Source: Polytrichum commune
Taxonomy: Eukaryota > Streptophyta > Polytrichopsida > Polytrichales > Polytrichaceae
Assembly (NCBI GenBank): GCA_950295325.1
Contig: OX485803.1
Span: forward strand, 42,053,554-42,117,553
Length of the DNA stretch: 64,000 nucleotides
Direction: 5' to 3'
Position numbers and translations under genes: made by a program. Of the stretch, positions 1-64,000 are shown piece after piece. Under the pieces are notes generated by a model. It was not told the origin of the DNA, did not search any database, and was given only the letters and a program-made list of their open reading frames with translations. The first letter of the stretch is position 1, and each line of letters opens with the position of its first letter.

Positions 1-1841
1 AGTCCTTCCAGGAGGCGGTAGTGGAGGTTTTTGTAGTCATTGGAGTGTCTGCGACAACCTTAACTTGTCATTGGAGGTTTGAGGAAAGGAGTAGTTCCTT
101 GTTGAACAGAGTAAGAGCCTTCTGCTCAGTTCTTAGAGCGTTCTACTGTCGGTGTACAGTTGTTTCCTGGCGCCACCTTCCGTTGGAGAGTCAAGTCTTT
201 GAGACTGCTAGCTGCTTGTTGGCGAGTTCTTTTAGCAGAACAGTGTCTCGAATCTCTAGCTTAGAAGTGTCTGCACTGCAGGCGCACAAAGTTCGATACA
301 AAGCTCGTAGTGCAACTGATTCACTGTGTCAGCACGTATTTAATCAGGTTCTGTAATTTTCAATCCATTTGTTCGAGAGGTCCGAGTGTGCGCGGAGGCT
401 TCTGTTGACTTTCTCGTTATGTAAGCGAGAACTTGATTCTTCTTACACCGGAGAGGCTTTCATTAAATTTCAAGTCGAATTCTGCCAGGTCGTAGCGCAA
501 CTGATTCACTTTGTCAGCACATGATCAGGTTCTGTGTTTTTCAATCCATTTGTTTGAGAGTCCTGAGTGTGCGGAGGCTTCGGTTCACTTCTTCGTATAA
601 CACGCCAGAATTCGATTCTCTTTACACGTGACAAAAAGAGACTTCTTATTGAATCTCAAATCGGATTCTTGCCAAATTGGAGCAATTGTGTGGTGTACTG
701 GAGTAAAATGCGGCGTAGGAACGCAAATCACATGCGCTCTTAGTAGATTTCAGCTATTAGCTCCAGTTGATTTGAATTCCGGGTAATGAATGGATGTAGG
801 TACTTGGCTCCAGCAATTGATAAACTTATTCGAAGCAATGTACAAAAAAAGCTAGGACTGATGTTAGGAGGCAATTTAATGAGTGTTTTCACTTCTCGGT
901 CCGTGTCATCTATGGCTGTTTGGATGACTAATTCTGCTGCATTCACTAAGCGTTGGCTCAGTTTGAGTTTAGCTGTGTTTTCTACCGCGCTTATCGTACC
1001 CGTAGTTGCGAGACCATCCGATGAGTCTCTAGAAAATCTAAATGCGGTGGCTGCCAAGGTAAAACAATAAAATCTCTCGGTTTCCGCACTGAGAAAATTT
1101 CCTGCATTAATTGGCTTTTGTACGAGCAGAATTGCAGGCTCCAAATTCCTGCTTCGGTGTGCACATTGTTGTTGCTGTAGCGCTGGACAATGCTTCAGGT
1201 CTCAAACTAATAAATTTTCTGCCGGATATTTGTGTTCTAAGTAGACCATGATGTCAGTGAAGACTGCGAGATCAATTTTCCTTGTGGATACTTTTGACAT
1301 TTACGACCTTCTCACTGAGTATCCTTATTTTCTTAAGGAGGTTGTTAGGGACACTGATATACATTTGATAATAATTTGCTTAAATTGCTACTTGTAACTA
1401 TTGTTTATCTTTCTGGAGTCAACTAGTCGTATTCTTCATCTACCCCTGTCTCCTAGGATATAGCAATGCACAAATGGCAGTCCAAATAGTCCACTATTTG
1501 CGGTACACGCGCAGAAGGTGCTGCATTCCTTCTGCACACATAATGTAACATACCAGAGGAAAGTGAATGCTATATAGAAAAATGGAAGGGATTAATCCAT
1601 GTGCAAGATGGATATATTACCCTGGAAATCCCCAGAGGCTTCTCCTGAGCGGAAATCATGCAAAGCACAAATTAGTTGTTGTTGAAGCTAGTGTTTGGAG
1701 CACATACTTGTTGCCACAAAACTGATAGCCACTCTTTGACAGATAAGAAGGTTGGAAGGATGCACTGCGTAGCCAATCTCTTTCAACAAGCGTGTTAGGA
1801 AGAGGGAGGAGGGGTTAGAAAATCAGCATAACTCTGGCAAG
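1..1841. other. Upstream intergenic region of the LPCAT-like gene
   Basis: No recognisable gene was found here. Open frames exist on both strands around 740-1144 (134 codons on -, 94 codons on + from 786), but neither resembles a family I know and each shadows the other. Part of the segment may be promoter or 5' UTR of the acyltransferase gene that starts at 1842. The only clear structure is the duplication at 306-672. Confidence 0.5.
306..672. repeat. Two-unit tandem duplication, period about 185 bp
   Basis: Units start at 306 and 491, both with CGTAG(T/C)GCAACTGATTCACT, and continue through a shared CAATCCATTTGTT block and a GTGTGCGGAGGCTTC-like block. They differ by scattered substitutions and small indels, so the duplication is not recent. 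No function is evident. Confidence 0.75.
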
Positions 1842-4800
1842 ATGATCACCATGAAGGAGGCCGCCGATGCGGTGGGGATTGGAGTACCTGTCCTCCGTTT
1901 TTTGTTGGCCTTCATTGCATCAATTCCCTGCAGTTGGTTGTGGCGATTTGCACCCAGTGTCCAAGCACGTCATCTATATGCTGCAGCAAGCGGTGCCATA
2001 CTCTCATACTGGGCTTTTGGTGCTCAATGCAACATATATTTCCTACTCCCTATTTTTGCCAGCTATACGGCGATGATCCTTGATAGAAGACATTGCGGGA
2101 TCGTCACTTTCATTCTCGCCTTCGGAATCCTTGTGTTCTGGTACTCTCTATTGCACCTCAAGTTATTTTCGTTTGATGTAGTACTTCTTTTGTTCATTAG
2201 GGGCGATGGTTTTACAATGCGTTGTAACTCGCTCGTATTTCTGGGCAACTAATCATAGTCGTTGAGCCATATGAATTCACATGATTCCACCTTTAAAAGA
2301 TACCAAGACCAAGATTCTTCATGCTTTATTACTGTTTACTCCAGCAAAAGTAAAACCAATTGGAAGGATGGGGCACTGAGTTTGTGGTGTTGGGGTGCAG
2401 CCATGTGATATTCATGAGTGGTGATGCATGGAAGAAAGGTGGCATCGATTCTACTGGTATTTATTCCACGTGCTCTTTATTGTTAGTGGACATGAACCGT
2501 TTGCTGTGCATGCGAGTGCTGTACTGTCCAATTTCTTTACATAGATTATTTTTGGTTTGACAATGCAGTGTGTTCATCACCTTGCATTTCGTTTTGCTGG
2601 GAACTGCTAATATCGCGTAACACTTCGCTACTAGATTCTTCCAAGTAAAGTGGTCATTCCTTTACAGAAACGGGAGGTTTACATCCTTCAAAAAATAAAT
2701 GCCAATATTGGTTATGCAGTTGAACAAAGTTGACCCTCCAAGTGCATACCAACTTTTGCACTGTGTAATTTGGGCCCAGTGGTATGCCAAGTAGATTTGT
2801 GACAATAAGTTTTTGGAATGTGTAGGTGCTATGATGGTTGTGACGTTAAAGGTGACATCTGCAGCTTTTAACTATCAAGACGGACTGATAGAAGACGAGA
2901 AGAATTTGCGAGCGTCCCAAAGTTCTTACAGACTCAGCAAACTTCCATCGTTCCTCGCCTTTCTTGGCTATTGTTTCAATTGTGGAACACATTTGGCTGG
3001 TCCAGTCTACGAACTGAAGGATTACATGGATTGGACTGAAAATGAAGGGGTAATCATCACCACCTCCATTACTTGCCAAGTACTGCGCTTTAGTAAACAT
3101 TCGATAATTATTGGAGTTTGTATGCAAGGTGGGATGCGGTGGCCGCCACACGATTGCAAAATGACTGGTACTAAGTAGAATATTAAAATTGCAATTTTCA
3201 AATTTTGAGGTGGAGCTCTGATTCTGTTAAATATGGAATATAGTCTTTCTATCCGAGTGCTTCACTACATTTTCAGCGCGCTCTGTGCAGGTCCACATCT
3301 TTCAGCAAATATGTCTACTAGTGTTAAGACCTGCTATTTATGCATTGCACCTCACATGTAGAAATGTGAACGTGTCATTAATACAGGAACGAGGTGCCTG
3401 AAGTAGCAAATTTGTAGAAAAAGACCTATTCAGTTGATAAGCTCGTGTGTTTAGCTCTATCTTGTGCTGAAAGTGATAAACCGTTCGAAGTATTTACATA
3501 TGACAATCTGAAATTGCAAGATAAATGTATTTGATCTTTGTTGTCCTGGATGTGGCAGGTATGGAGCCCTCTTGCACAGAAAAAGCCCCCATCGCCGTAC
3601 AAAGAAACCTTCATCACCATAATGAAGGCTTTCGTGTACATGGGAATCCACTTGTACATGTCTGGAGCATTTCCGCTGAGCTATACCCTTACTCCTGAGT
3701 ACTTGGAATGGGGATTTTGGCATCGCGCTTTTTACCAGTATCTAGGAGGGCTTACTGCAAGGTGGAAGTACTACTTTGTGTGGTCTTTATCCGAGGCTGC
3801 TGTGATCATCTCTGGGTTTGGGTTCAGTGGCTGGACTAAAGACCCTGAAAAGGAGTCAAAACCCAAGTGGACAAGAGCAAAGAATATTGACGTTCTTAAC
3901 GTGGAGTTTGCTACAAGTGCAGCGGAGATTCCGAAATATTGGAATATCCATGTGAGCGTTTGGCTCCGGTACTGTATCCTTGAAAAATGTCGAATGTGCC
4001 GATATGTTTTAAGGCAGTGGGTTGTCATATCAAAGGTTCCCTTGCTGTTTAGTGTTCCTTTCCAAGTGTCCTTTTCTTTTGTACAGAGCACAATATTTGG
4101 AGGCAGCGTTGCAGCTGGAAAGCCTTGACTTGTGTGTTCACAGATGTTTATGAGAGACTGGTGGTACCAGGACAGAAACCAGGGTTTTGGCAGCTTTTGG
4201 CAACACAAGTCACAAGCGCTGTGTGGCATGTACGTACCTGCAGAGTGTTTGTGCAGTTTTCATATGACTTGACTTCATGGACCGTGATGCTTTGGTTTCT
4301 AATCTAGGCAGCTTGTAACTAGTAGCATGCTAGAAGATTTTAGCATGAATTGGTCAGAGGAATTTCAAGATCAATAGTGCACTCTCCAGATTTTCCGGGA
4401 ATCAAATACTGAGGCTTGACGTCATTGCATCAGGGGTTGTACGCTGGATACATGCTGTTCTTTGTGAACACTTCATTGATGATCGCTGGTTCTAGAGGTA
4501 AGTTTCTTTTGCATATCTTTTCTATTTGATTTGCCTTGATTCTTTCGACGGGTTGCAGAACTTGGTCAGCACTGGCGATTGTCGAGTGAGTCTGCCAAAG
4601 GAAGAGTGGCTTTCACCTTGTCACTGATTTCACGCCGCTCATCATTAGCATGATAATATTTGAGAAGACAATTTGACACCTCAAAGTTCAAGTCTACGAT
4701 TGTTGATTTTGTGTTAGTACTGTTTTTAAGCTTTGAATTCTCGGTCCTAACAGCGGGAATGTTTGTTGCTCCAGTAATATACAAGTGGCAACAGGCGATT

Positions 4801-5448
4801 CCCAAGAACAACTCACTGGCAGTTCTCCTTGGCAAATTGTTCGGGGCTTTCTACACTGCATTCGTTCTCAACTTGACATGCATGGGTTTTCTGGTTGGTC
4901 ACACCAGCACCTTCTCAACGTTCATATTAGTTCTATTCCCACCGCATTTTAAAGAGTTTTTGGATAAACTTGTCTGAAATATAGAAGACAGTACTTTCGA
5001 CCTTGCAAATATCAACCCTTAAAGGTCTAAGGGGTCGTGGATTTTCAGCTGATCGAAGAAATGCATCTGACGACATAGTTAAGATTACATATGACCACTT
5101 TTGACAAAATAAAAAATAAAATATAAGGCATATACATATTTCTATACATGTTGAAGCTCGGATAGGCTTCTCAGATGCTTAGGGTTACCTGTGTAAACAT
5201 CGGTATTTGGTTAGGAAAACAAGATGGCCCTGACGTCATTAGGTTCTTTGGTTTCAATCTACCAAATAGATTATTTCTTGCTAGTACTAACTGACTTTCT
5301 TATTTTGCAGGTGTTGTACTATGCGGATACTTTAGCTGTGTATAAAAGTGTATACTATGCTGGCACCTTATTACCGCTTGCACTAATGATACTTGGAAAG
5401 TTTGTCAGGCCCCCAAGGGCAGCGCCAAAAGCCAAGAAAGAATCATAG
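1842..5448 (+). CDS. LPCAT: Lysophospholipid acyltransferase, plant LPCAT/LPLAT1 type (MBOAT family), 8 exons
   Basis: Members of this family re-acylate lysophosphatidylcholine and related lysolipids with acyl-CoA in the ER membrane (Lands cycle). Coding exons that join in phase are 1842-2140, 2401-2456, 2826-3049, 3559-3973, 4144-4229, 4434-4497, 4775-4893 and 5311-5448. They total 1401 nt, or 466 aa, matching the usual ~460 aa. All introns are GT-AG. Recognisable blocks are FMSGDAWKKGGIDSTG, HLAGPVYELKDYMDWT, GGLTARWKYYFVWSLSEA and GFSGWTKD. The MBOAT catalytic pair is likely the Asn in YWNIHVSVWLR and the His in TSAVWHGLYAGYM, the latter completed across the exon 5/6 junction. Several hydrophobic membrane segments are present, and the C terminus is Lys-rich (PKAKKES), which resembles an ER-retention signal. 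The start is the first ATG of the frame; a second ATG three codons on is an alternative. No lesion was seen. Confidence 0.93.
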
Positions 5449-6199
5449 ATGGATGTCCCCCTAGTGGTAATTGTCACATTGGCAAGTCTTCATTATTAAG
5501 CTTGGAAGCATTTGAGATTGGAGTTCTGTACACATGGGCATCTAACAGAAGAGGATTTGTTAACTAGCACCTACAGTTCTGGCTCCGAGTCCATTACTGA
5601 TTAGCAAATGTATGGTAAGGTTTCATGAGGCATTTATGGTACCTCTTGGATTTTCTGGACTCTGTAAACTTTAGGTTAGGTTGTGATGGTGAGTTGTACT
5701 AAAGTAACACTCAAATCATCGACCAGTACTGGTAGAAGTGATTTTGACCTTTTAGCTTGCTTTGGCATGGTCCTCCGTTAGATGCTATGATTTGTTTCAA
5801 GTTGTTCCATGTGACTTTTAATTCAAAATCATTTTACTGTAAAGTTTGCAGTGGATAGGTTCACTGTAACATGGCGATCAGCTTTGTGTCTTTCAGTGGG
5901 GGTGTCAGACTGCTATGAAGTTAGGTGTACTTCTTTTGGTTGTGACCTACTCATGGATACCAAAATTAAGGTATATTATACACGAAGCATATGTTGTTGA
6001 AGAAACGTCAGTATACGTGGCACAGTGTTCAGTGATGCAGGCCGTCAAATAGTCAAAGTACTGGCCGCTCTGCTTAGTACACAGGAGAGTTAATAAGGAC
6101 CTTAACATTAGCGGCCTACCTTAAGTGGGTATTCAATTAACACAATCTTTTAGGAATAGTATAGCTCAAGGCTGATAGCATTTGTATATAGTGAACCAT
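5449..6199. other. 3' flank of the LPCAT-like gene
   Basis: This probably begins with the 3' UTR of the acyltransferase gene. No open frame, RNA gene or clear repeat was seen before the copia remnant. Confidence 0.5.
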
Positions 6200-7562
6200 T
6201 GTTCATTTGGAATATATCAACACAGTTTCTTCATCGTATTAGAGTGAGGAGGCGAGCTGAGCTGCAGGAGATTGGGAGAGATAGCTAATCTTGGGGTTAG
6301 CTTGCTAGGTCCTCGGAGTGTTGGTCCAACGTGTGAGCTCAGCTCCATTGGATAGGATAGTAGCCATGGTTATTGGAAATGGAGTAGTGACTAAGGTGGC
6401 CAAGTTAGAAGGGGCTCACAACCACAACGTTTAGAGTTTCAAAGTGAAGAACTTGCTTGAATGAGAACATGTGGGACATGGTGAGCAACTCGACATTGGC
6501 CATAGTCGGAGTTGACGAAGATGACCAGACAATTGCGCTGGAGAGAGAGCGGTCGTAAAAGAAGGCACCGTCGATCACCAGTCTAGCTGTTCGACATTTC
6601 GTAGTTCCCTATATCTTGGATATGGAGGATCTAGCAGTATGCTGGGAGAAGTTGAAGAATGTCTATGCCACCAATAGCAATGCAATGTGCATGCTACTCC
6701 AGAGGGAGCTGACCAACCTCAAGATGGACGAGGCGACAAGACTTGGTAGACCAGCTCGCTGGAATTGGAGAGAAAATCCCAGATGAGGAGATTGCTGAAA
6801 CATATGCTCACTGCATTGCCCGAGTTCTATGAGCCACTTGTTAGCTCCGTTGCATATCGGAGTGAGATGCCAACTCTATCTGAGCTTACAACCCTGCTGC
6901 TTAATTAAGAGATACGCCGTGAAGTGCGAAACTCAAAGCGAGAAGGTGAGGTCCTGCTTGTGCAAGGGATATCAGCCTCGTAGGTACCCTAATCGAAACC
7001 ATCAGTATCCCTGCAAACCAATTGCTTCAGTGAAGGAAGCGGGCCCCTGTCACTTTTGCGGAGGCAAGGATCATTAATTGAGAAATTGTGGGGATTTAGC
7101 CGCAAAAGTTCAGCAACGAGGAGGCCATTTCTCGAGACTATGCAAATTAACCTGATAGATTAACTTCACCAATGATGGAGAAAGTTCTCTGACGCTTCGG
7201 AGGTCTTGGAAGCACAGATTGCTAGCATGCATTTTGGTGAAGGCAAGTGGTGCAAGCAAACATGTGACACCTTCCATTCAGACTGCCGGAGGACAATCTC
7301 TTCCTGTTAAGGCCAAAGGACCCATGAGTGCACATCCACGGTGTTTGGAATTTATGATCCGCATGGAAAAGTTCAAGGGTTGCTTGATCTGGAGGTCTCC
7401 AAGCACAGCTGTGCCGAGAGTGGAAACCGAAAGGTTCGGTGCCAAGAATGAAGTTAACATTTGATGATCTACACAGAGACTTGTGTGGCCCACTCTCTAT
7501 TTCGTCTGCTTTGGAAACGAAGTATTTACAAATCTTGACCTTTACAGACGATTTTACACTCT
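6200..7562 (+). pseudogene. Degenerate Ty1/copia gag-protease-integrase fragment
   Basis: Pieces appear in copia order. A gag (UBN2-type) region lies at about 6540-6960, with LTNLKMDE, IGEKIPDEEIAETYAH and RSEMPTLSELTTLLLN spread over shifted frames. A CCHC knuckle lies near 7049-7090 (CHFCGGKDH, a stop, then LRNC). A protease motif follows near 7243 (SGASKHVTP), preceded by Ala where the catalytic Asp of DSGAS is expected. The N-terminal integrase core lies near 7466-7555 (DLHRDLCGPLS, then TFTDDFT). Stops and frameshifts are frequent, and no reverse transcriptase or clear LTR was found. This is a dead, truncated element. Confidence 0.8.
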
Positions 7563-10500
7563 GACCTCTCTAATATCATGCCTGTGGCAACCAAAGTGCA
7601 CGTGACATGAAGGAGGCCTATAGTATTAACATGGATGCATGGTATTAGAGATGTTAGTGTAGTGTTACATTATGGAACAATGCCGAATTTGATGATTCTA
7701 TACATGGGATATGGATAATCTTCAAAAGTTGTACACATATGCAAAGCTCAAACTTTCTAGGATATGTTTGTTCATAATTTCATAACACTACGTACAAAAT
7801 GGTGAGTATGAAATAATACTTCTACATTTACACCACGTAAATGGTCACGATCAACCATGCCACATGAAACTTTTGATATTGGACTTTTTGCTAGTAGTTA
7901 GTTATATAGGCAATGGATGTTTCGGACAACTTATCACAAATGCGTTCCACTTGCAATAACTCACAAGAAAATATTTTTGAACCTTCACCTACCAATAATT
8001 TCTGACCACAAACACTCACTAAACTTTTTGAATCTTCCAATAATTTCTAACCACCAACATGTGCTAAAATTTTAACCTAGAAGAGTAGAATACCTGAAGA
8101 AGGATGAGCATTGAATCATAGTAAGGTACATGCCAAGGTTGGACTTGGAATCACTAGGATCTTGACCTAATCAATCCATAGTTGCCAAGTCCAATGTACG
8201 CAATCACATGCCCACAACATGAAACAAGATGTATGAATAGTTGCAAGATTACCCAAACCCTATTAGTGAGCTAAAATGCACAACCCACAATCAACAAATC
8301 CTTGGAATATTGCAAGAGATTTAGCATTACCTGGGCACACCTAAAACTTGTGCCAAATTCCGAATTACACAAAATTGTTGGGAGTTCATGATCCCTTCAA
8401 TTTCCTAAAGAGTTTTGACCAAAAAAACCTTGACTGTTGGCATTGATGACATGGAAATTCAATGAGAAATGTAATGCAAGAGGGTTCATATAGATTAATC
8501 CAAATCTTGAACCTGCAACTATATTGCAACTCCCCCACCAACCTTAATTGGATCCAAACACATACTATCCACGCCGCAAAACAAAAAACCCCAAACAATT
8601 TGTGAGGACAATGCCATCTGCTTCAATCAATCTTCTCATTCTTGAGAGCTTGGAATTTGAGGCCCCCAGCTCATTCAAAACAACAAATCCCAAGTTCGCA
8701 ACCTTTTTACCCACTCAAATTGCATTGAACTTGAAATTGGACAAGTTTTGCGAGTTTAAGTCATCTTACTATTGCATATGCAATATTTATGTTGGGCCTC
8801 AACCTCCTTTTCTTGAGAGAAAGCTTTGAAATTCAAGAAGGTTCCACAAATTTTGTTGATGCTCCTAATGGGCTAAGTGAAATCACTTGTAAGTAATGTT
8901 GTGCCTAGAGTGATAGCAAATGATTCAAATTTCAATCATAAAGAAAATAAAGATTAAAGAATGACGTTTGTGCTGGATCATGCAAGAAATTATCAAGCCA
9001 AGTCACATGCAAACTCCCACAATGGCATGGTCTACATGATTCGGCATTGAAGTTGGTGCATCCTTCCAACTCAAGTTTTGGAATGGACAATTGTGGGATT
9101 GATAAGGTTAGTGATTCTAACATTTGCAGTTACAAGCTCCGCAACATTTGAGCATCAATTGGAAATTGGGTGTTCGAAACACATGTGCCTCCAAGAACCT
9201 AGATCCTTAAAACATATGTGTTTAAGAGGTCTTGTGTGTCTCTAAATCATTTGGTGCTCCAAGTCCTCATAGAGCCGATCGTCGAAGTCCAAGATCCCCA
9301 CCCCCTGGAAATTACTCAAACTTGCATAAGTCCTAACATAGCAATCAAACCACGTAGTCATTGTTTATCAACTCACAAATCATGTTTCATTCTCCCTTTT
9401 CATTTTTCTCATTTTTTTGGGGTGTTTATGTACTTTATAGACTAGCGACATGGCAATCTAGACCATCAACTTACAAATAAGAAACTAAAAACTTCAAGCC
9501 TTCCCAAAGTCTTTGATTTGTGCTTCCTACATGCCCCCTAAACTCTAACCCACCCAAATCTTTAACCATGAGGGTGTTTCCTTGGTGATATATGAGAGGA
9601 TAATGTGACAACAAGGAGGGAGATTTGAACTAAGTACATCCGTTTCCTAGAGTTTTGGGATATAAGAGAGGGAGTGACATTACGGAAGTTAGGATGTACT
9701 TGTTGGACTTGGGTATTTCTTCTAAAAAAGAAGAGTGAAACTTTTAAGAGTTCAGAATATTCCACAAACAAATAGAACTATAATTTGGGAAACAAATAAA
9801 ATGTTAAGATTTGATGGAAAATATATTTCGAAATCATTAGCTGTATTTCAAATACCTCAATATGTCCTAAATAAGAATATCTCAATTTTTAGTATGAATG
9901 TGTTGGTTTGGTCATACCTACCTTACAACTTGATAACCTTATGCATAAATTCTTGTTACAAGTGGAGACCATTGATGTTCCATTTAATGGTTGGAATGAT
10001 TCCACCTCATCATGGCAACCAAGTGTGCATGTGACCATTGTGGTCGAGGTGGGCAGCCCAACTCAAACAAAGCCCATGCACAACACATGTCCTCTTCCTT
10101 GACACTTGACTTGTAGCTCATCTTATCAATACCAACTTTTGTTGGATCAACGTGTCAACCCCCCAAAAAAGAAACGAAAAAGTTTTTTCCTTTAAATAAT
10201 AATAATAATAATTTTTGGGTGTGTGTTTCTTGATTCTCAAGTCTTGGCAACGATTTTAGTGGATCATATGCGATTGTTGGAGCTCCTACTTACATTGCTA
10301 ACGCTCATCTTGCTCATCATTTCTAAATTACGAAGATTCCATGTTCCATGGAGACCTTGCCATGAGACTTGAATCCATTGTTTTTCCAGAAGCACAACAT
10401 GTTTAATCCTAACCCTTGACGGTGATATGTTCTTGCGTAGGGGTGCAAGCACAATAAAATAAAGTGGATAGCTCTTGATCCTTATAAAATTTTACTTCAA

Positions 10501-13311
10501 ATTTTGTGAAAAAATTCCCATCAACATTGAAAAAAAATATTGATTTATAAAAGCCAAGCAATTTGTGTTGACAAAAGCTATTTTAAAATAGTATACACAT
10601 TCTAGAAGATGATGCAAGTTGTATGCAAGCAGGTGATATTGGATAAGTGATTTTCTAAAATATTCTTAAAATATTATAGATTTACATAAAATTAATATTT
10701 TTTTTGTAATTGTTTTGATGATGCCCTCAAATTTATAACAATTTCAAGGAAGACATGGATTTCGACTAATCTTAAGTTAATTTGGTTTTATCCACATTAG
10801 TAACCGAGTTTCCACATTCATTTGCACATTCATTTGGAGACAAACATGGGCAAGAAAAAAAAGGAAAATTAAGAACTTCACGCTACGGCCGATCTCATAA
10901 AACAAGATTGTGTTACCATGAGAGGCTTTGTCTCTATTGCACACCATATTTCATTTCAAGCGAGATAGTACTGCATAGCAAAAAATAATAATAGATTCAA
11001 AACACTATCAAATTATCCTATTTATTATTGTTAATACGTAATATACAAAAATAAAAAGATACTTCAGAATATAATACTACAGAAGTTTTATTTTTGAACT
11101 AGATTAAGAGTGGTTATTGTAGGCCTTACTAATCATATATCTAACTTTGGCGGAGTCATTGTGTCATTGAAAGGAACTACAATACATAATTGTTGGTAAT
11201 TTATTGAATTACAAAACACACCTTTAAATTACTAAAATAAGAGATATATAGTTAACTTTAAAATATTTTTAAATAATATTTATATACACATATACACATA
11301 CACACATATATATATACATACACCTATACATACATATACATACCTATATATATATATATATACACATACACACATATATAATAACATTTCAAGTGATAGA
11401 GAATCTATTTTGAAAATTAACATCACCTAAAATTGGAATTGATTAAGTAGTATGAATGCATACTAAATTGGTTAGTGAAAATTTGGCCAACAAGTTTATG
11501 TACAACCTGCTAACGATTGAATACTTGGAACATTATCTCAAATTTTGGTCACGTAGTGATTGATTTTAATGATAGTTATATGATTTTCTAACTTATAACT
11601 ATTATGCTTCATAAAATCTGAAAGGTATTTTGATTGAGAAGAGTTTGTTGTTTCTTTGGAAAGTATTACATACACACTGAAATCTCCCACAATAAATCTG
11701 GACAAAATTGTGAAGCTTTTGCTACTAGTCCATTTAAAATGTCAAAAATAAATTTAATAGGAGTAGATTGTGAACGATATATAGATGTGGCATGTAATGC
11801 TATTTTTGTATTAGAATGAAAAATTGCGACTTTAAATTGTAAAGCATTGTACATGTTCTTATTGAATATCTATTCAATTTTACATGATATTCATGTAACC
11901 AATATCATAGTCATCTAGAGTCAGAACATCTACTACTTGGAATTAATTGTGATGGTTGAACCCTCCTCTAAGTCCAACCACCATAAGATTGGCAAATGAC
12001 CTGGCTTCATGTGACCACTTTCAAAATTCTTTGATGCTATTTGTATAATAAAAATTTGGAATGATTTGAGGAATTAAAAAAGGGATAATACTCATGGAAG
12101 TTGTTGAAATAAACTCATATCACAATTTGCATGTCTCCATTCTCAAATCCATTTTGAAATTTATTGTAAATCCCAAAATATTCAGCCATGATATAATTTC
12201 CAATTTCCAATTTTTTCTCATGATAATTAATAAAAGGGTTGGTCAAACTTAAAATGATTTTTGTGTAACCTTCTTTGTCGAGAAGATCACAATATATGTA
12301 CACAACATTTGAATTTGAACTACCTCAACTCCATGCTCTCTCATAATTTTTATATGCACTGATGATTCTTACTTCAAAAGCCTCGTCGTGAGAATTCTCG
12401 TGCAAATCATCCTCAGAGATTATAATGTGGCCACAAGTGTTTGTAATTGTACTTAGTGGTGAAATTGACGGCATCAAAATTTAAGATGTGCGCACAATAT
12501 TAAGTTTTGTTAATTAAACACATATTACCTTGTTAATGTTTAAGTTGGTACATACTAGGAAGTTGGACTTATCCAAATATCAGAAGCTAATTCAAACATG
12601 TCTTATCATGTTCAGAGAGACTAGATCAACATACAAATTATAACTTAGAAGGTAGATTTTCATGAATCACAGATGGATTGCACCTGACCTAGTTGCAATT
12701 GTGACCCAGTACCCCATCTATCTCTTACACCAAACAACACTTTGTAATAAACTCATTAGTTTGTGGTTTAAGTCTTATGGTTTCAGGTCTTGTTGAATTG
12801 CAACTCAACACAAGAAAACCTTATACTTAGGAATGTTCAAATGCACGTGACGCCCCTTGTTATGGTTTTTTTTTTTTTTTTTAATTTTTTTTTTGATTTT
12901 GTATTGTGGCAAAGTTTGGTAGAATGTTTTTACTTTTTTAGTTCAACTTCGACTTTTTAAAAATTTCCAAATTAAAAAATAAAATAAAACAAAACCATTA
13001 GATCATGTTGGATGGAAGATTTGACAAACCATAAAAACAATTTGAAATGTTTGATTTTTTTTAATTCTCCTAGAAGTCAACTGCTAGTCAACTACTCTAC
13101 TGGCCCCTCCCCACTTGGCCTTAACAAAAATCGGGTCTTAACTCTAAAAGTGGTCGTTCGATGTGGGTCGAGGATATTTAATGTGCAACCAAGTTTGGCA
13201 AAGGGATTAGGTGTGGGCCTAATACTTGGGCCCATCTCTACTTAAGTATCTTCTTGACTTGACGATGGTGATATGTAAGAATGTGCCACCTAGGCATAAG
13301 CAATTTATGGG
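7563..13311. other. AT-rich intergenic region
   Basis: No gene could be supported; the short open frames lack family resemblance and splice context. It contains simple sequence: an AAT run near 10195-10212, a mixed TA/CA microsatellite at about 11283-11385 and a poly-T tract near 12868-12893. Confidence 0.55.
11283..11385. repeat. TA/CA microsatellite
   Basis: Alternating TATA, CATA and CACA tracts with interruptions. This is simple sequence in AT-rich DNA. Confidence 0.85.
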
Positions 13312-13320
13312 TTTAGCAAC

Positions 13321-13685
13321 TAGAGAGAGAGAGAAACTCCGGTCAACAAGGGGCCGGCGTGAATAAAGTGTCCGTTCGTAATGCCAATGAACCCGATGGC
13401 CACTGGACAAGGGGACACTGGGACAATACTACTCTCCCCTTTCGAGGATGGACACTATAGTGACACACTATACTAGTTCCTAGCTAGCCACTAGTGCCTT
13501 GAAGATACCGGACATGGTGTCCCCCCAAAGGGCTTTGAGGTACCCATACAACAAGGTCCAAGGACCCCCCACCATAGTTGGGTGGACTAAGGTGGTGAGC
13601 ACCACGCCGGCATGGGGAATAGAACCCACAACCTCCTCATTGGGGGCCATGAGCCTAACCACCAAGCCAAGGCCCGTGGTGCCTC
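13321..13685 (-). mobile_element. tRNA-derived SINE, 365 bp, flanked by a 9-bp target duplication
   Basis: Identical TTTAGCAAC copies flank the element at 13312-13320 and 13686-13694. Read on the - strand, the 5' part carries pol III promoter boxes. The A box is TGGCTTGGTGG at 13669-13659 (consensus TGGCNNAGTGG), and the B box is GGTTCTATTCC at 13626-13616 (consensus GGTTCGANNCC). Their spacing is tRNA-like. The 3' end, at the left, is a TCTCTCTCTCTC-type tail instead of poly-A. These features define a SINE; the subfamily and partner LINE are not identified. Confidence 0.8.
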
Positions 13686-13694
13686 TTTAGCAAC

Positions 13695-15904
13695 CATCTT
13701 AATATATCATGCTATTTGTAAGCACGGTTTTTCTGCCACACCTCCTCTGTAATTCTTGGTGCTCGCATTGCCTTGCACTGCAAGCTACAATCTTTCTACT
13801 TCAACCCAAAAATTGCATGTGAAATACTTGCCGGAGTTTGCCCAACGCAGTTTAGTGAGGACACCCAAGTACTTTCCAATTATCTCCGATTCCCAACTCT
13901 CAAGTGTATTATGAAAATTCTTGTGTGAGTGCTTGCTTCAACAAAAATTCAACCATGTATTGAACTTGAACTTATCTGCTGAGTAATAGCTGCTGTGACT
14001 TGATAGAAAATGACATGGTTTGGCTTCTACATAGATTGGTAATTTCCTTGAAGTCTTGAAATTCAATTGGTTACTTCTCAAACTGGAACAATTCATTTGT
14101 AACTAGGCAAAGAAGAATTGTCTCCCTGCCATTTTGAATTTGGATCCCACCATGACTTGTGTATGAGTCCAACTTTTGTGGTTAATCCTCAGGGTCTCCT
14201 TCGAAACCTATATTTTTAAAATTTAAGATTTTTATTTAATTATTTAATTATTTTTCCAATCTTTCTTGCTTCAAAACCTACAAGTTCACATGCAATTGAG
14301 AATGCTCTTGCCAAAAAACTTTTTGTATTCATCACATCACCCCAAAATCACTATTGGTGTCTACATTCTTGCGTAAGCGTAGAGCAAAAATTGCAAACTA
14401 AGCATGCGATCATCTAGATTCATGCAATGATGCCCAAAAACCTCCCTAGTTAGTGGAGTTGGACTCACCAGGGTGGCCGCCGAGGACGGCATTTGTGCTA
14501 GAGGGGACTCAACCGAATCCCCAACCCAAAATGGGATGAGCTATGCTACCCAAAATCAACGATGTGCATGCCCAAATTTGTGCTGAAATTTCCTTTGTAG
14601 CTACAATCCTCACAACAATTCAAACATCAACAACAATGCGCAGTCCACAAGAGCTCACAAACCCATGTAACTTTCCATAATTTTTGTGAGGATTGGCCTT
14701 TAAGAACGAATGCCAAAGGTGAGCAAATTTGGGTTCAGATTGCCCGTTGAGTTCTTTGTGCTTTTCTGCACACAATGAGATGGCAGTTGAGAATGTTATT
14801 AACAAGTTGACAAACCCGGGAGGCGGGACATGATGGTTTTACCGGTAATGAGCCATCCGGAGGCTCAATAGTTAAAACCAACTTGCCCCCAATCAAATGC
14901 CAAGAGCAACAACCCTAGAAACCCTCCGTAATGCTAGAGGAGGCTCACAAGTTTGGCACTATTTCGGTAAGATTGCCGCTTTTGGTGCCGCCACGTTGTC
15001 GTAGTGTAAATGCGTACACTATTTACATGTGAACTTATTTTGTGTTGCATTACGATTCTTTGATTTGGAGGAAAGTAAAAGGGAGTAGAAATAGATTACC
15101 TTTTTGGTTATTCTTAGTGACTTTTAGTTTACCCTTTTTAATCTTATCTTTTTTTTTTACTCTTAGTTTACTCTTATTACCCTTTTAGCCTTACTTCTAG
15201 TTTTATCCTTAGTTTATTTTTAGACCAATGGATAATTAGAAGCCATGTGATGAGGATAAGAGGAGGATTTTTGGCCTAATCTCACATGTGTGGTTCAAGA
15301 GAAGAGAGGTTGGGGAGACAAGAGTTTTTTTGTTGTGGAAAGCTCATTGTTGTGTTTTGTGTGGATTTGATGAGAATTGGAAAATAAAATATGCAAGAGT
15401 TGCGTTTCATGGGATTGTTTTCTCTTGAGTGATCACTTGCTTGAATGAGAGTTAGCAAAAACAAAAGTTGTGCTAGTTTGAGTGGAGGGAAGTCTGTTAG
15501 CTCTTGCACAGTAGGGTTGAGACTTCGACCGACCACAAAAAGACGGACAAGCCTTTTGTTTGCAACAAACCTTTGAGGAAGTGTACGATTTGATCAATTT
15601 GGTGTGCATATGAAGTTTTGAAGAAACTGAAGACCGAGACTTTTGAAGACAAGAAGATTCGACGGTCCGGCAGGCAAATCTAGTTGCAGCCAAAAACCCA
15701 GTGCTTTCCCAAAGTGGACCCCTCTCTACCCGACAACGTTGGATTGCCACCTAAGCTCGGGGCTTCATGCCGAGTTAGGTGAAGAAGGTACGTATTAGGA
15801 TACCCATCTTAGGCTAAAACCCAACTCCCTAAGGTTAGGTGGGGAAGGGCCTTAAGTCAACTGGCTAGCTGATTGCTCCTCATAGATTGCAACAATAATG
15901 TGAA
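13695..15904. other. Intergenic region, no gene recognised
   Basis: AT-rich to about 14.4 kb, more mixed after that. The segment around 15.4-15.85 kb is of higher complexity and could be a piece of an old retroelement, but no protein motif or paired terminal repeat was found to support that. Confidence 0.4.
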
Positions 15905-16100
15905 GTAGTCGACTTCTTGATCGATTGTTCTTGGTCGACTAGCTAGTCGAATGTTAAAAAAAATTGAAAAAAATTGGACCGTAAGATCTTGTAGCCAACA
16001 AGAGTTAATAGTCCAATTTTTTTTAGGAGTTACCTCCTAGTTGACGTGATGTTTTTATATCCGACGTCACGTCACTATCACATGACATGACGTGACGTGA
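15905..16100. repeat. Cluster of four short inverted repeats (hairpins)
   Basis: The first has arms AGTCGAC/GTCGACT near 15906-15940. The second pairs AAAAAAATTGGAC (15967-15979) with GTCCAATTTTTTT (16011-16023), with an inner TCTTGT/ACAAGA stem. The third is TAGGAG/CTCCTA near 16023-16040. The fourth has 11-bp arms with ACGT cores at 16064-16074 and 16088-16098. The cluster ends about 275 bp before the PIF/Harbinger element. It may be a foldback MITE remnant; no function is assigned. Confidence 0.55.
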
Positions 16101-16609
16101 TGGACGCTGACATGAAATTGTGGCTGATAATTCTTTATCACATTCTACCACATACTAACAAGTCAACATAATACGTGTGAGCCCTTAACATGAATTTTGT
16201 TGTTCACTTACAAGCCACTTCCCAAGCCAACATACCATGTTACCTCACTTTGCAACAAGAGCATCTATTCTTGTGCATGCTAGATTTGAAAAACCTCAAA
16301 CTTGTCACGCTTATAATAGATGATGTTTCTTCACCTATTCATTTCTTACATACACTTCCAAGCTCTCAAATTAAGAGCAAGCCCAATCATGCCTGCATCT
16401 GCATCCGCATCCGGAAACAGAAAGTGGCCTCTGTCCGGGATGCGAGATGCAGATGCAGGGAGGCCTCCCACTTGTCTGCCACCCCACTCGTCATGTATCG
16501 TCGTCGGGTAACTTTACTCAACAGTAATTATCTGAAGTTGGAGATGCTGCCCCTCTTGGTTAATATATTTGGTTAGATAATTAGATGCATATAATTTAGG
16601 TAGTTGGTA

Positions 16610-16612
16610 GTC

Positions 16613-16651
<39 letters not shown>

Positions 16652-16725
16652 GTATATATATACACATACATACACATACACATACACATACATACATACA
16701 CATACACATATACATATATATATTC
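16610..16725. repeat. CA/TA microsatellite inside the PIF/Harbinger element
   Basis: A pure CA run is followed by mixed CATA/CACATA/TATA tracts. It lies between the left terminal repeat and the transposase gene. Confidence 0.9.
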
Positions 16726-17326
16726 AGATAATCATATAATACATATAATACATTTTTATTATTTTTATTATCATGTTTTTTTGGAATTATACATTCACAA
16801 TGTTGTTATTATTGTTATTTACTAAGTGCTTTTTTTTTAATCCAAATTTCAATCATCCATAATAACATTTCATTTCTTACCCACACACCACTCGACTATA
16901 ACTACATAGATTATTGTTGTGTTTGATTTAGGTAGGTCTTAGGGTTTTCATTATAAGGATTTTTTTCGGATATTATTATAAAATCTTATTATGACCACAT
17001 GTTTACGACTCAACCTGCATATAGGTTAGATTGTAAATCTTGCATGTAGGCTAAGATACAAATATATATATATATATATGTAAAAAACAAGATTAAGGGG
17101 ATTTCAAAAACAAATAATTGCATTTTATTCAGACCATCATAAATATATGCTATTGTGGGGTCCCCCATACACATGTCTCTACTACTCATATGAATGTAAT
17201 AGATGCAAGCACCTTATAGTCCGATATTGAATGATGATTATTATCTATTAAAATGAATCTAAATATAACATAAGCATAATGTATAGGTTTCTAACATAGT
17301 CTAATCACCCTAAACACACCTAAAAG

Positions 17327-18607
17327 TCATAAATTCCCTCTCAAATTCCATAAATGTTCTATGAGATCGTTCCTTAATTGAAAATGCTGATCTCTGTTTT
17401 GAATTTCAACCTGTCCTTGGAGATACTCTTCAAAATTAAGATTTCGATGTGTATTTTTAACACGTACATGCTCTAAAACAGCTGAAAGATTATGATCTCT
17501 TTCATCCTCAATGATCATATTATGCATGATGCAACATGCAATTACCACATTTTCAATATTACAGAGACCCCACAAGCGACTTGGTTGTTGTAGAATTGAT
17601 CATCTCGCTTTGAGCACCCCAAAACACCTCTCCACATCTTTCCTTGTTGCTTCCTGTTTGTAGGCAAAGTGTTTTCTTTTCTCACCTTGTGGATCTTTTA
17701 TAGATTGCACAAATATTGATCACTTTGGATATATGCCATCTGCTAGTAAATAGTATTTGGAATACCGTCGATTGTTTACATAAAATGATATATCATCATA
17801 CTCCCCAGATAAAAAATTTCGTACCAAAGGACTTCTTTGTAAAACATTGATATCGTTGTTGGATCCCACAGTTTCAAAAAATGCATGCCAAATCCAAAGA
17901 GATTGGTCTGCTATTGCTTCCAAAATAATTGACATGTTCCCATCTTTGTCTAAATATTGTCCATTCCATGCTACTGGACAATTTTTCCATTGGTAATGCA
18001 TGCAATCTATTGAGCCAAACATACCTAGCCAACCTCTTGCTTTGTTGATTGACATTTGTTTTTCCAAATCTTTTCGCGTGGGTTGTCATAAATATTATTT
18101 TTTATAAACCCCACGAATAGCTCTCACAAACCGCTTCATACTCTCCATGGCTGTATTTTTTGCTGCTCTTGTGTATTCGTCTGTTGCATCGAAGGGCACA
18201 CCATATCCTATCAAACGAATAGCAGCTATACATTTTTGGATACTTGACAAGCCAAGTGTACGAGTTGCATCAACTTTTTGTACAAAATACGAATCGAACG
18301 CACATATTGCCTCGACCACTTTAAAAAATAATCGTCTAGATATTCTAAACCGAGTGCGGAATTGGAAATCATCGTACACAGGATTGTCGCAAAAGTAATC
18401 TCTCATTATTATCTCATGATGCACTAATTTGCCTCTCTTGCGATATGCTAATCGACCAGGCACAAACCCTCCACGTTTTTTAGGCAACGGTTGCACGTCA
18501 ATCAAATCTTCTAACAAACTATAAGCCATTAACAATTCATGGTCATCAACATCATCTTCTAAATTTTTTGTGAATCGTTCTCTCGATTGTCTATGAAATA
18601 CATCCAT
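17327..18607 (-). pseudogene. PIF/Harbinger DDE transposase, four in-frame stops
   Basis: A single reading frame runs the whole length with no frameshift but four stops: two around 18090 (after GVYKK and after YL), one after GIYPK near 17720 and one after VLKAR near 17605. The family pattern is otherwise clear: N-terminal RFRISRRLFFKVVEAI, and GYGVPFDATDEYTRAA in the helical region. Catalytic residues are D in FGSIDCMHYQWKNCP, D in GSNNDINVL and E in TRKDVERCFGVL. CIMHNMIIEDERD ends the core. Family enzymes of about 400 aa cut at the terminal repeats together with the Myb-like partner. All acidic residues survive, so the decay looks recent. Confidence 0.92.
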
Positions 18608-18889
18608 TTAAAAAAAAATTGACATACAAATGCACATAGAATTAACGAAAACATGTCTCATTATCAATTACATATTGCAATAATTGCATAATTTTACATT
18701 TGTAAAAGTTGGTTGTTATTTTTGAAAGAAATATAGTTCTATAACGAAAAATAAAATAAAATATTTATTTTATAATATACTAAAGTTAAAAAATGTATAT
18801 TTTGACTTTTTGTTTAAATTTTGTATAAATAATAAATACGAGGAATTATGAAATTCATTGTCGTAAAATATCATTCCTAAGTACACAAA

Positions 18890-19876
18890 ATGGAAAATGT
18901 ACCAGGTCCTAGTGGTTATGTCGGCAAATCGTTTCAAACCAAGAATTTTAGCCCATGTGAGGATATTCAATTGTGTAGGAGTCATGTACATATGTCGCAA
19001 GATCCTATACAAGGAATAAACCAAACCTTGGCCACATTTTTGCAAAGGGTGGCCGATCATTTTAATTCAATGGATATCAATAACTGTAAGAAAACTCCAA
19101 AGTCCTTGGAGTCTAAGTGGGGACTAATACAAAAAGAGTGCAGTATATGTAATGGATATTATTTGAATGTAAAAGCACTAAACGAATCAGGCACTACGGA
19201 GGAGGACATACAACAAAAGGCGCAAGTCATGTACAAAGAAGCGCAAAAGATAATTTTTGATAAAGCTAGAAATCCTAAGGATAAGCAACCATTTCGATTT
19301 ATGCATTGTTGGTTGTATTTGAAGAACTATTCACAGTAGTTTTACAGAGATCCAGCAAGAGGGGTACAAAACACTCCCAATAAGCGCAGAGCTGTTGATA
19401 TAGATTTGACAGTGGGTGAAGGTCAAGCGGGGCAAGGCTCGGGTTGAAGTCCAACTGGCGAATTACAACGCCCGGAAGGACAAAAAAATGCAAAAATAGC
19501 AAGGCTTAATCAAGATCTATATATGGCTGCATTGGAAAGTGCAGCAGAGGCATTCAAACTCATGAGTGAGTCGTTTGTGGAGAAGTCCAGAGTACTAAAG
19601 GATGCTAATGATGATGCACTGTTCAGTCGTCCCGGACGACAACCTGATACGATATGTGAAGCATATTTCAAATTAAGAGAAGAACAAGCCTTTTTGGAGC
19701 GGCAAAAATACGTGATGAAATTGCGGAAAGAACTCCCAGGTTCAACCCAAATACCTCCAGTGATTACTATAGATGAAGAAGAAGCGGAGGAAGAAGAGGC
19801 GGAAGGAGGAGGTCTAGGAAGAAGCCCTAGCTTATATGGCACACTTGATTTGAATGCCGATGCGGGTGGCTCTTAG
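18890..19876 (+). pseudogene. PIF/Harbinger Myb/SANT-like partner protein (NAM-associated type), two in-frame stops
   Basis: Divergent from the transposase. The N-terminal half resembles the SANT/trihelix-like DNA-binding ORF1 of plant Harbinger elements (TFLQRVADHFNS, then KTPKSLESKWGLIQKEC). The C-terminal half resembles the NAM-associated domain often annotated with it (AALESAAEAFKLMSES, LREEQAFLERQKYVMKL) and ends in an acidic tract. Stops at 19337-19339 (TAG) and 19445-19447 (TGA) break one continuous frame. ORF1 proteins are thought to bind the terminal repeats and help import the transposase. About 328 codons in all. Confidence 0.85.
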
Positions 19877-20963
19877 ATTGGACGGTTTAATATGTAATAT
19901 TTTTGTTATAATATTCAAATAATCATATTCATTTTTTTCTTTATATTGTGGGCTAAGTTTAGCATTAAGTGTGTGGATATTTATTTATTGCTCCAATGAA
20001 TATTAAAATGTTATGGATTTTTAATATTAAATGCTAAATATAGTCCAAAACCTTAAATGAAAATTATCCTTGTATTCATTAAATAAGCTAATAATAAATA
20101 ACTCAAAGTTCACAATGTTTATTCATTTCAACATATGATCAATATGTTAGTTATTCGTAAATAAGTTTAAAAAAAATAGTTAATTTGACAAATAGTCAAT
20201 ACGAAAGTTAATTTGAGAAAATTACCTCGAGAATCAGTTAATTCAAGAATAAATTAATTCGATAATCAATTTATTCTAGAATAATTTTATTCGAAAACAT
20301 CAGTTCGTTCCAATGCCCGGGAAAATTTTGGGCATAATCGGTCAAGATCCTACTGTTTGTAAATCCAACCGGTTACATGTAGACATCTTCCAACTTTGCT
20401 TTTATTCATTTGATATATATTCTATAGTTTCTTCTAAAATGACCAGACAATTTCCTGAAGCCTCCAACTTGAACCGGATATAATTTCTCAAACTCAACCA
20501 GTACATCTGCAACTAACCATCGGTTCTTCCGGGACATAGGTTCATTCGAGAATCAATTTGATAGTAGTTGGCGCAAATTAGTTATAGAGCAAGGCTTAGA
20601 GCAAGCCCAAATCATAGCAAGTACAATTACTATTAGAGCAACAAGTACAGACTACTCAAGTAAGTTACCTCGGGAGTGGTCACGTTAGAAGGTTAAACCC
20701 TGGTCTCACTTTACCTTGTCATTATTGTAAAATGTGCTTGTCTTGCATGGATAGCAAAGACCCTGCATAATTGAGGGTTATGCAGGCAGATGGCTGCACC
20801 CTGTATAAAACTTCATCCCCAATTTGCAATATTGACGATCATTGGGCCCGGGCCCTGCACCTGCATCTGCATCTTGGATGATAAAGAGGCGATGCAAATG
20901 CAGGTGCCATGCCACTGGCCTTGCCCTAAGACTCTATCATAACTACTTGAAATTGGAGCAACA

Positions 20964-21220
20964 ATCACTATATTCGTTAATTTGGGACTTTTTTGGCATT
21001 TTGAGACAGTTGAAAATATAAGAACGTGGATAAAATCACACAGATATTGGAGAATGTTGTAAGATGGAAATACTTTGAAGCGGGTGTTCATATCAAGAAC
21101 CCAATTAAGAACTCATATCAAGATGGTTTAGGTAGGACATCCCAAACATTAGACCATGTTGTTGTGGTCCATATATTAATTTGAGACAAGAGAAAGTCTC
21201 AAATTAACGAATATAGTGAT
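20964..21220. mobile_element. MITE, 257 bp, with about 28-bp terminal inverted repeats
   Basis: The left end starts ATCACTATATTCGTTAATTT, and the right end is its near-perfect inverse (one mismatch in 28). AACA occurs immediately outside both ends (20960-20963 and 21221-21224) and may be the target duplication. There is no coding capacity. The MITE lies 37 bp from the end of the PIF/Harbinger element but has unrelated ends, so its superfamily is uncertain. Confidence 0.75.
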
Positions 21221-21224
21221 AACA

Positions 21225-24200
21225 TAACATTTTTGAATTCTTGCATGCTCAATGATGAAGGCAACTTCACAACAACCAAAGTCTTCAAAGAAAAAATGTG
21301 ACTCTTAGTTGCTTGAAAAATATAAGAAATGATGAGGCCTAGTGTAGCAAAACTTGAACTCAAAAAATGGATGACGACATAGCAAAGCTAGTATACAAAA
21401 TACGATGCTTGCTAATCTACACATCCACACATACTACTTAGTCCACATAAACTTGCAACAAGCTCTGTCGTTGCTGCAACCACCCAACATACATATTAAT
21501 TGCTAGACCCACTAGATGGATTCATACATGAGAAATATAATGGCATACTAGTGTGCAAAATACTAGGCATGTTGCAAGCTATCCTATGAGTTTTGAAGCC
21601 CAACATTAGACATCACTAGGCAAATTTGTATTAGTTAAGTGAAACCTGTGAATCAAGACATTGCTGCAGCAACATTTCGAGCGCTTCAGAAACAAGAAAT
21701 TCGTTGATATATCTTATTGTTGCAATATGCAATACCTTTGATTAGCACTTATTCTGTTGTGTATCGATTTACCTCATGTTAAATTAATATACGTATAAAT
21801 ATGTAGCTAGAAAATCCCCTTGAATACATGTACAAGTGAAAAATAAATAAATAATATAAACCCCAATCGTATGTACACCAAAAATCATCTTGGGGAAAAT
21901 AAGGCTAAATATGCCTAATATATTTACAAAGCTAGAATAAAAAAATACTCATACCTTATGTATATAACCTCTAAGCATAATTAATACCCCTTTGGAGCAC
22001 CCACATGTTTAAATACGGGCCTCCCCAAATCTTGGGGTGGCAACATTGAGTGACTCCCCCGAGCCATTTTAATCCTGGGGTGGCAACATCTGGGTCACAC
22101 TGAAGGGGTCCTCAAATAATAAGATCATTTGAGAGTTGATAATGGCTCTTTAATAATGCATTATAGAGTTATTTTACAAGAACTAGAAATAGGAGTTGGA
22201 TTGAAAATTTTATAATAAGAATCAAGATAATAAAATTTGATCTTTAATATCTATAATTACATTGCCTTCATCTTCGATTAACTAAGATATGCAAACCCAT
22301 AATGTCCTTGACAAAATGTGGCCCTTACATCTACAACATCATTAGTCAACATTCAATTAGTGTTGTTCTCAGTAAGCACATCCAAGCAAGAGTTATTACC
22401 TCTAATGCTAAATGATGAATAACTCCAACTTAGACATTGTAATTTAGGAAAAGCAATAAAGAACTGGTATAGAAACAAACACTTGACTTGAAATATTCTA
22501 TTCTATGATTAGAGTTATGATATCTTGTCTGATGTTTGTTGATGATACAACAAATTTGATATTTGCAAGAGATTAGGTTTAATAAAATATCTTAGCCAAG
22601 TGTCTTCTTCCTTGGAGTCGACCTTGAATAAGAGGTAAAATTGTATATGATAATTCCCTTTCTTGGGGGTGCTTGAGGAATGAGTATCATCTGGTAACTC
22701 ATCTGATACCAATTTGGGAGTAGACCAAGGAAAAATGACTGGTTTGGGTGGAGATTTACCTAGATACAAATGAGGTTCATCAATAGCTAGGATGCCATAT
22801 CATGCAAATTGGGACACATCAAAGTAACTTTGCACCAAGTTTGGATACGCACATTTTAGACTCCGGTGAAGACCAAAATGCAATTTGTGAATAAGTAGAA
22901 TTTCTTTGAGCGTTGGGTACTTTGCTAGGTAGTGAAGGTCTTTGCCTTGGCCTCTGTAGCTTTGGGTGTAATTCAAGACAGTAATAAAGAACTAGAATAT
23001 GACCGGACACTTGACAAACAATCTTTTAGTCTATGGTTAGAGTTATGATATTTTGTTTGATGTCTGTCAATGATGCAACAACTTTGAATTTCTAAATCTT
23101 AGCCAAGTGTTTTTCCCATTATCCAAAGACTCATTATGTCGATTGAACAAATCTCATGATGAATATGATAATTGGTCTCCTTGGTTTCACAATATGTGCA
23201 CAAAAACCTTTAAATGTGATCATAACCTAGAGATCATAACGTTGCTAAGTGGAGGCTTCATAGAACAAACCCTGCAATATGGTGAATCTTACCTTGGTAT
23301 GGTTGATTGCAAAAGCTTGATGGAGCGCCAAATATAAAGCAAGTGCACTTTCTCACTCTTTGCAATCATTTTCTTTTGCCCTAACACCTACTCACCTGTA
23401 ATCTCTAAACCCTTTATTCTAAATGCTTAACCAATAATTGTAAGTCTACAGATAAGTTCAATCCAATAAAATCATGGATTGGATTTTTCATACCATTTTT
23501 TAATATCTTGGCCTTGAATAAAATAATTTCAAATCGTTTGAATTTGTTTAGTTATGTTTTTATCCTGTCACTATAAATATATTTTCATGCACAAAATTGT
23601 TGTCTTCATAATAAATGTTTGTGTTTTTATTAGAAACAATTCAAGAATAATATTTTATTATCTAGATCTAAGGATCAAAATGAATTGATACCAAAGTGCA
23701 CCTAGGTTCCAAGTGAATAAATCGATTAATAATACACAAGTGTTGGGTGTCATTTTGCATTTCATACCTAGATCTAAGGCTCAAAATAAATGGATACCAA
23801 GGTGTACCTAGGTGTCAATTGATATCCAAAATTTTCAAATAGACTTTTAATTTATAGCTTTTATTGCTTGTAAGGTTTTAAATAAATAATAAAGAAATAA
23901 GAAAGGTTTGTTAGAAAATTAAGTGATTACAAAAAAATTATAAGCCATATATTCAATTTATATGAAAGAACTCTAAACAATTAAGAGCCAAGCAAGAACC
24001 AAAGCTTACATAAATGTGCATGCTATAGTTGTAGATTTTAATAGAATATATGTGAAGGATATGAAAAAAGAAAGTTGTATGCTTGTATGCTATCCACATA
24101 TTATCCTTATATTATAATATAATACATCATTTTTATTATAAGATCTTATTATAATTCTCAATAAGATGAAAAAACAACCCCTAAGATCTAGACTAGGACC

Positions 24201-25182
24201 CCTATAATATGAAAATACTTTAGTATGCAATACAACTTTAAACTATTATTTTCATATTATTACTTGTAAATTTTGACACCATTGGATTCATCGTGACTTT
24301 TTTTCTATCGACATACAAAAAAATGCTTAGTTGATATTCATATTTGATATCATTATAAAATGATATACAATTTAAAAAGTTTGCATTTTAATCCCGTGTG
24401 TTGACATCATCTCAAGCTATTCTCTATAGAAATGAAAGACAAAAAAAAATACCAAAACCAATTTTGTCTCTCACTCTCCTCGCAAGAAGATCTTCAAAAC
24501 GAAACAAATCCCAAAGTATGCCTCTCAAAATTCTTTCACAAAACGAAGTCAACAACAACTGACATAACTCAGGTGGTTTCCTTCCAAGACTAAAACCTTT
24601 CATGACTGAAATCGTCACCACTCAAAACTATCACAAACAAAGAAGTGCAACAAAATGCACTTACCCAAAAAGTAGAGGTTAATTGAAACTTGAAGAAATG
24701 CTAAATGCTCGAGACATCCTCAATTGCAACAAAACCCACAATACAACAACCCAAATCACCGTATGCATGCACAAGATCTTCTGAAGCTCCTTGTTTCTTT
24801 TGCCTCAATTGTTGTATACATAACAAACACCAATTTTCATAGCACTTCTAGGTAAATTCCGCTACTACATCCTTCTAGGTCATTCCTAGACAAATATCAC
24901 AACAATATCTCTAAGTTGACACTCACGTCTGCCATCACACGCCACAATCATAGCAACTCCATTGATGTACAATGAAGTACAACAATGACAACTCATCAAA
25001 TTTTTCATCTTATGATTTTTTTACCCACCCACTATGTTCATCCTTGAGCACCATTGTCCATGGCCAAAAGCGATCACATAAACTAGATAGAGCCAGTAAA
25101 ACAATTTAATTTACTTTATGGTATGACACTGTTTTGATGAATGTAATAAGGTACCTACTGTCTGTTTTGATCTGACACTGCC
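21225..25182. other. AT-rich intergenic region
   Basis: No gene could be supported. It contains a dispersed duplication: 22439-22620 and 22968-23125 share GCAATAAAGAACT, GGTTAGAGTTATGATAT-like and CTTAGCCAAGTGT blocks. A shorter repeat pair lies at about 23658-23710 and 23764-23820 (CTAGATCTAAGG-CAAAAT motif). Confidence 0.5.
22439..23125. repeat. Direct repeat pair about 530 bp apart
   Basis: The copies at 22439-22620 and 22968-23125 are the same sequence with moderate divergence. The spacer between them looks unique. Origin unknown. Confidence 0.6.
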
Positions 25183-25740
25183 ATGGGTGACCATCTCTGC
25201 TCTCTTGGAAATGCCAAATGTGAACAGTTGTTTTTACTCAAAGAAATGCGTTACTGCCATAAAGACAAATGTGCAAAGCCGCACATGAAGCCAACCGCAA
25301 GTAGACCTCATCTGTTGGGCGATTTTATTGTGCCCTGGACGCTGGTGAAGACAATCCCAAGAAGTTGCACGAACATTTTGAGGAATTCTTCGACTGTACA
25401 TGCAAAAAGCTAAGATAGAATGGACAAACAAATTAAATCCAAGAGGTTATGGTGTGTGAAAATCGCGCTGCCCACATGAATGGAAACATGTATGTGAAGT
25501 TTGTACGAGAAGAACAAACTACCGCAGCTCTCAAAACTTTGCTGCAAAAGCAACAATATTTTGAAGGGCGTCTTATCACAATTGAATTTACCTATGTTGA
25601 TTTTATTCGAAGAAACCATATGTGGCAACTACGAGGAAAACGCATCCAATGCAGGCGATAGTTGCAATTACTTACATTTGAAGGCAGTACCGAGGGCGTA
25701 GCAGTGGAAGCACTTCATGTGTCTCCGAAGGAAACTAACT
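25183..25740 (+). pseudogene. U2AF35: Processed pseudogene of the U2AF small subunit (U2AF35)
   Basis: The parent protein recognises the 3' splice-site AG through two CCCH fingers around an RRM-like domain. This copy has no introns and starts at an equivalent ATG (MGDHL against MAEHL in the family). Matching blocks lie in three frames: YCHKDKCAKPHMKPT (first zinc finger), KLHEHFEEFFD, AAHMNGNMYVKFVREE (RRM core) and YEENASNAGDSCNYLHLK (second finger). At least three frameshifts plus stops around 25410-25440 separate them. Homology fades after about 25.7 kb, so the C-terminal RS-like tail is missing. Lack of introns in a conserved multi-domain gene implies retroposition; no clear poly-A tail or target duplication was seen. 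Confidence 0.85.
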
Positions 25741-26319
25741 AGCAGATGTAGTATTACATAGTAATCTCGCTCGGGGTGAAACCTCGCCGTCTGCTCGAAT
25801 CTGAGCTAAACTTGTATAGAAAGGGACTTCTACGAACCAGCAAGAGTCACATCTAGAAGCTGGATTGTATTGGACATAATATCATTATTATCATACAATA
25901 TTATATAAACTATCAAAATGTATTGATCTGTCCTCTTCACAGCCTGCAGACTCTTGTAGAGTATGTGTATGAATTTTTAAAATAAATGCAGAATCAGTTC
26001 CAAAAGACTGGATTGTCCGAGGACCCTGCAAGTAATGTAGGAGGTGCCGCTTCAGGGGATCTGCAAAGCGCCATAAGTTACTAGAATGAACGATGAAATC
26101 AAGTATATGGACGAGAAGCTCATGTGAACCCAGGATCTTCTAAAAGACTCGCAGCTAAGGATCTTCGAGTGCAACTTTTGGGTTTTGATATCCCATAGAC
26201 TTACTCTGTTTTGGCTTCCACATATTTGCATCGATCATTTGAATTGCAGAGATTCACCTCTGGCAATAAACAACGTAGTCTCAAATATTAATGTATGCAG
26301 TAATTTTTCTACACAGGAA

Positions 26320-26570
26320 TAATATTGAATCTAAAGGGTTGTAGTCTAGTTTGGGTTTGTTTGGACGGAGAAGGGAGATACTGATTTCAGATACACCTCT
26401 TATTCAAAACTTTGGACTGATAAAAAGAGAAGGAATCCAGGGACAATATTAAATCTAAAGGGTCACTGTCTAATTTGGGTTCGTTTGGACAGAGAAGGGA
26501 GCTACTGCTTTCAGATACACCTTCTCTTATTCAAAAATTTAGACTGCCAAGAGGAGAAGGAGTCCAAGCT
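26320..26570. repeat. Two-unit tandem duplication, period about 124 bp
   Basis: Units start near 26320 and 26444. Both contain AATCTAAAGGGT, GTTTGGAC(G/A)GAGAAGGGAG and TTTCAGATACACCT. Divergence is modest. Confidence 0.7.
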
Positions 26571-28181
26571 ATGCCGCTATTAGCCATGGAATTGAGAACG
26601 GATACTATTTAGCAAGGAGGTTTCAGCATCATCTTGTAGAATTTTGATTTTAACACGTACTACTTAACCTGGAGGCTGTGAGAGGAGGTGGATGAAGAAC
26701 CGCGGGAACGGCGAGTCAATCATCGTCGTGAAACAGGTCGTAAGATGTACCATCCTACCAAAGCACCGCTGTTACAATACTTGACGCTCAACAGATGTAT
26801 TGAAACCGTAGCATAACCCTCGCCCTTCCCAATCCTCAATTTAGCCCAGAGTGGAGGGCACCCAAATGGTTGTGTCTAGTAACTCTGCTTCGCCCGGCCG
26901 GCCTTCGGGGGTTACTACACCATTATTCACAATGCCACCAGCACCAACATTAACCTCTTGGGTCATTCCATCATTGTCCCAAGGAAAGTTGGTTGTTGGT
27001 CATCAACTGTGTTGAGATAATAAATATCATGACACGGATGAATCCCTGCGGTGTGGATGTTTATACACCCTCCCGGTATTCTCCAGGCCTGTAAACTTTC
27101 CATGACTGCTGGCCAATTATGGCTAGCAGTTTCGTCATGTTGATGTAGCATAATGCCAACCAAATTCATTTGATCGTTGCTGGGATCGGGATTATTGCCA
27201 CTAATGATTGGCACCAAAGTCTGAATTGAATGCAAGAGTAGCAATGAAAAATCACCAATATCAGTAATGTTAGCGATTCTTTATGCACAAATAGAGTGGA
27301 GTAAATCAACATAACCAAAAGTACTACAACACTTGGTACATTAGGACAACTGCATAATTAAAATAAGATGAGTACCAGTGTTGGCCATTATCAATATTGT
27401 ATACTATCCACAAGCATAATTATCTAAATTTTTTGGAGAAGTCAATAAGTTAAGGTCATGAATTTTGTTACCCCAATAGCCATCATGTATTTCATAACCG
27501 TGGTTATAAATATATTATAAGACCAACAATTGGTGGATTCCCATCTCGATTATCAAACTTAAAATCATCTTTGTTGGTTGTTTTTATATTTAAATTTGCG
27601 CCATTAAGTTAAAACGTATCCTCTAAAAATAATATCTCAATAAAATGTCACTGATGATATCATACAAAACACTAATTTGACTCTTGACATTAGGACATCC
27701 ATTGTTGTTAATTGTGTCTCCAAAATAACATATTTGTATGTAACAGATATCAATAATGGTCGTGATTCAAGTTTTGAGACTCACAGATACCTAAAGCCCA
27801 TTTATCGCCTGATAACTGGGCCCTAAATGAAATTATAACCGGTCACAACATGTATAACCGGTCACCATGGTTCACTGCATCCTTAGGTTTCGTAATTTTT
27901 CTCTCATAGTTGGCAAAATTGCATGGACAAAAATATAATGTTGATGAGCCATGGTCTACTTCTCCAAGAGTAGGACAAGGCCCTGAAATCAATGATCTCC
28001 TCTCTCCCATATCTAGGATATATGTAGATGGTTTCACTGCTGGAAGTGGGATATCTTCCACAGTCCTAGATGTCTGGACAGAGGTGACGAGCTTTAGAGC
28101 CCCTGGGGATGGATGTGAACAAATTCATTTGAAGGATACTCAGATCTTATCAGAGTGGGAAATGCAGATACTTGCATGTGT
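26571..28181. other. Region 3' of the unidentified - strand gene
   Basis: One open stretch of 93 codons on - (26963-27244) follows an AG acceptor-like site and contains NLVGIMLHQHDETASHNWP. It resembles nothing I know and may be chance, a further exon or a retroelement scrap. The rest shows no supported feature. Confidence 0.3.
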
Positions 28182-31100
28182 CTAGGATTGGGTTGGCCAC
28201 GAAGACATATTTTCAATAAACCTTATCTGCATTGCACAGTAATGAGTTACCTCAAATGTTTGAGGTACTCCTAGAAGTGCACCTTTGTGTTCCAAGAGGT
28301 ACACATTGAATCTACAGACTTCACAATGGACTTAGATTTTGTGTGGAAATTTTCCTGTTACAAGTTGAGGCATGAAAACTGGCCAGATTCTTAGGATGTA
28401 GAATTCTCAGGGCTTCACTGGATGCAAGGGATGAATCGCAAGGGTACAATTGATTATAATTTGTCCAAACCTTCACATCATGGAATCAATTTCACATCAT
28501 TTTACGTTAAGAGACGGACATGTACTCACCTCGGCGCTATATTGAAAGTCGAGGTCCTCATTTTGGTGATTTAGCACGCCGCTAGTATCACAAGAAATGA
28601 TGCGTGTCAACTTCTCTTGAGCCTTTCCAGCGGTTGCAAAGCTGCCAGGTGAGAAGGATCGAGGGACATGACTGGGACTTCCGTCTTTCCCGTTCTTGCG
28701 TAGATTTTTAGAGATGACTCTCGTCCTGTTATCACAAAAATTTCTGTGAAGTTGAAGGTTGACATTAGAAGGAGAAGAACTAAGCAAATCATGCATGTCG
28801 CCAACGATGCCACGACAAACATTAGTTATGTTTGTGGTAGGCAAGCTTGACTACCTAACTCCCATGTACTGAACGTTGTTGTGCATGTACAGTCGCGTAA
28901 GGAAAATGAAAGCTCTAAATCCACTGATAAAAAGAACTATGTCATTAACAATGTAACCTGTTCTTCGATTACAAGGGGTTCAAACATGCCGACCAGGTTT
29001 CTAGCTTTGGTGGTTTGTATTTGCATATCTATCTGCAAAGGAGCATGGAAATTGGTAAAGTGTGGCAGTAATAAAAATGTTGCATGGCAGCGTATTGACG
29101 GACAAAGGTACCTTGCATCGCGGCACAGTCTGCTCACTCTTGACCTTGCATACCGGTGTGCTGCAGGCGCCCTAGATTTACACCAGTGATGATTAACGTC
29201 AGTTTGGTGAAAGAAACGAGGTTTCTTCTGATTGATTGAGGAGAAGATAGGTTATGGATCCTTACGCACTACACGGCAAGTGAAATTCTATCCGAAATGG
29301 AATGCAGTATAAAAGAGATGAACCCGCCGACGTTCACAGCCGATGTTGACTGTGTCGAGCATTTCGACATAATTATAAGCTAATGTTGAAGCAGAAAAAT
29401 TGTGGCAAACCTTCTTATTATCGACATTGTATATCTGCAGCTTGATGGAGGCTTCTGACCCTTCGTTCTGCATCTTATATCCCCATCTCTGCAGGTTCGA
29501 ACACATTTAAAACACAGCTGAACCTATTATCATGTCTCCAACAGTCTCTATCAATCTGGGTAAATATGGACAGTGGACTAAGCTTTGACATGCAAACGGA
29601 AAGCTAAGACAGACTACACATGTAAACTTCGGACTTCCACATATTTCTAAAACTCATGAATTATTTCCAACGGTTGGGTCGCAAGTTGGATGCCATATAG
29701 GAACAAGAACAATGCTCACCAACAAGGGGGCATTTCTTTTGATCAAGAAAGGAACAGTGATTATGCACCCGTATTCATGTCTGACGTTACGAAGGTACTA
29801 GATAGTGAATCTAGAACTTTTATTAAACTTCAGTAGATCAATAGGTGATTCTTATGTCATATTCTCCTGACTTCAATAGTTACTGCGCCGTTAAATCTTG
29901 GACTTTTGAAGAGACAAACCCTCAAAGAAGATTCAACTTGAATTTAGCTACATTTTCTTACTCATTTGTTTAACTTCCACCGACGTACGAAGGGCTAGAC
30001 TCCTAGACACAGTACACTGTCATTCTATTTTACTTTATGGCACCGTGTGTGGGCTCGAACTTCAAAGTGTGCATATGATTAAATACATATCTAGATAGAT
30101 TAACAAATATTTTTTCGTTTTTCGGAATATAGAGCGTCGATATACACTAACGACGAGAACTTCCAGAGACGTAATATATGAAATTTCTCATATGTTACGG
30201 CTCCGTAGAATTAGACACTTACAGTACGAAGATAGGTACGTGCCTCTACCGTGCAGTAATAGCTTCCAAAGATTTTTAAGTTTACCCTAGGTCAGACCTT
30301 ACAGTTTTAATTCTCACCGTGAACTCGAACTTAGTGATCGATATGCAGTTCAATGTGCATACACTAGGTCCGCACTAGTTGCAGTAACTATGAGTTGAAC
30401 TAGTTGTTTCTTTAGGTACATAACTCCAAAGTGCCGCTGTAGGAAAAATACTTTTCGCAAGCTAGTAGAAGGTGATCGTAACAATATTACTTCTCGTGCA
30501 AACTAACTAGGTATAAAATTGCACAAATTGCACAAATTGGAGAAGGACTCTCATACAGGAAGAATTCTGACCTCATGTGGTCAGCATTATCTCTTGTAGC
30601 CAATCGGGAAGAAACAATCGTTCTACACCTCGCGCGCAATCGTATAAGCTTCTACGCCACAGTTTGGATGGATCGATGGGCTCCCTGCAAGGGCCAGGAC
30701 AGGTGCTTGTGCATGCTGTCTTTAACGCCGTTGAGGAAAGCTCAATAAGTCAGTCCCTCTGATAATATTTGGAGAACTGACATTCTGCAGGCATTGTCGA
30801 AAAGCTTTTCCTGTCCACCTTTCAACTCACTTCATTTCAATCCTCCGCGGCTTGAAACAGAGGACACTGAGTTTTCAAGTTAGTGCTCGATCGAGTCAGT
30901 GTTCGCTTTACAATCTTAAGTGCGGTAAGAATCATTAGCAGCTTCGGATTCCTCACAATCGTTGTTCCACGGGTGGCACCAAGCTGTGGCATTAGACAGT
31001 TTCAAACCCTTATCGTCATGAGGGTAGGCTGAGAGACATTTTCCAAGCCTTCGATCTGCCGGTAGCAGCTGTATGTCTCTTGACAGCGGTCTTTGAAATC

Positions 31101-31985
31101 ATGCCTGTGGACAGAGTAGTGCCGTAAATGTCAAATGACTATTTTCTTCATTATGACACATCCAGGTAGTTTCTTGACGTCCGTCCGAAGCAATAACTGA
31201 GTTCAATCCCTCCTCCTTTCCTCGTATTTCTAAGACCAAAGAGGCGCCATATCTCCTGCTCAGAAGGCCTGCAACCAAGAACAGAAATTAAGTCAGAGTG
31301 CAGATCAGTGTGCTTCTTAAACGCTAACCCGACCGTTTGACCTTTCTTAGCTACAAACAATTGAAGTTCGTCAATAACTGCAACTATTCGCAAACCTCCC
31401 TTCGCGCTCAGCGACCCAGGACTAGCGGTACCACTCCTCAATTACGGGGATGTACTTACCATGGTCACAACTTATGATAGGATATGATTACACTAACTTT
31501 CTTCTTAAGGTCTTCGTGAGTACATGCATATGGATATATACATATATAGAACATCTACCAAACTTAAAGACGAACACGCAATGCCAGGGAGGTCTTTCCT
31601 ACCGACTGCGGACAAAGGCCACGACTGCAGCACCTGGTACGTCAGACCACTGTCTGATTCAAACTGCCGCCGGCCGTTTGTACTCGATGCTTAAGATGAT
31701 ATGTAGCTTATTCTGTCGCGTGCCCGCTCCTCATCGGACCGGCATGCCTTCCAACTTTGAAACATCAGAGGCTGTCACGTTACAGTGGCCGAATGCAGGT
31801 GGATGCTCACCTCCTTGGACCGATCGCCAAGGATCCCATCGGAACCGCAACGATAGCTCATAAGTAAAGCTGAGGAATCACTCGCACCAGCTAAAGTTCA
31901 ATTTCCGACCCTAAAAAGAGTCTAGCGAGCTAATCTGAAACTTACAGTGGATGAAGATGAGTGCTTCGATGACTTCCTCAAACAT
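28182..31985 (-). CDS. Unidentified many-exon gene
   Basis: I do not recognise this protein. The case for a gene is a chain of short open segments bounded by AG/GT whose phases mostly agree. Exons in order are 31946-31985 (starts MFEEVIEALIFIH), 31811-31869, 31603-31633, and one from 31377 with unsettled donor (VIDELQLFVAKKGQTVG). Then come 31008-31104 (DRCQETYSCYRQIEG), 30727-30784, 30629-30684 (HPNCGVEAYTIARE), 29720-29780, 29411-29488, 29324-29379, 29112-29160, 28958-29032, 28530-28622, 28283-28354 and 28182-28226 (ends SSWPTQS, TAG). The seven junctions after 29720 keep phase. Two places are unresolved: the donor after 31377, and a probably missing exon between 30629 and 29780. No signal peptide or membrane span is obvious. 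Cys residues are common but fit no finger pattern I know. Confidence 0.55.
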
Positions 31986-32220
31986 TTCCTCAAGATGACA
32001 ACCAAGGTTCCATGATTCCTTCAAGACTTCGACGCAACGGAAGGAAGGGCAGCCTCAGATTCGAGTGGTTGTGCAGCAGGCTTTGGTGGCCGTAAGCCCT
32101 AGCGTTGGACTGTACTGTACCTTGGAGCCAGGCATAACATTGTTAAGCCTCATGCATGCTCCCTGGACCTTTCTAAATAAGAGAGATGCCATGTTCCATG
32201 GGACTTTGTCATAACACTAA

Positions 32221-32705
32221 GGGCCACTTCACACATGAGCCAAGAGCCATGACCATGTAATTGTGAGAGTCCAAAAGAAAGTGTCTCAAGACACTACCAA
32301 AATCATGTAGTATGGTCACGGACTCTCAAGTGCAATGTGATGTCATATATCTGACCGGGCCCTCCACCAAATGTTATTTCAATGAAATTGTATTCATGTG
32401 GGTTCTCACTCATGATAGAATAGAGTAAATCAACGGTTGTGAGCGTTTGGAGTGGTCTCCCGTTTTTGTGTTAGGCCTACATCCAAGAGGTGGTTTTTGA
32501 AAATAGTCTAAGTGACCATGAAACCTGATCCGTTTGATGCCACATAGGAATCCATGTAGACTTTACATCCATCATGCATTCACATACTCCGTTGGTCCCT
32601 CAAGCATAGTGTGAAGCAATCTTGGACTGGCTCCACCTTTTCCACCAATGAGAGTGCTTGAAGTGTAATGGTCATGGGCTCTCAGTTTCATGTGTGAAGC
32701 GGCCC
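32221..32705 (+). mobile_element. Tourist-like MITE, copy 1 (485 bp)
   Basis: The ends are inverted: GGGCCACTTCACACATGAG at the left and ATGTGTGAAGCGGCCC at the right. TAA flanks both sides (32218-32220, 32706-32708), the target duplication expected of PIF/Harbinger-related MITEs. There is no coding frame. Confidence 0.85.
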
Positions 32706-32708
32706 TAA

Positions 32709-33176
32709 GGGCCACATCACACACAACCCAAGAGCCGTGATCATGACCAAAGTATTCAAAGGTTGTCCCAAATCATTTCTAAAATCATGTGGTCACCGTG
32801 TGGTCCCGGGCCTTCAAATGTACTGTGAAGTCATATGCGAGAGGGCACTCAACCAAATGAATTTATGTTCCTGCTGGGTCCTCACACATGATAAATGTAA
32901 TAAATCAATGGTTGTGAGATTTTGGAGTGCCATGTTTTGTGTTAGACCTACCTCCAAGAGGTGGTTTTTGAAAATAATCCAAGTGTCCATGAAGCATGAT
33001 TGATTTGATGCTATGTAGGAATCCATGTAGACTTTACATTCATCTTGCATTCACTTGGTCCCTTGGTCCCTCAAGTGCAGTGTGAAACGAATTTGGACCA
33101 GCTTCGACTTTCCCACCAATAAGAGTGCCTGAAGTGCAATGGTCACGGGTCCTCAGTCTCGTGTGTGAAGTGGCCC
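32709..33176 (+). mobile_element. Tourist-like MITE, copy 2, head-to-tail with copy 1
   Basis: Same family and orientation as copy 1, separated from it only by a shared TAA. The right end is CGTGTGTGAAGTGGCCC followed by TAG. Divergence from copy 1 is considerable, so this is either an old adjacent insertion or a tandem duplication. Confidence 0.82.
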
Positions 33177-35493
33177 TAGATTTAGGCCATTGTTTTGTGA
33201 AAATCATAATATGTTTATTCCCATCCCTTGGTTGTATTATTCTTATGGTTATGGTAAGGGAACACAAGGGTTAGTAATGTTATTTCAGAATCATGTTCAA
33301 GAAAAAGACATAAGAAAAGTCAAATGAAGTATGAAATTTCCCATTGTTCTTGGTTTGAGTCATGCCACACAAAGGAACCAATACATAAATGGTCCTCTAT
33401 ATTTTGATTCACTAGCACAACAATGTATTGTGTAATTTAGTGTGGCATCAAAGTTGATGTGCCATGGTTATGATAGTGGCTTGCATGATTTATCTTGGAG
33501 CAACAAACACCCCATGCCACCCTCGGGGGGGTAGTCATTGGTTGGAGTAGCAGTTTACGTGCGAACAAATGATAGGGTATTTTAAAAATATGGGGGCTAA
33601 AAATTATAAATGGACTTAAGAGTAATATAGGGTATCAAAAATGGCACTGGACATCTTTAAAGTACTATAGGGTATGGAATAATAGATAATTTGGAATTAT
33701 AAGTAATGCAAGCCATTTTTCTATTAACCCAAAGTAGAAATTTACATAATGATAGGATGTGAAAAAAAGAAGAGAATTGAAAGTAATACCCCCCCTATAA
33801 AATAGTGGTTGTTCACACCTATATCCTTAACTTTTCAACACACTGCCCCCCCCCCCAGATGCCACCCTTTTAAGTTGCCACCCATTGAGTACAAGACCAT
33901 TTATGGGGTTCGATCATGAATAGTGTGGGCCACACTAAATGAGATGTATGATTTTTGCATATTATTGTAGGTGCCAGTTTTCCATGTCAAAAAGATCCAG
34001 CTGAGGGAAAAATAGAGAAGGGGTCCATGCCTTGACCAAAGTGTAGTCTTCCCCAACCAACATAATGATTAAGCACCCTAGTCTTCCAAGACATCTAAAC
34101 CTAGTTTCTAACTTTCCCCAGCTAACATTAGGCACCCTAGTGTTCCAAGACATTTTCATGGCGTTTCGACCTTCACTGGTTATCAAGTGGCATTTCCTCC
34201 ACGTGGTTCATAATGGCTAGATGAACCATCAACCAATAAGAGATTTTTTTTTTCTCTCATTTTTCTCTACTAGTATATTCCCCCATTTAAACATTAGGAT
34301 CTCTTGTGATTCAAGCCCAATGACCCGTATTAACTAATACCTCAGATCTCCAATGCTTTGGATAGTTTTCTTAGACTCATAAGTTTCCGTAAACCATATT
34401 CTTTAAATGTACACATATTAAAATCACACATGGACATGTATGTTTGAAAGTGTTGTAAATCCCTGTTAGTTATGGGTCACTAGCCTCAGAACAAGGAACT
34501 TGAGAGTTACTCACATATAGATTTATTACAATGGGTGGATTATATTGCATAATGTAATGCATGTGCAATACATGGGTTATGATATCTCTTCTCAGTTCTT
34601 TTAATGTTGACTAGGAGTGCCAATAATGGACATTGGAGAATGGCCCATGCCTATCAAGCCCTTTTAAGAAATTATGGTGGAGCTACCAAATGAGATTTTC
34701 TAACAAATAGATTCATAAAACTTGCTTTCCTGAGGAGTACACAGAACATCATGTGAATACTTAAGGAAATTTGTTTTTAATTACCCTAAGATATTTATAA
34801 CCCTATTCACCACATATTTGGATGCCTATATTAACATTAATATTGTCTTAATGTTTACCTTTGATGAATTTTGAGGACCTTATATTTGAATATTGATGGT
34901 TTTGAGATTTGTAATCAGAATTACCTCCAAAGTTAAGCATGCCCTTATGAGACTCCATTTTGATATTGATCCTGCGCTAGAAGTTCATTGTATGATTTCT
35001 TAGACTAGGCTTAGACCAATTGCCATAGTGTGATATGGCATTTCTTAAGTATTTACTCTTGTTCCTCCTTGTGTGTGATGTAAAGCCCAAACCACACGGG
35101 AGGAAACTTGCATGAACGGCAATGAGTTGGATGAATAGCATTGGTTCAAATGAGCAAGTGGTTGCCACATGAGAGGAAGTATGGGGAGTGGCAACAATGA
35201 CTTTTTAGCTTTGGATATTGTTTTGGATATTGCTTTGGGATCTACTTGGCAATAAAGTAGAGTGACATGGCACAATAAATGTAGTTCAATACTACCAGGC
35301 ACTAGTGCTTGGAATTCCACAGTATAAGGAGAAAAACAAGGAAAAGGAGACTTTTCAAAAGCAAAGTGCCATGTTGGAGGAAGTTGTGAAACTTCCTCTG
35401 GCTCTCGTGTGGCATGGGCCTAAGTCATACTTGCTTGCTTTAGTGAGTAGCCCACTTTTTGTGATTTGCACCCAAACATAAATTATTTTCTTA
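33177..35493. other. Intergenic region between MITE copies
   Basis: No gene supported. It contains a poly-C tract near 33844-33856. The segment 33855-33958 (TTAAGTTGCCACCCATT, GATCATGAATAGTGTGG) recurs in diverged form at about 46090-46185 inside a citrate synthase intron, so it belongs to an unnamed dispersed repeat. Confidence 0.45.
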
Positions 35494-35960
35494 GGGCCAC
35501 TTCACACACGAGACAGAGAGCCCATGACCATTACACTTCAAGCACTCTCATTGGTGGAAAAGACACAGCCGGTCGAAGTTCGCTTCACACTATGCTTGAG
35601 GGACCAATAGAGTAAGTGAATGCAAGATGGAAGTACAGTCTATATGGATTCTTATATGGCATTGAATGGATCATGTTTCAAGGTCACTTGGACTATTTTC
35701 AAAAATCACCTCTTGGAGGTAGGCCTAACACAAAGTTGGGACATCATGGCACTCCGAACGCTCACAACCGTTGATTTATTCTATTTTATCATGTGTGAGG
35801 ACCCACATGAATATAAATTCATTGAAATAGCATTCGGTTGAGACCAGTCACATATGATTTCACACCACTTGAGGGTCCGGGACCACACTACATGATTTTG
35901 GAGGTGTCTTGGGACGGCCTTTGGACATTATCTGTTGGGCTCTCACAATTTCATGGTCAT
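35494..35960 (-). mobile_element. Tourist-like MITE, copy 3, inverted and truncated
   Basis: It starts GGGCCACTTCACACACGAG after TTA, and its body is the reverse complement of copies 1 and 2. The far end stops after GGTCATGGCTC in a poly-C run, so the last ~25 bp including the terminal repeat are missing. Confidence 0.8.
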
Positions 35961-35965
35961 GGCTC

Positions 35966-38900
35966 CCCCCCTTCTTTTTCTTCCAAATGATTATCTTTCA
36001 AATAACTCAAATTTCCACTGGAACCCTTGACTCCCACCTCAAGTTTTTAGTCTCAATGAGGGACTTTTCATTTTCAACTGGCTACCAGATCACCCCATTC
36101 TTTGGCAGGGCTAACTCACAAGCAACATGTGCTGAATTTTTGGCCTTGAGATATAAAGATGAAATTGTGGTTTGTTGGTTGCTTATAAGCACACCAAATA
36201 TGGGATTGATTTGATCAACAATTTGCAAGGTACTTTTATTGTTGATATAAGGTAGAAAAAAATGACAGGTGAATGACCACTGCTGATGCACTAGACTAGG
36301 AGTAGAATGATTCTTGTGTGAACTCAAAATGGTTAATTATAAAAGTGGTGTCTTGAAAAGGGTATAGTGATTGGCCGAATAGGTCATGGTTCACATCACG
36401 TGGGATCACTTTTGAGTGTCATTGAGTTGACTGTTTTGTGTTCATTTGTATGCAAAGTTGGATATTTTGATGCTCAAATTAGGAAAACTCTACTATACAA
36501 GTAGGAGGTTTCACTTACTTGCCTTAAAAAAATGAGCTGATTCTTTACAAAACAACTTGCATTTCTTGTCATTTCCTCTACTCCATCTTTGAAAAATATT
36601 GCATAAATTTCAAGCGGCTTTCTTTTCAGCCAAATCAGCTTAGTTTCACCGTTCTCCATTTTCCTACCTAACTTCGATGCATTTCATGACAACTCATACT
36701 TACACCCTCTCAATTCTTGTCACCCAAGAACATGTATACTAAACTCACTTACCTACTTTGTGTCCTAATACTATGGGTAGGACTTTGGAAGCATAAGAAC
36801 GTTGCTCACAAGCACTAAGGTGGATATAAGGTCATATGCTTATGATGGGCACTTTCAATTATGAGGCCTTATTGTACCATGATTTGGATTCCCAAGCATA
36901 GTTTATCATGCATGTCTTTAAGGCCAAGGTGTGTCAAGCTATAGCGATTACATGGGAGGCTAATGATCAGAGCAACCAATCACCCTTGGTCAAAAGGGGG
37001 GAAGTTAACTTGAATCACCATAGGGTGATCAACACAATGTTTTGCATAATTAATGTTATAATGTTTCATGGGGTCCAGTGCTTTGCTGCACATGGACCAT
37101 GGATGCATCTTTCATTCATCATGATTGACATCAGTCATGATGCCCATCATGGATGTGGCATCCCATATGGCACACCATGGGAACTCCCGCCCTAGGAGTT
37201 TGTTGAATTTGAGAGCACACTTCCACCCATGAAATTTGAATTACACATGTAGCATTAAGCCATAATTAGGGTTAGGGTTAAGGGTTGGCGGTTGGGATTA
37301 GGGTTAAGGATCAAATTGGGGCATGACTAATTAGAGGTCCGTGGGTGATTTATTACTCGTATGGAATGTTATATGTACACATCAAAACAATCCCTCCCAC
37401 ATGCCATTGTAGCACATCTTCATCATTGCGCTGTCGATTGTGTGGAACGGAGCGGATGTTCAAATGTGATTTGACAAAAAATTGATAATGTTTTACTCCA
37501 TGTATTGTAACACTCAGTGTAGCGCACTTAGAACATCTTGTGTTATCTAGTATAATGTGCATCATTGTCTTAGTGTACAAACAATGTTCTCATTCTCAGG
37601 TCCCTCCACTACAAATATTTGTTTTTGAGGTATTGTGCTTCTAAAATGGTTGTCTCAATATCTACACCTTCCAACAAAATTGAAATTTTGTAATACATTG
37701 CCCTCATACTACACTACATAACACTGCTACTGTACCACAAGCACGCGATTGGGATGTTGTTTGACCTAATGAGGGCAATACATTAGTCTTTTCTCTGGAA
37801 CGATGCCAAGCCCATAGTGTCTGAGTTGTTGCTTCAGTGAATTCTAGTTTGTTATGATCATGACCAACACTTTCAAGTTCCTTAATGTAATCACACACAT
37901 ACATTACATCACGTCCCGGGAGAACAAAGATCCCAAACACCCATGTACTATGCGGTTGTCTTCAAGGACTTGCATTACACTGACTCTAGGCCCAAGAGAG
38001 TTTGGTCCAAATACCCACATACACATCCTTTGATCATAAAGATATAAATTGGCAAGTCAACATAAGACACTATGGTCTACACCATAAAGATAGATTTGTT
38101 GAGCAGTGTTTCATACCAACATATCAGAGAGCAAGCACAGTCAAGTATACAGAAAAAATGCTCTAGTATATTAAAACCATAATTTTTTTGGTCAAACGCC
38201 TAAAAGTAGTAGCAAAGTGGTTGTTTAAATTGGAATTTTCTCATGGCACCCCCTATTGTTATGTTCAATACTCAAATATATAATTTCAAGATGAGATTTT
38301 CAAAACTCATCATTTAAAGTATTGCTCAAAAGGTAATGGCTAAATTTTGTTATGGACGTAAATTTCATGACCTCAAATATTTTGAAGTTAATTTTTTTTT
38401 CATATTTCTTGAATTCATTATAAACTTGAGGGCACCATTAAAAATAAATTAGAAAAATCAACTTAAAGTAATTTTATTATGTTTTAATCAAATTTTAGAC
38501 AATTATGTGTCCAATATATCTACTTGCAGGCTACTTGCACCATCTTCCAAAATATGCTTGGCTTTGTAGATCAATATGTTATTCAAATGTTTATGATTTT
38601 TTTCTTCACAAAATTTGAAGTTAGTATAAAATTTTGAATCACTTTCAATTAAACCTATCAAGGGTACTTGACAGTGTTTGCGCCCATTGGATAGAAAATT
38701 TTGTGGCAGATGAGGAGGACTTCAAGGGCACGAAGTGCCACTACGTGCACACAAGTAATTGGTCCCAAACATGTGGGAATTGTTTTGAAATAAGGTTCTA
38801 GTGTTTTACCTAAGAAGTTTATCAACTCCAAAGATGGTGTGTGTCTAGCATTGTCCACTGCAAACAATCTTCCCGCATCGAGTAGCATATTCCCAATGGA

Positions 38901-41900
38901 TGTTGAGGTTTGTGAGGTGTTTGTCAATGTTCCACTTTTCAAATCCCCGAGGCAGGGATGTAGATCACCACCAATGTATCACCTAGTGCATCTAGATCAG
39001 TCAATTACATGGAGAAGAGATGCGTTTGAGAGAGAACATTCTATTATGCAAAGAACAGTAAGACGCAAGATTGACAACCTCTATTGGAGTTTCAAAAGGC
39101 CAATTAAGCCCCAAGGCCAAACAACTTTGAGTTTGTGGTATATTCTTATGTACGAGATGGGCTAGTTGATTGAGAATGAAAAACCTACTCCATGAAAAAA
39201 ATTTAGGCATGATTTTCTCAAGTAAATTTCTTCCCCCACATGACCCACTAAACCTCTACATGTTGTTGGATATTGGTGGATCTCAAGAAGGATACGTTCC
39301 TAAGTACCAATGTTTTATTTCAATGTTTTATTTTATGCACTCTTAGTTCACCCTCTAGATGCAACCATGTGCATGCTTTTTGTTTTTTTTCATCTATTTT
39401 TTATCTTGGAATCACTATTTCAAGTCATTCCGACATTATTATTGCTCATTTCTCAATCTACTATAATTTTAGCATCAGCCCATTTTCTAGTCCACAAGCG
39501 CACTAATTATGGACACATTCCAAAGGCTCGCCGAGGTTGGATCCTAGGTATACACCTTCGATGACATTCTTAAAAAAAATCATACCTTGAGTTCAGGCAA
39601 TGCATGCAAGCATTCAAGCTAGAAGATTTTGTATACAAAGAACGGCAAAGGGAACCATGGTTGCCGAGGTTGTGGCCGAGTGTGATGCGACCAATGCTCC
39701 AAGATTGGAGGAGTTGTTATGGGACTAGAAACCGCTCTAGCATATGATCCACAATCATGACTTCATTAAAAAGATATTTTCCATGCCTTGGAAGCATGAT
39801 AGTAAGTTATGATTTTAATTTCTTAGTGTTGTTTCATTTTTGGTAGTAAATTGCAACTTCATCATTTGCATGAACCTTAGATATTGGGACTTGGTGCCAC
39901 ACTACAATTTAATGTTTTATGAAGCATTGGACTTTTATTCTTGCAATCATAATGCATTTGAATATTGCCTAAAACACTATCATTACATTCTCATGGTCAC
40001 ACATAAATATTGTCTTTATGGTAATATTACAAAACTCATTCTCACTATTACATTGTATCTTTTTTTTCTTTTTTTTTGCTATAAATAAATGTTGCACATG
40101 TTGTTTAACAACAACATAATTATTTCCATAGCAATGCAGTGAAATTCTTGCAATTATATTGCATTTAAATTTGTGTGCAACACTAGAATTGGCTTTTCAG
40201 GGTCACTCAAAAATCTTAATTTGATATAGTATTACAAGTTAATTCTCCATGTTAAATTATAACTTTTATTATTTATATTGCACATAAATCTCATATTTGT
40301 TGTCATATTGCAATCCAATTCTATGTGTAACAATGCAATTATATTTCCCTATCAAATTGTAGTTTGTTTTTGTTTGAAATATTGATTTTTTTTTATAAAA
40401 TATTTTTTATAGTGGCAGCTCAATTCTATGCTTTGTGTCATAGTGCTACATTGCAAAATGGAAGTCAATATTACTCTTACATTGTACACTGGAGACACAT
40501 TCGTAGTGTTGCATTACGCACCTCCAACTAATTGTATGTGTTCTACTGTGATTTGGTTTTTTATGCTACACACCTTGGAGTGGACCAATGATTGGCAAGA
40601 TATACCCTTTGCCAAAGCATCACTAGTTTTGTAGAACAATGGTGCATAATTTTATAAAATACATTCTCACACACATACTTTGATAATGCCAAAGACTATT
40701 GGGGCATAGCTTTAACAATTATTGCTATGTGTAGCATTACATCACCGTGAGGGAGGAGTTTCTTAAGGCCATGTCATATGTACATAATTGTATTGTGAAT
40801 ACTTTTAGGTACACTACTCTTGAAGTAATTTGAGAGTTCAAGAATGAGGTCATTGTAGTGTCACATGTGTTAAACATTTGCACCTTAGTTTGAAACGGAA
40901 TAGAGTTGTAACGAATTCGTATAACATAGTTAAAACACTCACATTGTAAACATTAAAACATCAATAGAAGAGTTACATAGAGTGTATCCTAGTTTAGCTA
41001 GGTCTTAAGGCCACTATATGTAGGTGCTCACAAGGTCCTTGCTTCACCTCCTTAGCACTTCACCATGGTTTTGCCAACAAATCCTTTGGAGCAGAATTTG
41101 GAGTTGAAGCGAATTAAACATGTATCAAAAGACCCAAAAATTCTTGAGCATGAGTGCCACAACCTCAATTTAAATGCCCTCATGTGTATTTCCAACCCCC
41201 TAAAGTATGTGTCTCCACTTTGAAGTGTGTATTAACTATGGTTGAACCTTGAAAATGAGTTGTCAAGTGCCGATTCTCGAGTATTGAATATTCAAATGGT
41301 GCCTCAAAACTATGATAATTCGAAGGGGAGCGCCAAACTATGCCTCTAAAGTGCTGAAATTATAGGATGACCGTAGAAATATTCATAAACCCGTGCTAAA
41401 GCTTCAATGTTGAACCATGTGTGGCAAAACACAACACATGATTTTGGTGCATCGTTATTCTGATAGAAAAGCAAGTCTCAAAATTTGAACTCGTCAAGAG
41501 TGAGCTTCTAAATTTTCATTTGTAAATCACAAATACTATCCATTCCATGATGTTGGACGCATGTTGGAAATAGAAAAGTACTCCAAAACAAGATCAAACC
41601 CACAATTTAGTCCCTCTTTGAGAGAATTTATGGATAACTTTATTTACATCTGAGGAAAGTATCTAAAATAACCAAGTTGATGGTTTCAGTGTTACACTAG
41701 TATTGTATACCAAAAGTTCAAAACACAACTCTTTGTGGAGCATTGCCACAATAGGATCAATGACATCTACACCATGCTCCATAAAATCCTTCATCCTTAG
41801 AAGGCTCATTCCATCTTCACTTGCATTTGAAATGTAATTTGGGACATCTTGTGTAGGATGGATAGCTCCTACCTCAATTGTTGTAGCGAGATGCGCCTAA

Positions 41901-44900
41901 CTCCTCTAACCCAATTCAAATCAACAAAAGAGGTGGCCCACCATGTTGACATTACCAAACACTGCCTCTACAAGTAAAATGGACATCCTGCATGTTTGGT
42001 CCTCAAGTTGCTCTGTTAGCAATGTATCACTATGTCTCACAAACACGCGGTGACCAGTACTCCACAATGGGGTTGGAGGGCCCTTGTGTTTCAACCATTG
42101 GGATTACTCGTAAATGATGTGCAAATGTAAAATTGGAAAAATGGCACATAAACTTATACAATCGGATTTCACTGGCAATAATGTTTAAGTGGTCAAACTT
42201 GAGATTCCTCGTTTCATTGAATGGCTATGTAGGGCCCCAATTTTAGTTTCTATCATAGCTAGTTCAAGATACTAAATATTATTTACTTAGACACCATCTC
42301 AAACAACACATAACCTTCACACATGTGTCATGTCAAGTGCAATGAAACTCTGCCAATGAGGTCCATGTATTAGATACGGTAGTAATAAGTGCTTTAAATG
42401 TTACATGCCAACCTAATGTTGATTGAAGATATGTGGACTTTATGTGTCCACTCTTCTTTCTTGAACTCCTATATTTGAGTGGTCTAAGACAAGATTTTTA
42501 GTTAAGAACGGAGACTAAAAAGTTAGAATAAATCTAAAATATGTACTTAAAACATATAACGATCTTAGACTCAATTGTCAATTCTATATGATCACTTAAG
42601 GAGAAAAGAGAGTATGCTACCTTGTCAACAACACCAATTTATGTTCCCCTTATGCTAAATCTCAAAACCTTTGTTATTTCTCATCCACGAAGATTGTGTA
42701 CATTGAATTGGTAGGTTCTATGTATTGAGAAGATTTCATTGTGCGCATTTCATGAAATGTTGAAATTAGTCGGATGCCTACTTAAAGAGGTCTCATGGCC
42801 ACTAGAAACCCAAAAATAGGGCACCATATAATACAAGCCACCACATAAAGCACATACACTTTATTTGACAAAAAAATTCAATAACAACCTCCCATTGGCA
42901 CCCTCCAAATTTAACTTGGTGAACCTCTTGGGAGAAGATTAAAATTTTGTATAATTATAGCAATGCAGTTGTTTCACGACATCAACTCGCACACCCTTTT
43001 ATGCAGAGAGAATGTTTCATAATTGTATTTACACTCACTCACTCTTTCACCAAGATACGGACACACCACAACTTTCCTTGAATTGAGATTTCAATTTCAT
43101 ATTTGCAAATATTACTTACAGTTTGTAATTTTGTTTACCAACATTTGTCATAACATTATTCAGCTGCAGGGTTATATTATGTTCTATATTTAACATTTGA
43201 TATGGGTGTTCACTATCTTCCCTTCATGGGAAGAAACTTAGAAATTAGAAAGAAATTGACGCCGGTATGAATAATAAATAGTGTCAGTTTGAATACTAAG
43301 AATATTGGGAATAGTGTCGGTATTTTTAACGATGATTCTTCTATTAATAGAAAATTACTGGAATCATATCAGGATGAACATTGATTTATGAGAACATATC
43401 AAGGATGAATATTAATTCTTACACATAGTGCCAAGAGTGTAACTCCCACCCAACTTTCCAAGTTCAACATGAAGGTATGAATAATAATAATAATAAATAT
43501 TCCCAGTGTTCAAGGACCCACATGATATAATTGACATATTCCAAGATCATGGAACCAACCCAAATGGCTGAATAATGTTACAGTGTGATATATGTATGGC
43601 ATAACATTACACGACCCATTGGTTGGGCTCCCTTTTCAAAAAGGAAATGGTGTAGTACATGGCCGTGAATATTGGTAACATATTTCTGACAGCGTTGCCC
43701 AACCAGTGCCAGGCCACACGCAAGCAGGCCAACTAACAGAGTCTACTGTTAGATTTGATAGTCTCTATATGCTTGATACCATTATAGGCCACTGTCCATT
43801 GTTTAAGATACAAAAAAAAACAAAAAAGGACTTCCGCACTACCTGACTGATGACCAGTTTTTCCAAGACATTGGAGTACACCTTCGAGCCTTTGCCAAAA
43901 CACACTTTTGAAGTGGAAGTCCTTCAGCGAAATTGTTGGACAACACAAAGTTTCTTTGAAAGAATAACCTGAATGTAAATAAAATGCTAAGACAAACTTT
44001 GCTATCATGACAACATTCTCTTCAGCTCATCTGCAAGAAATCCTTTGTGTGCATTTTGACAATATCGTACATCTAGATTCCAATGCAACAATTGAGAACA
44101 TTTTGTAGTCTCCACAACCAACTTAATTTAGTCTACGGAAGTAAACCCATCAACACATAATATGGGATGATGGTATAGAGTAGAGGTGCTGATCACTTCA
44201 GAATTTTCCTGCGCCAAATCTGGAGAAGTATTAAGGCAGTGCAAATATCTCCTGTGTAGGAAGATATAAATCAGTAGACTGCAAAATTTTCGGTAATTTT
44301 ATTCCTTGGATTGATATTAAAGTCAATTTTTGAAGCCAAAAGTTAGTCCGAACACATTACCAATGTCTAGAGTGCCATAACAAATAATTTTGAAAAAAAC
44401 TCCTCACTTTAGCACTCAAACCAGGGCCATGTGTCATGACACTATCAATTCCCTTGGGAAACCATAACCAAAGTTGGAGACTTATGGTTGGTTTTCATGT
44501 AGGTTGCTTTACCCACCAAATTCTGGTGAAAATGTAGATTCCACCTAGTAGCATGTACATTTCCACTAAAATCTAGTGGGTGAGCGGCCTACATGGAACC
44601 TTATTTTCACCACACATAAAGAAATTACCAAAATCAGTCCCATCATGATCGAAATTATGACACCCTAGAGGTTCCTGATGGGGTCCTGATTGGAAATAGG
44701 TAGTTTGACACTACTTGTACTCGGCAACCTAAATTCATGTCCATTCCAGATGTTAATGTTTTGACTAAAGGCAAATGTCAAAGAAAAGTGGATGAAGTAA
44801 AATCCATTATTTAACAAAGGATCCAAAAGTGCTGTGTAATATAATTCGAGAGACCTAAACCCCCAAACCCCTAAATCCTTTGGAGGGAAGGGAAAGCAGA

Positions 44901-44915
44901 CTTTCACACTGGCCT
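35966..44915. other. AT-rich intergenic region
   Basis: No gene could be supported; the open frames of up to about 108 codons show no family motif. It holds AAT-type simple sequence near 43482-43497 and the telomere-like tract at 37264-37312. Otherwise nothing was recognised. Confidence 0.45.
37264..37312 (+). repeat. Short degenerate telomere-like tract
   Basis: Contains TTAGGGTTAGGGTTAAGGGTT and a further TTAGGGTTAAGG. It mixes 6- and 7-bp spacings and is too short and irregular to be a telomere; it may be interstitial telomere-like sequence or chance. Confidence 0.4.
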
Positions 44916-47900
44916 TCATGCCTTCATGGTTCCCTTGGCCTTGCAGTAATCCTCGATGTACCCAAATGTCATACTCTTGGGTCGTTCAATTGGTAGCCCG
45001 AGCGCTCGGTCCCAGATAAGCTGCACACAATAGGAGACATGAATTATAAGACCATTAATTATAGCAACCCCTCTTAGCTACACTAATATGATATTTAATG
45101 TCATATGGTATTTCATGTCACTAGGTAATTTTTCGTATGATACTTATAAATAAGTGAACAAATACTGTCATGGATGATGGCTGAGTTCATCCATTGGCCA
45201 AAACCCTACAACTTGTGACAAAATATTGTCATGGATGATTAAATTTTGGATGAAAAATCACTTGGTAAGTGACATTATTTGCAAGAATGTAAATCTATAA
45301 TCCCCAAAAAAATTTACAAGGAATGACAAATAATGTTGGGTTAACATTTAGTGTTGATGACACTATACCATGGTTTACAATTAGTATTGAGCAAGACAAT
45401 TATAATTGGTGACACTAAATATGATATTTAGTGTAACTCCCGGGAGGCTATAATAAAATTGTTCCTATAGCACCTCTAGGACTCAATAAAACTTACAAAA
45501 AAGTCCAACATTGTTGTTGAATAACTAAATGATCTTGATAAGTCATTGTTTACAATATAAGGAAAGATCTGTAGTTCAAAAGTTTTCCTAAAGACCCACC
45601 TGAGACAGAACACCCATTGCTCGAGATACTCCAAACAGTACAGTGTAATAGCTGTAAAATACAAACAGACATTAGTAGTTGCCAAGACATACAGTTCCTC
45701 TTTTTCCCTGCTATAACAGTATTTGGCCACAAAGTGAAATTCTTGCACAAATGGATAGTTTGCTCCTGAGAACCTTGAATAACAACATAGGATGATGCAA
45801 TCTAATAACAAATGTTTGTTGCAAGACAAAAACAAAGTGCTCAATGTCTATTCAAATGGGTTGATTCGCATGTGTTCGTCCTTGCATTATCACCACCAGT
45901 ATCCAGCATGAGCAGGACAAATTACTAAATAGTGATTTTTTGAAGACAATTAAAGGCCTATACTATTGATGATATCCTGCCCAAAACGATGCTAACTACA
46001 CTAAACATTTGATTCACTGTGGCATTAAAATTGGTGCGTCATAATGATTAAAGTGGCCCTCGTCACCTGTTATGTACCACCAAGTGTCAAGTGTACCTCT
46101 TTAGCTGCCACCTAGTTATTGTAAGACAATTGATTTGGATGGATGATGAATAGTGTGGAAAAAACCAAATCAGATGTTTTGTGTAGCAGAAACGAAGTGA
46201 GTTTTGAAACACCACAACGACCTAAAGAAACCAAAGTTGTATTAGAGTTATCTATTGATTCAACTGAACTTTTGGTTAGGAGATGGCTGTTTGGAAAGTC
46301 GGGTTGAATGAACTCCATTATGTCACCCTTGAATGCAAGGTGGGGGAGCAGGGATGCAAGATTGGTGAGGCTCACTTCTGTTCTTTCAAGCCATAGTACT
46401 GAAGCAAAACACCACTGTGAGCATCCACATTGGGCCATGGATTCTTCACCTGCCACAACACATCCAAACTCATTCAGCACAAACTTTAAACTATGTAGGA
46501 TGTATTCTTATATCTCTTTCAACCAACAGAAAGCTGTGCTTGCAAAAAAACCTATTCAAAGCAGTACAACCATGACTTACTTTGCCGCCTGCCAAAAGAA
46601 TTGGAGGAACCACCTCATACAGTTTGGAGACCTGTCAGAATAGGCAAACACAACTTGTTAGCAATTAGGTGTCAACAGGCTAGAGAAGAAATATCGTACA
46701 CCTAAAAAACCATTGTACAACTATTCAAATTTTCTCATCAGTATGCTTGAACTACTAATGGAGACAATGCCGCAGTATGAATGAGCTGAGACTTGATGGA
46801 TTTATTCTCTAACTCACCATGACTTTTGATTGGGAGTTTATTGATTTGCATACAACACCTTCCATGTGCAGTAAGTTTGCGGCTCATGATTGGAGGTAGA
46901 AAAAGATTTGAACAAAGAGCATTCTATATCTATTCATTGAGGATCAAACTCATGTTCGCATGCCAAAAGGAGCTAGAATAAGTTTGGACCCCCAATAAAC
47001 TGGAATAGGTTGCTCTTCATTTAACACCACCTCCGAGCATGCACCACAAGTGGAAAGTAAAATAAAAATGTATGCAAAACAACCAATGGAAAATCATAGG
47101 GGACCAACTCCCAATGCAAAGTCGCCTTGAGTCCAAGGATAACTCTATTAAAGTGGTGCTGTGTGCAGTATTTGTCTTTCTGTATCTAAGGAGCGCAAGT
47201 AATGGGTCACATCAATTATTCGAGCTATCAGTAGTATAAAAATAAAGAATCCTCCTTGTCCAGTGCCTCCTTACAACATTCAAACAACACAAAGAAAGGA
47301 GGACGTACCATCTTAAACATGGGATCCTCAGGGAGATGCTTCAAAGCAAATTCTCGCTGACAGGTGTAACGGGGATCAGTCTTCCTCAACACAGCATGTC
47401 CATATCCCGGCACAACCTGCCCACCGTATTCAGGATACAAATCTTAATTACAAATGAATCTCAGGTTGACCTGCTAGTAGATTTACAAAATGCACATGAA
47501 CCAAGATTTTAATTCTTACCACAACCACAACTCACATGTTAACAAAAATGACTACTATTAGTATCTAAGGATAGAGGATGAGTATTCACAGTACCCGTCC
47601 ACTCTTCAATGTTTTGTGAATGTAATCTTTGAGTTGATCAAGTGTGACCTCACTGCCAATGTCGGCAACTACATCTTGAATCCATCTCAATACTTCCTGA
47701 TGAAAACACACAACAGACATTCAGATATTTGGTGAAATCACATTCCCAATCATCAACTAATGTAAGTGGGTCTAAAACGGACACTTCTAGCTCTGCACCA
47801 CATCTCCTAGGACATTAACATGTGATTAAAACAAGGTGATTAACAAATCCAAATTAAACCCTAACCATTTTTCCTAATAATATTTGGAGCTCTTATGCAT

Positions 47901-50900
47901 ATTAAAGTGAATATTCTCTTTCTTCTTGAGTGATCACATAGGTCCCCCATTTATATTCCCTATTTAACCTAGAATAGTTGACAAATTTTGAGCACAGTCC
48001 AATTTTTTTTAAATACATGTCATTCCATGTTTGTTCTAAGATCCACACCTAACCACACATCCCTCAAATATAAGAGTCCGATTAAGATAAGCGACCCAAT
48101 GAGGCCCGCTTACCTTAACCAACAATCAAGAGATTACAGATAAAGATTACAGATGGTGCACGCAGAGACACCACTCCTTGGACAAAACAATCGTTCACAA
48201 AACAGAATTGCATACATTGTTCTTTACAAGGTGCTAAAACAAACCTGGTTTGCTAGACCATGCAAAGGACCCGCAAGACCATTTATTCCAGCAGCAAGAG
48301 AGAGATAAGGGTCTGACAATGCGCTTCCAACCTGGTAAGAAACACATTCAAAGGAATCTAAACACTAAGTACACCTGTGTCTGCAACAATTTGGCAACAA
48401 AGGCAAGATCTAATGATTGAGGATTGAAACGAAGCACTTTAGAACTGTGCATTCATCAAGTAACCTTCCCACCACCAGCGACATTAGTACTCCCAAACAT
48501 ATTAACCACTGTTATTTCTCCTTGACAATCAGGTATCTATATTTGAAAGGAACAGAGAAACATTAATAGTATTACTCTGGATGTTGAATTATTGCATTGG
48601 GTGGATGTTAACTCACTGTACAAGATACAATTTGATCTCCTCAAGTGGTGTACTTGGCCACGAATTGATATATATATATATAGATAGATAGATAAATAGA
48701 TAGATAAATAGATATATATATATGTGTGTGTGTGTGTATGTATGTATGTGTATGTGTATATCATGGTTATGTATATATCATATATACATAAAATCATGCT
48801 ACACCAGAAATTTATTCAGTACTAACAGTCCACGTGGTAAGAAGTATTAAATGCATTAGTGATTGAAAATTCTATGTTCAACAAACAAATGGTGAATGGA
48901 TGAACAAATGTGAGTACCAGATGGACAGTGTGCGCACTGACATTTCCTCCTTCATGATCACTGCCAACATACATCTTCCTTGTCAATGGGTCATTACCAA
49001 CACCTGTTGCCTTGAAGGTATTCTCTCATTCAGAATCAAAAGTATCTCAAACTTGAAAAAAATTGACCCTGATGACACACTACAAAGTTGTCTTACAGAA
49101 TATTTGAGCTCCAACAATGAATTGCTGTTCTTGGTCAAACCAAGTTGTTAAGACAATCTCTCAAGACCATATTCATACATGGCAAGAGTGTATAAAGCTT
49201 CACAGACTCCTCGTCTTAAGAGAGATTTGAAACCAACTGAACACAAGAACTACATTTCCTAATATGGTTTGGAAGGAACCTGTGGATGCTTAAATAAAGG
49301 CGCATCAGCTCATGCATGGTTTCATCCTTGAATCCCAACATGTGTGCAAAATTGGCAGCATAATCCAAACTTGAATCTGCTCCGATCACATCTCCACCTT
49401 TGTATATTCTGCAATATTTCCAGATACCCCATGCATTGCATTCAAAATTTCCGATTCAACATGGTTAACAAGTAACTTAGAAATTTAACGAACTCTGGTT
49501 GTGCCAGGGACACTGCTATCCACATATTGCACAATAAAGTCCATCTTTAAGAAACAAAAGAGTTATTTGCTACAAGCATTGGTGCAAGTGAGATTCATAC
49601 AACAACCGTGCCCTATTTGTATAACTGCCCATGCTTCATACACCTCTGGTCCTATTTATTTATGCAGGAGAATATTTGAAAGGATCCTATAACTGCGATA
49701 TATATACCTGCGGTAAATGTAGGCAGCGACCTCAGGCAAACGTGCAATCAAATTCATTGAATCCTCATATACAGGTTCCCAATATCTGCAAAGTATCCAT
49801 ATTCCATTCTTATCAAATTGGTTGTTACTGAGCTATGTGAGCTTCACAAAAACTTTCTAAATGGCAGTTGATAAACATAGACAGAAGCTAACTTTTAATG
49901 TGATGTACAAGCACATTCTTTAGTCTTTGGGACTGATGTGGATGGAAATTTATGATTTATCTTGGAACTGGAAATCCAAAGACATCTCAAAGATTGCAAA
50001 CTTGAACTTACTTCGTCTTGTGAAGTCCACTCTCATAAGCCTTTGCAAACTCGCTCTCTGTCTGCATTTGCAAGGACAATATTGTTGGCACAACATTTAA
50101 AACAGATTGTAGATACTTTATATTGTAGTATTAGATTTCCTTCTAAGCATTGGTATTCAAAGCAAAACGAACTCAATTAATTTAACAAAAAGATTTTGAC
50201 CAAGAATAAAGCACAGAATCCCACAACCAACGTCAATCAATTGGGTTTAGGGTTAGAAGTGGTAAGTAGGTAAGCAAGTAGATTGCATTTTTGGAGGCCA
50301 CTTGCATTGACAAAGCCAGACATTAAGGGACAACTTGCATTGAAGACATTTACCTGGAGAGCCATAATGCCAGCAGTAAGTTGAGTCATTGGGTGAGCCG
50401 TCTTTGGGAGAGCATTGATAACATCAAACACATGCCCTGCAAAAATACACATAAAAAGGCATGCAACTTAAGTGAATCATTAATGCTCACCTCAGAGGAT
50501 AGACAGAACCAATTGCCTAGTATTTCGAACTAATGAAAACTATAAGACCAACACCAGGAGACCCTGCCTTCCATAAGGTATGCGGGCCTTTCATGGTAAT
50601 TTTTCTAAATCAGATGACTATATTTGAGTGGTGTGTGGTCAGGTGTGGATCTAAGAACGAACATCAAATCGACATCTGTTTGAAAGAGATTGGAATACGT
50701 GCTCAGCATCTGTTATCCATTCTAGACTGAATAGACCTATACAATCATTTAATGAGCTCAGGAATCTACACTTTGGTAATCAATAAGATCTTCATATGAA
50801 CTCCAATAATTATGAGGCAAATGGCTCCAGGAAAACTTAGAATTGGCAATCATCTTGCACCAATTGCACATTTCGCATCCTAGGAGTAGTGGGTGCAGAG

Positions 50901-53900
50901 CTAAGAGTGCACATTTAAGGCCTACTTACCTTAAAGCCTGCTCAAAACAACTAGATTGAGAACCAAGTAGCTTCATTTGGCACTTACAACAATACTTCCT
51001 GGACCGCAACTAACATATTTATATTCTTGGGTACATTATTAAACCTTAAGTGGTGTTTCACCCAACAGAGTTTAGCAAAGAACTACAATATACTTCTATC
51101 TCAATTGATTGGACCATACTTATTTCTTAGGACCAGTCCTAGAACTAAGTGGTGGGATCACTGGCACATGTAACTATTATATGAATAGTTTGCAGACATC
51201 CTGAAAGATAATCTTGTGTGCTTGCACCTGCATATTCAAAGACTGCACTAAACCTTCAACCCACACTACTTTGGGAGTATCTGGGTAGATAAATCCATCA
51301 TGAGAGCAAGAAGATTTGAGATGCAATGAACTTTGCACCTGGAATTTTTGAGCGGGATCGTAAATCCTCTGACAAAGCTTGTACTTGCTGCTTATTTGGA
51401 ATCTGCATTGCATAACCAAGTCCTTTAATATGTAAACAGCTGGCAAACACCTTTACTCATCGAACTCCTAGCACTGACATGAACCATTGATGCATGAGGG
51501 CCACTTTACACTACGGGCAAGGGCCATAACCATGCCATTGCAAGGGCCCTTGAACTCATCCAGGGGATGTACCATGGAAAATTAAGATGAAATTTTGTGT
51601 TGTGAATGCTGTGAACTGTAGTGTAAAGACATATGCAACCGGGCTCTCAACCAAATGCTATGTCATTACCATCCTACTCATGTGGGAGCTTCTCTATGAT
51701 AAGTTAAAATAATCAAGGTGCATGGTCTCCTGGTTGTGTGTTAGACCCACCTCTATGAGGTGGTCTCAACACAAAACCTAATAGACCATAAAACGTTATC
51801 CAGTTCATGCCATGGAAGACTCCATGGAGGTTTATTCCATCCAGTCAATCTTCCTGGGTCCCTTAGACCCTCAAGTTCTGGTATAAATTGGCATGACAGA
51901 GTCTCCGTATTGTCCACCAATGAGAGATTCTGGGTTCCAATGCCCACGGGCCATCAAGCTCTCATGTCAAGCCCCGTATATTGAACACAGAGAAAACCCA
52001 AAACTACAGCTCCAAGTGGACTTGGAACCTTCCAAAATGTTCTTGGAGGTATATGTATGCACCTCTCCAGTTGCAAGAAGCCACAAAAAACCTTCTGGAA
52101 GTGGTTCCCCTCCAGGTTTGGCTCCTGGAAGCTTCTTCTGGCACTCTGGAATTGACATGCCTCGGAATCGAATTCCCTACAAAAACAAACAACTTTGTTA
52201 CACATTAGATTCATTCTATTCAACAGAACAATGATCCTTCCTCCAGATAAGACCTCAAACCTGGATTAAGATAAATAAAGCCCTCCTCATGCAGAAGATA
52301 TCAAACTTAATTTCAAAGATGTGGACATTGGAGTATAGCAAAAAAACTGTATCAAACTAATTACCCCTGTGAGAGGTCACAAATTGCTAATGTGAGTGAG
52401 TGGCAAGCCTTAATATCAAGTAACCGTCAACCCTGTAGAATACCTTCCGACCCCTCAAGAGTAGAAGTAGATGCACCTGGAAAACTTCTACATTTATTTT
52501 TTAGAATGAATTTTTATGTCCAAGCAAATGTAAATCAATATATGCCTTTCAAATGAATCAATGATGCTACAGGTTGTAGTAGTTTACAAAAACTAGGCAA
52601 CTTAGGACAGATTTAAACACATGTATAATCAATCACATGTAATGTTTGTAGTAATCACAAGTAATGAACATGTCCTAAAAATTTAACAACTGGATCAGTG
52701 GAAGAGGGTGGACGAGGTACTTGCCTCTTCAGGGTCAAGTAAGGATGTCTCCCACAGCATGCCTTTAATGCCACGCATCCCACCAATAGCCTAAAAAAAC
52801 ACATATCAGTTCAAATCCGGATGTTGCATCCCACAAATAGCCCAAAACAACACATATGTTACTGCTCCGGCATTAAGTGTTGGACAAAATAGACTGTCCG
52901 AGGGTGACTCTACTGACATGTTTGCATTGGTATTTATAACATGGAAAAGAGAAAAATGGAAGAACTTAAGGACCCTACCATATCCACTGTGGTGTCTCCC
53001 AGAGAAACCTTTCCATACTTGCTCTTTATCTCTTTGAGGCGTTCCTGTAAAGCAACAGATATCAAGGTAAGTGGGCCTCAAATGGATACTTTTCTCTCTG
53101 CACCCACTTCTTGTAAAAACACGCAATTAGTGCAAGATGATTGGTTAATCCAAAATTTGCCATAGACTTCTTCCACATAATTTTCGCAGCTCATGTAAAT
53201 ATTTTAATCATTAATGAAGTTAATGATCATGCTTATGAAATGGTCAGATAGAACCCCAATTATGTTGAATATTGAGCCTAGAATGGTTAATATACTTTAA
53301 GAATGTGGTCCAATCTCTTTCAAACACGTCTTTTTGGTGTCCATTCTTGGAGACTCAAACATAAGTGTCCACATTTCAGGGGTGTTAGATTACACCTGTC
53401 TACCTGAATGATGATCATGCACAACAATGTGTTTCTCAAAGTCTACAGTTATTTCAGTAACCTTCAAGAATGTATTTTATATCACAATAATATCTTCCAT
53501 CAAAGTCAGCGATAAGTGGTCCAGACAGGCAAGACATTCTTTCCCACAAGGAATGTCAAATTTAAAGATCCAAAAGGAAGGTGAAATTGCTAAAAGTGAC
53601 ACACCCTCTCCTCAGGCACCATTTCTGCTATCTTTGCTCGTAGATCCTGCGCACAACAAAATAATCCACTGTGAGCACAAGTAACTCACCAATGTCCACA
53701 GAACAAACGCCTTTGAGACAATAAAGAAAGCAGAGCAACAAGGACCAATGTAGGCACAATATTCATGTTTTTCAATGATCCATTGTAAAAACACTGTAAT
53801 TAAGCAGGACACTACTGTGCGTCAGATTCTTGGTATAAATTATCCTTTAACTGAATGGAACTTTTTAGCAAATTGGTCCCCTACAATTTTCCATTGGTTG

Positions 53901-56247
53901 CTTTGCATACAAGATCAATAATTTCTTTCCTGTGCGGTGCATGCTCGGAGGCAGTAATTGAATTTGAATGGAGAGCAACCCATTTCAGTTCATTATGGGC
54001 CAAATTCAATTTAGAACCTCTTGGAATGCCAGAATTAGTTTGACCCTCAATGGACCAATATAGAATGTAATTCTTTCAAACCTCCACACTACCCTCCAAG
54101 CATGTACCAAAAACATACCGAAAATGGAAGTTCTTGAATGAAAAACAACTAACTTCCGACCAAAGCCATGTTCAGTTAATGAAATAACTCTTTATGCACC
54201 CATGTCTTTTGCAAGAACATGTAGTTGAGGTTATTTAAAAATCAAAAGACCTTAAGATCGCAAAAAAAGAAAACCCTGCAATGTTTCTAAAATATGCCAA
54301 GAAAGTTGGTGCATCATCAGGTCCAAATTGGATTTCTTGGAACTCACTGTGTTCACAGTCGATGCCTGGTACATTCGTGCCCATCGTGCAGAATGCGATG
54401 GCTTCAGCTGATCCAGCAGCAACTTCACCCCCTGAACAAATACATCCCAAAAAGGATTAAAGTTTCGCAAATGCAGTTCACTGAACCAGCAATTTTCAAT
54501 GAGAGAGCAACCAAGAAAAGTGTCCATAAGAGACAAAATCTGATAAAACCTCAATCTGTAGGATGCATTTCATAATACAAGGTCAACTCAAAATGCAGGA
54601 TGCTGAATAATTGTCGCTTGTGAGTCTGGGGCTAAAGAGAGCTGAATTACAAATCAATATTAATGCAACCACCAAAGGCGGGGCTAGAAGTTTACAGCAG
54701 CAGGCATTTTCAAGCCACCTATGATCTTGGCAAGCTTCATACACTTGATGCACCCAAAAAAAATATTCCACTATATGATTAAACTTTTGCAAAAGCAGTT
54801 TGCTGTACCAGCTGTACCAGCAATTTTCAAATGAAAGAGGAACCAAAAACAGACTCCATAGAAGACAAAATTCAATACAACCTCAATCTGTAGGATGCAC
54901 TTAATACTACCAGGATAGCCCAGAAATGCAGAATGCCAAATAATTGTCACCTGTGAGTCTTTGAGGCTAAAGAGAGCAGAAATACATATCAATATTAATG
55001 CAACAACCACAGGCAATGTTGAAGTTTAGAGTGGCAGGCATTTTTGACCCATCTATGATCTTGGCAAGCTTCACAAAAGAATATTCCAGTATATGATTAA
55101 GCATATCCAAATGCAATTTACTGTACATGCAATTTTCGAATGAAATAACCAAAAAAGAAACCATAGAAGACAAATTCGATATATCCTCACTATATAGCAT
55201 GTACTCAATAATGCAGGATACAAATTAATTGTCACTAGTGAGTCTTTGAGGCTATAGAGAGCTGAAACATATATCGCTATGAATGCAACAACCAGAGGAA
55301 ATGGTTGAAGTTTTACAATAACAGGCATTTTAGATCCACCTATGATCTTGGCAAGCTTTATCAAACGCCATTCCACTATATGATTAAACTTTTGCACATG
55401 CAATTTACTCCACCAGCAATTTTCAAATTGAAGATCGACCAAGCAAAGAGTCCATAAAAAGACAAATCGATATAACCTCACTCTGTAGCATGTACTTAAT
55501 AATACTAGGTCAACTCCAAATGCAAGATGCTGAATAGTTTCACTAAAGAGAACTAAAATTTACATCCGGATATTAATGCCACCATAACCAAAGGCGGAAT
55601 CAAAAGTTTTACAGGTACAGGAACTTCCGATCCACCTATGATCTCCAAAAGCACGAAATACAACATTCCAGATCCTAAGCCACACTTCCATTTAACCTAC
55701 TACTAATCACTAGATGGCCAACAAATTATCAACAATTTCAACAAACTAACCCAGAAATTACAATCATCATGGCTATGACTTCCAAACCTTGCAAGGCCAA
55801 AAACATAGCCAAGAATCTGATGCGAATGTCACCATGAATTAAAAGGCGCCATAAAAAGCATATGAAATACATTTGCATAGCTGCAGAGGAGGACGCGTAG
55901 TACCCACGACCCCACTTAGAAACGACGATCGTAACCAATCCTCCATAACATAAACGAAAATAAACAAAAAAACAGAAAATGGCAGCCTCAAGATTATCAA
56001 GCGAGCACACATCAACCCCCTCAAGAAACAGCATCCATAACCCCAAGAAATGACAAGATTGACAACATTAGAGCTACAAATTACAAACCCACCTCACATA
56101 GCTACCAATCTCCATTTCCATGTCTTAATTCACCAGCCCTAGCCCAGACCACAAGTTCCCACAACAAAACCAATCTTGGAAAAACCATCTCACAGACACC
56201 TCACAAAAACCTCACAAAAGCCTACAAAAACTCCTTACCCGAGGCAT
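44916..56247 (-). CDS. CSY: Mitochondrial citrate synthase, about 19 coding exons over 11.3 kb
   Basis: The enzyme condenses oxaloacetate and acetyl-CoA in the TCA cycle. Exons in order are 56239-56247, 54348-54431, 53605-53646, 52979-53044, 52725-52790, 52063-52176, [exon 7 unresolved], 50354-50436, 50012-50061, 49708-49785, 49280-49408, 48918-48960, 48245-48331, 47595-47696, 47309-47416, 46581-46631, 46376-46449, 45600-45651 and 44916-45020 (stop TGA). All listed junctions keep phase. The catalytic residues are His in [12 protein letters not shown], His in [17 protein letters not shown] and Asp in [11 protein letters not shown]. The N terminus ([22 protein letters not shown]) is Arg/Ser-rich without acid clusters, as in a mitochondrial presequence. 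The 446 resolved residues plus about 21 from exon 7 fit the family (~470). The intron after 52725 has a GC donor. The expected exon 7 is seen only as a doubtful match near 51215-51280. Confidence 0.93.
48670..48770. repeat. TA/GATA/GT microsatellite in a citrate synthase intron
   Basis: TATATA, then GATA/AATA units, then a GT run and GTAT repeats. It lies in the intron between exons 48918-48960 and 48245-48331. Confidence 0.9.
51498..51975 (+). mobile_element. Tourist-like MITE, copy 4, inside citrate synthase intron 6
   Basis: It starts GGGCCACTTTACACTACGGG and shares the body order of copies 1 and 2: CATATGCAACCGGGCTCTCAA, GTTAGACCCACCTC, GAGGTGGT and CACCAATGAGAG. It is the most diverged copy, and its right end is decayed (TCATGTCAAGCCCCG). 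It sits between exon 6 and the place expected for exon 7. Confidence 0.75.
54440..55640. repeat. Diverged tandem array, about four units, in citrate synthase intron 1
   Basis: Units start near 54611, 54943, 55229 and about 55535, a spacing of roughly 285-330 bp. Shared blocks are GTGAGTCT..GAGGCTA.AGAGAG, AATGCAACAACCA.AGG, CCACCTATGATCTTGGCAAG, ATATGATTAAACTTTTGCA and CCAGCAATTTTCAA. A partial unit abuts the exon 2 acceptor. The same short peptides appear by chance in the frames of each unit; I do not think the array is coding. Confidence 0.8.
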
Positions 56248-56249
56248 TG

Positions 56250-56654
56250 CAGCAAATTAGTCGCAAGGAGAGCTTGGCTTCTCCGATGAGGAATCGGATC
56301 TCTGAGTCCGCGGTGGACACTCTCCTTGAATGAAACCACTTGACAAAACTTCCCTTTCTGTGCCCCTCTCTCTCTCTCTCTCCCCTCTCTTTTCGCCACG
56401 GCTCCATGTGTATGCGAAGGTCAGCGGTGTGAACAGAGCACAGTGTCACGTGACGTGGAGGGCGGGTGATGTGGCGGGAGATTGGGTGACGTGTATCACG
56501 TCCCATTGGGGGGAGTGTGTTGTGGAGGTTTGAGTACATCTGAGGTGGACATCCGATGTGGAACCGGCTGAAAAGTAGCATGAAGAGTCAAGCACAAAGG
56601 ATTTGACAGCAGTCAAAATTGGAAATTTGGAATTGCCAAGTGTTGTAGGAGGAG
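56250..56654 (-). promoter_or_regulatory. CSY: Likely citrate synthase promoter and 5' UTR
   Basis: About 400 bp lies between the citrate synthase ATG (56247) and the left end of the MULE. It holds a G-box CACGTG at 56447-56452 within an ACGT-rich stretch, CCAAT on the - strand near 56485-56481 and 56508-56504, and a GA/CT run at about 56366-56390, common in plant 5' UTRs. The transcription start is not visible from sequence alone. Confidence 0.5.
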
Positions 56655-56663
56655 GTCCACCAT

Positions 56664-57024
56664 GGATCTCTGTAATGTAGTCTTACGAGCGTTTGGCGGG
56701 GGCCTCCCGCGGGTAGCGCTCCCCGTCGGGCAGCCCGCCCCTGCCCGGCCTCCGAGACCCCCCCACACAGACTTCCGCGACCCATCCCGCGACCCGCGAC
56801 TTCACCCAACCCGGGAACTTCCATCTGTCGCCCGTCTCCGTTCGCGATCCGCCGTCGCTGCCTCCCTCCTCTGCCCACCCACCCCCCTCCCCGTCGCCCT
56901 ACTGCCCCCATTTCCGTCTGCTTCAGCCGCCGTGCTCCTCCTCCGCCGCGGTGCAACACCACAGTGTTGCCGTCCTGAGAGCTATGGCGTCATAGCGTTT
57001 TGCCGTCCTGGGAGTTGTCCTGGA
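56664..57024 (+). repeat. Left terminal inverted repeat of the MULE (361 bp)
   Basis: Very GC-rich and nearly identical to the right repeat. The chief difference is about 16 bp missing after CCCGGGAACTTCC. It presumably carries the promoter of the + strand gene, whose ATG lies 79 bp inside. Confidence 0.93.
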
Positions 57025-57102
57025 AGTCCCGAGGGTCAGCATCTCTGGGGTTTAGGGTTCGGAGAAATCGGCGAAGGGCTTTTGCAGCGCCGGTGCTTCA
57101 AC

Positions 57103-60025
57103 ATGGCAGCGAGGGTGAGTTCATTTTGCTTCATGTTGTATCGTCCATGTTTGTTGCATTCATTTCGTAGTGCGCCGCTTCCGTCTCCTGATGACCGCAT
57201 ATCGTTGCGGTTGTGTCGACGCTGCCTGTTGTTGATCCATTTTGTTGTCTTATTTCCAGGACGCTGACAGGAAAGGAGCAGATCTGTCCGCGCTGTCGTA
57301 TGCGGATGCAGTCGACTTTTTGCGGGAGCACGCCACCATCTTGGATTACTCCACCCTCGGTAGGAAAGAGCAGCTTGCGCTCGATGCAACCTCACCGGGC
57401 ATCGTCCCCGGGGTGAGTACTTTGACTGCGCCCTATTTGATGTTGTGTATCTCCCTGATCTTTGCAGGAGTCCTAGGTCCTAGGTTGCTCCCAACTCGTA
57501 ATTCACATGTTGTCCCCGCGTATCCGCACTGTCATGTGAACGGCCTGTCGTATGAGGGTTTTCCAGGTCACGGTGAAGAATAGGAAGGGGGAGATGGAGA
57601 AGGTGATCCTGTGCACCACAGTGTGGACTGATAAGCCTCGCATGAGGGAAGCTTATACCCTCTCCGAATTCGACTGGATGGTAGTGGAGGTCAACGCATT
57701 GTGGCGGCGGAAGCATCGAACGCTGAACATGAAGTCAAAGCGAATTCCTTTCTTCTGCCGCCTCTGCAACAAAGACATGGTGGACAAGTCGGAACTGGCC
57801 TGGCATCGGCAGCAAGACTTGTGCCCCCTGTACACAGCCATCAAGGATGATCCCCTTAAAATGTTTCCTGTCAACGGGGCCAAAGGCAATTCTGAGATAG
57901 CGGCGGTCTTCAAGATGTACAAGATGAAGCTCCCGTGGCAGAATAGAGGCACTGGAGGAAGTAGGCCGCTAGACGAGTCTTCGGTTGAGACCGTGGAGAT
58001 GGAGCACGCCGTCCAGGAGAGCAGCGATGGTTCCAGTGGGGACAGTGCTCACACGGCCCAACCACCACTGAAAAAGAGGACTCTGGATAAGTCCACTCTG
58101 GAGGACATAGAGGAAATCAGGACGAGGCAACAAGAACAGGGGATGAAGGATGCCGGGAACTCCGCAAGGAAGGCAAAGGGGAAAGCGAAGGAGAAGGGGA
58201 AGGGGGAAGTGGATGAGACGCTGAAGCCTCAGGCGAGTTCCAGGACGACGGCGCCACAACGTCCTGTGGGCAAAAGACGGTCCCCTCTTCGGAGTCCGGG
58301 TGCCAGGACGCGGGGTCTAGGTGTCCGTCCTGCTTAGAGTTTTGCCCCGACTGCAGTGCCGCTAGACAGTATGCCGCCCCCTCCAATGCATCCCAGGGCA
58401 GAGTTGGAGGGTCGTCTACGGATTCGGGCTGCAGCCAAGTTCCCAGAGGTGGCTGCAGGGGAGGCGCCGGTGAAACCTGGTAAGCCGCCAGGGCTCTACA
58501 GTCTGATTGAGCAGACAGGGGACGTCATTGACTTGGAGCTACTCACTTGCCTCCAGAAGTCAAAGGACGCCGTGCTCACTCTCCATGCCAATGGCTTGCT
58601 TGGCCGGAAGATTTTCAACGCCTGGGGCGCCTTCTCCATGGACCCAATGATCAGAGTTAGTCCTCTACCGTCCTCAATTTTTCCCATTCTTCCTGTCCAA
58701 GAAGGGTGCCACTGTCATGGACAACATCGCCCCTCATTTTATTTTATTTTATTTGAAATTTTTATTGCTTCCGCTCGCCTTTCAACATTTTTTCCTTTCA
58801 TATCCCTCTTCTTATTGCTTGGACCAACTGTCATGGATGACCCAAACAGGATGGTCTTCCTATGCTTGTTTACGAAGCCGCCAAACAGTGCCTCGAAGCG
58901 TTCCGGATAAAGGACGAATCAGCAATGAAGAACGAGATTGAGGCCTTCATTCGCCACCACGCCGATGTTCGTGTTTATCAACAACAGGCAGATGCTTGGC
59001 AGCTGGCTAAAGAGACACTGAAATCCCAGAGGGCTACCTACGTCGCAGCGGGTCTCGAGCGCTATGACACAGGACTGCTGCTGGAAGCCAAAGCTCGGGT
59101 GTGGCAGTGGTTGCCACTATGTCTGCGCCTCCTAGAGAAACCTGTCCCAAGATTTCTATCGCTCCCGTGCAAGCATAACGAGGAGGAGTTCCAGGACATC
59201 CTTACCTGGATCCGAGCACAGTGTCGTCTCCAGGACACAAGTACCGGCCCGCCGCCCTTCGTTCGTGCCCTAAAGTTGTTCAGTCGTCGTGAAAACGGTG
59301 TTGACGCCCCCATGATTTGTCCCCGGGTGGGAGTCTTGCACAATGTCATGCAGGACAGGATGGCTCAGGTCAAGTTTGCAATGCGGGACTTGCCTACCCT
59401 AGGGCTGTTCCTTTTCCCTTCCATGGACGTTACCGCCACAGATTTTGAAGCTTTCCTTCAGGCGACCGCAACGGGTAACGACCTTGAGGCTATGCATGCC
59501 AAGGCCGCGTCCTGGATGAGGTCGTGTTTCTGGAGGGCTTGCAAAGACATGCTTGCGATGGACAAGGAGGACGACTTGCAGTGTCTATGGCTGGAGGCCT
59601 CGAAGGAACGCCGCGACATGGCGTTAGAGGCCTTCCGTGGTGTCATGCTCTTGCGGGAGGGAGTTGACTTGGAGTATGCCCTTGGTTGCTTAGACTTGAC
59701 AGGGGAGTGGAAGGTTATCCCGAATGACGTCGTCCAGGCGATGAAAGATCTCCAGACCGTTTCTATGAAGTTCTGCATGGAGAAGCTCAGTCCGTGCTCA
59801 GGCGAACCGAATCAACCAACCCACCTGGACGACCTTGAAGGACTCGACCTCCGTGAATTTGGAGCCTCACAAATCCTTTGCACCATGGATGCCCTAGGCA
59901 GGATTGGAAAATGCGATGAGGATGGGTCGCATGCGGCTGAGTTCCAGGACGCGGAACGTCTCAGGGTGGACAGGTCGGGGGATTGTGCCATGACAACCAC
60001 TATGGCCCCAGGCATAATCTTGTAA
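57103..60025 (+). CDS. MULE accessory gene, unknown protein with a C2HC finger, interrupted by an in-frame TAG
   Basis: Function unknown. Exons are 57103-57114, 57260-57412, 57567-58655 and 58850-60025, with GT-AG introns that keep phase, for about 809 codons. TAG at 58335-58337 breaks the frame near residue 312, and the frame continues open beyond it. Visible parts are an N-terminal segment (SYADAVDFLREHATILDYST), a finger FCRLCNKDMVDKSELAWHRQ plus QDLC (C-x2-C-x12-H-x5-C), a Lys/Glu-rich low-complexity stretch before the stop, and a long likely helical C-terminal part (VYEAAKQCLEAFRIKDES, ARVWQWLPLCLRLLEKP). By position it corresponds to mudrB, but I see no resemblance to MURB. It could also be a captured host gene. 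The first ATG was chosen because it lies just inside the repeat and splices in phase. Confidence 0.65.
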
Positions 60026-60298
60026 CTATTGTGACTAATGTCTCTAATACCCCGAACCAACACAATAGCATATTCATCAATTCGGAAAATGCAAATGAGG
60101 GTGTGATTAATGTGACTAATACCTCCACATTCCACGGCAATACACCCACTTTTGTGGAAATTTATTACAAAAATCTGAAAAGTTTCCCCACAACACAGCC
60201 CATGCACAACGAAGACGACTGGTATTGCCGTCTTGGCGTCCTGGTTCGTCAAAGTTCAAAAAGAGAACTAACCTAAACCTAAACCTATCGACGTTGTC
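60026..60298. other. Gap between the convergent MULE genes
   Basis: AT-richer than the rest of the element. It includes short AACCTA-type hexamer repeats at about 60270-60286. It must contain both polyadenylation regions; no clear signal stands out. Confidence 0.5.
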
Positions 60299-63200
60299 TT
60301 ATGAAGCTATCTTCCGCTTCTTGCCAATGTTCCCTCCCTTGTGCCTAAAGCGCTCTAGGAAACTAGGATGCCGTCTAGTATTATTGTCGCACTCCCCAGG
60401 CTGAAACTGTGGTTGTGAAAGTGGATGCAGAAGGCCCGCTTGCGACTTTGCCTGCCTGTCGAAAATTTTCCCCTTCACATTGTTCACCTGCGCCAGAGCA
60501 AAGGTTGTCAAGGACCTGTCCTGGGTCACTATAGACTGAATTTCCTGCAGTCCAGCCATGAATTCTCGGAATTGCCCTTGAGGCCCGCACCACTCCCCAC
60601 CAACAGATGCGCTCGCACCATCTCCATAACTCACCGTCCTCCCTCCTTCAAAGGCGTCAATCGCAGAGTTATCAGTGCCAGCCTGGATAGTCCCCTTCAA
60701 TGTGCCAGCAAGCCTTATTATGAAGGCGTCCTCTACGTCTGGGTGCAAGTGTTTAAACACTTTCATTGCGTGCTTACAAATATTACCCCGCATTCCCATG
60801 GGGCAATCACACTGTGCCCATATGGAATCAGGACAAGTGACGGTCCACACCGCAGGGTAGTTGTTTACAGACAACACTAATGCAATGTCCTGGTCATCAG
60901 GATAGATGGATACATATTCGTCTGGGATCTCCCGGGCTCTTAAGACAGCTCCTGCGACAATTCCTTCTGCCTTCCTATTCTTGATGAATCCGTATAGCTT
61001 ACACTGTACCCCATACCAGTAATGGGTGAGTACATCTCCAATTAAGTGGTACACGAGCCAGTCCATGCGTCTTCCGCTCAGTTTCTGTCGGGTCTGGGTG
61101 AGGATAGTCTTCAAGTTTGCATGGTAAGATTCGATGGCAGTGTTAGTGTCCTGTCCGCAGTGGGGGAAATTTCGGTTACCTGTGACCCACATAGCAGTCT
61201 TACCACTCCAGGTCTCCTCGAAGTAACTTATGAAGCCTTCCGCTGCAGGAAATGTATTTCGTAGTCCACTAATCTTCTGTTTTGCTCGGATAACTGCAGC
61301 TTCTCCCTGAACAAGGTCATTTGAATACATAATTTCTTCAACTGCTTGGAGAACCTCCACGCGTAAGGTTTCGTCCTTGATCTTATGAACGGCATTCTCC
61401 TTCCACGCCTTCCTAACGTGCCAAAGGCAGAGCATGATTGGCACTCTAGGCCAAACCGTCCTGGAGAAACATGACAGAGCCCGAGATGAACATCGTCATG
61501 GGAACTTAGGAACTTTGCATGAATAAAAAATGAGGGGTGTGGCTAGGACAGTCGAGGAACTTACGCTATGGCATTGAGCTCCGCCTGAGCGTTGTCAACT
61601 ATCACCGAACCAGGTTCCCAACCGGGTTGCACAGATCGACAACGGTCAGCAAGCTTCTCTAGCCACGGCTGGATGTCTTTCTCCTTCGACTTCCCAACAA
61701 TAACAAATGATACAGGTATGCCGTTCTCCCACTCATCGAACACCATGACAGTATATAGCGGATATTGCAAGTACACGTTATATTAGCAACAACAAATGAG
61801 AGGACGCAGTACAAGACGGGTAAAGATAAAAACATGCATAGCAAATCTACGGACACTCGGACATCTGCGGCGTCTAAGAGTACCTTAGGCTCATTGGTTC
61901 CGAAGGTTGCGTCCATTGAGAGTTGCCTCCTATGCCCGTATCGCACCATCATCTCCAACTGCCACGGGGTTTGAATGGCCAAGCAGTATGGAGCCTCTTC
62001 TTCTTCTGTAGATGGAGCAGTGTCATTGAGATTAATGTTCCCGAACTCGTGGTAATGGAAAACACTGTCCCCATTCTCCTCTTTCCACATGCGGACGCTC
62101 AAGGGATCTCGAGGATGTTTTTGCCACAACTGGGTTGCCCTTTTCTTACATAAATTGTACACATCGTCTGGCATGATAAACGTATCCCTACTACAGGGCA
62201 TGTTCTCCTTGGCGCACTCCCAGACTTCTTTCTTGTGAAATGCCATAACTTGAGCTGGAGAAAACCCCTGGGCTAGCATAGACCGAATCCAGTTGCGTGT
62301 ACGCCATGACAGTCTACCACCCAGAGAGTGCTTGAATCCAGCGAATGAACTACCATGGCATGGTTGTCCAACCCGATTGAAATGATTCATTCCATGGTAC
62401 TGAATCTCGCAGAGATTGTTGTCCATGTAAAGCTGCTTAGCTACAAAATTACATAAGCATCCACGCTTAGATGTCATGCCGGCTTGCACCCGGCTTGCCC
62501 TCCTCTGCTTTCTAGGTCCTATTCTCGCAGGTCCAGGTACTCCGTCCATGACCATGGGACGTTCTAAACCATAATCGGATTCAGAGGACACTTCAGCAAG
62601 CACTAGAGGAGTGAGGGTAGGTGGCCGTCCTATCTTCCCTCCTTTCGTTTTCTTTGCCTCCGCAGCAGCAAGCTTGGCAACTTCCATTGCAGCCTTCTTC
62701 TCTTGTTTTTGTACCCGCTTCTTCGCATTCTTCTGATTTGTAGACATCTTGGACTTTAAGGCGTTGGCAAATATCTTGTCTACCTCTTTCTTAACCTCGC
62801 CTGTCCTATCCAGAGGACCGTATTCGCACTGAAATCTGAGACATGACGGAACAAATCACAGGGAGTACTCTTGTAAACATAGATCGAACACTGTCATAGA
62901 GTACGATGCAGTTGTGCAAGCCTCAAATTGCAAGGGGGGGTTGCATAAAACATTCACATAATTAGGTTACAGTGGAACTCACTTAATTTTTTGCAGGAAA
63001 CTACCTTCCTTTGCATTTTCTACAGTACCTTCCTTGTGCCCTAAGCTGGGAACCTCGTTGAAAGTGCATGGGAAGTCTCGCATGCTCTGCTCTCCAGCCA
63101 CAAAATCACCGAGTCTATCCCAAGGAATGATTGCACTACGAGTATCCCTGCTCCTTCCCCATCCTTGATTTGTTCTCTCTTCCCACATAATATCAGTCCT

Positions 63201-63503
63201 GTCGAAGTGGCCTTCAGGTGGAACTTGTAACTTTGCCCTCAATTTTTCGAGGGTAATGTCCCGCACCCTTGACGTCTCCCCTGCCATGGCTCCCGAGGTC
63301 GACTTGGTGTCCTTCTCGGTATCCTTACCTCCAGATACATGTGCGTCCGAATGAGCAAATCCGTCCAGACACGGATTGCAATCTCCCTCGTACAAACCTC
63401 CCTCGTACAAATCTCCCTCGTACAAACCTCCAACGAAGGGGACATGCTCCGCCCCGAGGTCCACAACGTCGTCCTCCATCCAGGACAACTCCCAGGACGG
63501 CAA
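60299..63503 (-). CDS. MULE transposase with SWIM zinc finger (mudrA-like)
   Basis: It would cut and rejoin DNA at the terminal repeats. Exons are 62983-63503, 61884-62835, 61565-61764 and 60299-61460, all consistent in phase, giving about 944 aa. Motifs in order: an N-terminal 5-residue repeat (LYEGD/LYEGG); a Lys-rich basic region followed by KKTKGGKIGRPP; first catalytic Asp in RRQLSMDATFGTNEPK; second in VIVDNAQAELNAIA; the MULE C-x2-H motif in MLCLWHVRKAW; TNTAIESYHANLKTIL; and SWIM finger CDCPMGMRGNICKH (C-x-C-x8-C-x-H). The C terminus is basic (GKKRKIAS), a possible nuclear signal. The 3' end of intron 2 lacks AG: exon 3 is preceded by TTGCAA. MPSW at 63503 lies inside the right terminal repeat; MEDD at 63479 is an alternative start. 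Confidence 0.88.
63391..63432 (-). repeat. 15-bp tandem repeat in the transposase N terminus
   Basis: Almost three copies of a CTCCCTCGTACAAA(C/T) unit. On the - strand each encodes a five-residue Leu-Tyr-Glu-Gly-(Asp/Gly) motif. The frame is preserved, so copy number can change without breaking the protein. Confidence 0.85.
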
Positions 63504-63855
63504 AACGCTATGACGCCATAGCTCTCAGGACGGCAACACTGTGGTGTTGCACCGCGGCGGAGGAGGAGCACGGCGGCTGAAGCAGACGGAAATGGGGGCA
63601 GTAGGGCGACGGGGAGGGGGGTGGGTTGGCAGAGGAGGGAGGCAGCGACGGCGGATCGCGAACGGAGACGGGCGACGGACTTGGGGACGACGGGCGGAAG
63701 TTCCCGGGTTGGGTGAAGTCGCGGGTCGCGGGATGGGTCGCGGAAGTCTGGGTGGGGGGGGTCTCGGAGGCCGGGCAGGGGCGGGCTGCCCGACGGGGAG
63801 CGCTACCCGCGGGAGGCCCCCGCCAAACGCTCGTAAGACTACATTACAGAGATCC
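63479..63855 (-). repeat. Right terminal inverted repeat of the MULE (377 bp)
   Basis: The inverse of 56664-57024, with an extra ~16 bp near 63690. Its inner edge coincides with the second possible start codon of the transposase, so it supplies the promoter and possibly the first eight codons. Confidence 0.93.
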
Positions 63856-63864
63856 GTCCACCAT

Positions 63865-64000
63865 GGCCAGGGATTCGTGGCACTCAACTAAAGTCATCCA
63901 GTAACAAAAATCAGATGAGTCCATCAAGTAGCTCGGATGAAGCTTACTTTAGTGAAACGCCTCCCAGTTGGCATGTCAGACCTATTTTCTCCCTCATAGC
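63865..64000. other. Host flank to the right of the MULE
   Basis: Follows the second target duplication. The ancestral empty site would join the sequence ending at 56663 directly to 63865 onward. Nothing else is recognisable in this short piece. Confidence 0.6.

Follow-up and report, generated by a model that had tools for sequence, protein, structure and literature searches.

A MULE of Polytrichum commune with two facing genes and a recurrent C2HC-finger partner of its transposase

The 64,000-nucleotide stretch of Polytrichum commune DNA analysed here (the window) harbours, at positions 56664-63855, a MULE with two facing genes, one for the transposase and one probably for a co-inherited accessory protein in which a C2HC finger and a linker precede an all-helical core. 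Throughout the one genome that we searched, the pairing of this partner with the transposase is recurrent and nearly always convergent, and the partner gene is old, co-diverges with the transposase and is constrained where comparison is possible.

Organisation of the element in the window

The element is flanked, as the initial annotation had described, by a perfect 9-bp target-site duplication (TSD), which reads GTCCACCAT at 56655-56663 on the left and again GTCCACCAT at 63856-63864 on the right. The near-identity that it had ascribed to the terminal inverted repeats (TIRs) of 361 bp (56664-57024) and 377 bp (63479-63855) was likewise borne out, with 4 mismatches over 361 aligned columns and a further 16 columns of gaps. 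Examination of both ends of four other elements revealed perfect 9-bp TSDs of their own at E31, E32 and E38 and none at E39, so that TIRs with 9-bp TSDs delimit complete elements at four of the five loci, the window element included. That three of the four other elements carry their own 9-bp TSDs rules out chance for the window element. A TSD in the range of 8-11 bp, TIRs and a MULE transposase domain, three features of the MULE superfamily, were all found, and an Rfam search gave no match within the window.

The partner, anticipated as a C2HC-finger protein of about 800 codons, comprises 809 codons in four exons on the plus strand (57103-60025). Splice junctions were read by eye from the sequence throughout, including those of the proposed first exon (57103-57114), whose ATG lies 79 bp further in than the inner end of the left repeat. 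Exon 2 (57260-57412) has a homologous segment in E31 and E32, exon 3 (57567-58655) encodes the finger region (C-x2-C-x12-H-x5-C) and the linker, and exon 4 (58850-60025) encodes the helical core domain and ends with the stop codon. The C2HC finger is present in the elements that were read from lineages A, B and C.

The transposase is encoded on the minus strand. Its N-terminal exon (62979-63479, 3' edge approximate) starts with an ATG at 63479, where the right repeat ends on its inner side, and is followed by the exon or exons with the first catalytic D (61884-62855, 5' edge approximate; D at 61911-61913 in MDATFG), by the exon with the second catalytic D (61565-61764; D at 61594-61596 in IVDNAQ) and by a last exon (60299-61460, 5' edge approximate and placed by eye) with a CxxH motif, the catalytic E (61130-61132 in AIESYH), a SWIM-like CDC..CKH motif (about 60746-60817) and the stop codon. 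The D, D, E and CDC..CKH positions were assigned by eye from the motifs of such transposases. The annotation as a DDE MULE transposase was corroborated by the Pfam MULE profile, which scored 59.2 bits (E 5.7e-16, cut-off 27.6) when applied to the spliced E31 transposase. E31 is a close relative, with 83% identity to the window in the last exon; no Pfam MULE match was obtained in the window's own unspliced ORFs. The Pfam SWIM profile scored 19.0 bits with the last exon of the window and 9.7 bits with E31, against a cut-off of 19.6, and the C-x-C...C-x-H pattern is visible.

The claim that the element is full-length stood as far as its structure is concerned, which is intact, but the copy itself is probably inactive, because a premature in-frame TAG interrupts exon 3 of the partner at codon 312 (58335-58337), where the E31 homologue is open, and because the AG acceptor is missing just upstream of the transposase exon at 61565-61764. 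Here the intron end near 61765 reads CAA, versus CAG in three relatives; use of an alternative splice site would exempt the transposase. This probable death of the copy had not figured in the initial annotation.

MuDR of maize also has TIRs, a 9-bp duplication and two genes (mudrA and mudrB; a transposase and a second protein) in a convergent layout. The comparison with MuDR that had been drawn from the outset holds for this layout only: the partner described here has 809 codons, a C2HC finger, a helical core and, in relatives, an Ulp1 domain.

Pairing and co-inheritance of partner and transposase

The proposed two-gene convergent organisation recurs across the genome. A convergent partner module (finger, core or Ulp1) lies within 12 kb at 92 of the 104 loci found with the window transposase, in 91 cases a finger or core and in one an Ulp1 domain alone, compared to a random expectation of 0.53 on average and 4 at most (300 trials). 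Addition of 44 further loci found with a lineage-B transposase raised the count to 110 of 148 loci, 37 of the others being without a recognised partner module nearby and one having only a non-convergent Ulp1 match. Seen from the side of the partner, a transposase match was detected within 12 kb of 39 of the 108 core matches (a count of matches, to which a few loci contribute two) and was convergent in all 39 instances (random mean 0.76). Included among the 108 are 36 matches that span only partner residues of about 206-257, none with a listed transposase within 12 kb, which we took for fragments within a separate repeat family and did not consider further. As to near-full-length finger matches (260 bases or more), 94 of 156 have a listed transposase match no more than 12 kb away, every one of the 94 in convergent orientation, and the other 62 have none at this distance. 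Since the search of the genome takes no account of introns and assigns scores to the top candidates only, these pairing counts, all from a single genome, are lower bounds.

A fixed one-strand order of finger, core and Ulp1 was observed in 24 of 40 distant core matches, with the order finger-core in 12 more and neither in 4, and all four of the transposase lineages considered (A, A2, B and, through a single element, C) possess the partner core. The check put forward with the initial annotation, recurrent pairing, was thus run in one genome with a positive outcome, and neither of the two findings that it had named as refuting was made: related MULEs do not lack the partner altogether, the core being found in four lineages, and the partner does not occur solely as a host gene, yet the 62 finger matches mentioned above have no listed transposase nearby.

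Co-inheritance was tested in lineages A, A2 and B. In midpoint-rooted trees of 27 sampled pairs, for which the alignment of diverged cores is uncertain, partner and transposase share 15 of 24 splits, and their distances correlate with r = 0.99 overall and 0.94 when the 20 lineage-B pairs are taken by themselves; none of 2000 permutations reached the observed correlation, be it for all 27 pairs or for lineage B. For lineage C the core comes from a single element, and in the partner tree the tail of E32 is probably out of frame beyond about residue 289. Left out of the pairs were E34 and the remaining close core matches, which have no paired row, along with two lineage-C transposase rows and L082, which have no partner row.

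Fifteen pairs of partner sequences were compared for selection. The three of intermediate divergence yielded dN/dS values of 0.137, 0.153 and 0.206, and each of these subfamily comparisons shows the signature of purifying selection on the partner. Among recent copies (8 of the 15 pairs, with few changes) the values range from 0.27 to 1.9, one being undefined, and synonymous change is saturated in 4 of the 15. The partner changes at about three times the rate of the transposase. The suggestion that the partner is an independently acquired accessory function was not sustained in the sense of a one-off event, with the core occurring in lineages A, A2, B and C and being co-inherited in A, A2 and B, and one-off capture of a host gene is rejected by the recurrent convergent pairing and the congruence of the trees.

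Relatives of the core and the Ulp1 domain of lineage B

No credible relative of the partner core emerged from Pfam, NCBIfam and PDB-sequence searches. Matches to TAL effectors (best E 0.0005) came from repeat arrays in which no single stretch passed and were set aside. AlphaFold models of the core were obtained for A1 (pLDDT 57) and A3 (pLDDT 74, pTM 0.59), the latter predicted to consist solely of helices, one of them some 60 residues long, and Foldseek searches with the core models returned nothing better than E 0.4 among solved structures (PDB) and 0.08 among viral folds (BFVD). The DUF1985 profile gave a single match in the genome (E 0.95, short of the cut-off and away from partner loci), 14 control genomes were likewise without a match, and none was found among 20 core proteins; homology of the partner to DUF1985 was rejected, the genome search being not above chance. 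With no sign of DUF1985 in the genome above chance, we do not consider the partner a VANC/KIU gene. A PMD search gave no match anywhere, with controls equally blank.

Partners of lineage B extend the order of C2HC finger, linker and helical core by an Ulp1/C48 protease placed after the core, a domain in part of the partner family to which the initial annotation had not referred. The catalytic H, D, Q and C were found at 14 of 14 Ulp1 loci read, chosen from 78 genome matches mainly for better Pfam scores or position beside transposases, and 31 of the 78 matches have a convergent transposase within 12 kb. The lineage-B element E38 possesses 80-bp TIRs and a 9-bp TSD, and the Ulp1 copies in E38 and E39 are damaged. 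Neither the window element nor its close kin, which fall in lineage A, yielded an Ulp1 match; no listed Ulp1 match lies within 6 kb of any of 32 close A-type core matches, nor, for any of 91 lineage-C finger matches, on the same strand at a distance of up to 8 kb. Since the search for Ulp1 came up empty in lineages A and C, a link to SUMO cannot be general.

MULEs with Ulp1 are described from several plants (PMC2528002, PMC13317346), and the domain could accordingly be old, that is, ancestral in the partner and then lost in A and C instead of gained in B. We consider such a history unlikely: listed Ulp1 matches are absent near the lineage-C finger and close A-type core matches, midpoint rooting, itself the sole basis for the root, puts lineage C outside A and B, and a single gain is simpler than two losses.

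Possible roles of the partner

The partner is most likely a DNA-binding accessory protein, and perhaps, by analogy, one with an anti-silencing role. In the gene models, each of the two genes begins within or close to the inner edge of its own terminal repeat and is read towards the other. Each repeat may act as the promoter of the adjacent gene. The finger would bind DNA of the element in trans, and the partner would counteract silencing by the host at the non-coding ends of its own element, as VANC/KIU do in VANDAL MULEs; where present, Ulp1 would strip SUMO from silencing factors or chromatin. That the partner is an anti-silencing factor like VANC/KIU, with Ulp1 as a deSUMOylase where present, is the role that we rank first, if only as a real possibility, and it is one of analogy, not homology, because DUF1985 was not above chance.

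The VANDAL MULEs of Arabidopsis likewise carry an accessory gene: VANC is described as less conserved than the VANA transposase and as carrying DUF1985 and DUF287 (PMC5735166). By contrast, DUF1985 was not detected in the partner here, and whereas VANDALs are termed non-TIR MULEs (PMC13317346), the element in the window has TIRs of 361/377 bp. VANC genes are reported to occur both with and without Ulp1 (PMC13317346), a variability shared by the partner. For KI-MULEs (Kaonashi, KIU) the Ulp1 domain is described as reversed relative to mudrA (PMC2528002), and an Ulp1 (C48) gene reversed to the transposase is found in lineage B but not in the window element. A further difference from Kaonashi (KIU) and the Ulp1 MULEs of melon, rice and grape is that Ulp1 here is preceded by a C2HC finger and a helical core instead of DUF1985. 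Capture of Ulp1 by non-TIR MULEs has been dated in a review to the monocot/eudicot separation, and the genome searched here looks like that of a bryophyte, tentatively a moss: after 9vfj, the best matches of its light-harvesting protein are the chains 7xqp and 8htu, which are from Physcomitrium.

Ranked next, and conceivable if somewhat doubtful, is that the partner is instead a helper of transposition whose finger binds the TIRs and aids cutting or integration, with no anti-silencing role. Such a function is consistent with the C2HC finger in the lineage A, B and C elements read and with co-inheritance with the transposase, and it would resemble that of mudrB, described as a protein of unknown function apparently needed for integration, or of mutB, to which a DNA-binding role is attributed (PMC6446971); compared with mutB of the Yarrowia element Mutyl, the partner here is convergent. 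A mere helper, however, leaves the Ulp1 protease of lineage B unexplained, and evolution some three-fold faster than that of the transposase is unexpected for a core complex subunit. Far less probable still, to the point of being barely tenable, is that the partner rides along as a mere passenger, derived from a host gene that was caught by chance and kept by hitch-hiking. MULEs are described as often capturing genes (PMC2528002), and the 62 of 156 near-full-length finger matches without a listed transposase within 12 kb would fit a passenger, yet such a gene should in time be exchanged or disappear, whereas the core persists in all four lineages looked at, dN/dS is low in three subfamily comparisons, the trees are congruent and the 94 finger-transposase neighbourhoods are convergent without exception.

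Returning to an anti-silencing role, we tentatively propose that an accessory family unrelated to VANC may have become fixed in several deeply diverged MULE lineages of a non-flowering plant, and that one of these lineages may have recruited Ulp1 independently of the KIU of flowering plants, which would constitute convergent SUMO-linked counter-defence. Among the accessory genes of MULEs, VANC and its Ulp1-bearing form KIU are reported to counter silencing. If our proposal is true, a second accessory family, retained next to the transposase in several lineages, fast-evolving, without DUF1985 and with Ulp1 in one branch, would suggest that MULEs repeatedly need such a helper, and a single genome would offer natural sister lineages with versus without Ulp1 in which the role of the protease can be probed.

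The window element and its relatives

The initial annotation placed a MULE with two convergent genes at 56664-63855, and reading and aligning the repeats confirmed these limits, together with the perfect 9-bp target-site duplication (GTCCACCAT, 56655-56663 and 63856-63864) and the terminal arms of 361 and 377 bp, which align over 361 columns with 4 mismatches, plus 16 gap columns. G+C content is 50-55% at 56001-64000 versus 34-43% elsewhere in the window, and the rise tracks the element. The partner, the second gene of the element, occupies four exons on the plus strand (57103-57114, 57260-57412, 57567-58655 and 58850-60025; 809 codons), and its ATG at 57103 lies just inward of the left repeat, whose inner edge is 57024. 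The intron-split transposase gene runs on the minus strand, with its ATG at 63479 coinciding with the start of the right repeat (63479), at that repeat's inner edge. On the basis of these ATG positions, the terminal repeats probably carry the promoters of the adjoining genes.

By eye, we recognized in the window transposase what we take to be the catalytic residues D (MDATFG), D (IVDNAQ) and E (AIESYH) and a SWIM-like motif. The spliced transposase of E31, a related element, scores 59.2 bits against Pfam MULE (cut-off 27.6), and the SWIM score falls below the Pfam cut-off in the window and E31 transposases alike. The window partner carries an in-frame TAG at codon 312 (58335-58337), a site across which the E31 homologue is open, and an intron of the window transposase gene ends in CAA near 61765, versus CAG in E31 and in the related elements E32 and E33. 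The window copy is complete in structure but, given this TAG and CAA, has probably lost its function unless an alternative splice acceptor is used.

Inverted terminal repeats and perfect 9-bp duplications also bound E31 (C6:12585958-12595792, 9.8 kb; 392 columns, 85%; TGTGGAAAG), E32 (C3:24484766-24493634, 8.9 kb; 375 columns, 83%; GGTTCATAG) and E38 (C5:21176943-21189042, 12.1 kb; 80 columns, 94%; GTACACTTA). The ends of E39 show an inverted match of 30 bp and no detectable target-site duplication, and the ends of E33, E34, E35 and L084 (the lineage C element) were not found within the stretch retrieved. In E31 the two genes are separated by a block of roughly 1 kb that is densely packed with inverted self-matches (L031 5354-6317); the window element has less than 300 bp between its genes and thus no room for such a block.

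Recurrence and co-inheritance of the convergent pair

Pairing was counted over G000, the genome that contains the window (408 Mb, nearly all in its first seven contigs of 42-78 Mb), where searches gave 108 matches to the partner core and 104 to the last exon of the window transposase, counts that are lower bounds. A transposase match lies within 12 kb of 39 of the 108 core matches, convergent in 39 of 39 (random placement: mean 0.76, maximum 5 in 200); these comprise 9 among 32 close, 30 among 40 distant and none among 36 partial core matches, the last spanning only residues 206-257 or so. Once finger regions from two further lineages (91 and 120 matches) and Pfam Ulp1 (78 matches) are included as partner modules, the question raised initially, how often the partner sits beside the transposase, is answered by a recurrent pairing: a convergent module lies within 12 kb of 92 of the 104 transposase loci (random placement: mean 0.53, maximum 4 in 300 trials). 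By lineage, this holds for 6 of 6 loci in A, the window's family, and for 27 of 30 in C (38-41% identity); the loci in between, at 42-59% identity, include B and A2 and contribute 59 of 68, with Ulp1 as the sole module at one of these 59. One locus has only a non-convergent Ulp1, and 11 lack any module. Searching with a lineage-B transposase brought in 44 more loci, of which 18 have a convergent module and 26 no recognized one, giving 110 of 148 overall. Conversely, of the 156 finger matches that are near full length, 94 have a listed transposase match no more than 12 kb away, and all 94 are convergent.

We compared the trees of 27 partner-transposase pairs (5 A, 2 A2 and 20 B). Three transposase rows, two from C and one A2-like, had no partner row to match and were left out. 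Path distances correlate with r = 0.99 over the 27 pairs and 0.94 over the 20 B pairs, values attained in 0 of 2000 permutations, and 15 of 24 splits are common to both trees. Three of 15 pairs, all lineage B and of intermediate divergence, gave partner dN/dS ratios of 0.137, 0.153 and 0.206, with transposase ratios of 0.084, 0.063 and 0.141, respectively. Partner synonymous change was saturated in four A pairs; for the window versus E31, partner dN is 0.215 and transposase dS 2.1 (ratio 0.047). The remaining eight pairs, recent copies with few changes between them, gave scattered ratios (0.27 to 1.9; undefined for one pair). The partner evolves at about three times the transposase rate. The earlier suggestion of an independent acquisition finds no support in the sense of a one-off event, given the recurrent pairing and the congruent trees in this genome; judged from these sequences, partner and transposase are an old two-gene system and no recent capture.

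The 36 partial core matches probably belong to a family of partner-fragment repeats (about residues 206-257) found at L028 (C1:21234341), L029 (C4:14281110) and L030 (C1:47469788), which have inverted arms of 443-560 bp and a segment similar to the N-terminal part of the transposase. L029 and L030 each have one end that matches the opening 83 bases of the window repeat at 78%, L028 has no end resembling these bases, and 4 further ends resembling the window repeat lie near partner-fragment matches. The family apparently represents non-autonomous derivatives of a related element. Two loci, C1:55541286-55545526 and C3:26387616-26391736, carry the finger, the core and Ulp1 in that order on a single strand but have no listed transposase match up to 12 kb away; they may be decayed elements or domesticated genes. 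Elsewhere in G000, Pfam detects many plant light-harvesting genes, among them an apparent array of 14 equally scoring Chloroa_b-bind matches in some 95 kb (C5:1751760-1846160). The best match of one light-harvesting protein is 9vfj, followed by chains of the Physcomitrium entries 7xqp and 8htu; taken with the seven large contigs, this hints at a moss host.

Partner modules and the Ulp1 domain

No Pfam family fits the partner core. The partner finger reads C-x2-C-x12-H-x5-C in lineages A and B, with x4, not x5, ahead of the last C in L084, the sole C element read, and the window finger is the weakest match listed for the lineage-B finger query (E 5e-4). The window core is 21-25% identical to aligned B sequences and 18% to C, 14 core columns are invariant in an alignment of 20 sequences, and B cores detect the C core with E down to 7.5e-10 (9.3-kb target). 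AlphaFold models the core as all helical (B core pLDDT 74), and structure searches of AlphaFold models returned no match to this fold.

Downstream of the core, lineage B has a Ulp1/C48 domain in the same orientation. A convergent transposase match lies within 12 kb of 31 of the 78 genome Ulp1 matches (two of the 31 at 8.7 and 11.4 kb), and a partner core 1.2-1.7 kb upstream of 24 of the 78. The module order at the 40 distant core matches is finger-core-Ulp1 at 24, finger-core at 12 and neither at 4, and we infer that finger, core and Ulp1 belong to a single gene as separate exons. The catalytic residues H, D, Q and C, identified by eye in translations, are kept in 14 of 14 Ulp1 loci read; two copies beyond these are damaged, with the cysteine replaced in E39 and the frame shifted in E38. 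Ulp1 was not found in the window element or the retrieved parts of E31 to E35, within 6 kb of any of the 32 close core matches, or within 8 kb of any of the 91 lineage-C finger matches. Since lineage C falls outside A and B in a tree rooted at its midpoint only, and no Ulp1 was found in A or C, a single gain in lineage B would be the simplest account.

Known systems and the possible role of the partner

The comparison with maize MuDR made in the initial annotation is supported for the convergent two-gene layout only. One study names mudrB (the second gene of MuDR), mutB (that of Mutyl) and vanB/vanC as extra MULE ORFs (PMC6446971). In a grapevine study, Ulp1 is reported to be reversed relative to mudrA in KI-MULEs, to take both orientations in melon and rice, and also to occur in CACTA elements (PMC2528002). 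In searches of open-licence literature, no title or abstract opening among the papers listed gave an account of this partner or of bryophyte Ulp1 MULEs.

The closest parallel in behaviour is VANC/KIU of VANDAL MULEs, accessory genes that are reported to be less conserved than their transposase and to occur with and without Ulp1 (PMC13317346, PMC5735166, PMC10398659). The partner family is likewise less conserved than its own transposase, with Ulp1 present or absent. The window element is not classed as a VANDAL, since DUF1985, the VANC domain, was looked for in the genome and not found above chance, and since the element ends in TIRs, unlike VANDAL elements. As for its role, the partner could be a transposition helper, a possibility that we rate as rather less than probable; only slightly ahead of it, and likewise short of probable, is the reading, by analogy, that the partner of this old two-gene system may act in anti-silencing.
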